From Cercospora beticola (lineage: Eukaryota; Ascomycota; Dothideomycetes; Mycosphaerellales; Mycosphaerellaceae), in assembly GCF_033473495.1 (NCBI RefSeq), contig NC_088935.1:2976001-3040000 (forward strand): 64,000 bases of DNA. Direction: 5' to 3'. The translations under genes and the position numbers were made by a program. Positions 1 to 64,000 of the stretch are shown here, piece after piece. The notes beneath the pieces are model-generated. The model saw only the letters and a list, made by a program, of their open reading frames with translations, was not told the origin of the DNA and did no database searches. Every line of letters starts with the position of its first letter. The stretch's first letter is position 1.

Positions 1-28
1 AGGTGGTCGCAGATGCTGTCCGCTTTGC

Positions 29-621
29 TCAGAGCCGATCATCCTCGCTGTCTCCGTCCTCTGCTTTTTCCGTCTTGACTGCGTGCTTGACGCCCTCCTC
101 CTCGTCGGCGTCATCTTCGCTCGCGGCTTTCTTGGCTTTGGTAGCTTTGGGTTTCTGCGTCCTTCGTTAGCTTTCTGTCATCTAACTGGATGGACCCCCG
201 CGACATGCCTTGCTTGGGGTCTCTCCGTTGTTGTCGTCTCCAAGAGGCTTGCGACCGCGCTTCTTGCCAGGAGTGGCCTTGACTGTGGAGTTCGGGGTCG
301 CCGCGCCCTCGCCCATGACGGCTTCAGCCTGAGCGTTCAGCTTCTTCTTAATTTTGGACCATGCGTTGGAAGCCTGTGTTGCACGTGCGGCATTAGAGTC
401 ATGGATGAGTACGGTTGGTGCATTTCTAGCAGTACTCACCGAAACTGGGTTTTTCATGCCTGCGAGACCTGCAAGCTTCTTGTAGTCGAGCTGAGACATA
501 CGTTAGCACTCCAGAACGAGATCACCGGTCGATGTTGTCGCACCTTTGGCTCGCCATCAAAGCACTGCCAGGCTAGCGACATCATCTGTCTCTCACGCTC
601 GGTGAACTCGTTGCCGCTCAT
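29..621 (-). CDS. Small basic/acidic nuclear-type protein, 4 exons
   Basis: Exons 544..621, 440..490, 209..373 and 29..154 give 139 aa in frame. The N-terminal third starts MSGNEFTERERQMM and continues with an aromatic WQCF segment and a Lys-rich DYKKLAGLAG helix. This resembles a common short fungal hypothetical protein with a helix-turn-helix-like N-terminus. The middle holds an AT-hook-like KKRGRKPLG. The tail alternates Lys-rich and Asp/Glu-rich blocks, which suggests a chromatin or nucleolar role (inference). Intron 3 (155..208) uses a GC donor (AAG/GCATGT) and a GCTAAC branch site; without splicing it, the frame stops early at 182. A 50-nt intron (622..671) ends directly at the ATG, so the 5'UTR is spliced. 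The function is not known to me. Confidence 0.72.
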
Positions 622-1964
622 CTGTGGTCTGTTAGCTGTGTACAGAAGGGCTTGCAAGATGCGTCACGTACCTTTGCTCGTTGGCTGATGTGTGGTTTGG
701 AATGTGATGGATGAAGTTTGTCAGGAGTGGTTTTGTGTGTTGTGGGTTGTTTGCAGCTCGAACAGAAAAACGGTAGTTGTGCTTCACATGCGGTGCCGAT
801 TATCCCCCTGTCACGACCGTTGCAGTTCATTGGCTTCACATGAAAAGTGAGCAAGTGCAGATTCGTACTGAAAGCGTGCTCCAGTTGTCGGCATAGCATT
901 TGCAACATGTCATGGCATTGAACTGGCCGGTCGAGCAGAGCTTGTCCGGAAGGCAAGCAGCGAGTTCAGCTGGATGCTTGGGCTACGTTCAGCGTTGGAG
1001 TCAACTAAAGACGCTTAGGCGATTCGTGCGCAACTACCGAACGGGCGTATGTGCGACCATAGGAGATGCCGAAGAATGTCTTCACTATTGTAGCAGACGG
1101 CCGTTGCGCTTCACTTAGTCACGCCCTACTCTGCGATCAGTAAGATCATTGTTTGCTCGTTGATCCGCCGTTCGGACAGAATATTGTTGATCGTCATCAC
1201 GCATTGGATTCACATTACGGTCTGGCAGAGCCTTTTCGAGCGCTGTATCAGATCTCAAGTGTTGATAGCTGGTCGAGTTGGGAGACGAAATATCCCGCCA
1301 GCACAATTTCCAGAGTCACATGAAATACCAGCAAAAGACTTCATGTGTGGACTGATAGTCGTCAAATCTCACGCGAACTTGTCTGCGTCGGCGTGGCAGC
1401 CCTACAAGCAGCGATTCGGGACATCGATAATTGTGTTCTGTCGCTCGCGCTTCGCCCCTTAATGGCTGCTTGGAATAATGGTGGTCTTCGAAGGTCGCTA
1501 CAGCAATACGGTGCTCCTCGATCGCAGTGCCGGGTTGCCGGTCGAGATAAGATTCTGTCATTGTGCTTGGGGCAGAGGCGAAGAGCAAGATTGAGCGGCC
1601 AAGGAAAGGAGCAACAGCAAATGAGCAGGCCGATGTCGGTCTTTCCCAAGACAGGTTCCTGCCAAGGTCACTTTACCACTGCACTTCTCAGTGACAACCT
1701 TACGCCTCTGCTCTCACCAGTCTGACATCGCCGACGCATATTTGCATCGAAATAGCGCCATACATCCAGTGTCCAGAGATCAACGCAGACAAGTTATGTT
1801 GTCCGGAACTACGATGTCCGGACCAATGCCATCCATCGCGTCCCCCCGCGCGTGCTCGAATTCGGCTGCCTGGGGCTCAAATCCTTCGCGATAGCCCTCA
1901 TCATACAGCGTAACCATGTCCTTGTTCCTTCCTTCCTTGCTTCCGTTATCTTCGTGCAGTGATC
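622..1964. other. Gene-poor gap with a 5'UTR intron at its left edge
   Basis: The left end holds the minus-strand 5'UTR intron (622..671) and, presumably, the promoter of the small nuclear-type protein. Positions 672-1964 contain only short mutually overlapping frames without family resemblance or convincing splice sites. I see no RNA gene and no long repeat. The last 50 bases are pyrimidine-rich, as expected upstream of the plus-strand gene that follows. Confidence 0.6.
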
Positions 1965-3872
1965 ATGGCCATGTCACACTATGATCGTGAGTCCGAACAA
2001 TATCTGACTGACCCAGAGACTGAGGATGAGTCGGACGTCGATTCTTTGATCAGCGCAGGACCTGCCGACGACTACTTTCAGCAAAGATTTAACCGCCAAG
2101 ATCGTGCCATCGAAGATAGTTCATCGTCACCCGGGGCTGAGAGCAAAGCGAGGGAAGCGGCAGAGCATCGAACCAGCAGTGCACCGGCAGCACAACCCAG
2201 ACCGGTCGAGTGGACAATGTCTGGCCCAGAGGCCCATACAGAAGCTCCACCGCCGACATACGAGAGCATCTCAAATGACAGAGCAATGCCGATGTCACAA
2301 CAACACGAAGTGTCAGGACGCGCAGTGCACTACGGCAGCGCATTCACACCAGCTGCAATACACAGCATCTCTACGCGAGAGCAAGGTGGAGCTTTACCAC
2401 AGAGCATGCGGGACAATGCCACGAGTGAGCCGGACGAAGAGACTGGTCTTCTCGGTTGGTCAAAAAATAAGCGGACTCGTTCACGCATCTCATGCTGCCG
2501 TTCACTTTCAGTCTGCAACGCTGTGCTGGGCCTTGCAGTGGTCATGTTCATTCTCGCGATTTTTGGTGCGATGATTGACGACAGTACAAGCGACGAGCCG
2601 CAAGACGATGGAGGTGATTATGATGGAAGCCCAGCCAGGCCCCCGACAGCACCATGGGTACCAGGAGCCTCGTCATGCAGTCCCAATGCTGCCGATGCGG
2701 CATTCTCGCTCGACTTCGAACAGCTCCAAAACTTTACCTTCCTCGAGCTGATGGAGAATTCAGCTTACTTCAATGGCCAAATCAAAGGGCATATCCAAGT
2801 GCGACCAGCGAAGACGTCACAAAGCCCAGACTTGAGGGTCTCCATTTCATATTCCACTTCGCCGCAGTGGCAAGTTCAGAGCTCGAATTATGTCAAAACG
2901 GCCGACAGTCTCAGTCTGCAGCTCCCCTCGCTAGAGACATCAAGCATCTCTCGCTCGAGCCCATGCATCGGCGTGTACGTGAACATTGACGTACGACCTG
3001 GAATCACCCTGGATAATTGGGAGCTCGTCACTGGCAACTTGAACATCGAGGTTGACGATGGCCTCTTCAACCGCAGTCCCGATCTAGAAACGTCCGCAGA
3101 CCTACAGATGACAGGATCTTCCAGCTTTAATGCAATCCACGGCAACGTGAACATTGGTTACTGGTCCTCTCGGAGGACTGAAGTTGAGACGATTTCCGGG
3201 AGCATTCGCGGGAAATACGCATTGCGTGATTTGCTCCATCTCAAGTCTCAGTCCGGCTCAATAGACGTGAACGTCGACCCAAAGCGCGAAGACAGTAAGC
3301 ACCCGGCATCAGCCGAGTTCTTGGTTCACACGAGCTCAGGGAGCGTCAAAGTGAACACCCCTACATCAGGAAACATCCCAATTCGCAATTATCAGACTCG
3401 AATCGAGACTTCATCGGGTTCGATAACGGGTGACTTTATTTTGGGGATGTTGAACAGTTTCCACACCCAATCTGGCACCGTGCGGGCAACGTTATTACCA
3501 GTTTACGACTCCACCGAAATTTCGTTCCTGCATACTGATACGAAATCAGCGTCACAAACTCTTACCATTCTTCCGCCATACTCTTTTCCAGGAGATTCAT
3601 TCGCCCAGCTGCGTTCAGATCACAAGTTCTTCTCTACGAGCGGCACACTGCATCTACAGTATCCCGACGAGTGGGAGGGTGATATCTATGGAGACACTAC
3701 CAGCGGCAGTGTTCGTATTCGAGGTAAGGACGTGGAATTCTCCAGCGCGCTGGATGGCGCTGGCTCCTGGCCATGGGGCAAACACATTCAAGCTCGAAAG
3801 GGCAATGGCAAGGGCAGGTTGAAATTCACGACTGTCAGCGGCAGTGTCGACTTGCGAATGGGGGAGTTGTGA
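1965..3872 (+). CDS. Single-pass membrane protein with DUF4097-like beta-repeat ectodomain
   Basis: 635 aa in a single exon. The start is the ATG at 1965, with an alternative at 1971; a GTG in frame just upstream is not used. Residues 1-170 are polar and acidic (PETEDESDVDS), then comes a basic/Cys patch and one transmembrane segment (about 183-205, core AVVMFILAIFGAMI). The rest is a repetitive beta region with recurring SGSI/SGSV motifs (SGSIRGKY, SGSIDVN, SGSVKVN, SGSITGD, SGTVRA, SGSVRIR, SGSVDLRM). That spacing is typical of DUF4097/putative-adhesin beta-solenoids. With no signal peptide, a type II topology with the beta domain outside the cytoplasm is inferred. No enzyme motif is visible. 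It converges on the methylcitrate synthase gene with 176 bp between stops. Confidence 0.82.
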   Translation: MAMSHYDRESEQYLTDPETEDESDVDSLISAGPADDYFQQRFNRQDRAIEDSSSSPGAESKAREAAEHRTSSAPAAQPRPVEWTMSGPEAHTEAPPPTYESISNDRAMPMSQQHEVSGRAVHYGSAFTPAAIHSISTREQGGALPQSMRDNATSEPDEETGLLGWSKNKRTRSRISCCRSLSVCNAVLGLAVVMFILAIFGAMIDDSTSDEPQDDGGDYDGSPARPPTAPWVPGASSCSPNAADAAFSLDFEQLQNFTFLELMENSAYFNGQIKGHIQVRPAKTSQSPDLRVSISYSTSPQWQVQSSNYVKTADSLSLQLPSLETSSISRSSPCIGVYVNIDVRPGITLDNWELVTGNLNIEVDDGLFNRSPDLETSADLQMTGSSSFNAIHGNVNIGYWSSRRTEVETISGSIRGKYALRDLLHLKSQSGSIDVNVDPKREDSKHPASAEFLVHTSSGSVKVNTPTSGNIPIRNYQTRIETSSGSITGDFILGMLNSFHTQSGTVRATLLPVYDSTEISFLHTDTKSASQTLTILPPYSFPGDSFAQLRSDHKFFSTSGTLHLQYPDEWEGDIYGDTTSGSVRIRGKDVEFSSALDGAGSWPWGKHIQARKGNGKGRLKFTTVSGSVDLRMGEL

Positions 3873-4048
3873 TTACAGGCTCTTGTTGTACGATCGGTCA
3901 CGGGTAATGAAATCATGAGCAAACGCATGCAGAACGGAGGGTCAGAGAAGCAGGCGCACAATTCAGGTGCTCATCATGGCTGGAATTTTTGGCATTCATT
4001 CTATCGTTATACATCAAACAGTTGTTCATGCGTGTCCATCTGACATTC

Positions 4049-5528
4049 TTAGGCCTCAGCTAGCTTGAGCAGTCCTTTGAGATCAATCGACTTTGGTCGC
4101 TCAATTGGCAGTCCGAGAGCTCTATCCCAGATCAGCTGTGCCAATGGGCCGAGACCTCTGCTGACACCGAAAGTGGCAGTGTAGTAGAGCGTGTTGTGGA
4201 AACCGTAGTGGTGGAAGAGCACACCAGAACTGCTGTCAACATTGGGGAAAGGATTCTTGGTTTTGCCGTGCTCAGTGAGGATGCCTGGGGCGATTTCACT
4301 GTTCTTCTTCACCAGTTGGAAGACTGGGTCTTCGGCGATCTCTTTGCGGGACGAAGCAAAGTCCATGAGAGCCTCAAAGCGAGGATCTGGCTTGCGGAGA
4401 ACAGCGTGACCGTAGCCTGGCACGACACGGCCCGACTTCAGTGTGGACCAGAGGTAGTCCTTGACATCTTGATCTGTAAATTTGGTACCGATGTGGTCCT
4501 TCATCTGGAGGATCCATCGCAAGACTTCTTGGGCTGCAAGACCGTGCAATGGTCCAGCCAGACCTTGCAGACCGGCAGAGTAGGCAAGATATGGGTCAGA
4601 GAGAGCGGAACCGACCAGGTGAGTGGTGTGGGCGGACACGTTACCACCTTCGTGGTCACCATGGAGAGCCAAGTACAGGCGGAGGAGATCCTGGAAGTTC
4701 TCGTTCTCGGAACCGCCCTTGCCCAACATAGCAGCGAAGTTGTAAGACCAATCCTGGTTGAGGTCGACCTCAGCCGGCAGAGCACCACCACCGCAGTAGG
4801 CGTTCTGGTGAATCTTGGCCGCAACGGTAGGCAGCTTGGCGAGCAAGTTGATGCAATCATCAAAAGTAGGCTCCCAGTAGTCGGCCTTGTTAATACCACG
4901 CTCGTAGGCCTTTGCAAAGACGGACTCGTATTGCATGGCAGAGACGGCGCAGGCAAATTGGGTCATAGGGTGCAGGTCCTTGGGGAAGTCGTCGAGCATC
5001 TTGTTGACGAAAGCGGGCAGTTGTGCCTTCTCAGCGAGCTCCTTGCTGAAAGCACGCACTTGGTTGGTGCTGGGCACTTGGCCGGTGAGCAGCAACCAGA
5101 ACATGGCCTCGGGCAACATCTCGGTGCCAGAAGTGCCCTTAGGCAGCTCCTGCTGGCAGTCCTTGATGGTCTTGCCGTGGAAGCGGATGCCCTCGTTGGC
5201 GTCCAGCACAGAGCCTTCCCAGACCATAGCCTTCAGGCCACGCATGCCGCCAATGGTGTTCTCAATCTTGACCTCTCCAATTGTTTTCGAAGCATTGGCC
5301 TTGACCTTCTTCAGCAATTCACGCTTCTCGGGAATGGCATTGCGCAGCGTCTCTTTGAGGTCGGGCTCGGCGGTGGCATAGCTACGGGAGGCATTGTAGG
5401 CCAACGGCACAGTTTGCGAGAGCTGTGTTGCGTTGTTCAGCGTTGGTCCACGGGTAACAGAGCGTGGTGGGGGAACATACCTTGGAGGCCCGCAGCGCTC
5501 TGGTGGCAGTTCGCGAGGACAAAGCCAT
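4049..5528 (-). CDS. mcsA: 2-methylcitrate synthase, mitochondrial (citrate synthase family)
   Basis: Exons 5481..5528 and 4049..5422 (58-nt intron) encode 473 aa. The N-terminus MALSSRTATRALRASK... then SRSYATAEPDLK is a mitochondrial leader. Citrate synthase hallmarks are present: GPLHGLAAQEVLRW and VPGYGHAVLRKPDPR (catalytic His residues), HGDHEGGNVSAH, and RALGLPIERPKS. The stretch PKGTSGTEMLPEAMFW, the RWIL-MKD--GTKFTD region and the KPDPRF motif match fungal 2-methylcitrate synthases better than the housekeeping CitA type. The enzyme condenses propionyl-CoA with oxaloacetate (it also uses acetyl-CoA). The neighbour at 5955, a mitochondrial methylisocitrate-lyase-type protein transcribed divergently, supports the assignment. 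Plain citrate synthase is the alternative; sequence comparison would settle it. Confidence 0.85.
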
Positions 5529-5954
5529 GATTGTAGATGATGGTGTCTACGGACGAGGGAGGTCGCGTTAAACAGAGGCGTGAGAGAGCAAGAAAATAAT
5601 TCCCGGCAATGACATCGCAAGCAGCAGCAGCATCAACAGAGCTGTTCGGCTTAAGCTGCGATCCCTGCATTAGCCGAGGTGCTGAGCGCTTGGATGCCGC
5701 TTGGGGACGACCCGATGTCGCTCAGCGTCACTTCCTCCAGCGCGACGACCGCTGTTCGGAGAGCACGATCCACGCCCAACAGCATTATTGCCACGGCATA
5801 CGCGATTCTGGCCGTGCATTTCCCATCGCCCGTGTTGGTCAGCACAAGTCCTTCCATCTTTGCCGGGTGGTGTAGAAGAGGCCTGCTCAATGGATTCATA
5901 GCTCCAACACTCCATCGCGTGTAATTTCATAAAAAGAGCTCACGAGCCGCAGTC
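5529..5954. promoter_or_regulatory. Shared divergent promoter of methylcitrate-cycle pair
   Basis: These 426 bp separate the start codons of the methylcitrate synthase (minus) and methylisocitrate lyase (plus) genes. An AT-rich stretch (cataaaaag) lies about 20 bp before the plus-strand ATG. Head-to-head placement of consecutive pathway enzymes suggests joint regulation by propionate or carbon source (inference; no binding site was assigned). Confidence 0.55.
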
Positions 5955-7739
5955 ATGTTTCGCACGGCATCTCGCGCGCTTCGGACCCAGCGCAGCCTCC
6001 TCCATCGTCCCGCCGTGTCTACGATACCGCGTGCTCTGTCATATGGAGCCGCTCACATGGCTTCGACCCTGACACCCGTCAATCCTCCTCTCCCAGGCAC
6101 GAACCCAGCCGAAGCCTTCCAGCTTGCCCGAGAGTCAGAAAAGCCGGATCTGGAGCAACAACTCTTCGACGAGCAGATCCAGCAAGTCAAGCAATGGTGG
6201 GCGAGTCCGCGGTACAAGGGCATTAAGCGACCCTACACGCCTGAAGATGTCGTCAGCAAGAGAGGCACACTGCAGCAGGTCTATCCTTCGAGCTTGACGG
6301 CACGCAAGCTATTCAATTTACTGGAAGAGCGAGCTGCTGAGGGAAAGCCAGTGCATACCATGGGAGCGATCGATCCCATCCAAATGACACAGCAAGCTCC
6401 CCACCAAGAGATCCTCTACGTCTCAGGATGGGCCTGCTCGTCGGTACTGACTACAACCAACGAAGTCAGTCCAGACTTTGGCGACTATCCATACAATACC
6501 GTGCCAAACCAAGTGCAACGACTTTTCAAGGCGCAACAGCTGCACGACCGACGACACTACGATGAGCGAATGAAGCTCAGCCCAGAAGAGCGAAAAAAGA
6601 AGCCATACATCGATTATCTGCGGCCCATCGTGGCAGACGGTGACACAGGACATGGAGGACTGAGCGCGGTGCTTAAGCTTGCCAAGCTGTTCGCGGAGAA
6701 TGGCGCCGCAGCAGTTCACTTCGAGGACCAATTGCACGGAGGTAAGAAGTGCGGCCATCTCGCTGGCAAGGTGTTGGTGCCGTTTGGAGACCACATCAAC
6801 AGACTTGTCGCAACACGCTTCCAGTGGGATCTGATGGGATGCGAGAACCTGGTCATTGCTCGCACTGACAGCGAAAGTGGCAAGCTGATTTCCTCCGCCA
6901 TTGACACGAGGGATCACGAATTCATCCTGGGCGTGACGGAAGATGTTGAGCCTCTCGCGGACACATTACAGACCATGGAAATGGAAGGCGCATCTGGCCC
7001 TGAAATCGACAAGTTTGAGGCCGAGTGGGTAAAGAAGCACAAATTGGTCACCTTTGACGAGGCTGCCGAGGCTCACATCAAAGCTTCTGGCAAGGACGCG
7101 GAGGCGTATTTAAAGCAGGTTCGAGAAAACAGGAACTTGCCTTTGCACAAGCGTAGACAGGCAGCGGCGGCGGTCGCAGGGTCGCCTGTCCTGTTCAGCT
7201 GGGACGTCCCACGGACCCGCGAAGGCTTTTACCACTACAAGGCTGGCCTTGCGGCAGCCACCAAGCGTGCAATCGCATTTGGACCATACGCAGATCTGCT
7301 GTGGCTCGAGACTAAGGACCCCAATGTGAAGGAGGCAGCAAGCTTTGCGAAGGAGATCAGAGACGTCTTGCCTGGCAAGAAGCTGGTGTACAACCTCTCG
7401 CCCAGCTTCAACTGGTCTGCACATGGTTTCACAGATGCACAGCTCAAGAGCTTCATCTGGGATTTGGCTGAGCATGGATTTATCCTACAGCTCATCTCAT
7501 TAGCAGGTTTGCACAGCACTGCTACCATCACACACGAACTCGCCCGGGCATACAAGACGGAGGGTATGAAGGCGTATGTCGAGACTGTGCAGCGAAGGGA
7601 GAAGGAGACCGGCTGCGATGTGCTCACACATCAGAAATGGTCCGGCGCAACGTATCTGGACGGCATTATCGGCGCCATTCAAGCCGGCAGCAGTGGCAGC
7701 AGGAGTATGGGTGAAGGCAATACCGAGGGACAGTTCTAG
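5955..7739 (+). CDS. mclA: 2-methylisocitrate lyase, mitochondrial (isocitrate lyase superfamily)
   Basis: 594 aa, single exon. The first 35 residues ([21 protein letters not shown]) are Arg/Ser/Leu-rich and acid-free, a mitochondrial presequence. The active-site loop KKCGHLAGK (Cys near residue 266) and downstream [11 protein letters not shown] and [10 protein letters not shown] are isocitrate-lyase-family motifs. Fungal glyoxylate-cycle isocitrate lyases are about 540 aa with a peroxisomal C-terminus. This protein is longer, has a leader, and ends GNTEGQF with no PTS1, as in methylisocitrate lyases. It cleaves 2-methylisocitrate to pyruvate and succinate, the last step of propionyl-CoA detoxification. 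I saw no methylcitrate dehydratase in the window, so the pathway is completed elsewhere. Confidence 0.87.
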
Positions 7740-8432
7740 TTTCCAGCACGCGTAGACAGCCGAAAATTGTACAGCTATGTTCCGTGCGGCAGCATCGTTC
7801 CGAGCCCTAGGACGCGTGGCCTAGGATGCCCACTCTCCGGGACAAGACCATCTTCCAAGCAGCGCTACATGCTATGAAGAACGATTCGACATTGCCAACA
7901 TGTCGTTCCGCGCGCTCGCAGTATTTGTGGTCCCGTCGGCTCAACATCGGCTCATCGCTCTACGACTTTGTCAGCTCTCCGAGTGCAACTACTTCAACCT
8001 CGGCGTTTTCGTATACGTACTTCTGCTAACGACACTGTCTTAGGAACGGCCCATGCGAGGATCGTCCAATGCGAGGGACGAGATGTGCGAGTTCTTGTCA
8101 GTTGCGTCACATGGTAATTTGTCGATGTTGGGTAACGCGTCCGTCTCCACGAGCACGTAACATGGCTATCGTGCCATCGGCCCACGCCAGCCAGACCCTC
8201 ACAACGGAGAGTCAAGAATTTGCCGAGCAGATGGCGTAGATCTATCCCTGGGGCACAAGTGACTAGGAATGAGGACTTATAAGGCTCGCAGTCTACCTTC
8301 AACGTAACCTCCTTCGTCAGTATCTCAGTTGCCACCCCGCCGCCCCCTTTTACCAAACATAATCAAGAGCCTGCTGGCAGGACTCCCATTTACTTCTTCT
8401 TCAACAACCTTCGATTCCATCAACATTCAGCC
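7740..8432. other. Intergenic, promoter of secreted repeat protein
   Basis: No gene is supported here. A TATA-like motif (ttataagg, 8277-8284) lies about 150 bp before the next ATG and is followed by pyrimidine-rich DNA, a plausible core promoter for the gene at 8433. Confidence 0.5.
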
Positions 8433-9260
8433 ATGCGTTCCATTCATTTCGCTGGATTCGTGGCTCTTGCCTCTGCTGTCCCTCTCCCACAGAGCAGTGG
8501 CGGAGATCTGGCCTCTTTGGCATCCAGCCAAGGCGCTCCGGGCAGCGCCCAAGGCCAGCAGTCTGGCCAGAGCACCGATTCTGCCTCCGGTAGCGCAGAC
8601 GGACAAGCATCCACGGCTTCTTCTGGTCTCGACCTGAGCAGTCTCCTGCAAGGTCTTGGTTCCAGCAGCCAGGGCGCCTCGACCTCTTCTTCGGGCTCTT
8701 CAGGCATCGATCTGAGCAGACTCCTGCAAGGCCTTGGCTCTGGAAGCCAAGGCAGCAACGGAGCCACTACCCAAGGAGCCAGCTCAGGTGCTGGCCAAGC
8801 CAGCGGCCTTGGAGGACTTCTCTCTGGTCTCCAAGCTGGCAATGGAGCCGCCGCTCAGGCTTCCTCAAGTGGCTCATCTGGCACGTCGAGCGGATCTGGA
8901 GGTATCGACCTGAGCGCACTCCTACAGAGTCTTGGAGCAAGCGGCCAGAGCGCGCAGCAGGGATCTTTGACTTCCTCTTCAAGCAGCGGCCGGCCTGCAG
9001 GCCTTCTGTCCGGCCTTTTGGGCGGAAGCGCAAGCTCTGGTTCATCTTCCGGCTCTGCTTCGCTTCAGAGCCTCCTGCAGGGCCTCGGCTCCAGCGCCCA
9101 GGGCGCAAGCGGGCTTGGCCAGACGCAGACAGACAATGCGAGCAAGGACACCACTGCTGGAGGACAAGCGGCTGATGCAGGGAAGACTTCAGACATCGCG
9201 GACGCTCAACAGCCCGCAGAGGCTGCCCCAGCGGGTCAAACGGACACAAAGCAGCAGTAA
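8433..9260 (+). CDS. Secreted Ser/Gly/Gln-rich repeat protein
   Basis: 275 aa, intronless. A short signal peptide (MRSIHFAGFVALASA, cleavage before VPLP) precedes a low-complexity body with no Cys after the leader. A leucine-rich unit recurs in a Ser/Gly/Gln background: LDLSSLLQGLGSSSQG, IDLSRLLQGLGSGSQG, IDLSALLQSLGASGQS and SLQSLLQGLGSSAQG, plus shorter relatives (GLGGLLSGLQ, AGLLSGLLGG). The C-terminal 50 residues are Ala/Asp/Gln-rich and lack units. The pattern suggests short amphipathic helices on flexible linkers, perhaps a cell-wall or surface-active protein (inference). No dibasic processing sites or GPI signal are seen. I do not recognise the family. Confidence 0.8.
   Translation: MRSIHFAGFVALASAVPLPQSSGGDLASLASSQGAPGSAQGQQSGQSTDSASGSADGQASTASSGLDLSSLLQGLGSSSQGASTSSSGSSGIDLSRLLQGLGSGSQGSNGATTQGASSGAGQASGLGGLLSGLQAGNGAAAQASSSGSSGTSSGSGGIDLSALLQSLGASGQSAQQGSLTSSSSSGRPAGLLSGLLGGSASSGSSSGSASLQSLLQGLGSSAQGASGLGQTQTDNASKDTTAGGQAADAGKTSDIADAQQPAEAAPAGQTDTKQQ
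8622..9107 (+). repeat. Coding repeats of a DLSxLLQxLG unit
   Basis: Four clear copies start near 8625, 8703, 8901 and 9061 and encode [IL]DLSxLLQ[GS]LG or SLQSLLQGLG followed by Ser/Gly/Gln linkers. Spacing is irregular (about 78-200 nt) and codons differ between copies, so this is an old, diversified repeat. Confidence 0.65.
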
Positions 9261-9661
9261 ATGGAGACGGGACTTCATCACGCAGGCGTGGTGAGGTGTG
9301 CGAGTTATACCTCTTGTTTATGAAAGTGGGCGGGGACGGCGAGGGTGGGAATGTCCTGATAGTTTCGTGGCCTAAACGAGAGTAGAGGGATATTCACAAC
9401 TGTTACCTAAGTTCCCTCAGTCCTTGAAATCGTGTCGTGATGTCTCCTTGTCAGCTAGGGATAGGGTATACATGCAGTGTTAGTAGGTGAAATAGCAGAA
9501 GCAGGTTGATACACGTCCAAACAAGCTTTTGTGCAGACATGTGAAGGAAAGGTGTCCGACGTCACCACGAAACACCCGTCGCCAACACGCGCCTGGTCGT
9601 GCACCGCACGCATTTCCCGTGCACCGAGCGACTCGCCCATGCCCCCCGCTGTGGACTTACG
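9261..9661. other. Intergenic, 3'UTR and Sec39 promoter
   Basis: No gene seen. A GTG-initiated extension of the next frame back to 9599 is not used: the first ATG is at 9662 and the family N-terminus fits there. Confidence 0.5.
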
Positions 9662-12600
9662 ATGGTTGACGCTGTGCAGTCGCTGACGCAGGCGCAGTGT
9701 GTGCTGCTGGCGGTGCATCTGGCCTCCGAATCGAACATCAAGGCGCTGCACTCCTTCACGCCCACCCGCCTAGACGCCCTCGACCCGGAGCTGGTGCTGC
9801 GCATCGTCCTAACCTTCCTTCCTGAAGCCGTCGACCCGCGCGAGTACACCGGTTACGTTGGCGAGGTGGCATCGCGCCTCTATCTGGACGTCGATCGCGA
9901 GGATGTCGAGGTCAGCACGGCACCGGTGCACAATCTGAGCGAGGAAGAGGCACAGAAGAAAGTAAAGAAGCTGCGCATTCTGGACATTCAGGCTCCAGCA
10001 TTTCCCCCGCATGCTCCGCAAGATCTACTGACTCGTTTCGTCTGCCACCGCGCATATCGTATCGATCAGGAGACAGGCCTGTTGCACCTGGTGCCCGCCC
10101 TGGTTGAGCCATTTCTGGACCGCAACGATTTCATTCGCACGTGGTACGTTAGCGTATGCTTGCCATTGCTCCGTCTGGCAATCGAATACTACCCAGAGGA
10201 TGACACGCTGGCAATTCCACTTCGTGATTTCGAGCAGGTTCATGGACGGCAGGGCGTTGATCTACTGTTGAAAAAGAGCACGGAGCAGCAAGGGGAGGCC
10301 AAGGATAACATCTCACGCGATATCAAGAATGTGGTCGGGCCATGGATGTACGGCCACACTGATCGCAAGCGCCGAAAGCTCAATCACAAAAAGAGCGAGA
10401 GGAATTCCAACGATGATGGCGTCGCGGCGGCGACGAAAGGCATTCGAAAGATCTCCATCGATGGCATCACGGCAGATGATCAACGGACTGGGCACGATTG
10501 GGAACATCTCTTTGCCTGGATGGTAAGCCACGCTGCGACCGACTTTCGCCTTGTTGCACGCGCCATCGATGGATGGGACGGTCCCGACGACATCGACCTG
10601 GGAGGCATCGAGCACAAGAGTATCGGCTACTTGGATGAAACTCTCCAGAAGAAGCTCGATCTGCAATATGCCCAAGCTGCCTTTGCAAGTTGCTATGTTG
10701 CGCCGGCAGATAATGAAGAGACCGTCAAGGATGCTCACTCCATCCTGGCTCGATTGGCAGAGCTCCTCGATTTTATTCCTCCTCCAGACCTTGCCACCAG
10801 CGTGGATTCATTGCCGAAAATCGAACGGCATGCAGCCAAGTTGGATGCCTCGCAAACAGTTGCAGATCTACTTCCCGATGCTCTTTTGAAGCCCGAACAT
10901 CCTCTGACCACTCCTCGAATGGAGACGTATATGTTATTGCAGATGATAGTGTACAGCGCCTATCAATTCTCAGGGCTTGGTCACCCTCTCTCGCTGATCA
11001 ATGTGGCCAAGCTGCATTTCTATGCCACAGGTCAAGAGCAGCTTGACGTTCTTCGAAAGATTTTGCACTCGCTCTCAAGACCAGGTGTGCGCAAAGATGA
11101 GTCTCAATGGACTTCAGAACGTGCAAAGCTCATTTGGTTATGGAATTGGGGAATCGATGCCGACGCAGCTGAGCCCGAAAATGGAGCAGGCGTGCTGGGC
11201 AAGATTACCAAGGGCGATTTCGAAGAGGAAATGCTCAAGGTGTTCACTGAAACCAGTTGTAAGTGTTCGCAAATGTCGTCTTTGTCACAACTGGATCTTC
11301 ACTTTACATTGATTGTTTATGGAAGCACACAACCTGTTAATGTCCACTTACATATGCTTCAGCGCGAGCTATCGATCCAGAACAGAACGTCAACAGCTTG
11401 GCGGGATCACAGAAGAACGATATCGCCTTTCCATTCATTATTCCTAACGAGAGCAAGGATTCAAAAGAAGATCAGAATACTGACCCAGCGACTCCATAGG
11501 CTATGGACTCGCAACTCGACTATACCTGTCGCCCGAGTCGGACACGGCTATCTCGAAGGATCGATCCGAGACGGTCATCTTGGACAAAGCCATGGAAATA
11601 TATGATAGTGCAAGCAATGGCAATCGTCAGCGCGGTGCCATGAAAAGGGCAAATGATATGTGAGTGGCCTCGCTCCGGTGTGCGCCTTGTTCTTGTGCTC
11701 TAACGTCCTCCAGAATCGCTGCCTTTCGACCCCATTTCCCAGACAGCACGAAGTTTCGACAAGCTACAGCACTACTCTCAGCGACCCATGCTCTCTCATT
11801 CTACTCCTTGACGCTGCAGCATGGAGTGCCTTTTCAGCCGGTCAATATTCGTGTCAGCCAGGACCCTATCTCGCTCATTGTCAAAGTCTTAGAACAGAAT
11901 CCTCGGAGTTATACCAAACTTGACGATCTTATTGATATCGCTCGTAATCTGGTCTCGTCAGGACTGAACGATGAAAGTGATGAACGCCTGTCAGGCGAAT
12001 CGCCTCTCGAATCGATCGACAAGAGGAAGAAGGATTCCGAACGACGCGTCACATTCATGGCAGTATGTGTGCTTTGCGCCAGAGAACCGATCAACGCTGA
12101 TCACACTCGCAGGTTGAAGCGGCACTCCGAGAAGACGATTTCGAGACGGCTTATTCTTACGTAGTGAACAGACTCACACCATCTGGCGCCGATATCGAAG
12201 CATCCCAGAACGCTCGCAAAATACACAAACGGCAGAGATCAAGCCGTGCGCAGAACAGTATTGACGACGACGACATATCGTGGCGTGCTGCATTCCTGGC
12301 TGGGCGCTATCGCCCGACAACCACTACGCCACCGACGGTGAGACGATTGGAGCAGCGCACGGAGCTTCTGTCTCTTGCTCTTCTGCTGGCGCCCACGTCA
12401 GCCCTCACCGAGATTCTGGCGGCGTGGCGTCGATGTGAGGAGGAGATGACTTCCCTCCAGCTCTCGCAACAGGAAGCTGAGCAAGCGTTCGACGATCGAG
12501 CTGACAAGCGCCTTTCCGGCGGCTCTCTCCCTGGGACTTTCGCGTTTGGCGATGAGCAACCCGATCTCATCCTGAATCAGAAGAGGCGGGAGATGGGTCG

Positions 12601-12913
12601 GATGGGTGGTGCTAGTGGCAGAGGCAATGACGAAAGTCCGCTAAGCATGTTCGACTTGACACGTAGTGCAGCAAAGGCTTTCAGCAAGAATGCTTTCCCG
12701 CTGCGGGACACGGCAGCTGCACGGAGTAGTGCAGAGTATGGGAGATCTATGGAAGACAGTACGCATAGTCTCGAGAGCGATGGTAGCGGGCATGACCGTG
12801 TTAGGAAGAGAGACATGGTCGCCAATGCTGTCAGTGGTGGTCTAGCATCGGGACTCGGCTGGGTACTTGGCGCTACGCCCGCACAGCAGCAGCAGCATGA
12901 GCAAGGTCGATAG
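9662..12913 (+). CDS. sec39: Sec39-domain protein, Dsl1 tethering complex
   Basis: Exons 9662..11258, 11500..11659, 11714..12062 and 12113..12913 give 968 aa. Recognised by the Sec39-type N-terminus (VLLAVHLASESNIKALHSFTP, then DPELVLRIVLTFLPE) and the conserved C-terminal block SATHALSFYSLTLQHG followed by VNIRVSQDPISLI. Sec39 is the helical scaffold of the ER Dsl1 complex that captures Golgi-derived COPI vesicles. The acidic/Ser-rich tail ends in a Gly-rich segment (SGGLASGLGWVLG). Intron 1 is long (241 nt). It contains a cryptic acceptor at 11361 that opens about 135 nt of frame ending in TAG at 11497-11499; only the distal acceptor rejoins the family sequence (TSCYGLATRLYL). Confidence 0.85.
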
Positions 12914-13195
12914 ACTCCAGGACGCATCAGTGGTGTGACCACAGTGTTCGGACCGCCTTTTTGTGGGACTGCCACATGCATTCATCTTTCAGCAGAGCCG
13001 CGACCTCATACATACGATACATGCCCGTGGCTGGTTGTGGCGTCCCTCGGAAGATCACGAGCGAGAACTCTCCAACTGAAGGCTAGGATCGCAGACATGT
13101 GAATTGTCTCGAACTCGGAGAGGGCTAGTTTATCAAATTTGCTCCTACGTATGCAAGACTGGTCAATACAAGTTCTACGTCTAACGGTGCTGTAT

Positions 13196-14209
13196 TCATA
13201 TCCCCGGTAGACCAAGTACCTGACGAAGTGCTGGTACACCGCGAGGGAGAAAATAAACGGTGTATATGGCACTGAATGCGACCAGCAGTCCAGTCACCTT
13301 CTCGAACCATGTGTGGAAGAAAGCCGCAGTCATGAGCAGCATCCACCAGCTCAGTCCGGCCACTGACAATGCTGTCTTGATGCCAAATCCCAGCTCCGGC
13401 CGCTCGACGCTTCCCGGGTTGGTCGAAGCACCACTTTCCAGTGAAGCGTTGCGCACGAGCCCGTCTGAGGTGCGAATGCGTCTCTTCTCCCGCAGCCCCT
13501 CATGTGTCAAAACAGCCGGGAGCAGCTCCAGCCACAGCATGGCACTGCCCAGGATGAGTAGAAACACATGCCCGCTGATATCGTGCCCTCCGCGCCACTG
13601 GCCACCGATTGCCTTACAAGCGGCGTGTGAGAAGACTTCCTTCGCGTCGCCCGGTTCCATCTTTTCTGCCAAGTCCGTGGCCAGAACTCGCTCACATTTT
13701 CCGCCCGTCCACCTGAAGCTGCGGTCGACAATTCCAGGACCGAAAAACCACTGTGTCACAAACACCCAAATGGTCGTGATGACTGCGTAGCGCGCGATCG
13801 CCTGCAGTCTGCGCTTGGTGAACTGCGGGCGCAAAGGAGGCCCATGTGACGAATGTGTGAGGATGAGGACGAAGAAAGCCAGAGTTGTCCAGAACCAGCC
13901 TATCTTGACGAAATACACGTTGAAGACATTGCTCTTTTTTGCGAAATAGCTTGGGGCATCTCGTGGATCGTATGACTGCGTGCTGGCGAGGTACGTAGCG
14001 TTTCGACTAGCGGGTTGGAAGGTGCTGAAGAGCGATCCCAGAATCAGAGTTGCGGGATAGAGTGCGAGCAGGGTGGCTTCGAGTACTGTCGGCAGGAACG
14101 GCGAGCCTCGCACGGAATGCAGCGTGTCGGCGGTCTGCTTGATGGTCTCGGTGCACGGAGCCGGAATTGGAACGTCGACCTCGACCTTCTTGGGTCGGCG
14201 CGTGGCCAT
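13196..14209 (-). CDS. scs3: FIT-family ER membrane protein (Scs3/Yft2-like)
   Basis: 337 aa, single exon, about six hydrophobic segments. The signature GGHDISGHVFLL (near residue 210) carries the conserved His of fat storage-inducing transmembrane proteins, and a second conserved-type His lies in the preceding LTHSSHG segment. FIT proteins are ER acyl-CoA diphosphatases needed for lipid-droplet budding and ER homeostasis (family knowledge). The N-terminus is cytosolic and basic. The gene converges on sec39 (282 bp between stops). Its start is 155 bp from the stop of the next minus-strand gene, so its promoter must be short. Confidence 0.88.
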   Translation of the reverse strand: MATRRPKKVEVDVPIPAPCTETIKQTADTLHSVRGSPFLPTVLEATLLALYPATLILGSLFSTFQPASRNATYLASTQSYDPRDAPSYFAKKSNVFNVYFVKIGWFWTTLAFFVLILTHSSHGPPLRPQFTKRRLQAIARYAVITTIWVFVTQWFFGPGIVDRSFRWTGGKCERVLATDLAEKMEPGDAKEVFSHAACKAIGGQWRGGHDISGHVFLLILGSAMLWLELLPAVLTHEGLREKRRIRTSDGLVRNASLESGASTNPGSVERPELGFGIKTALSVAGLSWWMLLMTAAFFHTWFEKVTGLLVAFSAIYTVYFLPRGVPALRQVLGLPGI

Positions 14210-14364
14210 GGCAGGGCGGTGTCTTGTGGGTGTGTTAGATGGGTGGGAGGTGCACGCAAAGTTGTTGTCTGGCGAGTTGCACGCGTAAACGTCATTGATT
14301 GTGGCGGTGGTGGCGGTGCATTCATTCCCGCTCCCGCTCTGTGCGACACGCCGTTCAGTTCAGT

Positions 14365-15699
14365 TCAGCACAATCCCAGCTGCAGATATCTCCCTCCTGC
14401 CAAAGCTGCCTCAGTCGCTGCTCGTTCCTGATGCTCCATCGCCGTCAGCATATTGTGCCGCTTCCCTGCCGCAAGACGATAATTGATAGCCGTCAACCTC
14501 GTGGGAAACTCGCCAGGAATGTCGTCAAAATGCTCCACCAACATCCGTGAGAGGTCGGACACCACCCAGCTCGGAGGCCACATGCTCTGGAGCAGATAAA
14601 CCGCGGGCTCATTCCCATCGATTGTCACTCCTGCGCGTTGCAGTCTGCGCGCAATGCTCACTAGGAACATTAAGAGCACAAGTCGGTCTTGAGGTACTTT
14701 CTTGAGCTGTTTTACCATGTCAGGCCAAAGGGGTCGGTCCTTCTTGGTGGTTTCCATATTCCTCCTCTGCAATTTTTCGGCGACCTTCAATGGAATACCT
14801 GGAGTCTGAGCAGCTTCCAAGCTTGTCTTGAGCACGACAATTGCAGATGCGAGCTTCAGTGTCTGCAGTTGGCGCACCAACTGAGCCGGGGAAGTAGCTC
14901 TGGCCAACACAGCCGAAAGCTGCATCACTTCTGTATCGAGGCAAATGTCACGACTCGAGATGGCGTGAGCTGGCGTCTGCCGCTGCGAAATCTTGACCCG
15001 AAGCAGGAAGCCGCCGCAAAGGGCAGCGTTGACCGGGATTCGGACCGCAAAGGACGCATTCCAGTAACCGAAGTGCTCTTCCGATGCCATTTCAATCTCA
15101 GCGCCATCTGTGGAGGCACGAGTTCCACCGCTGGTACTTGTAGAAGCCCTCGACGCTATTGAACCTCGCCCGATCGAAGTCTGTGATCGTGCATCATGTG
15201 TTGAGGGCAGGGGATGTCTCGCAAGGCTGTCGCATTCCGAACTCCTCTGCTTGGTACTTTTCGCGGTCGATGGTACAATACTTGAATGCTCTGATGCATC
15301 ATCAACGACTGCGTTGGGCTCTGGACAAGTTTTCGCGGTCGGTAGTGGGAAGTCAAATGTCTCATCCATGAATTCGTACCGCATTTCGGGGACTGTTGGA
15401 CTCTTGTCACTTGGTATAAGCTCTGTCTCCTTTGGCCGGCCATGAGAGGCATCCGGCAATCGATATACATTAGTTGCGGAGGCTGGTCGTGTGGAAATAC
15501 TGTCGCTTCGGGACGTGCTCGAGCTGGATCGTTGAGACTTGCTGCTCGTAGACGATCGTGCCAACCAGGAGGGCCGCCAACTAGATCGCGACGATGCGTA
15601 TTTATGTTTGAAGATGTTGTCCGTATCCCAAGGAAGGTCTGGATGTGGCCTGCGGTCGATGCGCAACTCTGTACTTCCCATGGTGCTGGGCGCTAGCAT
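14365..15699 (-). CDS. Unassigned protein with Ser-rich N-terminus and helical C-terminus
   Basis: 444 aa open frame. Residues 1-200 are Ser/Arg/Thr-rich and probably disordered. Residues about 210-440 look folded: a beta/hydrophobic stretch (FGYWNASFAVRIPVN), then helices including PQDRLVLLMFLVSIARRLQ and a YLLQSMWPPSWV segment. The helix spacing faintly recalls the C-terminal half of RhoGAP domains, but no Arg finger is identifiable, so I do not assign it. An alternative start is Met7. Function unknown. Confidence 0.6.
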   Translation of the reverse strand: MLAPSTMGSTELRIDRRPHPDLPWDTDNIFKHKYASSRSSWRPSWLARSSTSSKSQRSSSSTSRSDSISTRPASATNVYRLPDASHGRPKETELIPSDKSPTVPEMRYEFMDETFDFPLPTAKTCPEPNAVVDDASEHSSIVPSTAKSTKQRSSECDSLARHPLPSTHDARSQTSIGRGSIASRASTSTSGGTRASTDGAEIEMASEEHFGYWNASFAVRIPVNAALCGGFLLRVKISQRQTPAHAISSRDICLDTEVMQLSAVLARATSPAQLVRQLQTLKLASAIVVLKTSLEAAQTPGIPLKVAEKLQRRNMETTKKDRPLWPDMVKQLKKVPQDRLVLLMFLVSIARRLQRAGVTIDGNEPAVYLLQSMWPPSWVVSDLSRMLVEHFDDIPGEFPTRLTAINYRLAAGKRHNMLTAMEHQERAATEAALAGGRYLQLGLC

Positions 15700-17343
15700 G
15701 CGGCTTGTAGTTCAGATGACTCCGGAATTCACCCCTCATCGACAAGAGAGTCCTATGGTTGGGCAGAACGCGGTAGTAAGTCGCGTGGTGGCCAGCGAAA
15801 GATGGACCGATCCTGATGATCCTTCGGCGTATTGCAGGCTGCTGATCCCTGTCATTGGAATCGATGCGCCCGCGGTCTCAACATGCTACGGCGGAAGGCA
15901 TGCTTGGAATTGTGTCAGTTTCCGGACCGAGTTCAGCTGGGCACAAGACGTGTCCGAGGTGAGGATCAAGGCGAGAATACAGTTGAGACTGAAGAGGTGA
16001 CAGGGTAGGACGACAAATGCAAGAAGAAGCAAACCCATGAGCTCAAACAATTGGCAATGCAATGGCGAGGAGATGAAGCTCCGCAGACCGGGTCACAGAA
16101 GCGACGAGTTGCGTCTGCGCCAACATGATCACATAATGCGATGGTCCAACTGCCCAAATGCAGGACGGGCACGAAGTGACACGCGCTGGAGCAAAGCTGG
16201 CAAGTGGCGGCAGGACAGTGCATTCGCGTCGAGACAACGGGGAAGTTGCACCGATGCCGTCCAGGCGAAAAGACGAGGCCGCACAATGGATGGTTGTTGT
16301 TGGATGCGGCACAGAACGAGTGTGGTAGCACAAGTCGAGAACGAGACGGGGCGCTAGCAGTGCCACCCGCGGCACTTCCGACGCATTGCAACGCTTTGGG
16401 CAAGAAGGCTGTTACAGCGTGTTGACCAGCATCACGTAAAACAACGGGCTGAGCTCCGCAGCATACTGGAGTCGCCGATCCTCGGAAGATAGCCAGGGCA
16501 ATTATCGTGGCCCAGATGTTTAGATACATAACCAAGTCCGCTGCAAATCGCACGCCATTCGAAGCTTTGCCAGAGCGTGGAGCTACAATGCGATTACACT
16601 GGGCGATGCAAAGATCTCATGAGCAAACGTGATTTTCAATGGCAAATTCCTCCAAGAGCAAGGCCGGACACAAAAGCTGAGGTCGCGTCGACTGCGCGCA
16701 CGAAGAGTCGTCGCGGGGAGGTTTCCGTCTCAGTTCGCGAAATAGGTGAATCATGCACCATGGCCTCTGTAGCATGCCATTGAGCCTGTCAATGCCACAA
16801 CTCTGCAGATATCGTGGGCAGAACCACGCTGCGTGAAGCCTGTCTTGTGCAGGTTGAGCGTAGGCTCTGGATTGCAACCTAATCTCTGCGATCCAGTATG
16901 GAGACTTTCGAAGCGTACTGCATCTGGCAGAAGTCTCGCTCCGCTGTCGCGCTCTGGACTGAAGTCCACGTACTCAGCCGATGCTCTTCAGAGCACTGAG
17001 TGTGTGTTCGATGCAAAATATCCGGACCAGATACATCGCTTCAGTAGAGCTCGAGAGAATAGATCGTTGTGCCCTAAAAACAGTAGTCAATGTGCAAGAG
17101 CGCCTACGCAGCTGTGGAGTCCATCACTTTTCATCACACGTGCGACAAAGGCTCCCAGTGCAAGCCTCGCCTCCATTTCCAACTAGCAAAGCTACTAGCA
17201 GGCGTTGATTGAATGTTGTACAGGGTATATACAATCAGCAGGCTGTCTATGACTTCGTTCGCCCTGGCGCCGGGGCCTACTTCGACTTGGCGATTGCCTT
17301 TGCTTCGCTATGACTTTCATGTGTGCATTACGTGCTCTCGTAT
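15700..17343. other. Long gene-poor gap
   Basis: 1.6 kb with no supported gene. The largest frame is minus 15966..16553: 195 codons with a hydrophobic N-terminus and many Cys, but no recognisable Cys spacing and a possible intron-like GT...AG inside. I treat it as chance or at best a remnant. I saw no tRNA or transposon ends. Confidence 0.5.
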
Positions 17344-17761
17344 TCATGGGCTCTCCTTGGCGACCTTTTGCAGATATGCTTCCAGATCGAACTTCGGGTC
17401 GTCAGGGTTTGTTATCACTGGATTCCAGATATGTCAGTGATCTTTTCGTCCAGACAGACAACTGCACTGCGCCGAGATACTCACCGCCATCACCAGTTCG
17501 TGGCGAGTTCTGCTCCGCGAATTTTGCCTTTGCTTGTTGTATCAACTTGGCCTTGCGATCGTATTCTGCCTTTTGAGCATTGGCCTTGTCTTTTGAGTGG
17601 ATAGCTTGCTGGTGTGAGAAGCCGTAAAAGACGCCGAAGACCAGTGCGCCCCAGCGAAGGACCTGTGGCGATCCTCAGTCAGTCATGCTCTTGTTCGTAG
17701 CAGTGTCTTCGGCAGGTCGAAGCGTTGGGACGGAGCTCACATTCGCCCCCGTGGAGGCCAT
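17344..17761 (-). CDS. atp21: Mitochondrial F1Fo-ATP synthase subunit e, 3 exons
   Basis: Exons 17741..17761, 17485..17662 and 17344..17417 (introns 78 and 67 nt) give 90 aa. The protein begins MASTGANVLRWGALVFG, has one N-terminal transmembrane helix with the GxxxG motif (GVFYG, residues 17-21), then a charged coiled coil (KAEYDRKAKLIQQAKAKF). It ends PDDPKFDLEAYLQKVAKESP, the usual C-terminus of fungal subunit e (Atp21/Tim11). The GxxxG motif mediates e-g contacts and ATP synthase dimerisation at cristae tips. Every exon is too short for a simple ORF search. It is divergent from the dynein gene. Confidence 0.9.
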
Positions 17762-18089
17762 TGTGCGCGAGTTGCGGGCGCGAAGAGCAGTCGGACGGCA
17801 GCTACTTCGAAGGTGGAGCGGTGCGCACGCGGGTGGATGTGGGCGGCGGCGACGAGAAGGAGGCGGTGGTCGTGGTCGTCGTGGTGGTAGATGGCAGGTG
17901 CAGCCAGCATTGAACGGGAAAGAAGGAATCCACGCTCCGAGCTCCCGCGATTGGCAAACGGCACGTCAACACGAGACACGACCTGCGTCGCCCGACCGCT
18001 GCTCTACACCGCAGTTAACGCAACTCTCGCTGCCACTGCTCCTTGGCTTCGACGGCCATGCTCGCTGAGCTGTCGTCTCAATCGCCACC
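17762..18089. promoter_or_regulatory. Divergent promoter, ATP synthase e / dynein intermediate chain
   Basis: 328 bp between divergent start codons. It contains a GTGGTC-type simple repeat near 17865-17892. No specific factor sites were assigned. Confidence 0.45.
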
Positions 18090-20141
18090 ATGTCCTCCTC
18101 GTCCTCGATGCAGCAGCGCAAGGAGGAGATCTTGGCCAAGAAGGCCAAACTCGCGGAGCTGAAGCGTCAACGTGAGCTGCGACAGCGAGATCTGTCGACC
18201 AACCGCCAGAGTCTGGACGCCTCAGACGCCTTCGTTGCTCCATCGCCGCAACGCTCGTCGGCGACCAAGCGCGAAGATATTGAGTCGCTGATCTCGTCGC
18301 TCGTCGATCGACCCTCCTCTACCACGCCGGCCACCCCTACTTCCAAGCTCCGTTCCAACACCACCTCACATCACTCTGAGGATGGCCATACGCCGCCGCC
18401 CCGGTCTTCTGATGGCTCAAACGAGCCTCAGACACTATCGTTCGCCGCCCTGACCACCGTGTTCGAGATTCCCGTCGAGTCGAAACCAGAATATATCACA
18501 TATAGTAAAGGCGTGCAGACAGCAGACGCTTGGCAACAGAGCGGCGGCGAGAGCCCTGCCGAAGGTAGCGACCCAGATACGAGATCCACCAGCCCATCAC
18601 GCCGGCGCAGGAACTTAAGCCCGCGCGCCCGGGAGCTGCAGGAGGAGGAAATTCGCCAACGCTTGCGTCAGGAGATTGAAGAGGAGCTCAGGTCACTGCA
18701 AGCGCACGAGCACGTGGCTCCTGATAAGGAACGTTTCCCAGCGCGATCACTGGCTCCAGAGGAGCTCAGCGCAGTGACAAGCAGCAATGATTTTCTGGAC
18801 TTTGTGGAACGCAGCAGCAAAGTCATTGAGCGAGCACTGGATGAGGAGTACGACGTGTTGGCTGACTACGCTGCTCATGCTCGCGCGGCAGACGACGACG
18901 AGGATGAGTACGTGGGACGAAGGGGTAGAAGAGTGAAGGAGGTGGCATCTTTCGATCTGCAACCCGAGATGGGGAGAAAACGCATGATCAGCGATATTGA
19001 CTTCAGCCCAAAATTCCCGGAACTGCTGTGCACTGCGTACACAAAATCGCAGTCCTCACCACATACCCCACCTGGCCTCCTGAATGTCTGGAACTTGCAT
19101 CTCAAAGGCCGGCCAGAGTACAGCTTGCATGCCACATCTGATCTACTTTCGTGCCAATTCCACCCCTTTCATCCCTCACTGATCCTGGGTGGTACGTACA
19201 GTGGACAGCTGTGCCTCTGGGATACCCGTGCCCGCAATCAACGAACAGGCGAACCGGTTCAGAAGACACCACTCACAGGAGGCAGAACTGGGCATGCACA
19301 CCCCATATACAGCCTAGCCACGGTCGGCACACAAAATGCCAGCTCAGTGGTTTCTGTCAGCACCGACGGGGTGGTGTGTGCATGGTCCACAGATATCCTG
19401 ACGCAGCCTCAGGAGTATCTTGAACTACACGCTCCAAATCCTTCGGCATATAAGACCGACGACATTGCTCCGACCTGCATATCATTTCCAGCATCCGATC
19501 CGACGTATTTCCTTGCAGGAACAGAGCAAGGGTCTATTTTTCCAGTTCACAGATACGACCGCGCGGGTGCCAAATCTGGCGTCGACGCTCGCACGAGCTA
19601 TCGTGGACACGAAGCGCCAGTCACTGGCATTGATTTTCATCCTGCGCGGGGCAAGATTGACCTTGGAGATTTGTTTGTTAGTTGTGGTCTCGATTGGAGC
19701 GTGAAAATTTGGCGCGCCCGACCGCCATCAACCACGTCCAGCACCATCTCCGGCAACACAGAGATTGTGAAACCATTGTTAGAGATTCAGCGCGAGGACA
19801 GTGTTTACGATGCTAAGTGGTCACCTACGAAACCTGGAATATTTGGTTGTGTTGACGGACGTGGGCGATTTGACATTTACGACATTAATGCCAGTTCTGA
19901 AGTTCCGGTAGCTGGTGCGAAACCGAGCCACCAGGAGAAGGATATCTACGCATTGAAGAGCTTGAACAAGCTTGCATGGGAGAAGAACCAAGGGCGACAT
20001 GCAGCTGTTGGTGGGTTGGATGGCGTGACGACTGTATTTGAGGTCGGAAGCGAACTCGGTGGTGTGGATACCAAGAGCGATGCATGGCTGGGAGTAAAGA
20101 AGTTTGTGGCGAGGCAAACAAAGAGCAAGATGGAAATGTGA
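18090..20141 (+). CDS. Cytoplasmic dynein intermediate chain
   Basis: 683 aa, single exon, Kozak-like ACCATG start. Residues 10-40 form the charged coiled coil (RKEEILAKKAKLAELKRQRE) that binds dynactin p150 and NudE in this family. A light-chain-binding motif follows near residue 140 (TYSKGVQTADAW, of the KxTQT/GVQT type). The C-terminal half has WD40 repeats (SDIDFSPKFPELLCTAY, GGTYSGQLCLWD, STDGVVCAWSTD, CGLDWSVKIWRA) that bind the heavy chain. The WD order and the SKFP-like 'FSPKFPELL' are characteristic. The fungal orthologue is involved in nuclear migration and retrograde transport. Confidence 0.92.
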   Translation: MSSSSSMQQRKEEILAKKAKLAELKRQRELRQRDLSTNRQSLDASDAFVAPSPQRSSATKREDIESLISSLVDRPSSTTPATPTSKLRSNTTSHHSEDGHTPPPRSSDGSNEPQTLSFAALTTVFEIPVESKPEYITYSKGVQTADAWQQSGGESPAEGSDPDTRSTSPSRRRRNLSPRARELQEEEIRQRLRQEIEEELRSLQAHEHVAPDKERFPARSLAPEELSAVTSSNDFLDFVERSSKVIERALDEEYDVLADYAAHARAADDDEDEYVGRRGRRVKEVASFDLQPEMGRKRMISDIDFSPKFPELLCTAYTKSQSSPHTPPGLLNVWNLHLKGRPEYSLHATSDLLSCQFHPFHPSLILGGTYSGQLCLWDTRARNQRTGEPVQKTPLTGGRTGHAHPIYSLATVGTQNASSVVSVSTDGVVCAWSTDILTQPQEYLELHAPNPSAYKTDDIAPTCISFPASDPTYFLAGTEQGSIFPVHRYDRAGAKSGVDARTSYRGHEAPVTGIDFHPARGKIDLGDLFVSCGLDWSVKIWRARPPSTTSSTISGNTEIVKPLLEIQREDSVYDAKWSPTKPGIFGCVDGRGRFDIYDINASSEVPVAGAKPSHQEKDIYALKSLNKLAWEKNQGRHAAVGGLDGVTTVFEVGSELGGVDTKSDAWLGVKKFVARQTKSKMEM

Positions 20142-20554
20142 AGCCATAGCAAATGTCAAATAATGCTGAGATACCCCAATTTGCGTAGCAGTGAACATGA
20201 ATGCACAAGGCTCTCTGAGATATTCCCGACCAGCCTCAGTCTCCTCCCGCGCCTCGCGTCCTTCGAAGCTCATTGTTGTACCTATTCGTGCCCACGCTGC
20301 AGCTGTAACTCGGTCAGTGGTTCTCAACAATAATTTGTAGTTACCGCTGATGCGCCAATGCGCTTGAATAAATGCCGTGAGTCTCCAGGTTCTGTATCAG
20401 CAGCAGCATCCTGTGTCTCTGCTCTTCAACGGGGAAGATACGCATGCGATCGGGTTCCCTCGACTGGAGGGGCTCTCGGATCGCCATCTCGCACAGTTTC
20501 GATGTCGGCTGGGACGACTTGAGAGGATCACGCCTGACAAGTAGAGGAAAACGA
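20142..20554. other. Convergent intergenic region with an unexplained open frame
   Basis: This lies between the dynein stop and the threonine aldolase stop. On the minus strand, 20341..20562 is open in a different frame from the aldolase and encodes a Met-start peptide rich in Arg/Glu/Leu (MGDRFPLL... EEQRHRMLLLIQNLETHG), followed by an intron-like GTAACT...TTACAG. It is either the aldolase 3'UTR or a separate small gene; I cannot decide. Confidence 0.35.
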
Positions 20555-22070
20555 TCACCCATAGGAATGACCTTGACCTTCCCTTTCGGGATCAATCTAG
20601 AAATAACAATCAGTATTAGTGAAATCGCCGGGCGTGCAGCATCAGGCGACAAATAAGTTATTTTCAAACTCATCGACCAGGCTGATAGAATGCTTCGAAT
20701 CTCACCGCTGATTTCAGACTTGATGCTGAAAATTCCACCACGCCGTGTAACTCTTTTCCTTTGAATACCGCTTGGAAGAGGTTGTCGAGTCGTTCGATTG
20801 CGGCTTCGCCGATTTGGTGGTGAACGACGAGACGTCCTCCGAGTAAGCGTAGACCAGCTTTCTGGCCCAGCTCGATGAATTTGTCGATTGGTAGGCCTGC
20901 CGCTTCGACATCGAGCCAGACCATGTTCGTCTCCACGGGATGGCTCGTCTTGCCCCCGTAGCTCTTCCATAATGCTGCAATCTGTCGTGCCCGTTCGTGA
21001 CAGACTTGCAGCTTGCCGCCGAGGAATGTGTCTTCTACTGCGACGCGTGCGGCAGCAGTAAGTACACCGGCCTGTCGGATGCCTCCACCGATCATCTTTC
21101 GGATCCAACGAGATCGTTCCCGGAAGGCCTTGGTGCCTACGATCATGCTGCCCACGGGCGCTCCGAGACCTTTGGAGAAACACAAACTCACGCTGTCGAA
21201 GCATGCACAGTAGTCCACGAGACTGCCTGACCCAGCAGCGACTGCTTCCCAAAGCCTTGCGCCGTCCAGATGCATAATGATCTTGTGCTCACGAGCCCAG
21301 GCACTGATGCGACGAATTTCGTCCAGTGGGTAGATAACACCTCCCAGTGTGTTCTCCAAACTGATCAACTTGGTTGGACAGCCATGTATGTCATCTCTCA
21401 AGTCCACCGCCTTCTGTACGTCTTCCAGCGTCAGGTATTTCCCATTGCTCGGTATTACTCCTTTGCACATGGCCCCGGAGAGGGAAGCAACGCCGCCAGC
21501 TTCCCATTCGATAATATGTGCTCGATGATCTGCCACGACGCCATGTGGTGGGCCAGTCAGATGTGTGCGAATGGCCACTTGGTTGCCCATCGTGCCTGAG
21601 AGGACAAACAACGCGGCTTCTTTGCCCGTTAACCTGGTGATGAGCTGTTCGAGCTCGTTCGTGGTAGGGTCTTCTTGGAACACATCGTCGGCGAGAGTCG
21701 TGGCTGCAATGGCCTCGAGCATGCGACTATTCGGCGTAGTAATGGTATCGCCTTGCTCGTGTTAGCCCAGAACGGCGGTTTAGGTACCGAGTTAGCATTT
21801 CTCACTTCTGAAATCGAATGCCGAGATGGGAGTGGTAGTGTCCCAGTTGTTGCTGTGGAAGCCATTGACGCCATTGGCATGGCCTTTTGGCTTGTTGTCA
21901 GTAGCGGCCATTGTGAGCCTGCGCACTGAGATGATGGTAGCAACAGAATTCCCAGCAGATACGATGGGAGAGCTGATTCCTGCTATTGACGGCGGAATGG
22001 AGGGACGAGCAGACAAAGAGTGTAGGAAAGGTCTACTTATCCATCGGGACGGTGGCACCCTCGACAGCAT
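20555..22070 (-). CDS. L-threonine aldolase (PLP, GLY1-like)
   Basis: Exons 21806..22070, 20706..21751 and 20555..20596 give 450 aa in frame. Family motifs: DFRSDTITTP (restored by splicing intron 1), LADDVFQEDPT, HLDGARLWEA (PLP-ring Asp) and FSKGLGAPVGSM with the PLP-binding Lys. The enzyme cleaves threonine or allo-threonine to glycine and acetaldehyde. The first about 50 residues (SRWISRPFLHSLSARPSI, no acids) could be a mitochondrial leader. Translation from the internal MAATDNK would give a cytosolic form. Intron 1 ends in a less usual AAG acceptor. Intron 2 (109 nt) leads to a 14-codon last exon ending HSYG; if it is not spliced, the frame stops at 20670. The C-terminus is therefore less certain than the core. 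Confidence 0.85.
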
Positions 22071-22355
22071 TGGAGCTCTTCCTTGACCATGACTGATGAG
22101 TCCAGTCTCTTGCGAATTCGTGGCCCGCGTATCGCATCAGGCGAAAGTGACCGCCGAACTTGCGCGCCGCTTTCTGCCGAGCCACGCCGGAGCGGGCTGC
22201 GGTCAACATTGGCCCTTAAGAGCTAGTATGAAAATGGCAGGTGGGACGACGACGACAACAACGGAATCAAAGGCGTGGCTTGTGCAACATTCATTTATTT
22301 CTATTGAAATGTTGGGGCTCGAAGATTGTTATATACAGCAATGCACATCGTGTGC

Positions 22356-24393
22356 CTATGATGCCTTGCCCAGTATGGCTTTGAGAACCTTGATCAACGC
22401 GGCAGCGGCATCGTCTTGTGCTTCCATGCTCCTCCACGCAACCACGCGGTCTGGCCGCAGCAACAGACATCCGTCCTCTTCGATTTCGCGCTTCTTCTCC
22501 CAGTCTCCATAGACATCTTCATAGTCTTGACACCAGCCGATCGAGTACGCGTTTATCTCGAGTCCGAGCTGTGAGCCAGCTGCAGACGCTGCCGCCTTCC
22601 ACGCTTCGCCGCCAACGCCGGTAAGGACACAGAATCTGCCATGTCCAGCAAGGTCAATGGTACTGATGGGGTTGACAGGACATCTCTTGTTCAGCCAGGC
22701 ATGGGGCAGCCTTGAACCAGGGTATGTCGAGATCCCGTACTGGAGAACCTCGTCCTTCGGGAAAGGCCGGGGAGGCTCCTTCTCGTCCAAGGTGTAGATG
22801 GCATCAGATTGGTATAACTGATTCATCTCGATACCGATGCCTCCGAATTCATGCGCAGTGTGGTCGATGGCTGCCCGGAGTCGTTTTCGTCTCGCTCGTC
22901 CCTCTGGCGTGGGCGCTTTAAGCTCTTCGTGTTGTCGTTTTCGCTCCTCGACATCCTTTGGCAATACCCCCAGGGCTTCCCATACGGCATGATGGTCTCT
23001 CAGCCCTTGGTTTGCGCGTTTGATTATACCTGCGCCTATGGGTTGACGTTCAGGACTAAAAGAATCGAGAAGACTCGGCTCCGCAGCACCCTTCTCGACC
23101 AGCGCAATCTTCCAAGCCAAGTTGAACGCGTCTTGAACGCAGGTATTGCTTCCACTACGGCACAACAGTCAGTACAAAGGTGACAGTGCATAATGGGAGC
23201 ATTGATAACCCACAGTCCATTGAAAGGAGGATGTCTGTGCACCGCGTCTGGACATTGTCAGCCATTGCTCCTGCATGCAATGCAGTAATGCTTACCACCG
23301 AGGCAGAAGATGTTGCCGTCGCTGTAGTGCTCTGCCACAATTTCGTTGATGTACCATTTCTGGAATCAATTAGTCCTGCCTCTGCCTAATCATGATCATT
23401 GATCGCGAGACTCACAGATGCATCCAGGATCTTGACGGGGATGCTGTCATCGCCAATGAATTCCCGCATACGTTTTTCATATTCTTCGTTCGAAGGACGA
23501 ACTTTGAAATTTTCGAAGCCGGGCTCGGGCAGGACAATGAACATCCATTCGTGCCATGGCCTCACCATTCTGAGGATACAGCTCCAGCCCCATGGCGGAT
23601 GCTCAATCTCGGGGGTGTAAATGACATGCAAATTCCCAGTGCGAGTCTTCACTTGCTCTGTCAAGTCCACTTCAGCGAGAATGTTGAGCGCAAGACCTTG
23701 GCCTGGCGCTTTGATCAGTGGTATGTCCAGCTGTTTCATGACCTGAGATCTCGCTCCATCGCATCCGAACAGATATCTGGTGCGGATCTGGTACGTCTGG
23801 CCGGTGAGGTTGTCCTTGACGGTAGAAGTGATAGGACTACGGGCAGACTCGCGCTCGTACTCCACGAAGGAAGTATCAAACCTCACGCTGATGTTGCTGT
23901 GCGAGGCATGCTTGACGAGTATGGGCTCTAGCACTGTCTGTGGGATATCCACGTGTCTGCACGGGCTTGCTTCGTCGTATTCGCCTTTACGATCCGGCTG
24001 GTTACCCCAGGAGTAGATTCTGCCGAATTCCTAGAATTGTCAATCGGTGCCTTTGTTGGTCGAGGGTTCCTGAACTTGACATACTTCCCCGGCCATGGAG
24101 CGACACCAGCGCGTGTGCTGCATGCATTCGGACGGCGTGGCATTCTTGAGCGCTTCCTCTTCCAGGCCAATGTCTCGCAGACACTCGAGGGCGGCGGCGT
24201 TGGTGATGTGTGCTCGAGGCTCCTTTGCAGTGCCCGGCGCAGCTGCCACGAGCACACCGCTCAACCCGTGTGAGGCGAGGAAGCAAGCTAGGGAAGCTCC
24301 TGCCGGGCCAGCGCCCACGATCAAGAAAGTCGCCTCGAGGGGCACTGGAGGTGGAGGCACGCGATTGGTGCTGCTGCCCTGCATCGTGGACAT
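22356..24393 (-). CDS. FAD-dependent aromatic monooxygenase (TfdB/phenol hydroxylase type)
   Basis: Exons 24085..24393, 23416..24030, 23296..23359, 23214..23247 and 22356..23154 encode an intact 606-aa protein. The FAD-binding N-terminus is FLIVGAGPAGASLACFLA (GxGxxG). EFGRIYSWGNQPDRKGEYD and LFGCDGARS (the DG motif) follow. Splicing the 64- and 34-nt exons restores GNIFCLGDAVHRHPPFNGLGSNT, the GD motif contacting FAD ribityl. The PRAHITN, GEEFGRIYSWGN and HVDIPQTVLEPIL signatures place it with 2,4-dichlorophenol/phenol 2-monooxygenases, which use NADPH and O2 to ortho-hydroxylate phenolics. The C-terminal thioredoxin-like domain (AGHGRFCVLTGVGGEAW) is present. It is divergent from an MFS transporter, suggesting uptake and hydroxylation of an aromatic compound. 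Confidence 0.88.
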
Positions 24394-24855
24394 CGCCGCT
24401 GTACACTGCAGTGCTGATGCTGATGCGGAGCCCGTCTTACTGTGTAACTCTTATAGTCGCACGCGTATGGTCTCGCGCGAAGCCCCAAAGTCGGACTAAA
24501 CGCACGCAACAAGCTGCTTATTACATGGCGCTTAGACAAGCTCCATGTAATCCACGACGTCGCAGCAGTGTGAAACTGCATGGTCGAGAAAGGAGGCTAT
24601 TTAGCTGGCTTTTCCCGCCACATAAACGGCATAAAGTCGAGAGCTATGGGGCGCGGCTAATCATCCGGCATTGATGCGGAGTGCCCTGCAGATATGCTTG
24701 CTGATGACAACGATATCGAGCTGTTGAAAAATGCTGTGCTATGTCACCTTCGGGACCGCGCCTGCCTTGGGTCTTTGTGAGACTCGCCACATAAAGCAGT
24801 CGCGCATCCGGATGTCGCAGCAACAGTAACGCCCCGGCATGTTCATCACCAAGTC
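24394..24855. promoter_or_regulatory. Divergent promoter, monooxygenase / MFS transporter
   Basis: 462 bp between the ATGs of the FAD monooxygenase and the allantoate-permease-type transporter. No operator was identified. The arrangement is consistent with co-induction (inference). Confidence 0.45.
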
Positions 24856-26432
24856 ATGGCGGAAACCCGAAGACGACTGGACGCCAACAGCACGCCGAAG
24901 CTTCCCCACGAAGAAGAATACGAGACCTTGAACAGCCATGAAGAGACGTCCTCGCACATCGATGCGACAGTGGAACGACGTCTCCTCCGCAAGATCGACT
25001 TTCGGCTATGCTCCATCGCAGCCATTCTGTGCTCGCTGAATCTGCTCGACAGCGGTATCATTAGCTCAGCCAGCGTAACATCCATGCGTAATGATCTACG
25101 TCTTTACGGCAATCGATACAGCGTGAGCATCTTCATCTTCACAGTGTCAAGTATCGCCTTCCAGCTGCCTTCGACCGTCGCTGTACGAAAATTCGGGCCC
25201 CGGGTTTTTTTCACAGCAATAACGTGTGCGTTCGGCATCGTCACCTTGTCGACGGCCTTCATCCACTCGTGGCTAGAGATGATCGCGTTGAGGGCAAGTG
25301 GTCTGTGAGATGAAGGCAACGACTTTCGCTGATTCATGTCAAAGGTATTACTCGGAATGTGCATGTCCGGCATTTATCCAGGCTTGACTTGTCTCATCTC
25401 CGCCTGGTATCGACGTTCAGAAACGCAGACAAGATTCGCATTCCTACAAACCGGGCAGGTGACCATATTGGCAACGGGATCCATTGTGAATTGGGCACTG
25501 AACCACCTTGATGGTAAGGGCGGCCTGGCAGGCTGGCAGTACATGTTCATCGTGCAGGGCTTGATCACTGTGGTTATCGGCATCGTCTCCTATTTCTGGA
25601 TGGTCGATTTTCCCGAACATGCACACAAGACTTGGTACTTCCTCGCGGAAGAAGAACAAGAGATTGCTGTATCGCGAATTCGCTCTGACCGCAACGACGT
25701 TGAGGCTGATCCTTTCACATGGGGAAAGGTCCTCGTACATGCAAAAGACATCAAGATCTATGGCTATGCATGTATGTTTTTCGCTGTCAACATCGTGTCG
25801 ACCAGTCTGAGCTACTTTCTGCCCATCATTCTGAGTGGTAAGTAACTGAAGCAATGCGTGTCAATCTCAATCGATGAAGATTCACTGATGGTTCGTGGTA
25901 ATTAGGCATGGGCTACGACGAGAATGAATCAATACTACTCTCCGCACCGCCTTATTACTGGTCCGTCGTACCCGTGATCATTTCTTCGGTTGTCGGTGAC
26001 AAGTATAGCCTTCGAGGTCCCGTCATAATATTCAACAGCCTGTGTCTGATCGTTGGCTTCTGCATGACTGGCTTCGCGGACTCTTTGGCGGCAAGATATA
26101 TTGGCACATTCCTGGCCACCGGTGCATATGTGTCGAATTGGGCCGCTGTGAACACCTATGCACAAACGAATTTGACGGGACAGTGGAAGAGAGTGTTCAC
26201 TGCCGCATCGGTAATCGCAATGAATGGCGCTGGAGGCATAGCTGGATCCTTCATCGTCCGTCAACAGGAAGCGCCACGATACCCCACTGCGGTCTGGATT
26301 TCGATCGGATCGGGTTTCGTCCTCATTGGCTTTGTTGCGACATTCTCGTCCTGGTTTTGGTATGCCAACAAGCGACAAAAGGCTGGCAAGAAGATACTGG
26401 AGAATACCATCGGCTTCCGCTATACTTTCTGA
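24856..26432 (+). CDS. MFS transporter, anion:cation symporter (allantoate permease) family
   Basis: Exons 24856..25293, 25345..25837 and 25906..26432 give 485 aa with about 12 hydrophobic helices. The N-terminus ERRLLRKIDFRLCSIAAILC with LNLLDSGIISSA, and RVLLGMCMSGIYPGLTCLIS (family loop), identify the Dal5/Tna1-type ACS group, which carries allantoate, nicotinate and other carboxylates. The central loop FPEHAHKTWYFLAEEEQ is typical. Intron 1 (51 nt) uses a GC donor (AGG/GCAAGT); only that splice keeps the TM4 sequence IALRVLLGMCM in frame. The aromatic monooxygenase across the promoter suggests an aromatic acid substrate, unproven. Confidence 0.88.
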
Positions 26433-26515
26433 GGCTGTCCTAATTGTCGCGATGCTATCGAGACTTGCTGCATTCGGGGGATGTGAATGAGGTGCACAGC
26501 TGGAGGTGACAGTTG

Positions 26516-27580
26516 TTAAGCCTTTGCGATCATGGGAACACTTTCACCGAGTGATTGCAGTGAAATGGCATGACAACTCGTTCTCGGCGGATCCAGAGGG
26601 CCGTGGCTTGGCCCCACAAATTCTTGTTGACGCCCGGCTGGCGCAGCGTGCGTCTCATCAGTCCCATGGCTCGAATCAGACACCCGCGTCTGAGGACGAT
26701 CTTCACCGCAAATGAACTTTGCAGCTGCTGCCACGATCTGCAGAATGTGAACGATGTCCTCTTCGGTCTGAGGAGCGTATATCTGCAAGAAACCAAATAG
26801 TTCAGCAAAACGTCCAGTCATTGGCTTCAAAACTGATGGCCAAACTCACCATGACAAAGCCCACCGGGACAAAGCGCTCGAAGAAACCACCCCGCGCGAG
26901 GGGATGTCGTTGGCCCCAGCCACGTTCCAGCACAAGCTTGACATCCTTGGGATGCAGGGTCAGATGCAGCGACCCATCTGTCTCGGAGTGAGCCCGTATT
27001 CGAGTCAAGACAAACACCACCGAAGCTTACTCACCAGAGGGATGGGCATGGCAGATTTCTCCTCTGCATGTCTGATTGCGCGGTGGGGAGGCAGAGAAAA
27101 TGCCAGTGCTGTATTTCTCAAAACAAGATGTGCCTAGCTCGAACCGGCTTCCTGAACAACTGGCCATGTTCGCAATTGCAGCTCCCAGTTTGGAGTATAT
27201 TTCCGGACTCGAGCATTGCGTCGTCTGCCGTTGTGGGGCTATACCTCTCGTCAACGGGCGGGGGTAAGCACGCTTTGGCAGGTTTTCGAGATGGCCTGGG
27301 GAGTTTGCTAATCGCGTTGGAACGGGTGGTGCCTCAAACGGGTCTTGCAAGGCGACGATGCTCAAGCATTTGACCTTCAGGTAACCGGTAAAGGTCAACG
27401 GAGTGCCTCCTGGCCCAAGCGAGAGCTAAAGATAACCATTAGCGCGATATCGTGATTGTTGAACTCTGGTATACCACTCACGAAGTCTTGATAGTCTTTG
27501 CGTATGTACGTTAAGACGGACCAACTTGCATGCAAGGTGAGCCCGGCGACAATGGCGAGGAGCAATACTACTGTGATCAT
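26516..27580 (-). CDS. DUF5519/luciferase-domain membrane-anchored protein, 4 exons
   Basis: Exons 27482..27580, 27035..27425, 26850..26977 and 26516..26782 give 294 aa. An N-terminal transmembrane anchor (MITVVLLLAIVAGLTLHASW) precedes LGPGGTPLTFTGYLKVK, GIAPQRQTTQ, CRGEICHAHPSDGSLHLTLHP and GWGQRHPLARGGFFERFVPVGFVM. These blocks match a conserved fungal family annotated DUF5519 or 'luciferase domain', with no established activity. The key HPSDGS block is created by splicing intron 2. Introns of 56, 57 and 67 nt have canonical ends. It lies tail to tail with the MFS gene, only 83 bp apart. Confidence 0.83.
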
Positions 27581-28252
27581 GCTGTTTGACGTTAAGAAGG
27601 ATTCAGAAGGTCAAAATTGCATTCAACTGGAAAAGAACCACGATCGACACCGCCGAACGCCAATTTGAAGCTTTTCTGCAACGTGCGTTGGCATCGTGAG
27701 GCTACCTTGAACACGGATAGTTGCAACCTCGAGCGGCTAGTGAATGGAAGGGCTGTGCGCACGGATTTCGTCACACCGCAAGGAGGAGAATGAGTCCTGT
27801 GTTACTCGATACTGTTCCTCTGGCCGTGGTCGTGGTTGGGTGGGTATCAGATGGCAATGCTTACGTAGTACGGATGTCACACCCTGATCGACATGACTTG
27901 GCAACGTGACAGCGTGTTGCCGCCCTTGTCCGATGGAATGAACATGACATGTCAGCACAGGCTATCGAAATATATACAGGGCCACGGCGCTTCGCTTGTG
28001 AAGGGTGCTATGCGCTGATGCGGAGACTTTATCCTCATTTTCCTCACTTCGCATCAGTTCCTTGTACGCTTTGCAAAGTGCTTTCTGCGTTCACGTCAGC
28101 AAGTCTCGGGTTTCAGCAATTCATATGAAGCCATTGCACAGATTGGGGCATGATCTTATGGAAGAATGGCCCGGAAGGTGGCGGCTTGCTTTAATGCCAA
28201 GATGATAATGGTAGACACTGGTCAGACGGGAGCGAACTTCAACATGAAGCGC
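27581..28252. other. Intergenic, upstream of DUF5519 gene
   Basis: No gene supported. It contains short frames only. An AT-rich aaatatataca near 27968-27978 does not lead to a convincing reading frame on either strand. Confidence 0.45.
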
Positions 28253-30040
28253 CTACGACAACTTTGTGCTCTTAACCAATGAGCCCTTGATACCAGTCAG
28301 CTCTCCACCATATCCTCCACGGCCTTCGCCTCCCTTATAGACAGGCTTGATCGATGCCAGCTTCTTCTTCTTCTCATCGTACTTCTTCCTCTTCTTCACA
28401 CGCGGATTGCGAACATCCTTTTTGCGGTGGGGAGTGAGACCCTTGTTCTTCTCGATGGCATAGCTGATCTTGCGTTTGCCATCTGGACCAATGACTTCCT
28501 GCTGGACCACCGCTCCGCCTTGCAATGCTGCTTGTCCTTGCGCTTCTGCCAATACGGCCTTGTCGCTCTTCTTCTTGGCAGTCTTGGATGCAACGAGATC
28601 ATAGTATTCGTCGTCCTCTGCAGCTGCTCGAATGTCGCGGGCTTGTTGGTGATCATCTTCGTCGCTATCTCCACCAAGATCTGCGTCAACTCCATCACCC
28701 GCACGCTTGCCGCGTTTCTCAGCCTCGGCATTCAAGCGTGCCTGTCTATCCCTCAAACGTTCACGATGTGGAATATCGTCGTCGCCACCAGCAGTTCGAC
28801 CAGCGTTGCCGCGCTTGTTAGCTTTCTGAGCTATTTGAGAAGTGTAGAAACGAAGACTCTTCTTCTTTTGTGCCTTGTCGGCAGCTTCACGGGCAGTAAG
28901 TGGCGCCTCTTCGCCAAGATCCTGGTCGTCTCCATTGGTATGTCGACGTTGAGCAGTCTTGGTGCCTGGTCTATTCTTTGCATGTATCAATGAGTCCAGA
29001 TTTGCAAGGTCGGCTTCCGCGCGTTGGAGCTTCTCTGCTCTCCTCTGTTCTCTGGCCGCTTGGAGAGCAGCAGCATGACGATCAGCTCTCGATGAACGTT
29101 TGTCAGACGTGGGAGGCTCGACATCGGCAACGGCCTCGCCTTGGCTAGTCTCGTCCTCCGCCTCAAGAGGGTGCCTTTGCTCAGATGTTGTGCTGTCTTG
29201 TTCGACATGATCCGGAAGCGTCGACGTCCGTTCCCACAGCTCGCGGCACTTGACCAAGCTGATCATGACTGGGTGGTCTCGAAGTTGTGTTGCCGGGAGA
29301 GCCACCACGTACTCTTCGCTGGTCTGCGCAGCAGGAGAGGTGAGTAAGGAGAAATACATCACCAGTGCACCCAGGTAGGCAGAAGCGGCTTTCCATTTGA
29401 TTTGGGCGAGCGACGAGGCTCCCGCCGCCTTGGACAAGCGAGCGTGCTCCTCTCGTAGCCGCAGAAGCTGCTTGCTCAAGGGTTCGAACTCGGGATAACG
29501 GGACTTGAGCAGCTTCAGACGCTCGGCCGCACCCATGTCTGGCGCAATCTGGAGGCGTGGCACAAACTCGGACACCACATTCTGCTCACGCTCGCCTTCT
29601 GCAGCGGCGCCGCCCTGGTCGGTTGTCTGCCACTCGTCTTCATCGAGACCGTAATCCGCCGCGCGCATCTGCTGTAATTGTCTCTTCTGCAGCCGAATGG
29701 CTTCCTTCTCTTCCTCGAGGGCCTGCTCTTCAGTCTCGATCGCATCGTGTCCGTACAGTGCGTCCTTCGAAGTGCCCCAGCCCGCTACTCCCTCGTCGTC
29801 GTCTTCCTCGTCGAGACCGCGATGATCGGCGCTCTCGCCATCGGAGCTCCCCTCCTCCTCCGCTTCGGAGTGGCCCAGGACTTCCTCATCGGACGGCTGC
29901 AGGAATTCTTCATCTTCAGCAAGTTTTCGCCTTCGTTTCGCTGCCGGCTCCTCGCCGAGGCGGATCTCGTCCTGGTTCAGGTGGAACTCATCGTCCGAGC
30001 CGGCCACATCCTCGAAGGTGTGTATTCTCTTTTTCGCCAT
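28253..30040 (-). CDS. utp3: Sas10/Utp3, U3 snoRNP small-subunit processome factor
   Basis: 595 aa, single exon. The acidic N-terminus (MAKKRIHTFEDVAGSDDEF) resembles Sas10 starts. The Sas10/Utp3/C1D region (about 165-275) includes FVPRLQIAPDMGAAERLKLL and LRDHPVMISLVKCRELWE. The basic Sas10 C-terminal domain (about 520-595) has ISYAIEKNKGLTPHRKKDVRNPR then VKKRKKYDEKKKKLASIKPV and YGGELTGIKGSLVKSTKLS. It acts in the nucleolus in 18S rRNA maturation. Coding is highly biased toward Glu/Lys in the linkers, giving long spurious frames on the opposite strand. Confidence 0.92.
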   Translation of the reverse strand: MAKKRIHTFEDVAGSDDEFHLNQDEIRLGEEPAAKRRRKLAEDEEFLQPSDEEVLGHSEAEEEGSSDGESADHRGLDEEDDDEGVAGWGTSKDALYGHDAIETEEQALEEEKEAIRLQKRQLQQMRAADYGLDEDEWQTTDQGGAAAEGEREQNVVSEFVPRLQIAPDMGAAERLKLLKSRYPEFEPLSKQLLRLREEHARLSKAAGASSLAQIKWKAASAYLGALVMYFSLLTSPAAQTSEEYVVALPATQLRDHPVMISLVKCRELWERTSTLPDHVEQDSTTSEQRHPLEAEDETSQGEAVADVEPPTSDKRSSRADRHAAALQAAREQRRAEKLQRAEADLANLDSLIHAKNRPGTKTAQRRHTNGDDQDLGEEAPLTAREAADKAQKKKSLRFYTSQIAQKANKRGNAGRTAGGDDDIPHRERLRDRQARLNAEAEKRGKRAGDGVDADLGGDSDEDDHQQARDIRAAAEDDEYYDLVASKTAKKKSDKAVLAEAQGQAALQGGAVVQQEVIGPDGKRKISYAIEKNKGLTPHRKKDVRNPRVKKRKKYDEKKKKLASIKPVYKGGEGRGGYGGELTGIKGSLVKSTKLS

Positions 30041-30667
30041 TGCGCGACGATGTCAAATGTGATCGGACAGGGCAACACCTGCGATGTCTGTCTGCTTGGC
30101 AGCAAAAAGTTATGAGCTTGGATTAGGCTAAAGCTAAAGTTGATTGGCGAATGCTAATCAGATCTGCCGAGATAAGTCCGGTCCAGCATCACATCCGCCG
30201 AGTGCCTCCGCGGCCGACACATGCTCGAGCACGGCGTGAATATGGTCCCGCCTTCACGACGCATCGCTATCTGTCCACCGCCCCGATGACTAAATACTGC
30301 TGTCGCTGGCGGAGCGGCACCAGAACACGCTTCTGCATCCGGCGAACCGGCGTGTCTTCGCTCCAATGCATGCCCTGGCATATCACCATTGCTGGCTCTG
30401 CAGAGGAGCAATGTCCCTCCATTCACTGGCTGACAAGGGCGTTGCTTCCTGGTCATCACAAAGCATGTGATACGAGCTTAACGACCACCGCGATCGAAGC
30501 TTCACGAAGAGCCCGATCAATGCAGGGGAGGTTCTTCGCGACGGCCATGTCTTGCACGCTCCCGCCTCATTGCGTGCAACTCGGCCGTGGGCCAAAATTC
30601 TGTTTGACCTCGACTGACGCCACAACTTCTGGGTCATCTGATCTCTCCTCGAAAGCACGGCGACGAC
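30041..30667. promoter_or_regulatory. Divergent promoter, Sas10 / OPT transporter
   Basis: 627 bp between divergent start codons. A frame running through 30151..30747 overlaps the OPT start in another phase and has no protein-like features, so I treat the region as regulatory. Confidence 0.4.
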
Positions 30668-33140
30668 ATGGAGTCTGTCGAGAAGTATGCCGAGAAGGTG
30701 CCATGCGAAGACGTTTCGCAAATGCACCTCCAAGCCTGTTTCGATGAGCCTAACGATGTGGGAGAGGCCATTCATATTCCCAGCGACGAGGAAGTCATCG
30801 ACCCGCGTCTCAAAGACTATCCCGTGACTATGGTCGCCAGGACAGTCCACCTTCACAATGACCCAACGCAAGTATTGTCTCGCATCCTACGCCCGCGCAG
30901 CCGAATTCTGACTCTCATCGTAGAGAGCCCATTTTGACCTTCCGCTTCTGGTTCCTCAGCACCTTCTGGGTGACCGTTGGCTGCGCTCTCTCCACCCTTT
31001 ACTACTTCAAGCCGTACCAGCAGAGCATTTCGAGTTATGTCATCCAGCTTCTCGCCTGGGCTATGGGTGATGCTATGGCGAGATACCTGCCGAAACGAGA
31101 GATTTCTTGGTTCAGAGGCAGATTCAAATGGAGCATGAATCCTGGCCCGTGGAATGCAAAGGAACACGCCTTGGTCGTGGTCGCTTACTGGGGCTCAAGT
31201 CACACTGCCTATGGTCTGGGTCCGCTGACCGCCATGGAAATGTACTATGGCCAGAAAATTTCTGCAGTATGGGGCATCCTCTTCCTCGTCACATCGCAAC
31301 TGCTCGGTTATGGGTTTGCTGGGCTCTTTCGCGACATTCTCGTCCGTCCTCCGAAGATGTTCTATCCTAGTGTGCTGCCTAATATTGCCCTGTTCAATGC
31401 AATGCACCGCGACCCTTCTGTCACGAGGAGGTCCTTGGCCTGTTTCACCTACTGCGCCACTGCAGCCTTCATCTGGCAATGGTTTCCCCAATATCTGTTT
31501 CCGCTGCTGATATCTCTGCCACTATTGTGTTGGCTTGGACATGGCAATCCCATTGCGTATGTCCTCGGCTCCGGAAAGTACGGCTTTGGTATCCTTAACT
31601 TCTCGCTGGACTGGAACTACATCAACGGGACGATGCAGTCCATGTATACACCCTTTTGGGCGTCAATGAATCAGTTCACCGGCATTTTTGTCGCTGTTTG
31701 GGTCATCTATCCGATTCTCTATTACAGCAACTCTCTGGATGCCCAGAACTATGCGGCCATGTCTGCCTCGACGTTCGACCGCGACGGTAAAGATTATAAC
31801 ATCTCGAGGGTTCTCACACCACAGTACATGCTCAACCAGACGGCAATGGACGAATACTCACCTCCCTACTGGAGCGTATCGTATGTTTTCTGCATTTTCT
31901 CGGGCATCGCTGCCAGCATGAGCGCCTGCACTTTCGTGCTACTATGGTATGGGAAAGACACATGGGCGATCGTTCGCAAGGGGTTTCGCAAGAAAGTCAA
32001 GTCTGACGGCGATTATGATGATCCTTATCTGAAGCTCATGGCCGGCAGTCCTCGCGTACCGCATTGGTGGTACTTGACACTTCTTGGTCTCTGTGCTTCA
32101 TTTTCCATCGCGACAGTCGAGGCCGGTGGCTTTAACCTTCCCTGGTGGGGCTTCATCATCATGTCGATGTTAGCGTTCGCGTTTATGTTCCCGTGCGGCG
32201 TCATATTTGCCATTTCGGGGCAAATCATTGGCATGAATTTCCTCTCGGAAATCATTGCCGGCTCACTCTTCAAAGGAAATCCCATCGCGGTACTGGCGGC
32301 CATGACTTACGGCACTCAAAGCCTGGTTCAGAGCCTGAACCTCGTGATCGACTTCAAATTCGGCTTTTACATGCGCATTCCTGAAACTGAAATGTTCATT
32401 GGCCAGTTCTGGGGAACTCTCCTAGGCCCGTTCATCAATTACGCTGTGATGAGAGTCATTCTGCAATCTGTTGGGATCCCCACGCTCACAGGGAAAACGC
32501 CATCCGTGAATTGGGACGCCTCACGAACTCGCAACTTCTACTCCTCATCCGTGATCTGGGGTGTCCTAGGCCCTGAGCAGTTTTTCTCGGAGGGGTCCAT
32601 GTACTCTTGGGTCTACTACGCATTCCTTACAGGTCCCGCGGCCGTCCTGATCGTCTGGTTATTCCAGCGGCGGTTTCCAAAATGGGACATGGAAAAGCTC
32701 TGCAACCCGCCTTTGATTTTCTACGGGATAAGTCTGTTTCCTATCTACCCAACGACCAGTATTCTGACGTCCTTTATTGCTGCGGTAGTATTGTGAGTCT
32801 GTAAATTCCTGACGCATCCCGCGTTCGCTGACGAGTGTGATCCAGCATGGGATACATTTATCGCTATCATCCTGCCTTCTGGCGGAAATACCATTATTTA
32901 TTGGCAGTCGGCTTGGATTGCGGCACACAGGTTATGTCCACAGTCATGGCCTTCGCGATAAGCATTCCGAATGTCAAGTTTCCAACGTGGTGGGGTAACA
33001 ATCCTACATTTCCAGACCGGTATCGTCGTCGTATGCTCTCCACTTCGATATATAAGACTGAGTGCGAGCAGGTGTTTCCCTCCGAATCAAAAGCTACCCC
33101 CAGCCATGCAAATAACGACCCATTCGAAACGCTAAGGTGA
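30668..33140 (+). CDS. OPT-family oligopeptide transporter
   Basis: Exons 30668..30867, 30924..32792 and 32846..33140 give 787 aa. N-terminal acidic cytosolic segment, then about 14-16 transmembrane helices. OPT hallmarks: NDPTEPILTFRFWFLSTF (the start of the first helix, created by splicing), NPGPWNAKEHALVVV, KYGFGILNFSLDWNYI and SGQIIGMNFLSEIIAGSLFKGNPIA. The family imports tetra- to hexapeptides or related compounds with protons. Intron 1 (56 nt) has a GC donor (AAC/GCAAGT); the nearby GT would break the frame. It lies about 780 bp upstream of a secreted peptide-precursor gene on the same strand, so a functional link is possible but speculative. Confidence 0.9.
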
Positions 33141-33920
33141 GGTGGAACGGAATCGTTACCGGGGGAAATCAGTCGCGGAGCATTGGGGAATTGGGCCTCA
33201 CTAATACACGCCGGGTTGGTTTCCAATACGGCATTGGTGTCCTTCACCGTGAAACAAGACTTGCTCAGCTTCACATACCTCATGCGACCAGCAACACCAC
33301 CTGACTCGCCTTTCTGTTCCGACTCGTGGTGCATCTCGATCTGGACAGTTCGAGTCTCGCCAAACAGACCGGAAATGTATGGTCGGTACGAACAGAGTCA
33401 CTCAGTCTCTGCACTGTTCCTTTGTCCGTCAGCAAGGCAACTCACTCTCGCTGCACAAAACCGGACCTAGCGCCACGGCACGGCTGATTCGACAAGAGAG
33501 CGGGAGTCCATGTTGTAGCATAGCAAAGTACCGGCCTTGGCCATGCAAAGCCGTAGAACGACAGTAACCCAAAGTAACGACTAGCAGATATTCAGCAGCC
33601 CAATCTCTCCCCTTCCCCTTCATCACAGTCGAGTCTAGAAGAGGCGGTGTCGTTAAGGCATATCTTGGCAGAGACCGTAACCCACACCCGCACCCGCATC
33701 CGCGCCCGCGGAGTCCGCCCAATGTGCCGTGCAATGAAGAATGGCCGGAGAGACAGCAAATGTTACTATTACGAGAGCTTCAAGTACCATTGACAATGGG
33801 AACGCGATGGGATACATATAAGGAATACGACTGCAACATTCAAGCCACTCAAATCAAGCCAATTCGCCTGCAGACAACCTGGAACACACCACTTCATAAG
33901 CTTCTTTTCTGCGCCTAGAC
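33141..33920. other. Intergenic, promoter of peptide precursor gene
   Basis: No gene seen. A CACCCG/CATCCG-type short repeat lies at about 33681-33712. A TATA-like acatataagg (33814-33823) lies about 100 bp before the ATG at 33921, with C/A-rich DNA between. Confidence 0.5.
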
Positions 33921-34388
33921 ATGAAATGTGAGCTCTTCCTTGGTTTCAGTCACTAACGATATGCTCACATTCGCTTGTCAGACTCAATCATCTGTGCGAT
34001 CACCACAATATTTGGTGCCGCATCTGCTGCCCCGATATTCGAATGGGATCCAAACAGCATTGCTTACACAGGAGGATGGAAAAGAGCAGCGATTGCTGAA
34101 GCTCAACGATTCCCGCGTATAGGCGGTGGCATAACCTGCATGGCAATTTCATGCACTCACCCGGAGTTGTACAGGCCGTTCAACGGCAAGCTTGGTCAGA
34201 GGTCAGCCGATGCGAAGCCGATTTTCGAATGGGACCCCAACAGCATTGTTTATACTGGGCCGGAGAAGCGTGACGCACAGCAATTATCGCCAAATGTACG
34301 CCTTGATGGCGACGATGTCATCGCTTGGGGCATCAGGATGCCTAACCGGAAGTTCACCCTTGATCGACCTGGTTTCGGGCCGGTATGA
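33921..34388 (+). CDS. Secreted precursor with two Lys-Arg-terminated peptide repeats
   Basis: Exons 33921..33927 and 33982..34388 (54-nt intron after only seven coding bases, CACTAAC branch) give 137 aa. Splicing creates a clean signal peptide, MKYSIICAITTIFGAASA, cleaved before APIF. Directly after it stands PIFEWDPNSIAYTGGWKR. After a spacer containing two Cys (TCMAISC) comes PIFEWDPNSIVYTGPEKR. Both copies end in KR, the Kex2 recognition dipeptide, as in fungal kexin-processed peptides, pheromones and dikaritin-type RiPP precursors. The tail ends RPGFGPV. A TATA box, the intron and selection on the repeats argue for a real gene. No known core peptide or UstYa gene was recognised nearby. 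Function unknown. Confidence 0.8.
34032..34085 (+). repeat. Peptide repeat copy 1 (ends KR)
   Basis: Eighteen codons encoding PIFEWDPNSIAYTGGWKR immediately after the predicted signal peptidase site. It matches copy 2 at 15 of 18 residues. Confidence 0.85.
34218..34271 (+). repeat. Peptide repeat copy 2 (ends KR)
   Basis: Eighteen codons encoding PIFEWDPNSIVYTGPEKR. Against copy 1, eight codons differ synonymously (Ile2, Asp6, Pro7, Tyr12, Thr13, Gly14, Lys17, Arg18), while only the Ala/Val codon and the two residues before KR change the protein. Confidence 0.85.
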
Positions 34389-34587
34389 TCTGTGATGGTT
34401 GAATGGCATGCACTCGGCTGGACCGATTGGCATCTATGTTGGCAACGAATTATGTACCATGAAATGAACGCTTACTTCCTCCAGTATTATCCCGTTGAAG
34501 ATATCAGCATTGCCCGAAGCGAAAGCATTGAGGGGCAACGTATACAAGATGGTATTTCCGCATGGATTTTACTCCTCTCTATTGAAT

Positions 34588-35505
34588 TCAGCCTTGGCGA
34601 TATATCGAAGCGCCGCCATCGACGACATATGCAGTTCCGTGTACATAGCTGGCATCCTCAGAGCACAAGAAGGCGATTGCGTTACCGACATCTACGGCTT
34701 GCCCGAGGCGCTTCAGTGCTACCGAGCCAGCTAAAGCCGTACGCTGTTCAGCTGTCGACATGTCACGCAATGCTTTAGTATCTGTGAAGCCCGGGCAGAC
34801 CGCATTGACTCGAATGCCATGCTGACCGTAGTCTGCAGCATCGGTTTTAACCAGCCCGATGATTGCATGTTTGGTGCTTGCATATGGTGATACTCCGGGA
34901 GACGCATTGATACCTGCCATTGAGGACACCGAAACAATGCTTCCTCTTCCATGCCCGCCTTGTTCGAGAGGGTCTTGTTTGAGCATTTGACGAATTTCTG
35001 CCCGATGGCACAGAAATGTCTGCGTTCCACGAAAATAAATCAGCTATCAGGTCAAATACAAATCCAGGTTTGCTGGCGTACCCCGTATAGATTGACCGCA
35101 ATCACACGATCGAAAACGTCAACGTCGACATCGATGGTCGGAGTGCGCGGGGGCACAATGCCTGCAATATTGCAACCGTAGTCCAGTCTTCCAAATCTCG
35201 CAACACAACGGTCCACAAAGGTTTGCACCGATGTTTCGTCAGATACGTCGACGTACGATATATCAACATCAACGTCCGATGATTCCAGGCGCACCTGATC
35301 TGCCACTTCGCGTACTCCAGCTTCGTTGATATCGCCCAAGAGTATCTTCTTGCACCCCGCGCGAGCGAATGCTATCGCTGTGCCTTGGCCGATACCTGTG
35401 GAATGTTTAGTTGGCTAATCGCAGGCCATTCCAAGTTGTATGATCGATCTTCTCACCTGAGGCGGCGCCTGTGATTAACGCTACTCCACGGAGTGGACCA
35501 ACCAT
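34588..35505 (-). CDS. Short-chain dehydrogenase/reductase, intact
   Basis: Exons 35457..35505, 35082..35395 and 34588..35019 give 264 aa. Classical SDR: cofactor motif LITGAASGIGQGTAIAFA (TGxxxGxG, completed by splicing), DVSDET after beta3, LDYGCNIAGI in the NNAG position, catalytic Ser in SIVSVSSMAG, YASTK (YxxxK), then RVNAVCPGFTDT and the terminal GTAYVVDGGASI. It is probably NAD(P)-dependent alcohol or ketone oxidoreduction; the substrate is unknown. It is divergent from a second SDR that has lost these motifs, with a promoter of about 220 bp between them. Confidence 0.87.
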
Positions 35506-35727
35506 AATTGATACAGTGGTATCAGTATCGATATTAGGCAACACCACCGTCCACCACCGAATTGTGTCTCTGAACGCTCATCATCGTCCACGTCCATCAC
35601 CACGGTGCAGCATGATTCGGTCCGAGCCTTGTCGGACCGAGAGCTATGTGAACAGTACCACACTTTACGTGAGGGGCATCGCGAGCGCCCGATGAAGATG
35701 AACCACAGTGCTGTACAAACAGGGAGC
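35506..35727. promoter_or_regulatory. Divergent promoter between two SDR genes
   Basis: About 220 bp. In-frame ATGs at 35692 and 35698 could extend the plus-strand SDR by 10-12 residues, which would shorten this promoter. Confidence 0.4.
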
Positions 35728-36618
35728 ATGAAACATTACGAAGGAGTCGCGCTTATTACTGGAGCCGGCAGTGGTAGGTTGCTCAGTACATCGATCGATT
35801 TGCCGTGAACAGAGCTGATATCTTACTAGAGCTCGGTCAAGCTGTCGTTCAAGCCTTTGTGAGTGCTGGATGCACGAACATCGTGCTCGCAGATACATCT
35901 TTGCTGGCCATCGAAGGAGTCAGGGACCATTTCTCCTCTGGTACAGACTCGGGACTCCCCAAGTTGGATTTGAGGCTAGTCGAATATGATTCGGAAGACT
36001 CCAATGGGGCTGAAAATATGGTGAAGGAGGCCCGCGAATCCTTTGGCTCGATAAACTACTGCGTCAATTGTAGCACCACGAGTCTTGCTGCTGCTCCAAT
36101 ACCTACAGCGGAGATGGATGCGGCAATGTTCAAGGCTGGGTTGACGGCAACTTCAAGAGCGGTATGAGATTTTGTCGTTTGTGGCGATGTGTTACTATTG
36201 TCGCTGATATTCGCCACAGCTTTGGCTCTGCTGTAGAGCACAGCTGCGGACACTGCTCTCTCAGCATGGAACCAGAAGTTCCATCACCAATATAGTGCCT
36301 TACGGAAACCTAGGCACCCATCCAGGTCACGCTCTACTCGCAGCAGCTGGATATGGCGGTGTCGGTATGTCCAAGTCGATGGCTCGAGATCATGTCAATT
36401 CCAACGTGCGAGTCAATGTCGTAGCCCCGGCGGTGATTGCAAGCACCGAGAATGCAATAGCAGAGTCTGAATTACAGCGGCACATGAAGATACCTGGTCG
36501 AACGATTGAATCTGCTGAGGTAGCAAATGCCGCTGTGTTCCTCGCTGGCGAGGGCGCCTCCGGCATTACCGGTGTGGTACTTCCAGTGGACGCTGGCTGG
36601 TCGATGATACATGGCTAA
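35728..36618 (+). CDS. SDR-fold protein lacking catalytic motifs (pseudoenzyme candidate)
   Basis: Exons 35728..35773, 35830..36161 and 36220..36618 give 258 aa, frame intact. The fold is recognisable (EGVALITGAG, TNIVLADTSL, INYCVN, LWLCCRAQLRTLL, RVNVVAPAVIAS, GVVLPVDAGW). However, TGxxxGxG is TGAGSELG (central Gly to Glu), NNAG has become NCST, the catalytic-Ser region reads SSITNIVPYGNLG, and the YxxxK position reads LLAAAGYGG with neither Tyr nor Lys. Open frame and good splice sites argue against simple decay. The acceptor for exon 3 was chosen at 36219 because it yields WLCCRAQLR; a later in-frame AG would drop eight residues. An inactive or repurposed SDR is inferred. Confidence 0.75.
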
Positions 36619-36873
36619 GCCATCTGGTAGTGCAATATGCGAGGAACGTCATCTTCAAGGCACATCCAAGTCCATTCTTGATTGGTTGATCGATTGATGG
36701 GCTTACATCTCATCGTCGCCCCTAACTTAATGCACTTCGGCCCGGCCTGAGAATTTCGGTCCGAGAACTGTCTTGATCGCGCTTAAGCATAGCAGCTCGT
36801 GCATTCAATCTGATCCGTATGAGAGATTGGTTGTTTTGTTGTCATCAAGCTTGACAAGTAACAACGTGCGAGG

Positions 36874-38853
36874 ATGGAAACCATACACGGGTCTCGTTAC
36901 ACTTGTGAAATTCCCAGAGTAGATCTCTTGACATTCGTGTTTAGTTCTGGCGACGCAGCGACTCGTCAAAGACCTCAGTACTTCGATGCGGATCATCCGG
37001 AACGCCACTATAGTCTGAGCCAGGGAGAGTCGTATGCCAAAAGGGTCGCCAAAGGACTGCAAGACTTGGGACTGCAAGACGATGACAAGGTCTTTTTGTA
37101 TTCGGGGAACAACCTCTTCTTCCCTATCCTGCTCTGGGGGGTGATTGGAGCAGGATGTGTCTTCACTGCCACATCGCCAAGCGCTTCACTCGAAGGTGGC
37201 TATGTTGAAGCCAGACCCGTTGTTGAAAAGCACATACTGACGTTGACAGAACTTACCAACCAACTGCGTGATTCCGATTCTAAGCTACTTCTGGCCAGCC
37301 TAGACGGGATCGAAACAGCATTGAAGGCTGCAACCGCTGTTGGAATACCACAAGAGAGAGTATACGTGTTCTGCGATCCTCGAGATGCTTCGATGATTAG
37401 GAATGCTACACGATCCGAGCCTTGGACCTCCCTATGGGCATCAGAGCATGGAAACGAATTCGAATGGCCAACGTCGGCAGATCCAGATTATCTTGCCAGA
37501 AAGACAATTATATTGAACTATTCCAGCGGGTAAGCCTTCCCACGGTGCCGGATTTGTCCGTGCTTATTTCTGTTGTAGCACCACAGGACCTCCAAAAGGA
37601 GTAGAGATCACGCATGCGAACGTGGTGGCGAACTCCGCCCAACTGATTCACTACCGCACCATGGTAGGAAACCAACCGTCCGCGTACGCTCGTCAGGAGA
37701 GACTGGCGCGGTCTGGAGAGCGCTGGCTGGCTCCTCTACCCATGTATCATGCATATGTATAAGGATAACACCCATCAAACGTGTGCCTTGATGACATCAG
37801 CTAATTTGTGCTTCAGGGGCAAATCTATTATTGCGTGAATGCACCTCGAATGTCTGCCAAGGTCTACATCATGTCCAAATATGATGTCCGACGACTGCTC
37901 CTCTTCGTCGATATTTACCGCATCACATTCTTGACCGCGGTGCCGACAGTCTTAATTGCCATGGCCAAGCATCCACGAGGAGTGTACAACTTGCAGTCTC
38001 TCGAATACGCCCTTACTGGATCGGCACCGCTGGGCCACGACATTGCAAGTGTTATCGAGAAGCACTTTTTGCGTCCTGGGCTTGAGCTGAAGAACGGCTG
38101 GGGCCTTACCGAAACGACGAACTCTATCAGCGGCTTCTGTCCCGATGATCAAAACGATGGGAGGTCGGTGGGGTATCTCAATCCGAACTGTGCAGGAAAG
38201 ATTGTACCTGTGGAAGGGCAAAGCTGGGATAGTGAAGTCCCGCCTGCGACCCTCGTCGGAGAGATATGGGTGTCGGGTCAGAATGTCATGAAAGGGTACT
38301 ACAAGAACCCTGAAGCGACAGCAGATACGGTCGTTGTGCAAAATGGCCGTCGTTGGTTGCGGACCGGTGACATCGGGTATTTTGAGGATGGAAGAATTTA
38401 CATTATTGATAGGCTCAAGGTATGTGCTATTTCCCTGTTTTACAACCATTGTATGTGAGACTGACTTCCTTGCCCCCTACAAAGGAATTGATCAAAGTCA
38501 AGGGCTTGCAGGTATCTCCCAGCGAGCTGGAAGCGGCGATCTTGCTGCACGAAGGAGTGGCAGACGTGGCCGTGACCGGTGCAAAATTGTAAGCAGCTGC
38601 CATCAGCAGAACTTGTTCCGGACTACCGCTAACGTTGTCTCACAGAGAAATGGGAGAATGTCCGCGGGCTTTCGTCGTACGGAAAGATCCAGAGCTGCAG
38701 GAAGAGCAGATCCACGACTTGATCAGGTCCAGATTCTCTAAGCACAAGTGGCTAACGGGTGGGGTGTACTTCATCGATGAGATTCCTAAGACACCGAGTG
38801 GCAAGACGAAGCGGCGGCTCTTGCCAATTCCTCCGAAGACTGCCAAGCTTTGA
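36874..38853 (+). CDS. Acyl-CoA synthetase / 4-coumarate-CoA ligase-like, peroxisomal
   Basis: Exons 36874..37529, 37579..37756, 37817..38419, 38485..38588 and 38646..38853 encode 582 aa. ANL-superfamily motifs: the AMP loop SSGTTGPPKGVEITHAN (completed across intron 1), LPMYHAYG, GWGLTET (A5), [59 protein letters not shown] (A7-A8), and the C-terminal catalytic Lys in TPSGKTKRR. The protein ends in AKL, a PTS1 variant, predicting peroxisomal location. It activates a carboxylate (aryl or fatty) with ATP and CoA; exact substrate unknown. It follows the degenerate SDR on the same strand (255 bp). Confidence 0.88.
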
Positions 38854-39688
38854 TCTCGTGGTGCCGTAGATTGAATCACAGAAACTTCGCCCACAGCCAT
38901 GCCCAAAGTCGTTCCATTATCTGAACAGATGAGGGACTGCTAGCTACCGGCACTGGCTGTGCCTAAATGGTAGGAGGTGGTCCAAGGCTCAAGTCCCTTT
39001 GATGAAAGCAATCGTGTAGGATTAGCTCCCTCTCCGAACAGGCAAAGAGATCTCTGCTCCATGGCCTGGCGAAAGACTGAGACAGCGCCGCAATGAACTG
39101 TGTGAGGCTTAAAGACGCTTGCGCCCGGTCGAAGACTTTGAGTTTGCCACGGCCTCTCGCGAGTCTCACAATCGACCGCAGCGTGGGGCAAGCAGAGTCT
39201 GCAATGTTGTTGTGTTGGACTTGCAAGCCTACGTAATTGCGGATGCTCTCTGCATGTGGTATCCGTAGTCTAAACGAAGCTCCGTCGCCAGCTGCAGAGG
39301 TTCGAATCTGTTTGTTGAATAGAGCGGCGCGCAACACATTGGCCGCGCGTGCCGTTCTCATATTCAGAACACGATAAGGTCATGGACACCAGCATCTGAT
39401 ATGCTGGGGACCAGCCTCATATCCCGAGCACTGCTATGTTACTGGGCTTCTGTGGAACAAAATAACAGGCGATGGCTGCTCGGACCTGGGGACTCGAGCC
39501 TATTCGACGATATGCTGTTGATGGCCTGTGTGATGACCCATGCCAGGCATCGAGGCTGGATAGATGTCGCCGCCGAGAAGCCCGAATGCTGAATTCAGCT
39601 CACGGGTGGTAAATATATGCGCCGCGTGGAAATTTCGTTGTGAGGCACATTGGCCGCATGCCTTTCTGACGCAGTCCATGTTCGTCCA
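38854..39688. other. Intergenic with one candidate small frame
   Basis: 835 bp between the CoA ligase and a small membrane protein. Only the minus frame 38963..39361, listed separately, has any protein-like character. Confidence 0.4.
38963..39361 (-). CDS. Candidate small protein with leader-like N-terminus
   Basis: 132-codon ATG-initiated frame. The N-terminus (MRTARAANVLRAALFNKQIRTSAA) is Arg/Ala-rich and acid-free, like a mitochondrial leader. The remainder is mixed and resembles nothing I recognise. No introns or promoter elements support it. It may be chance. Confidence 0.28.
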   Translation of the reverse strand: MRTARAANVLRAALFNKQIRTSAAGDGASFRLRIPHAESIRNYVGLQVQHNNIADSACPTLRSIVRLARGRGKLKVFDRAQASLSLTQFIAALSQSFARPWSRDLFACSERELILHDCFHQRDLSLGPPPTI

Positions 39689-40090
39689 TCAGGGCAGGCG
39701 GTTCTCTTCATTGTGTACAGTTCGCCGGCTCTTCTTGTCTAGTTCTTGCACGATGACCTCTGTGGGCACAGCACGCTCCGTAGGTTTGAAGCCCATAATT
39801 TGTCCCACGAGCCCACCTGGCTTGGGCACAGGGCATTCCCGCTTCGGCTTGTCCTGGTCCGCATCTGTGGTCTCAACCTGGGCTCCAGTTCCCATGTCTC
39901 CCTCATCTGTAATGCGCTTGCGACGGCGCCGCATGATCCTGCCATCAGGCGTCTCGTAGCTGTCGGCGAACTGTCGGTGGTCGACCGGGCAGGGGAGCAG
40001 GTGCGGAACGGCAACGACGAAGAAGGAGACGGCCAATGTTGCAGTAAAGAGCGTGCCCGTGGTGCGCGACCGCGGATGGAGGTAATGCAT
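39689..40090 (-). CDS. Small single-pass membrane protein, conserved-looking
   Basis: 133 aa from the ATG at 40090. One N-terminal hydrophobic helix (GTLFTATLAVSFFVVAVPHLL) preceded by a basic start is followed by PCPVDHRQFADSYE, a run of Arg/Lys (RRRRKR), an acidic stretch and KRECPVPKPGGLVGQIMGFK. It has the look of an ascomycete-specific organellar membrane protein, but I cannot name it. The open frame extends upstream of this Met with no good leader. It is divergent from prp46. Confidence 0.6.
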   Translation of the reverse strand: MHYLHPRSRTTGTLFTATLAVSFFVVAVPHLLPCPVDHRQFADSYETPDGRIMRRRRKRITDEGDMGTGAQVETTDADQDKPKRECPVPKPGGLVGQIMGFKPTERAVPTEVIVQELDKKSRRTVHNEENRLP

Positions 40091-40266
40091 CGCGCGAGTT
40101 CGAGTTGGCGATGATGCTGCTCGCGGTGAAAGAACTGCTCTGCTCTCGCAGAACATGCAATGTCGGAGGTCGACGCCCGAACTTTGCACGAGTCTAATCC
40201 GCACTTCACGAACTTCTTCAATCAATCGTTCAGGTGCAAGGCCTCCACCACAACACAACCGCGCCC
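40091..40266. promoter_or_regulatory. Short divergent promoter upstream of prp46
   Basis: 176 bp between the two start codons. The prp46 frame is open from a GTG at 40234, but the first ATG is 40267. Confidence 0.4.
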
Positions 40267-41766
40267 ATGACGACGGCCATATCGCGCGAAGACAGCGCGC
40301 TCGCCGCTGATGCGGTGCGCAGGTCGGCAAAACGGACGCGCGAGGTCTTCGCCGCCGACTTTGCGCAGCCATCAGCGCTGCTGAAGCCACCGCAACCTGC
40401 CATCGCACCCGCCCACGAACCCTCACCCGCCGACCGCGCGCAAAGATCCAGCATCGCCGCCAGAATACACAGCGAATATGCAGACGTCAAGGAGCTGCCC
40501 ACCGTGCTTGCCCAAAAGCAGGCGAATGTTCAGGCAGGGTTGGCTGCACGACGCAAGAAGCCCAAAACCACCGAGGAAGCCAGTGACCCGCAAATGGCCA
40601 AGATGATCGAAAGCGCCGCAGAGTCTCGCGAGCAGTTGTCGCAGCAAATTGGCACCTCGACGGCGCTCACTCGAATCAACGGCACAGCGGGCGCAAAAGC
40701 ACCTCCAAATGCCCACGGTCCCACACCGCAGCGCAACACCCCCGGGAGCAGCCTCGTTCGACGGGACACTGTGCGGCACCTGAAGCCTCAATGGCATGCC
40801 CCATGGAAGCTTTTCCGTGTGATATCAGGACACTTGGGTTGGGTTCGCGCGCTGGCCGTGGAGCCCGGTAACTCCTGGTTCGCTAGCGGTGCGGGAGACA
40901 GGACGATCAAGGTCTTCGATCTAGCCACCGGAACGCTTAAGCTCACCCTCACGGGACATATATCCTCCGTCAGAGGTCTTGCTGTCAGTCCTCGGCATCC
41001 ATATCTCTTCAGTTGCGGCGAAGATAAGATGGTCAAGTGTTGGGATCTCGAGACGAATAAGGTCATCCGTCATTACCACGGGCATTTGTCCGGCGTGTAC
41101 ACGTTGAGCTTGCATCCCACCTTGGACGTTCTATGTACTGGAGGCAGAGATGGTGTTGTCAGAGTATGGGACATGCGTACACGATCGAACATCCATGTCC
41201 TCAGTGGGCACAAACAGACGGTGTCCAGCATCGTTACACAAGCCACCGATCCGCAAGTCATCTCTGGCAGCTTAGACAGCACGATTCGCATGTACGATCT
41301 TGCGGCCGGAAAGACCATGGGCGTCCTTACACACCACAAAAAAGGTGTACGGTCACTGACGACTCACCCTACCGAGTTCACCTTCGCGTCTGCTTCCCCT
41401 GGTCAAATCAAGCAGTGGCTGTGCCCAAAGGGTGACTTTATGATGAATTTTGAAGGTCACAACAGTGTGATTAATTCACTCTCCGTGAACGAAGACAACG
41501 TTTTGTTCAGCGGCGGTGACAATGGTAGCGTTGCATTTTGGGACTGGAAGACTGGCCATCGCTTTCAATACGAGGATAGTGTTGCGCAACCTGGGTCTCT
41601 GGACGCTGAAGCTGGCATCATGACCAGCACTTTTGACCATACAGGTCTGCGCCTTATCACTGGTGAAGCCGACAAAAGCATCAAAATATGGAAACAGGAC
41701 GAGAACGCGACAGAAGAAACACATCCCTTGCAGTGGGCTCCAACGCTAGGCAGACAAAAGTTTTGA
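40267..41766 (+). CDS. prp46: Pre-mRNA-splicing factor Prp46 (PRL1/PLRG1 family)
   Basis: 499 aa, single exon. The N-terminus is low in order. The segment [29 protein letters not shown] at the start of the beta-propeller is the signature of the PRL1/PLRG1/Prp46 family. Seven WD repeats follow ([81 protein letters not shown]). It is a subunit of the Prp19/CDC5 (NTC) complex of the activated spliceosome. Confidence 0.93.
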
Positions 41767-42777
41767 GCGTATCCGCTGATGGTCACCCATTGGATGACGG
41801 TGGAGAATTGAGCTTGGCCAGGATGGTCCATTGATGCAGGGTCGCTGCCGAGTCGGTCAGATTGGAATTGGCCATGCGCAGGATATGCAGATTGTCCTTC
41901 GCGGGAGCATAAGTGACGCGTCCCGCGAAGAGGATAGATGAGGCTCGCCACTCGCAAAGCCTTTTGTTGAGAAGGTGTATGCATTTCACACTCAGCGACG
42001 AAATGTGAAATTCCCATTACAGGAAACATTCAGGAAAGGCCAATATAAGGTCAAGGGTGCACTCAACCTATGGGAGGGCTGAGCCTCATGCTACTCTTCA
42101 GGAGCTATAGACCGAATGAATCGGCCATGAGGAGTTGCTTCCATTCCGCCTGGACTCTGATCATGCTTCATGCAACGAGAAAATTCAATGCAGCCCATGC
42201 AATCGGAGATTCATCTACTGCCAGGGCCTAACAATGGTCATTTGTATCAGTGGAATGAGACGTCTGGTGCCTAACGGGTAATCGCCTACAACGTCTCTGG
42301 CACAGATGAATCCATAGTGCTGTCGAGCCTCCAAAGCTCTCACACTTCAGCGGAGAGATAGAAGAAAACGCTATGCGTTGTGACGATCGCTCATGCGAAT
42401 CAACATAGTAATCGTTGGCAAACGGCGCCCTTGGTTTGTGCATAATGCAGTCTCTCCTCCCTTCATCACATCTTTCTCAGTAGTCGCCAGCGCGATACAT
42501 TGGCACCATTCCTCCACTATATGTCCCAAGGACAAATGTTTCCAGCTGACATTTCCGTCAACATCAGCCTTGCCGACCCCTCTATCTTCCTCGTGTCTTA
42601 ATTTCTTGCCTGCGTTCTCACTTTGTGAAATGGGCTTCCACATCGAACGCACAGTGTCCACATGCGCATTGCTACTGCTGATGAAGCGCCAGATCTTAGC
42701 AATCGTTGCAGTGCGATGCAGGCCGAGTTGAGCTCCCCCTTGATGTGAGATAAGTCTCAGTTCCGACCACGAAGCCT
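41767..42777. other. Gene-poor gap
   Basis: 1.0 kb. The minus frame 42371..42781 is 136 codons but has no recognisable motif or support. No repeats or RNA genes seen. Confidence 0.45.
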
Positions 42778-43435
42778 TCATCTGTTCACTAGGGGCCAGT
42801 TCAGAAGTTCAGAAGAACTGCTGGAGGAGAAGCTTGTGCGGAATGGGTCGCTTGCTCGATAGTCTCGATACTCGCTTTGCTCCTCAAAATCTCCAAGCCG
42901 CAAGTCCTGAATCGTCTGGGCAACTGTACGAGGTGTGGCGCGCGCTTGCGATCCCGCATGGTTGTTGTCTGCTAGTGCGTAAGTAATTGTCACAACAACA
43001 CAACATGGAGGCTTGCTTACCTGAGTGTCTAACCCTCAAAGGCGCAACGTAGGGACAGTCCAATCTGTGCTCTTCCTCGCCAACCAAAGCTATGCCTAGA
43101 CCTACGCCCGGTACGTGAACGTGGTCGAACTGCTCATCCGGAGGCAAAGGCATTGATTCTTTGAGCCACAAATCGATATCGGCCGACTGCAGCCGGAAGC
43201 TGGCGTAGGAAACATTCTGCTTGTCAAGCTTCCTTTGTGGTTTTACGCTGTCGCTCTTCTTTACTATGCTCGATTGCTTCGCCGCCATCTCCTTCAGATT
43301 CGGCGCCGATGCGCGATACTTCATGGTCAGAATGTTCTGCTTCCTATGCTCCAGAGCCACAGCTCTCCTGCTAGTCGGGAGTCGTTCGGCTGGCGATGCG
43401 ATGACAGTCGGGGGCGTCATTGTAGTCAAAGACAT
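42778..43435 (-). CDS. Unassigned protein, 2 exons
   Basis: Exons 43021..43435 and 42778..42968 (52-nt intron ending GCACTAGCAG) give 201 aa. The start is MSLTTMTPP; the frame is open upstream only via GTG. The N-terminal 100 residues are basic (RRAVALEHRKQNILTMKYR, KKSDSVKPQRKLDKQN). A folded-looking middle (DIDLWLKESMPLPPDEQFDHVHVPGVGLGIALVGEEEH) is followed by an acidic and Ser-rich C-terminus (RLGDFEEQSEYRDYR, SFSSSSSSE). It has no signal peptide or transmembrane segment. I do not recognise it. The splice makes a continuous, compositionally consistent C-terminus. Confidence 0.55.
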
Positions 43436-44094
43436 TGTGAGTATCACTGAAGAGATAGGGCATGGCAGGCAGCTTGCAGCGCGTTTTGTGAAAATGTGTT
43501 TCCCCTATTTGGGCAGGGACATATCATGCGCGGCCGGATCATGAGACGTTTCGAGGTGTCGTGCGGCTATGGCGTGCATGAGTCGCAATAGCTTATAAAA
43601 CAATCGCATATAATGTCAGATAGACTTTTCCTGTCGTGCAGCTGCCCGTGCCGATCACTTTGTGCGAACTTATCAGCCTTGACAGGGACAGACATATACT
43701 TATTGGAAGTCAAGTAGGCGACACGAGCTCGCAGCTCTGCAAGCGCCCCATTCGTTGATATGTAACGATAATGGCTCGTACCAATATCGCAATGCTTGCG
43801 TGCGTAGTGAAAGATCTTCAGAATGTAGGCCCCCATTGAAGTTGCACTCAGCGACTGCCGCTTCGCAGCTCGGCCCTGCTGGAAGCCGTAGGCGACGGAT
43901 GCATCGTAAGAGCTCGAAGGCCTGTAGGTCTTCCAGACGACACTCGTTCATAGTATGTACTCTGCCGACAGAGCGTTTGTCTTGCAAACAATGGACTCCC
44001 CGCAGAGCCCAAAAGACGCTGGCTGGCAAACGTGGTTGTATTTCTTGACATGTAGAAGGCAACACTGACATAGCTACCACTTGCGTTGCAAGCC
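43436..44094. other. Intergenic
   Basis: 659 bp between divergent genes. Only short overlapping frames are present and none has support. Confidence 0.45.
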
Positions 44095-44482
44095 ATGTCA
44101 GAACCCAAAATGAAGCGGCACCAGAAAATCGTGGACTACTTCGAACAAGAATACGGCCAACTGGGCTCAGTGCTCGCTGGCTGGCAGGCCTTCAGTCGAG
44201 ATGTTGGCGTTCCAGAGGGCAAGTCGATCACGCAGTGCAAGAAGGTGAGGGCAGCGCATCATAGTACGCGCATGTACACTGACATATTTATAGTTCTTGA
44301 AGGCGGTCAACGTGAACATTGTCGACTTTGTGGCAGCGAAGAAGAACGGCACGGCAGTATACCAATTCAAGTCCCGCGCGGCACTGGCGGAATACATTCG
44401 AGGCAATCGTAACAAGCGGTTCCCACTTGGAAAGGCCAAGGAGGACTCGTTCTTGAAGTCGCTGCTGATTCACCTCGTTTGA
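44095..44482 (+). CDS. Conserved-looking small fungal protein, 2 exons
   Basis: Exons 44095..44244 and 44294..44482 (49-nt intron, CACTGAC branch) give 112 aa. Features: KMKRHQKIVDYFEQEYGQLG, GWQAFSRDVGV, SITQCKKFLKAVNVNIVDFV, and a C-terminal ...KRFPLGKAKEDSFLKSLLIHLV. It is charged and helical with no leader. It has the feel of a short ascomycete hypothetical protein found across genomes, but no function is known to me. Phase-0 splicing joins two well-formed halves. Confidence 0.72.
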
Positions 44483-44816
44483 GTGGGGCGTGAGTCGCTG
44501 GGCCGTGGCACGTGGAGTCGGCGCATTGGTAGATTGCAGTGGTCAGCTTGGCGCATGAGATGACAGTGCAGTCATGGGGATGGAAAAGTGGCAGATGGCG
44601 ATGTCAGGCAGCAAAGTGGTGGTGAGGCTGGCGCCTGGTGCCGGCGGCGATGTACAGCTAGACCTCCGTGCCTGTGTAGCCAAAAGTAGCTTTGAGAGCT
44701 GGGCGACGCGTGCACGCTCTCTCCCGTCCGTGCAGCGCAGCCACCCTGGGCGATTCAGCTCTCCCAGGCGGAAACCAACTTGGCCTCATCCATTCTCACA
44801 TGCGCTAACGACGACA
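44483..44816. other. Vps10 promoter/5'UTR region
   Basis: The reading frame of the next gene is open back to 44574. The sequence there is Arg/Ser-rich with no leader, while the Met at 44817 starts a proper signal peptide, so this stretch is treated as 5'UTR. Confidence 0.5.
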
Positions 44817-47800
44817 ATGCCACAGGTGCGCCAGCTACTCGGCCTGCTGCTGCTCAGCGTGCTGGCTCTGCTGGCGGTGGCCAAGGACAAGCCCGACGTC
44901 GACGAGTTCAACTTCCACTCGCGGCCAGCCAACCTGCTGTACTTTGAGGACAGCGATGTCATCCTCGCCACCAACCCCGACACGCTGGTCACCTTCCGCT
45001 CTGACGATGGCGGAAAGCGGTGGAAGGAGCTCGATGGCGTGGCTACCGGCGAGGTCATGGAAGTCCTGAAGCACCCTTACGATAGCCACGTCGCTGTGGT
45101 GCTGGGCACCAAGAAGACGCACTGGATCACACACGACCGCGGCGAGCACTGGCGGGCCTTCACCTCGCCCATGCACCCTACGCTCAGTCGTGCTGGGATT
45201 TCCTTCCACGCCACCGATCCCGATCGGATGCTGTTTAATGCGCAGAAGAACGCCGGCTTCTCACGAGAGGATCTCGTCTACTACACCAAGGATGCATTCA
45301 AAACCGACATGGAATTGCTGCACAAGGACGTGTTCTCGTGTCTATGGGCCAAGAGCACCGAAATCTTCACGACCGGCGATGAACGCAGCGACCGCGACGG
45401 TGTCCTCTGCATTGCCCGTGGCCAGTTCGATTTCTTCAAGTCCCACAACCGCCTCATCATGTCGAGCGACTTTTTCGACAAGGAGGAGGTCGAACCGACA
45501 ATGAGCGATGGAAGGACAGTCGAGGGCATCACCAACTTGGCCGCCGTCAAGAGCTATTTGGTGATTGCTGCAAAGAGCGAGCGGACCACTGAAATGGCCA
45601 TGTACGTTTCGGACGATACGAAAATGTGGCATCGAGCCGAGTTCGGCCAGCATAAGCTCGAGGAAGATGCGTATACCCTTTTGGAAAGCACAAACTACAG
45701 CATGCAGGTGGACGTAATGACCACTGATCGATCGGACCCCATGGGAGTGCTCTTGACGTCAAACAGCAACGGAACCTTCTTCACCAAGAACATCGAACAT
45801 ACGAATCGCAACGAACAGGGTTTCGTCGATTTTGAGAAGATGTCGAATATCCAGGGAATAGTCATGGTCAATACCGTGGACAACTGGAAGGATGTTGAGA
45901 CGAAGTGGGGCACAAAGAAGAAGGTGGTTTCACATATCTCGTTCGATGATGGTAGAACGTGGGAAGACCTGAAAGCCGATGGCAAGACACTCCATCTACA
46001 TTCGGTCACTGGGCAACGTAACATGGGTCGGATCTTTAGCAGTCCAGCGCCTGGCCTGGTCATGGGTGTCGGCAACACCGGTTCGTCTTTGGGCGATTAC
46101 GATGACGGTGACCTTTATGTGTCGGATGATGCTGGCCTTACGTGGGAGAAAGCTCTCTCAAAGCCTCATATTTACGAGTTCGGCGCACAAGGATCTATAC
46201 TGGTCGCCGTGGAAGATGCAGAGACCAACAAGATCAAATGGTCTCTCAACTACGGCAAAGACTGGGAAACTACAGAGCTCGAGGACAAGTTCAGGCCGCT
46301 TGGGCTCACTACCACGCCCGACTCGACATCCTTGAAATTCCTCATGATAGCTATGAAGAATGTCGACTCCAAGAAGGAGCACTTCACCTACGCGCTCGAC
46401 TTCAACGGCTTGCATGAGACCAAATGCAGTGGCAGCGACTTCGAGAAGTGGCCAGCACGCAAAGACAAAGACGGCAAAGCTTCTTGCATTATGGGTCATA
46501 AGCAGTTTTTCCAGCGACGGAAAGCGAACGCCAAGTGCGTTGTTGAGAACAAGGATTTCACAGACCCAGAAGAGAAAAGAGAGAATTGCGAATGCACGGA
46601 GCAAGACTTCGAATGTGATTTCAACTTCAAACGGGAAGACGGCAAGTGTGTTAAAAGTGGCCCAATCGTGCCTCCCTCAGGCGTATGCGACGGAAAAACA
46701 AAGACGTTCAAGGGTACTTCAGGTTACCGACTGATACCTGGCAACACCTGCGAAGGAGGTGTGGATCTGGCCAAAGAGGTCGAGCGCGACTGTACAGACA
46801 CAGCCTCGCCCCCAGCTTCGGGAAAGATATCCACGGAAGTACGGAAGTTCAAAGGTGACAGATTCATCGAGTATTATTACATGGAACGACTCGAGACCAA
46901 CAAGGGCAATAACAAGGAGAACGACGAGACCGTCCTTTTGCGCACCGACCGACGTGAAGTCTGGAAGACACACGATCATGGGAAGAAATGGGAACAGATT
47001 CTCGAGGATGAGGAAATCCTGGCGATCTATCCACACCAGTACATTAACGATATTGTCTACTTCATCACACCGAGCAAGAAGGTTCATTACTCCAAAGATT
47101 TCGCTCAGAGCCTCCACTCTTTCGAAGCTCCCGAAGGTCCAAACCAGGATCGCATACAGGTCCTGACCTTTCACCCCCAGGAGAAAGACTGGCTGATCTG
47201 GACCGGGGGCCGAGAGTGCAAGTCAGACGCCGATTGCCAGACCATCGCTCATGTGTCGAGGAAGGGCGGTGATGACTGGGAGACACTTATCCGCGGTGTA
47301 AGGAAGTGTCAATTCGTGTATCGAGAAGACAGGCCCAAATCGGATCAACTCATCTATTGCGAACAGCACACAGACGAGAGCAAAACCAGCCCGTTGGTCC
47401 TCATGAGTAGCGACGACTGGTTTAGTCACAAAACCGAGCTCAAGAGAGATGTTGTCAACTTCGCCACCATGGCCGAATTCATCGTCGTTGCAGTCCGGGA
47501 TGAAACAGAGCAGTCTCTGAGAGTGGATGCAAGTATCGATGGTGTTACCTTTGCGGAAGCCAAGTTCCCTGCCAATTTCAAGGTGGATCATCAAACGGCC
47601 TATACCGTGCTTGACTCAAGCACCCATGCAGTGTTTTTGCACGTTACTGTTAATGACCGTAAAGGGCAAGAGTATGGCAGCATCATCAAGAGCAACAGCA
47701 ATGGTACCTCATACGTCTTGTCTGCTGCCGAGGTCAACAGGAATGAGGAAGGCTATGTCGACTTCGAGAAGATGCAGGGGTTGGAGGGTGTTGCGATCAT

Positions 47801-49247
47801 CAATCGCGTTGCAAACCGCAAAGAAGCTGATGGCGGAAGTAGCAAGAAGCTGCAGACTTTCATCACGCACAACGACGGAGCAGACTGGGCTCTAATCGGC
47901 CGTCCAGACGATCCACCGAAAGAGATTGGCAAGCCATTCGAGTGCCAAGGCAAAAGCAACCAGCGGTGCAGCCTGCACTTACATGGCTACACGGAACGCA
48001 AAGACCCAAGAGATACATACAGCTCACCCAGTGCCGTGGGTCTGATGCTGGGTACTGGCAACGTTGGCGAATATCTTGGTAGCAAGGAGGAAGCTAACAC
48101 TTTTATCACGCGCGATGGAGGTATCATCTGGCATATGATTGCCGAAGGCAACTGGATGTGGGAATACGGCGACCAAGGGTCCATTATCGTCATCGTCAAG
48201 GAAGGGGAGCCCACTGGCGAAGTTCGATACACACTTGATGAAGGTCAGACTTGGCATACGCACGACTTTGGCGAGACCATGGTTGTCCAGGACATCACGA
48301 CAGTGCCTAGCGACACGAGTCGAAACTTCTTGCTGTGGGGCAAGATCGGAAGTTCAATTGCGACGATCAACATCGACTTCAGCGGCATGACAGAACGATC
48401 GAAACAGTGCAAGCTTGACGAGCAGCGACCCGAGTCGGAGGACAGTGATTATGATCTGTGGTCGCCGTCTCATCCTTTCTCGGAAGAAAATTGTCTCTTT
48501 GGGCATGTTGGACAGTACCATCGCAAGAAGCCTGAACGCGATTGTTTCAACGGCAAGGAGATCAAGCATCTTCACAACATTGCAAAGAACTGTTCCTGCG
48601 CGCGCAACGATTTTGAGTGTGACTTCAACTACCAGCGAGACGGTAACGGTGCATGTACTCTCGTCGAGGGTCTCAGCCCCCCTGATCCTGCGGAAGTATG
48701 CAAAAAGAATCCCGACCTCATCGAGTTCAACCAAGTCACCGGGTATCGCAAGATTCCTCTCTCCACGTGCGAGGGAGGCAGAGAGCTCGACAAGACATCG
48801 AACCCATATCCATGTCCCGGGCACCAAGAAGAGTTCAAGAAGAAGCACAGTGTCAGCGGAGCGGGTCTCTTCTTTGCCATTGTTCTTCCCATTGCAGCCG
48901 CGGCAGGAGTGGGCTACTGGGTTTGGAAGAATTGGGATGGCAAATTCGGACGCATCAGGCTCGGCGATACTGGGTACGGTGGCGGAGGAGCCTTTGACAG
49001 TGAGGCTCCATGGGTCAAGTACCCGGTTATGCTCATTTCAGGCGTTGTCGCACTCGTGGCCACATTACCCATGGTCGTTGGCAGTTTGTGGAAGACACTT
49101 GCGACCAGATTCGGACGAAGTGGCGGGTATGGGTATTCGCGGACTTACACGACGCGTAGCAGCTTCCAGAGAGGAAGAGGCGATTACGCTGTTGTAGATG
49201 AAGACGAAGGCGAGCTCCTAGGAGAGGACAGCGACGAAGATGTTTAG
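44817..49247 (+). CDS. vps10: Vacuolar protein sorting receptor Vps10 (sortilin family)
   Basis: 1476 aa, single exon. The signal peptide is MPQVRQLLGLLLLSVLALLAVA. Two tandem Vps10 ten-bladed propellers follow, each with Asp-box motifs (SDDGGKRWKELDG, SFDDGRTWEDL, SDDAGLTWEKAL, THNDGADWALIG, TRDGGIIWHMI) and each closed by a Cys-rich 10CC module containing ECDFNFKREDGKC or ECDFNYQRDGNGAC. A transmembrane helix (about 1348-1372, AGLFFAIVLPIAAAAGVGYWVW), a second hydrophobic stretch near 1402-1425 and an acidic tail (GELLGEDSDEDV) follow. Typical length for the family. It sorts carboxypeptidase Y and other hydrolases from the late Golgi to endosomes. Confidence 0.94.
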   Translation: MPQVRQLLGLLLLSVLALLAVAKDKPDVDEFNFHSRPANLLYFEDSDVILATNPDTLVTFRSDDGGKRWKELDGVATGEVMEVLKHPYDSHVAVVLGTKKTHWITHDRGEHWRAFTSPMHPTLSRAGISFHATDPDRMLFNAQKNAGFSREDLVYYTKDAFKTDMELLHKDVFSCLWAKSTEIFTTGDERSDRDGVLCIARGQFDFFKSHNRLIMSSDFFDKEEVEPTMSDGRTVEGITNLAAVKSYLVIAAKSERTTEMAMYVSDDTKMWHRAEFGQHKLEEDAYTLLESTNYSMQVDVMTTDRSDPMGVLLTSNSNGTFFTKNIEHTNRNEQGFVDFEKMSNIQGIVMVNTVDNWKDVETKWGTKKKVVSHISFDDGRTWEDLKADGKTLHLHSVTGQRNMGRIFSSPAPGLVMGVGNTGSSLGDYDDGDLYVSDDAGLTWEKALSKPHIYEFGAQGSILVAVEDAETNKIKWSLNYGKDWETTELEDKFRPLGLTTTPDSTSLKFLMIAMKNVDSKKEHFTYALDFNGLHETKCSGSDFEKWPARKDKDGKASCIMGHKQFFQRRKANAKCVVENKDFTDPEEKRENCECTEQDFECDFNFKREDGKCVKSGPIVPPSGVCDGKTKTFKGTSGYRLIPGNTCEGGVDLAKEVERDCTDTASPPASGKISTEVRKFKGDRFIEYYYMERLETNKGNNKENDETVLLRTDRREVWKTHDHGKKWEQILEDEEILAIYPHQYINDIVYFITPSKKVHYSKDFAQSLHSFEAPEGPNQDRIQVLTFHPQEKDWLIWTGGRECKSDADCQTIAHVSRKGGDDWETLIRGVRKCQFVYREDRPKSDQLIYCEQHTDESKTSPLVLMSSDDWFSHKTELKRDVVNFATMAEFIVVAVRDETEQSLRVDASIDGVTFAEAKFPANFKVDHQTAYTVLDSSTHAVFLHVTVNDRKGQEYGSIIKSNSNGTSYVLSAAEVNRNEEGYVDFEKMQGLEGVAIINRVANRKEADGGSSKKLQTFITHNDGADWALIGRPDDPPKEIGKPFECQGKSNQRCSLHLHGYTERKDPRDTYSSPSAVGLMLGTGNVGEYLGSKEEANTFITRDGGIIWHMIAEGNWMWEYGDQGSIIVIVKEGEPTGEVRYTLDEGQTWHTHDFGETMVVQDITTVPSDTSRNFLLWGKIGSSIATINIDFSGMTERSKQCKLDEQRPESEDSDYDLWSPSHPFSEENCLFGHVGQYHRKKPERDCFNGKEIKHLHNIAKNCSCARNDFECDFNYQRDGNGACTLVEGLSPPDPAEVCKKNPDLIEFNQVTGYRKIPLSTCEGGRELDKTSNPYPCPGHQEEFKKKHSVSGAGLFFAIVLPIAAAAGVGYWVWKNWDGKFGRIRLGDTGYGGGGAFDSEAPWVKYPVMLISGVVALVATLPMVVGSLWKTLATRFGRSGGYGYSRTYTTRSSFQRGRGDYAVVDEDEGELLGEDSDEDV

Positions 49248-50038
49248 ATATGTCTTATAGACTTTACGATTGGACCATGTGTAGGATAGCTTCTTCAATC
49301 ACGATTGTGCAGACACTAGCAGGCAACCCAAGAACGTTGCTCTGCCATTATTCCACTCGGATCCCTCCGCCTTACGAAGTCGATCAAGAGTAGCACATCG
49401 CCGCGGATTTTACAAGTCCCCGTTAATCCCGGATGGAGATCTCGAGAAGGAGACGATTTCGCAACATGACATCAGCGTCTTCAAATCTCTACGCAGCCGA
49501 AAGCAGAAAAGCTCATTCTGTCGGAAGATCTGATCGGCCTAGGGCGATCGTAGTTCCCGCCGAGCCGCAATTGGCCAAGTGGAGAAGTTGTGGCTCGCTG
49601 CACCACAAGCTTTGTTGAACTTCTCCAATGACGCGAACACTACGCTCGAGTGAGAACCACATGATTCTGTATCGAAATTATTGCGGCCAGCATCGCTCTA
49701 ATCCAATCATGGCTCTCCTGATACCGCATCCGACAGCGCGGGCTGCCTGCGATCGTCGCACACGGACAGGAGACTGTCGCGCTTCGTGGCAGGCGTTCGA
49801 AGTATTGGGCAAAGCGTGAAGACGGCCACAGCATGCGGCTGTCGGGCTTCCAGAAGTTCCGCATGTTGAATGCGATGATGCTATGTGTTGTTATGACGCC
49901 TATCCGTTCCCTAGGGACGCCTCTGTCTCGGCGTTCTTTGATCACTACATTTTCCTGAAGCCGCACTTCTGGGCTTTGTCTTGAGCTGCTTGTGCGAGCT
50001 TGATTCAATTTGTTCTTACACGGAATTGGTCTCCAGCT
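49248..50038. other. Intergenic
   Basis: 791 bp. A minus frame at 49640..50008 (122 codons) is Arg-rich and unrecognisable; no gene is claimed. Confidence 0.45.
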
Positions 50039-52541
50039 ATGACAGAGCTAGTCCGTGATACCGCGTTCGGCCACGCCGTTCGCTTTCTCTCCAGGGGAAA
50101 GCTACTAAAATATGCTGAAGAAGCCGATCCATCACTCTACAAGAACTACGTCGATGAGAAGAAGTCTGGCAACCTTGCAGACCATGGCGACACAAATCCC
50201 CGCGAGGACGGGACGGAGCCTGAAACGTTAGGAGGTGTGCGCACACGAGAGAATGGCGACCGATCAGAGCACGACCCAGAGAAGACGAGATCATCATCGA
50301 GAGATACTTCAGACACAAAGGCGGCGAGTGATGATGCCAGCATCAACCATGCCAGCGGCGTCCGAGTCGATCCTGAGAAGGGAATGGACAAGAATGTCGT
50401 TACCTGGTGGGGTGAGAACGACAGTGAGAATCCTCAGAACTGGAGCCTGGGCAAGAAATGCTTCGTCACATTCGAGATCTGCTTGCTCACGACGAGCGTT
50501 TACATTGGATCGAGTATCTACTCAGCAGGAACTATGAGCGTGTAAGTTGAAGATGCTGGATGAAGTACAGTTGGAGCTTTGAGCTGATCTTGTTGTCATA
50601 TTAGTATGGAAACCTTTGGCGTGTCTCAGGTCGCCGCAACGCTTGGACTCTGTTTGTTCGTTGCTGGGTATGGTCTTGGACCCATGATATGGAGCCCTTT
50701 GTCCGAAATCCCCCAGATTGGCCGTAATCCCATATACCTCGGAACTCTCGTGGTCTTCGTTGGACTCCAGCCTGCTGTTGCCCGCGCTCCCAACTTCGGT
50801 GCGCTCCTCGCCTTTCGATTCATCACTGGCTTCTTTGGATCACCTGTGTTGGCCACGGGCGGAGCCTCGCTCGCGGATATCTGGTCTCCTAAGAAACGAG
50901 CTTATTCCGTTGCGATCTGGGGCGTTGCCGCAGTTTGTGGTCCGACATTAGGACCTCTAGTAGGAGGATACGCGGTTCAGTATGGCCCCTATGGACCAGG
51001 TCAAGGCGGATTCACCGCAGCATGGACTTGGCCTATTTGGGAACTGATGTGGCTCTCGGCTTTCTGCCTGGTCGTCCTGTTCTTCCTCCTTCCCGAGACA
51101 AGCGCGAACAACATCCTTGTACGCCGAACTAAGAGGATACGAAAGATCACCGGCAACGACAAGTTTACATGCGAAGCCGAACTCATGTCGGCACAAATGA
51201 CTGGCAAGGACATCGCTTTGATCAGCCTGGTGAGGCCGTTCACTCTGAACTTCACAGAGCCCATGGTATGCCCTCCAACGATCGATACGCTTTGATGTAT
51301 GCTGATCACAAACACAGGTTTTCCTGCTCAATCTCTACATCGCTCTGATTTACGGCTTGCTGTACATCTGGTTCGAGTCATTCGTCATTGTGAGTTGACT
51401 AAAATGATAGCTTGATGATGACTGTGTGCTAACCTCCACACAGGTGTTTATCGAGATTTATCAATTCGGTCTCGGAGCAGAGGGCCTTGCTTTCCTGGGC
51501 ATCTTCGCTGGTGCAATTGTTGTTATCCCGCCATTCTTCGCGTACCTTTATTTCTCCCTGTAAGTGTGGAGTTTGAATTACCTTTCGAACTAACATCGGA
51601 TGCTGACTTGCTACATAGGGAGCCGCAGTGTAAGGATCTGGACGTACCGCGATGAAAGCCTTATAGCGCTGACATGAATGTTTCACAGTCGACGATCAGG
51701 GCAACATCCAGCCCGAGAAGAGACTCTTGCCATGTTTCGTTGGAGTGAGTGACACCCTCGGTGCGCAATGGTGTAGATGCTAACGAATGCTCGGTAGGCC
51801 TTCTGCATTCCAATCTGTCTGTTTTGGTACGTATTGAAGAACTCCGAATTGAACATTAATGACAGCTGCTGACTCCCATGGCTTCCAGGTTCGGTATGTG
51901 ATATTCTGCCGCATTATCCTACGTTTCTGGTATCGCAATAGCGATATCACCGCATGGAAGACATTGTGGCTTTTGGGAGGGTCGTGATGTGATCAATACT
52001 GACTCAGTTACAGGATGGTCAAGTCGACCAGATATCCACTACATCGTAAGTGCTATGGCTTTTGAATTTGTTTGACTCGTACTAATCTGAACCATAGGTC
52101 CCCATCAGTAAGCGACACTTCAGTCCAACGAAGCGGAAAGTGAAATACTGACAGAAAGCAGTCGGTAGCGCATGGTTCTCGATCGGGGCTTTCCTGCTGT
52201 TTAACAGCATCCTGAACTACCTACCCGATGCTTACCCCGATTATGCGGCATCTGTGCTAGCAGGCAATGATCTCATGCGATCCGCATTCGGAGCTGGTTT
52301 CCCACTGTTCGCTTCGGCGATGTACAAGGATCTTGGAGTTGCATGGGTAGGTCGAATAATTCGCAAGAGGACATCTCCTTGCGCGTAGATGAAATGAGAA
52401 TGCCTTCTAACGACGATTCTGCAGGCTTCCTCCACCCTGGCATTTATCTCGATTGCCTTCATCCCAATACCATTTGTCCTCTACCGATACGGCGCGACAC
52501 TGAGGAAGAACTATTCCAAGCACGCCCGAAAGGATATTTAA
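50039..52541 (+). CDS. DHA1-type MFS transporter with 12 exons and three micro-exons
   Basis: Exons 50039..50541, 50605..51265, 51318..51389, 51444..51559, 51619..51629, 51689..51744, 51798..51826, 51889..51893, 52014..52045, 52098..52107, 52162..52346 and 52425..52541 sum to 1797 nt, 598 aa. Family motifs: VTWWGENDSENPQNWS before TM1, LGLCLFVAGYGLGPMIWSPLSEIPQIGRNPIY (motif A region), AVCGPTLGPLVGGY (motif C, drug:H+ antiporter type) and FFLLPETSANNILVRRTKR. The C-half, rebuilt across small exons, reads ICLFWFGWSSRPDIHYIVPIIGSAWF, NYLPDAYPDYAAS and LYRYGATLRKNYS, as expected. Probable efflux of drugs or metabolites. The intron-dense C-half contrasts with the intact N-half. Confidence 0.87.
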
Positions 52542-53390
52542 AGGTTGACACGGTACACCAGGCATTGCTTGCGATAGAGTGGAGGCTTTGAATGCGCTGA
52601 ATTTTCCGGAAGTAATTAACTGCTGTTCGTCGTTGCTCTGAGAAGTGTACTGGGCACAACAAGCGAAGCATGACACGTAGAGTACGAAGATAGATGAATA
52701 ATGTACAGACTATGAGCTTGATAGCGGTCGAGTACTCGGAATTCGCGACCGAACTTGGCGTATGACGGACACCGCACCGTTGCAGCACGCCGTCACGGAG
52801 ATAAGACATGCAAAAACCGGGCTCTAAATCCACATGAAAAGAGCGCTGGGCCTGCCAGGTGCGAGATCATCGCCAGACGGCCGTGACTCATGAGATCCGC
52901 GCGGCGCAATGGCAGCCTCGAGCTGTGCGCAAGGCGCCGCAGAGCGTGTCGGTCTCAACCAAGGACGGGGGCTTCTCTTCTCGTAGACTGGAAGTCGCAA
53001 ACAGACTAAGAAGCCCACCCTGCAGATACCTTAGACCTCTTCTATCAGCCACTGCGCACACGTTCGCACTCGACCATCAACCGCTCCACACTTCCCTTTC
53101 CTTTCTTCCCATCTCTCACTGCCCCGACATTCAATTCCAGCTGCGACTTGCGTAGGACGAACGAACAGAGTTGCGCCGCGCCGAGAAGCGCAGACACGGT
53201 CAAGCTCGAATCACTTGCATCTTTTGCGACGAACACGTTCCTGTCTTCACGACTGCTCCACTGCGCACGACATTAGTTCGGAGCCTTGCCGACCGCTTCT
53301 CATCGCTCTTGCGCCCGTACGCCGCTGTTCTGCGCCTGCCTAACGGACGTCGAATTCTCAGAGCCCCCTCCAAGTCACGCCGAGGTGGTA
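52542..53390. other. Intergenic, long upstream region of the regulator
   Basis: 849 bp. The frame of the transcription factor stays open from 53286 but without a good start before ATG 53391. C/T-rich tracts occur around 53090-53115. No other gene seen. Confidence 0.45.
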
Positions 53391-56231
53391 ATGGTGCAGC
53401 CCACGCCGCCCTCGTCCACGTCGTCGAACAATGGCGCTTCTCCCGATGGCCAACCTTTTGCGGGACGCGTGATACGTAAGCGTAATCGCGTTCCACTCTC
53501 GTGTGGGCCTTGTAGACATAGGAAGTTGAAGTGCAACCGCTCGCATCCATGCGACAACTGCTCCAAGAGAGGTGACACGGCGAATTGCAGCTATGCGACA
53601 CCCGGCGGCAGGAAGAAGGGTGCTGGAGTGGGAGCCAATGCCTCGCCGGACGACATGCAAAACCGCATTGACAGACTGGAAGGTTTGGTACTTTCGCTCA
53701 TGACCAGTGGAGCGCAGCCCGCGACCACGTCTGCGGCGCAGGCTGCCATCGGCAACAGTCGCAACGACAGTCTAAGCTCTGGAGCAGACCTCAAGCTAGA
53801 TCCAGTGATCCGTGAAGAGGGCGAAGGTGAGGACGAAAGTGAAGTTGAAGGCATCTCCCGTGGAATTGGGATCATGAAAATGGACAACGGCAGAGCAGTG
53901 TTCGCTTCAGACGTACATTGGTATGCAATTTTAGGCGAAATCAGCGAAGTGAAGAAATATTTTGAAAGCCACAAGGAGGATTACAAGCAACATTTGGAGA
54001 AAGTGCAGGCTGCGAAGGCAGAGGCAAGCTCAGGCGGCGCATTCCTCCTCCAGGGATTGCCTGCGAAGGATAAGAATGAATTGCTTGCGGCGTTTCCTTC
54101 CAAAGCGGAAGCCGATCGACTGATAGCGCGCTACTTCAACGCGTATGACCCCTCGGTCCATATCATTCACGGGCCATCCTTTCAGAAGCAGTACGACACT
54201 CACTGGTTAAATCCGCACGAGACAAGCGTGGTCTGGCTTGGCTTATGCTTTGCGATGATGACTCTGGCACTCCAGTCCTACCATAGAGCAGGTGATGAGC
54301 CACCAGAATATCGGGGCAGAACGCTCGAGCTGTCACGCGCACACCGGAAACTGACTGCGCAGTGTTTGCTTCTGGGCGACATAACACAACCCAACCCACT
54401 GACGCTGGAAACGCTGGTACTTCACATGCAGGCTGAATATGGAAGGAGTCGAGACGCTGAGCCTTCCGTGCTACTTCTCACTGGTTTGTGCGTGAGGCTC
54501 GCGATGCGTATGGGCTATCACCGCGATCCTGGCCCGCATCCAGCGATCACACCATTCCAAGGAGAGCTTAGACGGCGGGTATGGACATTTGTGCGTCAGT
54601 TTGATTTGCTGATATCATTTCAATTTGGCCTTCCTGCAATGATTCGAACAGATCATTCGGACACAGAGGCTCCTCGCAATCTGTACGATGATGAGCTTCA
54701 AGAAGACATGAAGAGCCTCCCACCCTCCAGGCCATCTTTCGAAGCAACTCCGATGTCGTATATGATCACGAAAAGCAGAATGACGTTCCTATTTGGTCGC
54801 ATCGTGGAGCGCTCACAATCTGTAACGAATCCGCCATCTTACGAAGAGACGCTGAAGTTCGATGCAGAGTTGCGCGAAATGAGGTCGCAGCACCCCCCGT
54901 TATTGCAGATGCGGTCATTCCACGAGTCCGCTCGTGACCCAGCCAATCTGATCATGCAAAGGCTTGGGTTGGAGATGGTGTATCTCCGGAGTCTTTTCGT
55001 GCTTCACCGACGATTCATCGCCCGTGGCCGAGAATCAGCTCGATACGCTTATTCTCGGCGCACATGCTTGGATGCCTCCATGGAGTTGCTTGACCACCAA
55101 GCCACTCTGCATAGGGAATCTCAGCCTGGCGGACGCTTGCGCTCTGTGAAATGGTACATATCGTCATTGACCACGCACGACTTCCTGCTAGCAGCTATGC
55201 TCGTTTGTCTGGATCTATACCATACGGCAGAGGCAGAGCGCAAAGGGCGCAACACTGCTCAGCCGGGATCGCCCTTGGCTGCTGATGTCTACGACGAAGG
55301 CAGACGAGCGCATATGATGCAAGCTGTCGAACACTGCATCACCATTTGGGAGTCCGTGCGTGACCAAAGCATGGAGGCATACAAGGGCTCTGTGGCGCTC
55401 CGGGTTATGGTGGAGAAGCTCAAAGCACATCAATTACAGAAGACGATGCAAGGGAACTCGCAGTCGCAGGCAGGGCCAGCATATGCTAATCGAAATGGCG
55501 CCATGAACTATGGCATGTTTCCAAATGCAAGCGGTGTGGCGATCGACACAGACGACCTCCCGCCTGAGCAGTCGGCAGCAATGACGCTGGGTATGTTGTC
55601 TTCAGGAGGCATCTCGCCAGGGTTTGGCATGAGCACGACATCAGCGCCGCAACAGCAGGCATATCCGGCGAGCATGGCGACGCTGCTCAATAACGAACCT
55701 CCAAGCGAACGGACTGGCTTGACGCCACAATATTCTGGACCAGAGGTGACGGGTATGGGAAATGGCATGGCAGGCGCTGCCAGCCCATTGAGCCAGATGC
55801 TGGGTCAGAGCAGCGGTTTTGCAATGGCGGAGAACGATATCGATTGGGTAAGTCATCACGTGGGGCACCAATAACCGTGGATACCTCTGAATGCAACTAC
55901 CTCTGAGTGCAACCGAAGGTCGTTAAGCCAATCAGCCAAGCTTTTCGTGGATCGAGAGCCAATCTGATTAGGCGCTTGCACTCAGAGGTCGTTGCATCCA
56001 GAGGTATCCGCGATTATGTTGCATGCTGAATCAGCGCTGACAAGCACCAACCTGCAGGGCGCGTGGGACTCTTACATCCAGGGCACGAGTAACGATGCCG
56101 GACAGATGTGGCCGATGAATCTCGACCTCGCGGTGGATGCTAACGTGCAGAGCAATCAGCAGCAACAAGCGCAACAGCAGAATGGGAACTCGGTCTTTCC
56201 GACGACGATGCCTGGAGGCAACGCGATGTGA
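53391..56231 (+). CDS. Zn(II)2Cys6 transcription factor with fungal-specific TF domain
   Basis: Exons 53391..55847 and 56058..56231 give 876 aa. The binuclear cluster CGPCRHRKLKCNRSHPCDNC...C (Cx2Cx6Cx5Cx2Cx8C) lies near residues 41-70. A basic linker (GGRKKGAG) and a coiled coil (DDMQNRIDRLEGLVLSL) follow. The middle homology region (about 270-560) includes YFNAYDPSVHIIHGPSFQKQY, ARLAMRMGYHRDP-like LCVRLAMRMGYHRD, and RRRVWTFVRQFDLLISFQFGLPAMI. The Gln/Met/Gly-rich C-terminus is likely an activation domain and is continued by exon 2 (GAWDSYIQGTSNDAGQMWPMNLD, poly-Gln, stop after GGNAM). The 210-nt intron contains a MITE-like insertion. It lies downstream of the MFS transporter, so control of that gene is possible but unproven. 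Confidence 0.9.
55874..56014. mobile_element. 141-bp MITE-like element in an intron, TA target duplication
   Basis: Terminal inverted repeats of 39 bp (55874-55912 and 55976-56014) match at 35 of 39 positions. Both ends are flanked by TA (55872-55873 and 56015-56016), the target duplication of Tc1/mariner-type elements. Each arm is itself a tandem of a 16-bp unit, TACCTCTGAATGCAAC then TACCTCTGAGTGCAAC. The core is only 63 bp with no coding capacity. Removing the element and one TA would leave a 67-nt intron, normal for this genome. The strand is arbitrary. Confidence 0.82.
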
Positions 56232-57054
56232 CATGATGATGATGACCATTGTACATTTAGAGAGCCACCGACGCTCGACACGAACATGAAGATATGAGGA
56301 TGCGGACGTTGGGACACAGGGCATCACAGAGTGCGCTCGTGCTGGCGAAGATTCGGCTAGCAGAAGTAGCGGATAGTGGGCCTCGCGAATGCCGTGGCCA
56401 CGTTCTCGCCTCTCCTCCGCCTGCTCGCGGTGTCCCAGACTGTTTGTGCATGTGCGGGACAGCGCAAGAGCCATGTGGTGTCCCGTTGGCATCGTGTTGT
56501 TACCTCATTTACCGCCCCCTTATCGCAGCATTGGTGAAGTCGACGGTCGGCATCGGCACAGCAGCGCGGCCGAGCAGGGTGTGCACGAAAAGAGCTGACA
56601 TCGAAACGACGTCACTGCTCGTCAGCGTGAGCCATGCATGCTGAGTGCAGCGCAGACACGCGAAACAGGCAAACCTGTCGCGGCGCTGCCCATGTACATG
56701 TAGACGATTTGCTGCAAACATTGCTCTTCTGCCACCGCACCGCCCGCAACCTCGCCAGCCCGACGACAACGACGACCAGACACCCCGCCACCGCTGCTGA
56801 CAGGGTCCACCACCACCAACGAACCTGTGGATGATGGGCTGTTTTTGACTCTGCGCCTGAAGTTTGGCATCGAACCGAAGCATCCGGGCGAGCAGCGATC
56901 CTTCCCAATCAGCTCGTGAGCCGCTGGCTTGAGCTGCTGAAGCTTTTCTCCCACCCGCTGCTGCTTCTCGTCACAGCTGCTCCACGACCACTTTCCTCCG
57001 TCCTGTCGCCTCCCCACCTCCGCCGCGCGTCACTGTCCGCCGCGGGCCCTCACC
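56232..57054. other. Intergenic, regulator 3' side and ErdS promoter
   Basis: 823 bp with only short frames. CT-rich, CAAC/CGAC-rich DNA in the last 300 bp is typical of fungal promoters/5'UTRs. Confidence 0.45.
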
Positions 57055-60000
57055 ATGTCGCTCAAGAAGGCCTTGCACAGTATCCGCCCTCGCAGTGGCT
57101 CCAATTCTGCTCAGACGAGCGACAGTGAGCGTGACAATCCAGCTCGCCGCTCCAACGCCGGCTTGACCTCTCTGTCCAATGGCCTCTCCTTCGGCAGACA
57201 CTCGACCGATCAGACCCGTTCGTCCCTCGACCAGTCTCGCACCCCTACGTCCCAATCGCCTACCCGTCGTTCCAGCCAGCACCACCGCGCCTCGCATAGT
57301 CCGCTTGGTTTTCTGCGACGCAAGGTTCGGCCCAGCTCCGATGATTCACACTCCTCGACCGAGGACTTGCCACTGAACCGTGAGGGCGAGCCTCTCAGTA
57401 AGAACCAGCAACGCAAACATGAACGCTTGGCCGAGAAGGAAGCTCACCGCAAGGAAGCGGAGGAGCGGTTGGAAGCCGACCGCAAGCGGAAGGAGGACAT
57501 GCAACGACGAGCTGTCGAAGAGGAGACCGAGGAGCAGAAGTCCAAGTATGGCGTACTGCCAATCAACTACTATGCCGGCCAGCAGAGGCACGAGGACAGG
57601 ATCGATCTCCGTGAGCTGACACCTGAACACATTGGCAAGATGGTCTGCTTTCGCGCACGCATCCATAACATGCGCAAGCTGAGTGCCCACCTTGTCTTCA
57701 TTGAGCTCCGGCAGCAGACCCAGACAATCCAAGGTATCCTCCACGAGCACGGCTCCATCTCTCCCCACTTCGTCTACTGGGCCGAGCACCTGCACGTCGA
57801 GACCGTGGTTGTCGTGAAGGGTGTGGTTCAGGAGCCTAAATCCAAGCAAGGCGAGATCATCGGTGTCTCCATACACAATCTGGAAGTTCACATCCATGAG
57901 ATGCACGTTGAAGCTACCCCAAGCGAGCCACTCGCCTTCACTGTGCACGAGGCGGAGGTCAGCAAGGCCGAGACACAGAAAGAAGGCGATACCCGCCATC
58001 GTGTGTCAGATCGTGCGCGGCAGAATAACCGCATCATCGACTTGCGGACAACTGCATCCCAAGGTATCTTCCGGATACAATCGGGCATCTGTCAAGCGTT
58101 CCGTGCTCATCTGCATTCGCTCGGCTTCATGGAGATCCACACCCCAAAACTGCAAGGTGCAGCATCCGAGTCTGGTGCCAGCGTATTCAAAGTCGACTAC
58201 TTTGGACGACCAGCCTTCTTGGCTCAATCCCCTCAGCTCGGCAAGCAAATGTGTATCGCTGCAGACTTTAGACGGGTCTTCGAAATTGGGCCCGTATTCC
58301 GTGCTGAGAACAGCAATACCCACAGGCACTTGACAGAGTTCACAGGTCTGGATCTGGAAATGGCCATTGATGAACACTATCATGAGGTGCTTCGCGTGTT
58401 GGACAGCACGTTCAAGGCGATCTTCAAGTATGTGTATGACAACTACAAGGACGAGATTGAGGTGGTCAAAAGGCAATTCCCTCATGAAGATCTTGTGTGG
58501 TTGGATCAAACACCGGTCATCCCCTTTGCCGAAGCGATCCGAATGCTGAACGATTCCGGCTATCGAGATGAGGATGGAAAGCCTCTACCAGAAGACGAGG
58601 ACATGGGAACTCGCGATGAGATCGCCCTCGGTGCAGTCATCAAGGAGAAGTACAAGACCGACTACTACGTGATCGACAAGTTCCCGGCCTCTGCAAGACC
58701 TTTCTATGCCATGCCCGACCCCGAGAACCCAACCCTCACAAACTCCTTCGATATTTTCCTACGTGGTCAAGAGATTCTGTCGGGTGGTCAGCGTATTCAC
58801 GACGCGCCAATGCTCATCGAAAAGATGGAGAAGCTGAAGATGGATCCGACCACATTGGAGGAGTACATGACCGGGTTTGAGTGGGGTGCACCACCGCATG
58901 GAGGAGGTGGTATTGGTATGGAGCGCATACTGATGTTACTTCTCAAGCTTGGTGACATTCGAAACGCCACTCTGTTCACAAGAGATCCACGGTCTCTACC
59001 ATACAGGCCTCCTGTGAAGCAGCTCCGTCATCCGGAAGCTAGCACGCTGCACCCTCCATGGGCAGGGCAAGATCGTGTTGCAGCTCACATGGACTTCCAG
59101 CCTCTGCCGAAGCTCATTGCCAACTATGGCGACGCGTCGAATACATCCTGGCTCGAACCCAAGTTCGAGATCTGGCGCGACCCACACACCGGTGCTGCTG
59201 TTGGATTCGTACCTCACGAGGGCTTCAGCATTACAATCGGTGATCCTCTTTGTCATCAAAGCCAGTACGCAAAGACGATCGGCGGATATCTGCGATACAT
59301 TAAGAAGGAGCGCCGTCTTCGACCGCTGTGGCTGCTCTGTGGTTCTGCTGCAGAAGAAGTGCTGGCGACAAAGTTCGATTGGCGGACACTGTCCGTTGCA
59401 GCGGAACAACGTCTCGATCCTTCGAACAACCCGGCAGCGCAGGACCCCGACATTCAGCGCAAATGTCGCCATGCGGAGAAAGAAGGCGTCAAAGTGCATG
59501 ACATTCCTCTCGGAACACCAGTTACTGAAGAGATTCGGGAGAAGGTCGACAAGCGCATTCAAGACTGGCTAAAGAACCGCAAAGGCAAGCAGGTGCACTT
59601 GACAGACGTGCATCCATGGCAAGACGTTGAGCACAGGCAATACCATTACAGCACGACAAAAGAAGGCGAGATCAGTGGGCTGGTAATCCTGGCCCAGCTT
59701 TCACCAGATCACGGATGGCAGGTGAAGTTCGCACTGGACTTCCCTGGAGCACCTTCAGGCGCTATTGAATTGTTGGTTTTGCATTCCCTCAAGGCTGCCG
59801 CTGCTACAGGTGCAACCTCAGTGACGTTTGGCGGTGGTGCCACAGCCAAGCTCACGCCAGGACACAACCTGAAGGGTACGAGAGTCAAGGTTCTGGCCAA
59901 AGCGTACCACGCAATCGCAACTGAGCTCAAGTTGACGAACAAGAGCGAGTTCCGAGAGAAGCTGGGAGCTCAAGATGATCCAATCTTTGGTAAGTGGTTC

Positions 60001-60139
60001 CCGGTATTTCCAAATCGTCGGCCGAAAATGCTAACCTTCGACAATAGTCTGCTACCCTCCACACGGCCTTGGGCCAGCTGGTGTCCGGGCCATTCTGAGT
60101 TTCTTCGAGGATGAAGAAGATACCAATAAGCTTGGTTAG
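57055..60139 (+). CDS. erdS: AspRS-DUF2156 fusion, ergosteryl-aspartate synthase
   Basis: Exons 57055..59989 and 60048..60139 give 1008 aa. Residues 1-110 are Ser/Arg-rich; 115-165 are a charged helix. An OB-fold anticodon domain (IGKMVCFRARIHNMRKLSAHLVFIELRQ) and a class IIb AspRS core follow: motif 2 region QMCIAADFRRVFEIGPVFRAENSNTHRHL, and motif 3 GGGIGMERILMLLLKLGDIRNATLF. After about residue 660 comes a DUF2156/GNAT-like transferase (WLEPKFEIWRDPHTGAAVGFVPHEGF, LWLLCGSAAEEVLA, and last-exon VCYPPHGLGPAGVRAIL). This architecture is that of fungal ErdS, which charges tRNA-Asp and transfers Asp to ergosterol. The housekeeping AspRS lacks the C-terminal domain. Confidence 0.92.
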
Positions 60140-60919
60140 AAGCGTTGTTGTTGTCAAGTGTATAGAGCATAGTTCACTGACCGTCCCATAATCATATGAA
60201 GCGCACTCTCAATTCTGGAATTCGAAATCATGTACCGTACCAGAACTTCGCTCTCCAGCTATATTTTGACACTGCCCATACATCTTCGTTGCCTGATCGA
60301 ACAGCATTGCTCAGTGCCGATCAGGTACTCGTACATGTATTCGTTATTGCCTTTCACAGGAACTACGTCAAGTCCACTCTCAGGTGTGCAGGCCTGATCG
60401 ATATTATCGATCCAGAAATATCTCAAAAAAATGCGGCGACATTTGACTGGGAACTGTGCAGCCATCGACATCAAGCTTGTCAACTGCAATGTCGTGCACG
60501 TGCGTGGCTGTCTTCCGCTGCAACTTGGGTCGGCAAGGGAGGACTGCCAGCAGCGACTGCATGATGAAAAGAGACGGGAAGGAAGTGCTGGCATCGTGAA
60601 AGACGCAAAGGGCGCAAAAGCTCTGCTGGTCACTGGTGAAGCACGTGAAGAGGGGCCATTTGGGAAAAACACAGTTTGGTAGGTATTGAATTTTTGATGT
60701 CGGTAGTCTATGAAAGTGTTGTACAACGCAATAGACACTAGTGTACAGATCCCACCTCAACTTCCACAGCGAGGTGTCGTATCATATCATGGTGCTCGTA
60801 GGTATGCATTACTGTCGAAGTTCGTCGTGCAGGTGTGTGAGTGGCATAGTGGGCCGAGAGTGTGTCCAGTTGAGGCCAAGTGATTACCAAGTGTGCCAGA
60901 CGGGAGGCTATGGTTGTGT
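60140..60919. other. Convergent intergenic region
   Basis: 780 bp between two stop codons. Short frames on both strands show no motifs. No RNA gene or repeat found. Confidence 0.45.
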
Positions 60920-62430
60920 TCAGAAAAGGTTCTTCAGATCAGCTCGGATCTTCTTGCGGCCACGCATGCTGCCCATGTCGTGTCTCAGGCTTCCAGTGGG
61001 TCGGCTGTCCGCTCCATCGTGCGCGGGAATGGTCTCGACATGCTCTGCTGGGGCGACAACAGCCTTTTCGACAGCCGGCTTCTCGGCAGTGACCTTCTCA
61101 GTAGCAGCCGCTGGAGTTTCGACCACTTTCTTTGGAGCGTCACCAGCGTGCTCGGTGACGACTGCAGTGGCCCCAGCAGGCTTCTCGCCGGCTTCACCTT
61201 CGGGGAAATGGACGCGACCGCGACCTTCCTCTGCTTGACGTCCCAGAGTGCCGGCTGGTTGGCCTGGTGCTGTTTGAGTGACGGTGGTTGTGGCCGGATT
61301 TGGCGGTGGCACGGCGCCAGTGTCCTGAGCCTCACGCTTGGTCTTCCTCCTGCGATGGCAACAGCACAAGCAAGCAAGCAATGCGAGCACACCGAGGGCA
61401 GCACCGAATCCGGCCAGGAGACCAATTCTCATTTTCTTGTGGCTACTTGCACGCTTCCGCTCCTCCACGGCACATTGTTCAGCACACTCCTCCAGAGATG
61501 AGCAGGATGGAGCCGGCTGGATGTCCTTGTGAGGTGCTTGACTGGTTGGAAACACTCGCTCGACGTGCGTCATTGTGGTACCCGTTCTTGGAAGGACCCA
61601 AGTGTTTGACCTTATCTTCACGGTTGTGGGCCGTGCCATGACGCTGGACATCAAAGTGCGGTGCGGGTAATATAGACCATCGGCGGTCGTGCCCCAGTGA
61701 AGCTGAGATGACAGGAGTGTGCGTTGTTCGACCCAGACCTCGTGGTATTGGCCGCTGACGAAGGTGACATCGATCGGGTTCGCGTTATTGCGAAATGGCG
61801 CGGTAGCGTTGGTCCACTCGATGGGAAATTGGACAGCAGGCCACGCTCTGGTGATGTTGAGGGGCTTGGTGTGGTCCCACATGCATTTTCTGATCCTGCA
61901 TTCGGTGACGTTGCGCTTTTCGCCTTTGTTTGCCGTACAGTCAGGGGCGGTATCATTGAAGCGCCAGGCGTTCCTCTTGTCGTTTAGTTCAAAAGGAACG
62001 CCAGTTGGGTGCGGTGGCAGTGTCAGGGTCTGCCCCAGCGTCGTGAGGATCTGTGTGAGAGTGACTTCGAGGACGCCAGGATTGGAAACCACGGTGGCGG
62101 GCATGGTAACAGTCGCTGAACCTGCGCCAATCGGGGCGGCGCTTGTCCTCCTCGGGCCGGCGACGACTGGAACTGGTATGAGACCTACTGTCATGATTTG
62201 AGGATCGACAGAAGTGGGCACCGTGGCCACAGTGACAGTTCTTGTGCGAGTCGCGGCTGCATCCGCCAGTACATCCTACAGTTCCGCGTCAGAAAACAGT
62301 GAATCGATAAGAGCATGGCTAGGCCCACCCAAGCAGCGCCCTTGTCGGAGTCGATGTGCTCAACATGAGCATCGCTTTGAGCGGCGATGAGCAGCGGCGC
62401 GCAGAGGCCAGCCACGAGAGCGCGCCTCAT
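60920..62430 (-). CDS. Type I membrane glycoprotein of unknown function
   Basis: Exons 62329..62430 and 60920..62275 (53-nt intron) give 485 aa. The signal peptide MRRALVAGLCAPLLIAAQSDA precedes an extracellular part with Thr/Val-rich sequence (TRTRTVTVATVPT), at least four N-glycosylation sequons (NDT, NVT, NIT, NAT) and several Cys (CTANKG, CRIRKCMWD, CSSLEECAEQC). A transmembrane helix (RIGLLAGFGAALGVLALLACLCCC) is followed by stop-transfer RRRKTK and a roughly 130-residue Pro/Ala/Glu/Lys cytosolic tail ending RGRKKIRADLKNLF. The layout is like fungal Wsc/Mid2-type sensors or other plasma-membrane receptors, but no WSC domain is seen. Confidence 0.72.
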
Positions 62431-63138
62431 GTTTGCGGGTGTGTGAGCTGATGTTGTTTGTTGAAGAAAGGTAGGCAATGCAGTGCTGATGCGTGCAGAA
62501 TGCTGGTGCCGGTGGGAGATGCTGATGGAGGACGACGATGATGGGGGAAGTGGATGTACGCGGAAGAAACAGAGAGAGAAGGGCACAGAGTTTTCGAGCT
62601 CGCGAGCAAAGAGCAGTGCCTACCGTGGCCGCAGCGGCAGTCATCATCGAGGCAGATGGGGAGCGGCGTTGCTGCAGAGGCAGAGACGGGGCAGTCCTGC
62701 TACTGCGGAGCGGAACACAGGCAGCGACATGGCTGACGCGGAGGTAAGAGCAGCAGGGCGCGACGGGCAGTGCAGGCCAAAGTGGAAGCAGAGAGGCGGA
62801 AGCAGAGGTGGTGGCGGAGCGGAAGTGGAAGGTGAGGTGGTGGAGGTGAAAGCGGAAGATGAGCACGGTCCACGCGTTCCTGCCTCGCTGTCCCACTAAC
62901 TAGTTAGTGCTAACTAGTGCGGTTGCTAGGCGCCGAGAGCAAGTAAACACTGGAAGTCGTCATTGGTTGAGTGCGCTGGCCCCGCTACTGCTGCAGTGTG
63001 TGAAGTGTAAAGTGAGTGTTCGTTTGCATGCGAACAATCGTGTCCTGCCGTGGCACACGATTCTACCAAACTCAGCCCAAGCTACAACTCGACTACTCCA
63101 CCACGCGCTTTCACCCCTGCCACGACGCCGACTGCACC
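62431..63138. other. Divergent intergenic region with a palindrome
   Basis: 708 bp between divergent secretory-protein genes. It is strongly GGC/GCAG-rich at 62520-62870. It contains a perfect 16-bp palindrome at 62894-62909 and a nearby partial copy. No gene supported. Confidence 0.5.
62894..62909. repeat. Perfect 16-bp palindrome with adjacent half copy
   Basis: CACTAACTAGTTAGTG reads the same on both strands and is followed directly by CTAACTAGTG, another copy of most of the unit. It lies in the divergent promoter region, about 230 bp from the plus-strand ATG. It could be a dimeric factor site or a small repeat remnant. Confidence 0.6.
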
Positions 63139-63790
63139 ATGCGAGCCCTCCATCTGCTGCCCGCATGCCTCATCGCCAGCATAGCAACCGCGCTCCAGCT
63201 GCCCGACTTCCAGCCCTTCCTCCAAGCCCTGCCCGACGTCCTGCAAGACCTCGTGCCTCAATCGCTGCAGAATGGGACAGCACACGAGCTGCTCAAGAGG
63301 CAGTCGAACGGCTGTCCGGACAGCTTCCGCTCATGCGCCAATTTGGGTGCTCCGAGCCTCTGCTGCATGTCCAATGCTGTCTGCAGTGCTGACTTCGCCG
63401 GACATGTTGCTTGCTGTCCCAGTGGAGCTGCGTGCACAGGAACAATAGGCGGTATCATTACTGGAGGCACTTTGAATAGCAATGGCGCCCCCGCGACCAG
63501 CACAGCGCCCGGCGGCTTCGCGACCACGAGTGCCGCCACCACAACGAGCTTCGAAGTCTTCACGAGTTCCGTTAGCAATGGACTGGTCATAGCGACTGCG
63601 ACGGGTAACGGGGAGAACAACGGCTTTGTCATTGCGGAGAGCAGCATTGTGGCCACGCCAGGAAGCGCAGGAACACGGAATGCAGAGATTGTGAGTCTTT
63701 CCATCATGCCAATGGCAGCGTTTTGCTAACCTTATGCAGCCTTTAATCGCACGTGCCTTGGTGCATGTGCTGGAACGTTTACTTCTCTGA
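63139..63790 (+). CDS. Secreted Cys-containing protein, Ser/Thr-rich, possibly GPI-anchored
   Basis: Exons 63139..63690 and 63740..63790 (49-nt intron, GCTAAC branch) give 200 aa. The signal peptide is MRALHLLPACLIASIATA. An Arg-preceded KRQSNGCPDSFRSCANLGAPSLCC begins a compact Cys region (SNAVCSADFAGHVACCPSGAACTGTIGG) that resembles a common fungal surface-protein module. A Ser/Thr/Ala-rich stretch and VIATATGNGENNGFVIA follow. The spliced last exon (PLIARALVHVLERLLL) is hydrophobic, compatible with but not proof of a GPI signal. LLKRQ just before the module is a plausible Kex2 site. Function unknown. Confidence 0.75.
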
Positions 63791-64000
63791 CCCGCATATG
63801 CCCACATTTGACACGATCACGACCACGACCCCCAGAACCACGACTGTACAGGCGATGAAGATACGTAGCGAGCATGCATCGAAAATCTATCAATCTTCCG
63901 CGTTCGCGGCACCAAACTCCAAATGGTCCTCAGTCTGACTGTAATTCTTCCCACTTCCCATCTTCTGCTCATTGCATGGTTTCCAGTCTTCGAGAGCGTG

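Follow-up and report, generated by a model that had tools for sequence, protein, structure and literature searches.

Gene model and surroundings

The window, the whole 64,000-nucleotide stretch analysed here, corresponds to C1:2976001-3040000 of a 36.07-Mb genome in 10 contigs, which its introns, STE2, and UstYa genes indicate to be fungal. A short gene on its forward strand begins with an ATG at 33921, is interrupted by an intron at 33928-33981, and ends with a stop codon at 34386-34388. Its spliced product is 137 amino acids (aa) long; the ATG, intron, and stop codon recovered are those from which a spliced 137-aa protein had been proposed in the initial annotation. The features of the locus are as follows (window positions).

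33815..33823, + strand: TATA-like word CATATAAGG, 106 bases 5' of the ATG
33921..33927, + strand: exon 1, ATGAAAT (MK and the first base of codon 3); the C4 and C3 precursors share this exon structure
33928..33981, + strand: intron 1, 54 nt, with 5' GTGAGC, a CTAAC branch-like word, and 3' CAG
33982..34388, + strand: exon 2, including the stop codon
33984..34031, + strand: portion of the putative signal peptide encoded by exon 2 (residues 4-19), from hydropathy
34035..34079, + strand: core 1, IFEWDPNSIAYTGGW, predicted 15-mer, preceded by the dipeptide AP and followed by KR
34080..34085, + strand: KR after core 1, Kex2 site predicted from sequence
34086..34103, + strand: in-phase dipeptides AA-IA-EA after KR
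34197..34202, + strand: QR ahead of copy 2, a putative monobasic site of cleavage (see the comparison with P0001 and P0002)
34203..34220, + strand: in-phase dipeptides SA-DA-KP up to core 2
34221..34265, + strand: core 2, IFEWDPNSIVYTGPE, predicted 15-mer
34266..34271, + strand: KR after core 2, Kex2 site predicted from sequence
34272..34349, + strand: tail DAQQLSPNVRLDGDDVIAWGIRMPNR, which may be a second product or a third core that has decayed

Support for intron 1 comes from homology: the paralogue on contig C4 and a larger precursor on contig C3 (both described below) each have a putative intron at the corresponding position and in the same phase, again following ATGAA[A/G]T. The leader of the window protein is hydrophobic, with a best 10-residue mean hydropathy of 2.33 and an A-x-A motif, and signal cleavage is putatively placed at ASA|AP. 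Signal peptidase disfavours Pro at +1. Upstream, the 9-mer CATATAAGG is found again 133 bases before the ATG of the C4 paralogue. It is one of three same-strand 9-mers common to the two genes within 800 bases, and because two others are shared as well, its sharing may be due to chance.

The window protein had no match among Pfam and PDB sequences, and no Pfam family scored above its cutoff for the C4 and C3 proteins. A domain scan covering 23 of the 204 open frames of at least 100 codons in the window identified two short-chain dehydrogenases and an AMP-binding enzyme downstream of the gene. Around the C4 gene, one of five scanned frames matched PigN and one matched MAPEG. No domain was common to these five frames and the 23 window frames, and thus no conserved cluster is evident around the two genes from the frames scanned. 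A frame for an OPT-family oligopeptide transporter (30862-32793, same strand) ends about 1.1 kb upstream of the window gene.

Repeats in the window protein

The protein contains two 18-residue units, PIFEWDPNSIAYTGGWKR and PIFEWDPNSIVYTGPEKR, which conform to PIFEWDPNSIxYTGxxKR, the first starting at residue 20 and the second at residue 82, an offset of 62 codons. Their 18 codons differ by eight silent and three replacement changes (A/V, G/P, and W/E), and all of these counts, given previously in the initial annotation, were reproduced. When the mature protein was compared with itself over 18 aa, the best match was 15/18; the best among 300 shuffled sequences was 7. Neither core contains cysteine, a two-cysteine motif, or the PYGxPxG pheromone motif.

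The tail DAQQLSPNVRLDGDDVIAWGIRMPNR that follows the second KR is identical at 26/26 residues in two public relatives, P0001 and P0002, which makes it better conserved than the spacer and a possible second product. Its resemblance to the core is weak and was equalled in 74 of 2,000 shuffles, so that a third core in the tail is suggestive only.

A four-copy paralogue and public relatives

A protein search revealed a paralogue on the minus strand of contig C4 (modelled exons 1414493-1414487, 1414417-1414281, and 1414215-1413874), encoding 161 aa. As in the window gene, the first intron splits codon 3 after its first base. The protein carries four cores, IFEWDPDSIAFTGWEKR, IFEWDTESIASTGWEKR, IFEWDPDSIAFTGFEKR, and IFEWDPDSIAFTGFEKA, with KR before copies 2 to 4 and after copies 1 to 3; the last copy ends in EKA, without KR. 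Spacers align poorly between the two paralogues, whereas cores and KR are retained. One spacer peptide, NF[IF]TRFIRKHLGSVMGGE[KE] (C4:1414000-1413950 region, and also in the public protein P0003), has an in-phase X-Ala/X-Pro run on one side and KR on the other; it is basic where the cores are acidic, and it could be a separate product. About 52 kb separate the paralogue as a whole (C4:1413874-1414493) from the single Kex2-type P-domain match of the genome, a proximity that is probably coincidental.

Genome-wide, the DNA pattern TTYGARTGGGAYCC occurred at seven sites: two in the window gene, three in the C4 gene, and two elsewhere. At the FEWDP-coding sites C3:1794472 and C5:128245, the roughly 300 bases to each side contained no KR repeat, and none was seen at C5:2451302 (E value of 0.2) or C2:3740581 (E value of 0.13).

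Sequence searches of 5.8 billion public proteins recovered five with the core (P0001 to P0005). P0001 and P0002 are of the window-gene type and both start inside that gene. The other three are of the paralogue type: P0003 is full length (161 aa), and P0004 and P0005 continue into sequence that forms intron 2 of the C4 gene. A single open frame spans both intron positions in P0003 and does not in P0004 and P0005; if the source of P0003 calls genes without splicing, we infer that it is the product of a spliced transcript. A further sequence, P0006 (E value of 1.1, 234 aa), has IFEWD in a different repeat setting and was taken as a chance match.

Conservation of the repeat frame and KR in homologues had been proposed as a check on the precursor reading. 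Both were kept in the partial sequences P0001 and P0002, each of which covers one repeat, and P0004 and P0005, likewise partial, each cover one core with its KR. P0003 passes the check for the most part, with four cores of which three end in KR, but the last ends in EKA.

Constraint on the cores

Pairwise comparison of C4 cores 1, 3, and 4 over 13 codons (Nei-Gojobori counts) showed silent changes only, numbering 9, 10, and 7. The window pair differs over those codons by six silent changes and one replacement. Copy 2 of the C4 gene is more diverged, with three replacements relative to each other C4 copy, and the window and C4 cores are separated by two to five replacements and 3 to 10 silent changes. 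The core is held fixed while silent sites have strongly diverged. The initial annotation had read the gene as a kexin-processed precursor and had inferred selection on a released peptide; both proposals are strengthened by the four-copy paralogue, in which three of the four cores differ from one another by silent changes only.

In comparisons with the public relatives, the window protein differs from P0002 at 6 of 21 spacer residues (two being gaps) and at 1 of 23 in the block of ladder, core, and KR; in the tail after this block 0 of 26 residues differ, and in the final stretch 4 of 12. The corresponding numbers of differences from P0001 were one in the spacer, one in the block, and none in the tail or the end. 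Constraint on the core, together with its presence at two loci, suggests a secreted signalling or host-directed peptide.

Predicted processing

After the seven KR sites of the two proteins (two in the window protein and five in the paralogue), Ala or Pro occupies 15 of 21 even places (positions 2, 4, and 6) and 2 of 21 odd places (positions 1, 3, and 5). The corresponding Fisher P value of 9e-5 is a guide only, because places within one ladder are not independent; Ala and Pro together make up 19% of the two proteins beyond residue 19. Ladders that reach the core are KR|NA-EA-KP|IFEWD and KR|DA-AP|IFEWD in the paralogue, KR|EA-DA-KP|IFEWD in P0003, and QR|SA-DA-KP|IFEWD in the window protein. 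For copy 1, the context is ASA|AP|IFEWD in the window protein and ALA|AP|IFEWD in the paralogue, where signal cleavage would fall at ALA|AP.

The XA/XP signature of Ste13 substrates is thus found after Kex2 sites across the window and C4 genes, with exceptions. The ladder of paralogue copy 2, EA-DT-KP, is interrupted at Thr, and its core is the diverged one. Paralogue copy 3 is followed by KR|ET and then LA-SA-LA-DP, where P0003 has EA-LA-AA-LA-NP, and the second KR of the window protein is followed only by DA. According to Le Marquer and colleagues (PMC6339444), XA/XP after a Kex2 site is generally dedicated to Ascomycota alpha pheromones and also occurs in some Basidiomycota precursors. The window precursor is probably trimmed by a Ste13-type enzyme as well as processed by Kex2. 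The genome contains a single P_proprotein (Kex2-type) match, at C4:1466332; of its five DPPIV_N matches, two are full length.

Copy 2 of the window protein is preceded by GQR, without a dibasic site. This QR is identical in P0001 and P0002, and the aligned place is KR in the paralogue and P0003. In the C3 precursor, NER|SADN, NAR|SADN, and SAR|DATN precede stretches of its repeats. Single-R sites may be used for cleavage in this fungus, given these C3 sites and the retention of QR|SADAKP in P0001 and P0002.

Kex1-type carboxypeptidases remove K and R only, and the two variable residues before KR are for that reason probably retained in the product. At the other end, Pro closes the in-phase X-Ala/X-Pro ladder, so that the predicted N terminus is Ile and not Pro. 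The product is likely to be a linear 15-mer, IFEWDP[N/D]SI[A/V][Y/F]TGxx; the PIFEWDPNSI[AV]YTG-like peptide proposed earlier has the same core, but its start has moved by one residue. Computed [M+H]+ values are 1755.801 (IFEWDPNSIAYTGGW), 1766.827 (IFEWDPNSIVYTGPE), 1773.801 (IFEWDPDSIAFTGFE), and 1812.812 (IFEWDPDSIAFTGWE). With Pro retained, the window pair would give 1852.854 and 1863.880, and the 13-residue trims would give 1512.701 and 1540.732.

A possible sexual pheromone role and the C3 precursor

The resemblance to ascomycete alpha-pheromone precursors (yeast MF(ALPHA)1/2 and the Ppg1 type) extends to the putative signal peptide, the KR sites, and the X-Ala/X-Pro ladder, as these precursors are described in PMC6339444. 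Their repeated peptides are of 9 to 24 residues, and the two loci with unequal copy numbers recall yeast, in which MF(ALPHA)1 and MF(ALPHA)2 carry four and two copies, respectively (PMC6339444). The Ste13-type ladder, this likeness of a four-copy and a two-copy locus to the yeast pair, and a single STE2 match in the genome would all fit a sexual alpha-pheromone role for the window and C4 genes. So would the outcome of a search for canonical pheromones: two CxxPGQxC-type patterns matched 7 and 10 sites genome-wide (C2:4256070 in both; reversed controls, 4 and 5), and none of the 17 matches, read in the matched frame, was a KR-flanked repeat.

However, the core here is unlike the pheromone motifs cited in PMC6339444, and it has no similarity to the two-cysteine or PYGxPxG types given there for Dothideomycetes. 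The copies are separated by long spacers, and copy 2 in the window follows QR. A precursor on contig C3 (C3:3247268-3246028, minus strand, 394 aa) fits the sexual role better. It has three repeats with LGIGPQI[NS] and five KR-[ED]AEA repeats with two cysteines each, approximately xxRLPGMP...C.SP.C.SLKQ. With a generic alpha-factor-like query, its segment C3:3246082-3246249 ranked third with a nonsignificant E value of 0.099 and was recognised on reading; C1:1537856 and C9:201956 scored higher but lacked such repeats. The C3 precursor may release two peptide types, three of its repeats beginning after a single R (NER|SAD, NAR|SAD, and SAR|DAT), and we regard it as the better candidate for the sexual pheromone. 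A sexual pheromone role for the window and C4 genes is, on balance, rather unlikely.

The C3 precursor resembles the window gene in its leader, first-intron position and phase, KR sites, and ladder, and differs from it in its length, its repeat sequences, and the two cysteines in each of five repeats. Its leader, MKYNIICAIVTVVIGASAAP, is identical to that of the window protein, MKYSIICAITTIFGAASAAP, at 14 of 20 positions; the C4 leader matches the latter at 11 of 20. The pattern ATGAARTGTRNGT occurred at 20 genome sites, as did its reversed control, and only at the C3 and C4 genes did the leader hydropathy in the spliced frame exceed 2 (next, 1.69); the window gene, with GAGC at that place, falls outside the pattern. 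A common origin of the leaders appears likely on the basis of a short low-complexity stretch and the intron position.

Less likely readings: cyclic peptides and uncut proteins

Another interpretation is that the genes encode cyclic RiPP precursors of the dikaritin or epichloecyclin type, with UstYa enzymes encoded elsewhere acting in trans. Epichloecyclins end in YTG. Like the precursors of epichloecyclins (gigA) and dikaritins, the proteins here would be secreted and cut by kexin at repeats, and the core also has an aromatic residue (Tyr/Phe) and Thr-Gly. The enzymes exist in the genome, which yielded 63 UstYa (DUF3328) exon matches, a number that looks unusually rich for a 36-Mb genome, although this is an impression made without comparison. 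None of the 63 falls inside the window, where the gene is about 440 kb from its nearest match, and none comes closer than 600 kb to the paralogue, whose nearest match is 676 kb away. By contrast, gigA is described in a four-gene cluster with a kexin gene and a DUF3328 gene (PMC7317419), and for DUF3328-linked Kex2-processed repeat proteins (KEPs) a mean distance of 3.09 genes to DUF3328 is given in PMC7329392. A clustered dikaritin was rejected on these positions. With no UstYa match near either gene and an XA/XP ladder that PMC6339444 assigns generally to alpha pheromones, the dikaritin comparison made in the initial annotation is weak. The ladder points to alpha-factor-type trimming, and the trans-acting version is improbable.

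A further reading, that the protein is secreted uncut and the repeat serves as a structural or binding motif, would accord with the missing dibasic site before copy 2, the presence of two copies only, and the full conservation of the tail in P0001 and P0002, but it is highly improbable, given that cores and KR are kept between paralogues with poorly aligning spacers and that an in-phase ladder would have no evident reason.

A probable precursor of alpha-factor type

We consider it likely that the window gene encodes a secreted prepro-protein precursor of alpha-factor type. Following signal cleavage, Kex2 protease would cut after KR and possibly also after the QR that precedes copy 2. X-Ala/X-Pro dipeptides would then be stripped as far as the core by a Ste13-type dipeptidyl aminopeptidase, and a Kex1-type carboxypeptidase would take off KR. 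The window products would be the linear 15-mers IFEWDPNSIAYTGGW and IFEWDPNSIVYTGPE, with near-identical peptides from the four-copy C4 paralogue.

The core sequence appears to be new; the kind, Kex2-processed precursors of alpha-factor style, is already known. KEPs of unknown role are secreted, as is predicted for the proteins here, and have near-identical KR-ended repeats; most of those described in PMC7329392 have no DUF3328 neighbours. The KEP definition specifies a signal peptide and at least three repeats of at least 8 aa between Kex2 sites (KR, KK, RK, or RR). The window gene encodes a hydrophobic leader with A-x-A and has two copies, fewer than this number, with KR after both and QR alone before copy 2; the paralogue has four, the last without a following KR. 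Two-copy precursors of this kind fall under the copy cutoff of both published surveys, as stated there, and the C4 type may already be included in their tables. The core strings were not found in the full text of open-licence PMC papers. In the survey of 7,878 Kex2-processed precursors, as reported in PMC7329392, 2,560 had no homologue and 74% were neither pheromone-like nor adjoining a DUF3328 gene. Few such precursors have a known product. For the precursors described here, the predicted peptide ends are readable from the ladder, and two loci encode nearly the same peptide.

A more tentative possibility is that the peptide is a second, non-sexual alpha-factor-style hormone. Because leader style and first-intron position are the same in the C1, C4, and C3 genes, these may represent an ancestral-leader family that split into a two-cysteine, pheromone-like member and a hormone of IFEWDP type acting through a receptor of its own. 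The system bears on whether ascomycetes use alpha-factor-style peptides outside mating, and if the second-hormone reading is true, one processing line would serve two peptide languages.
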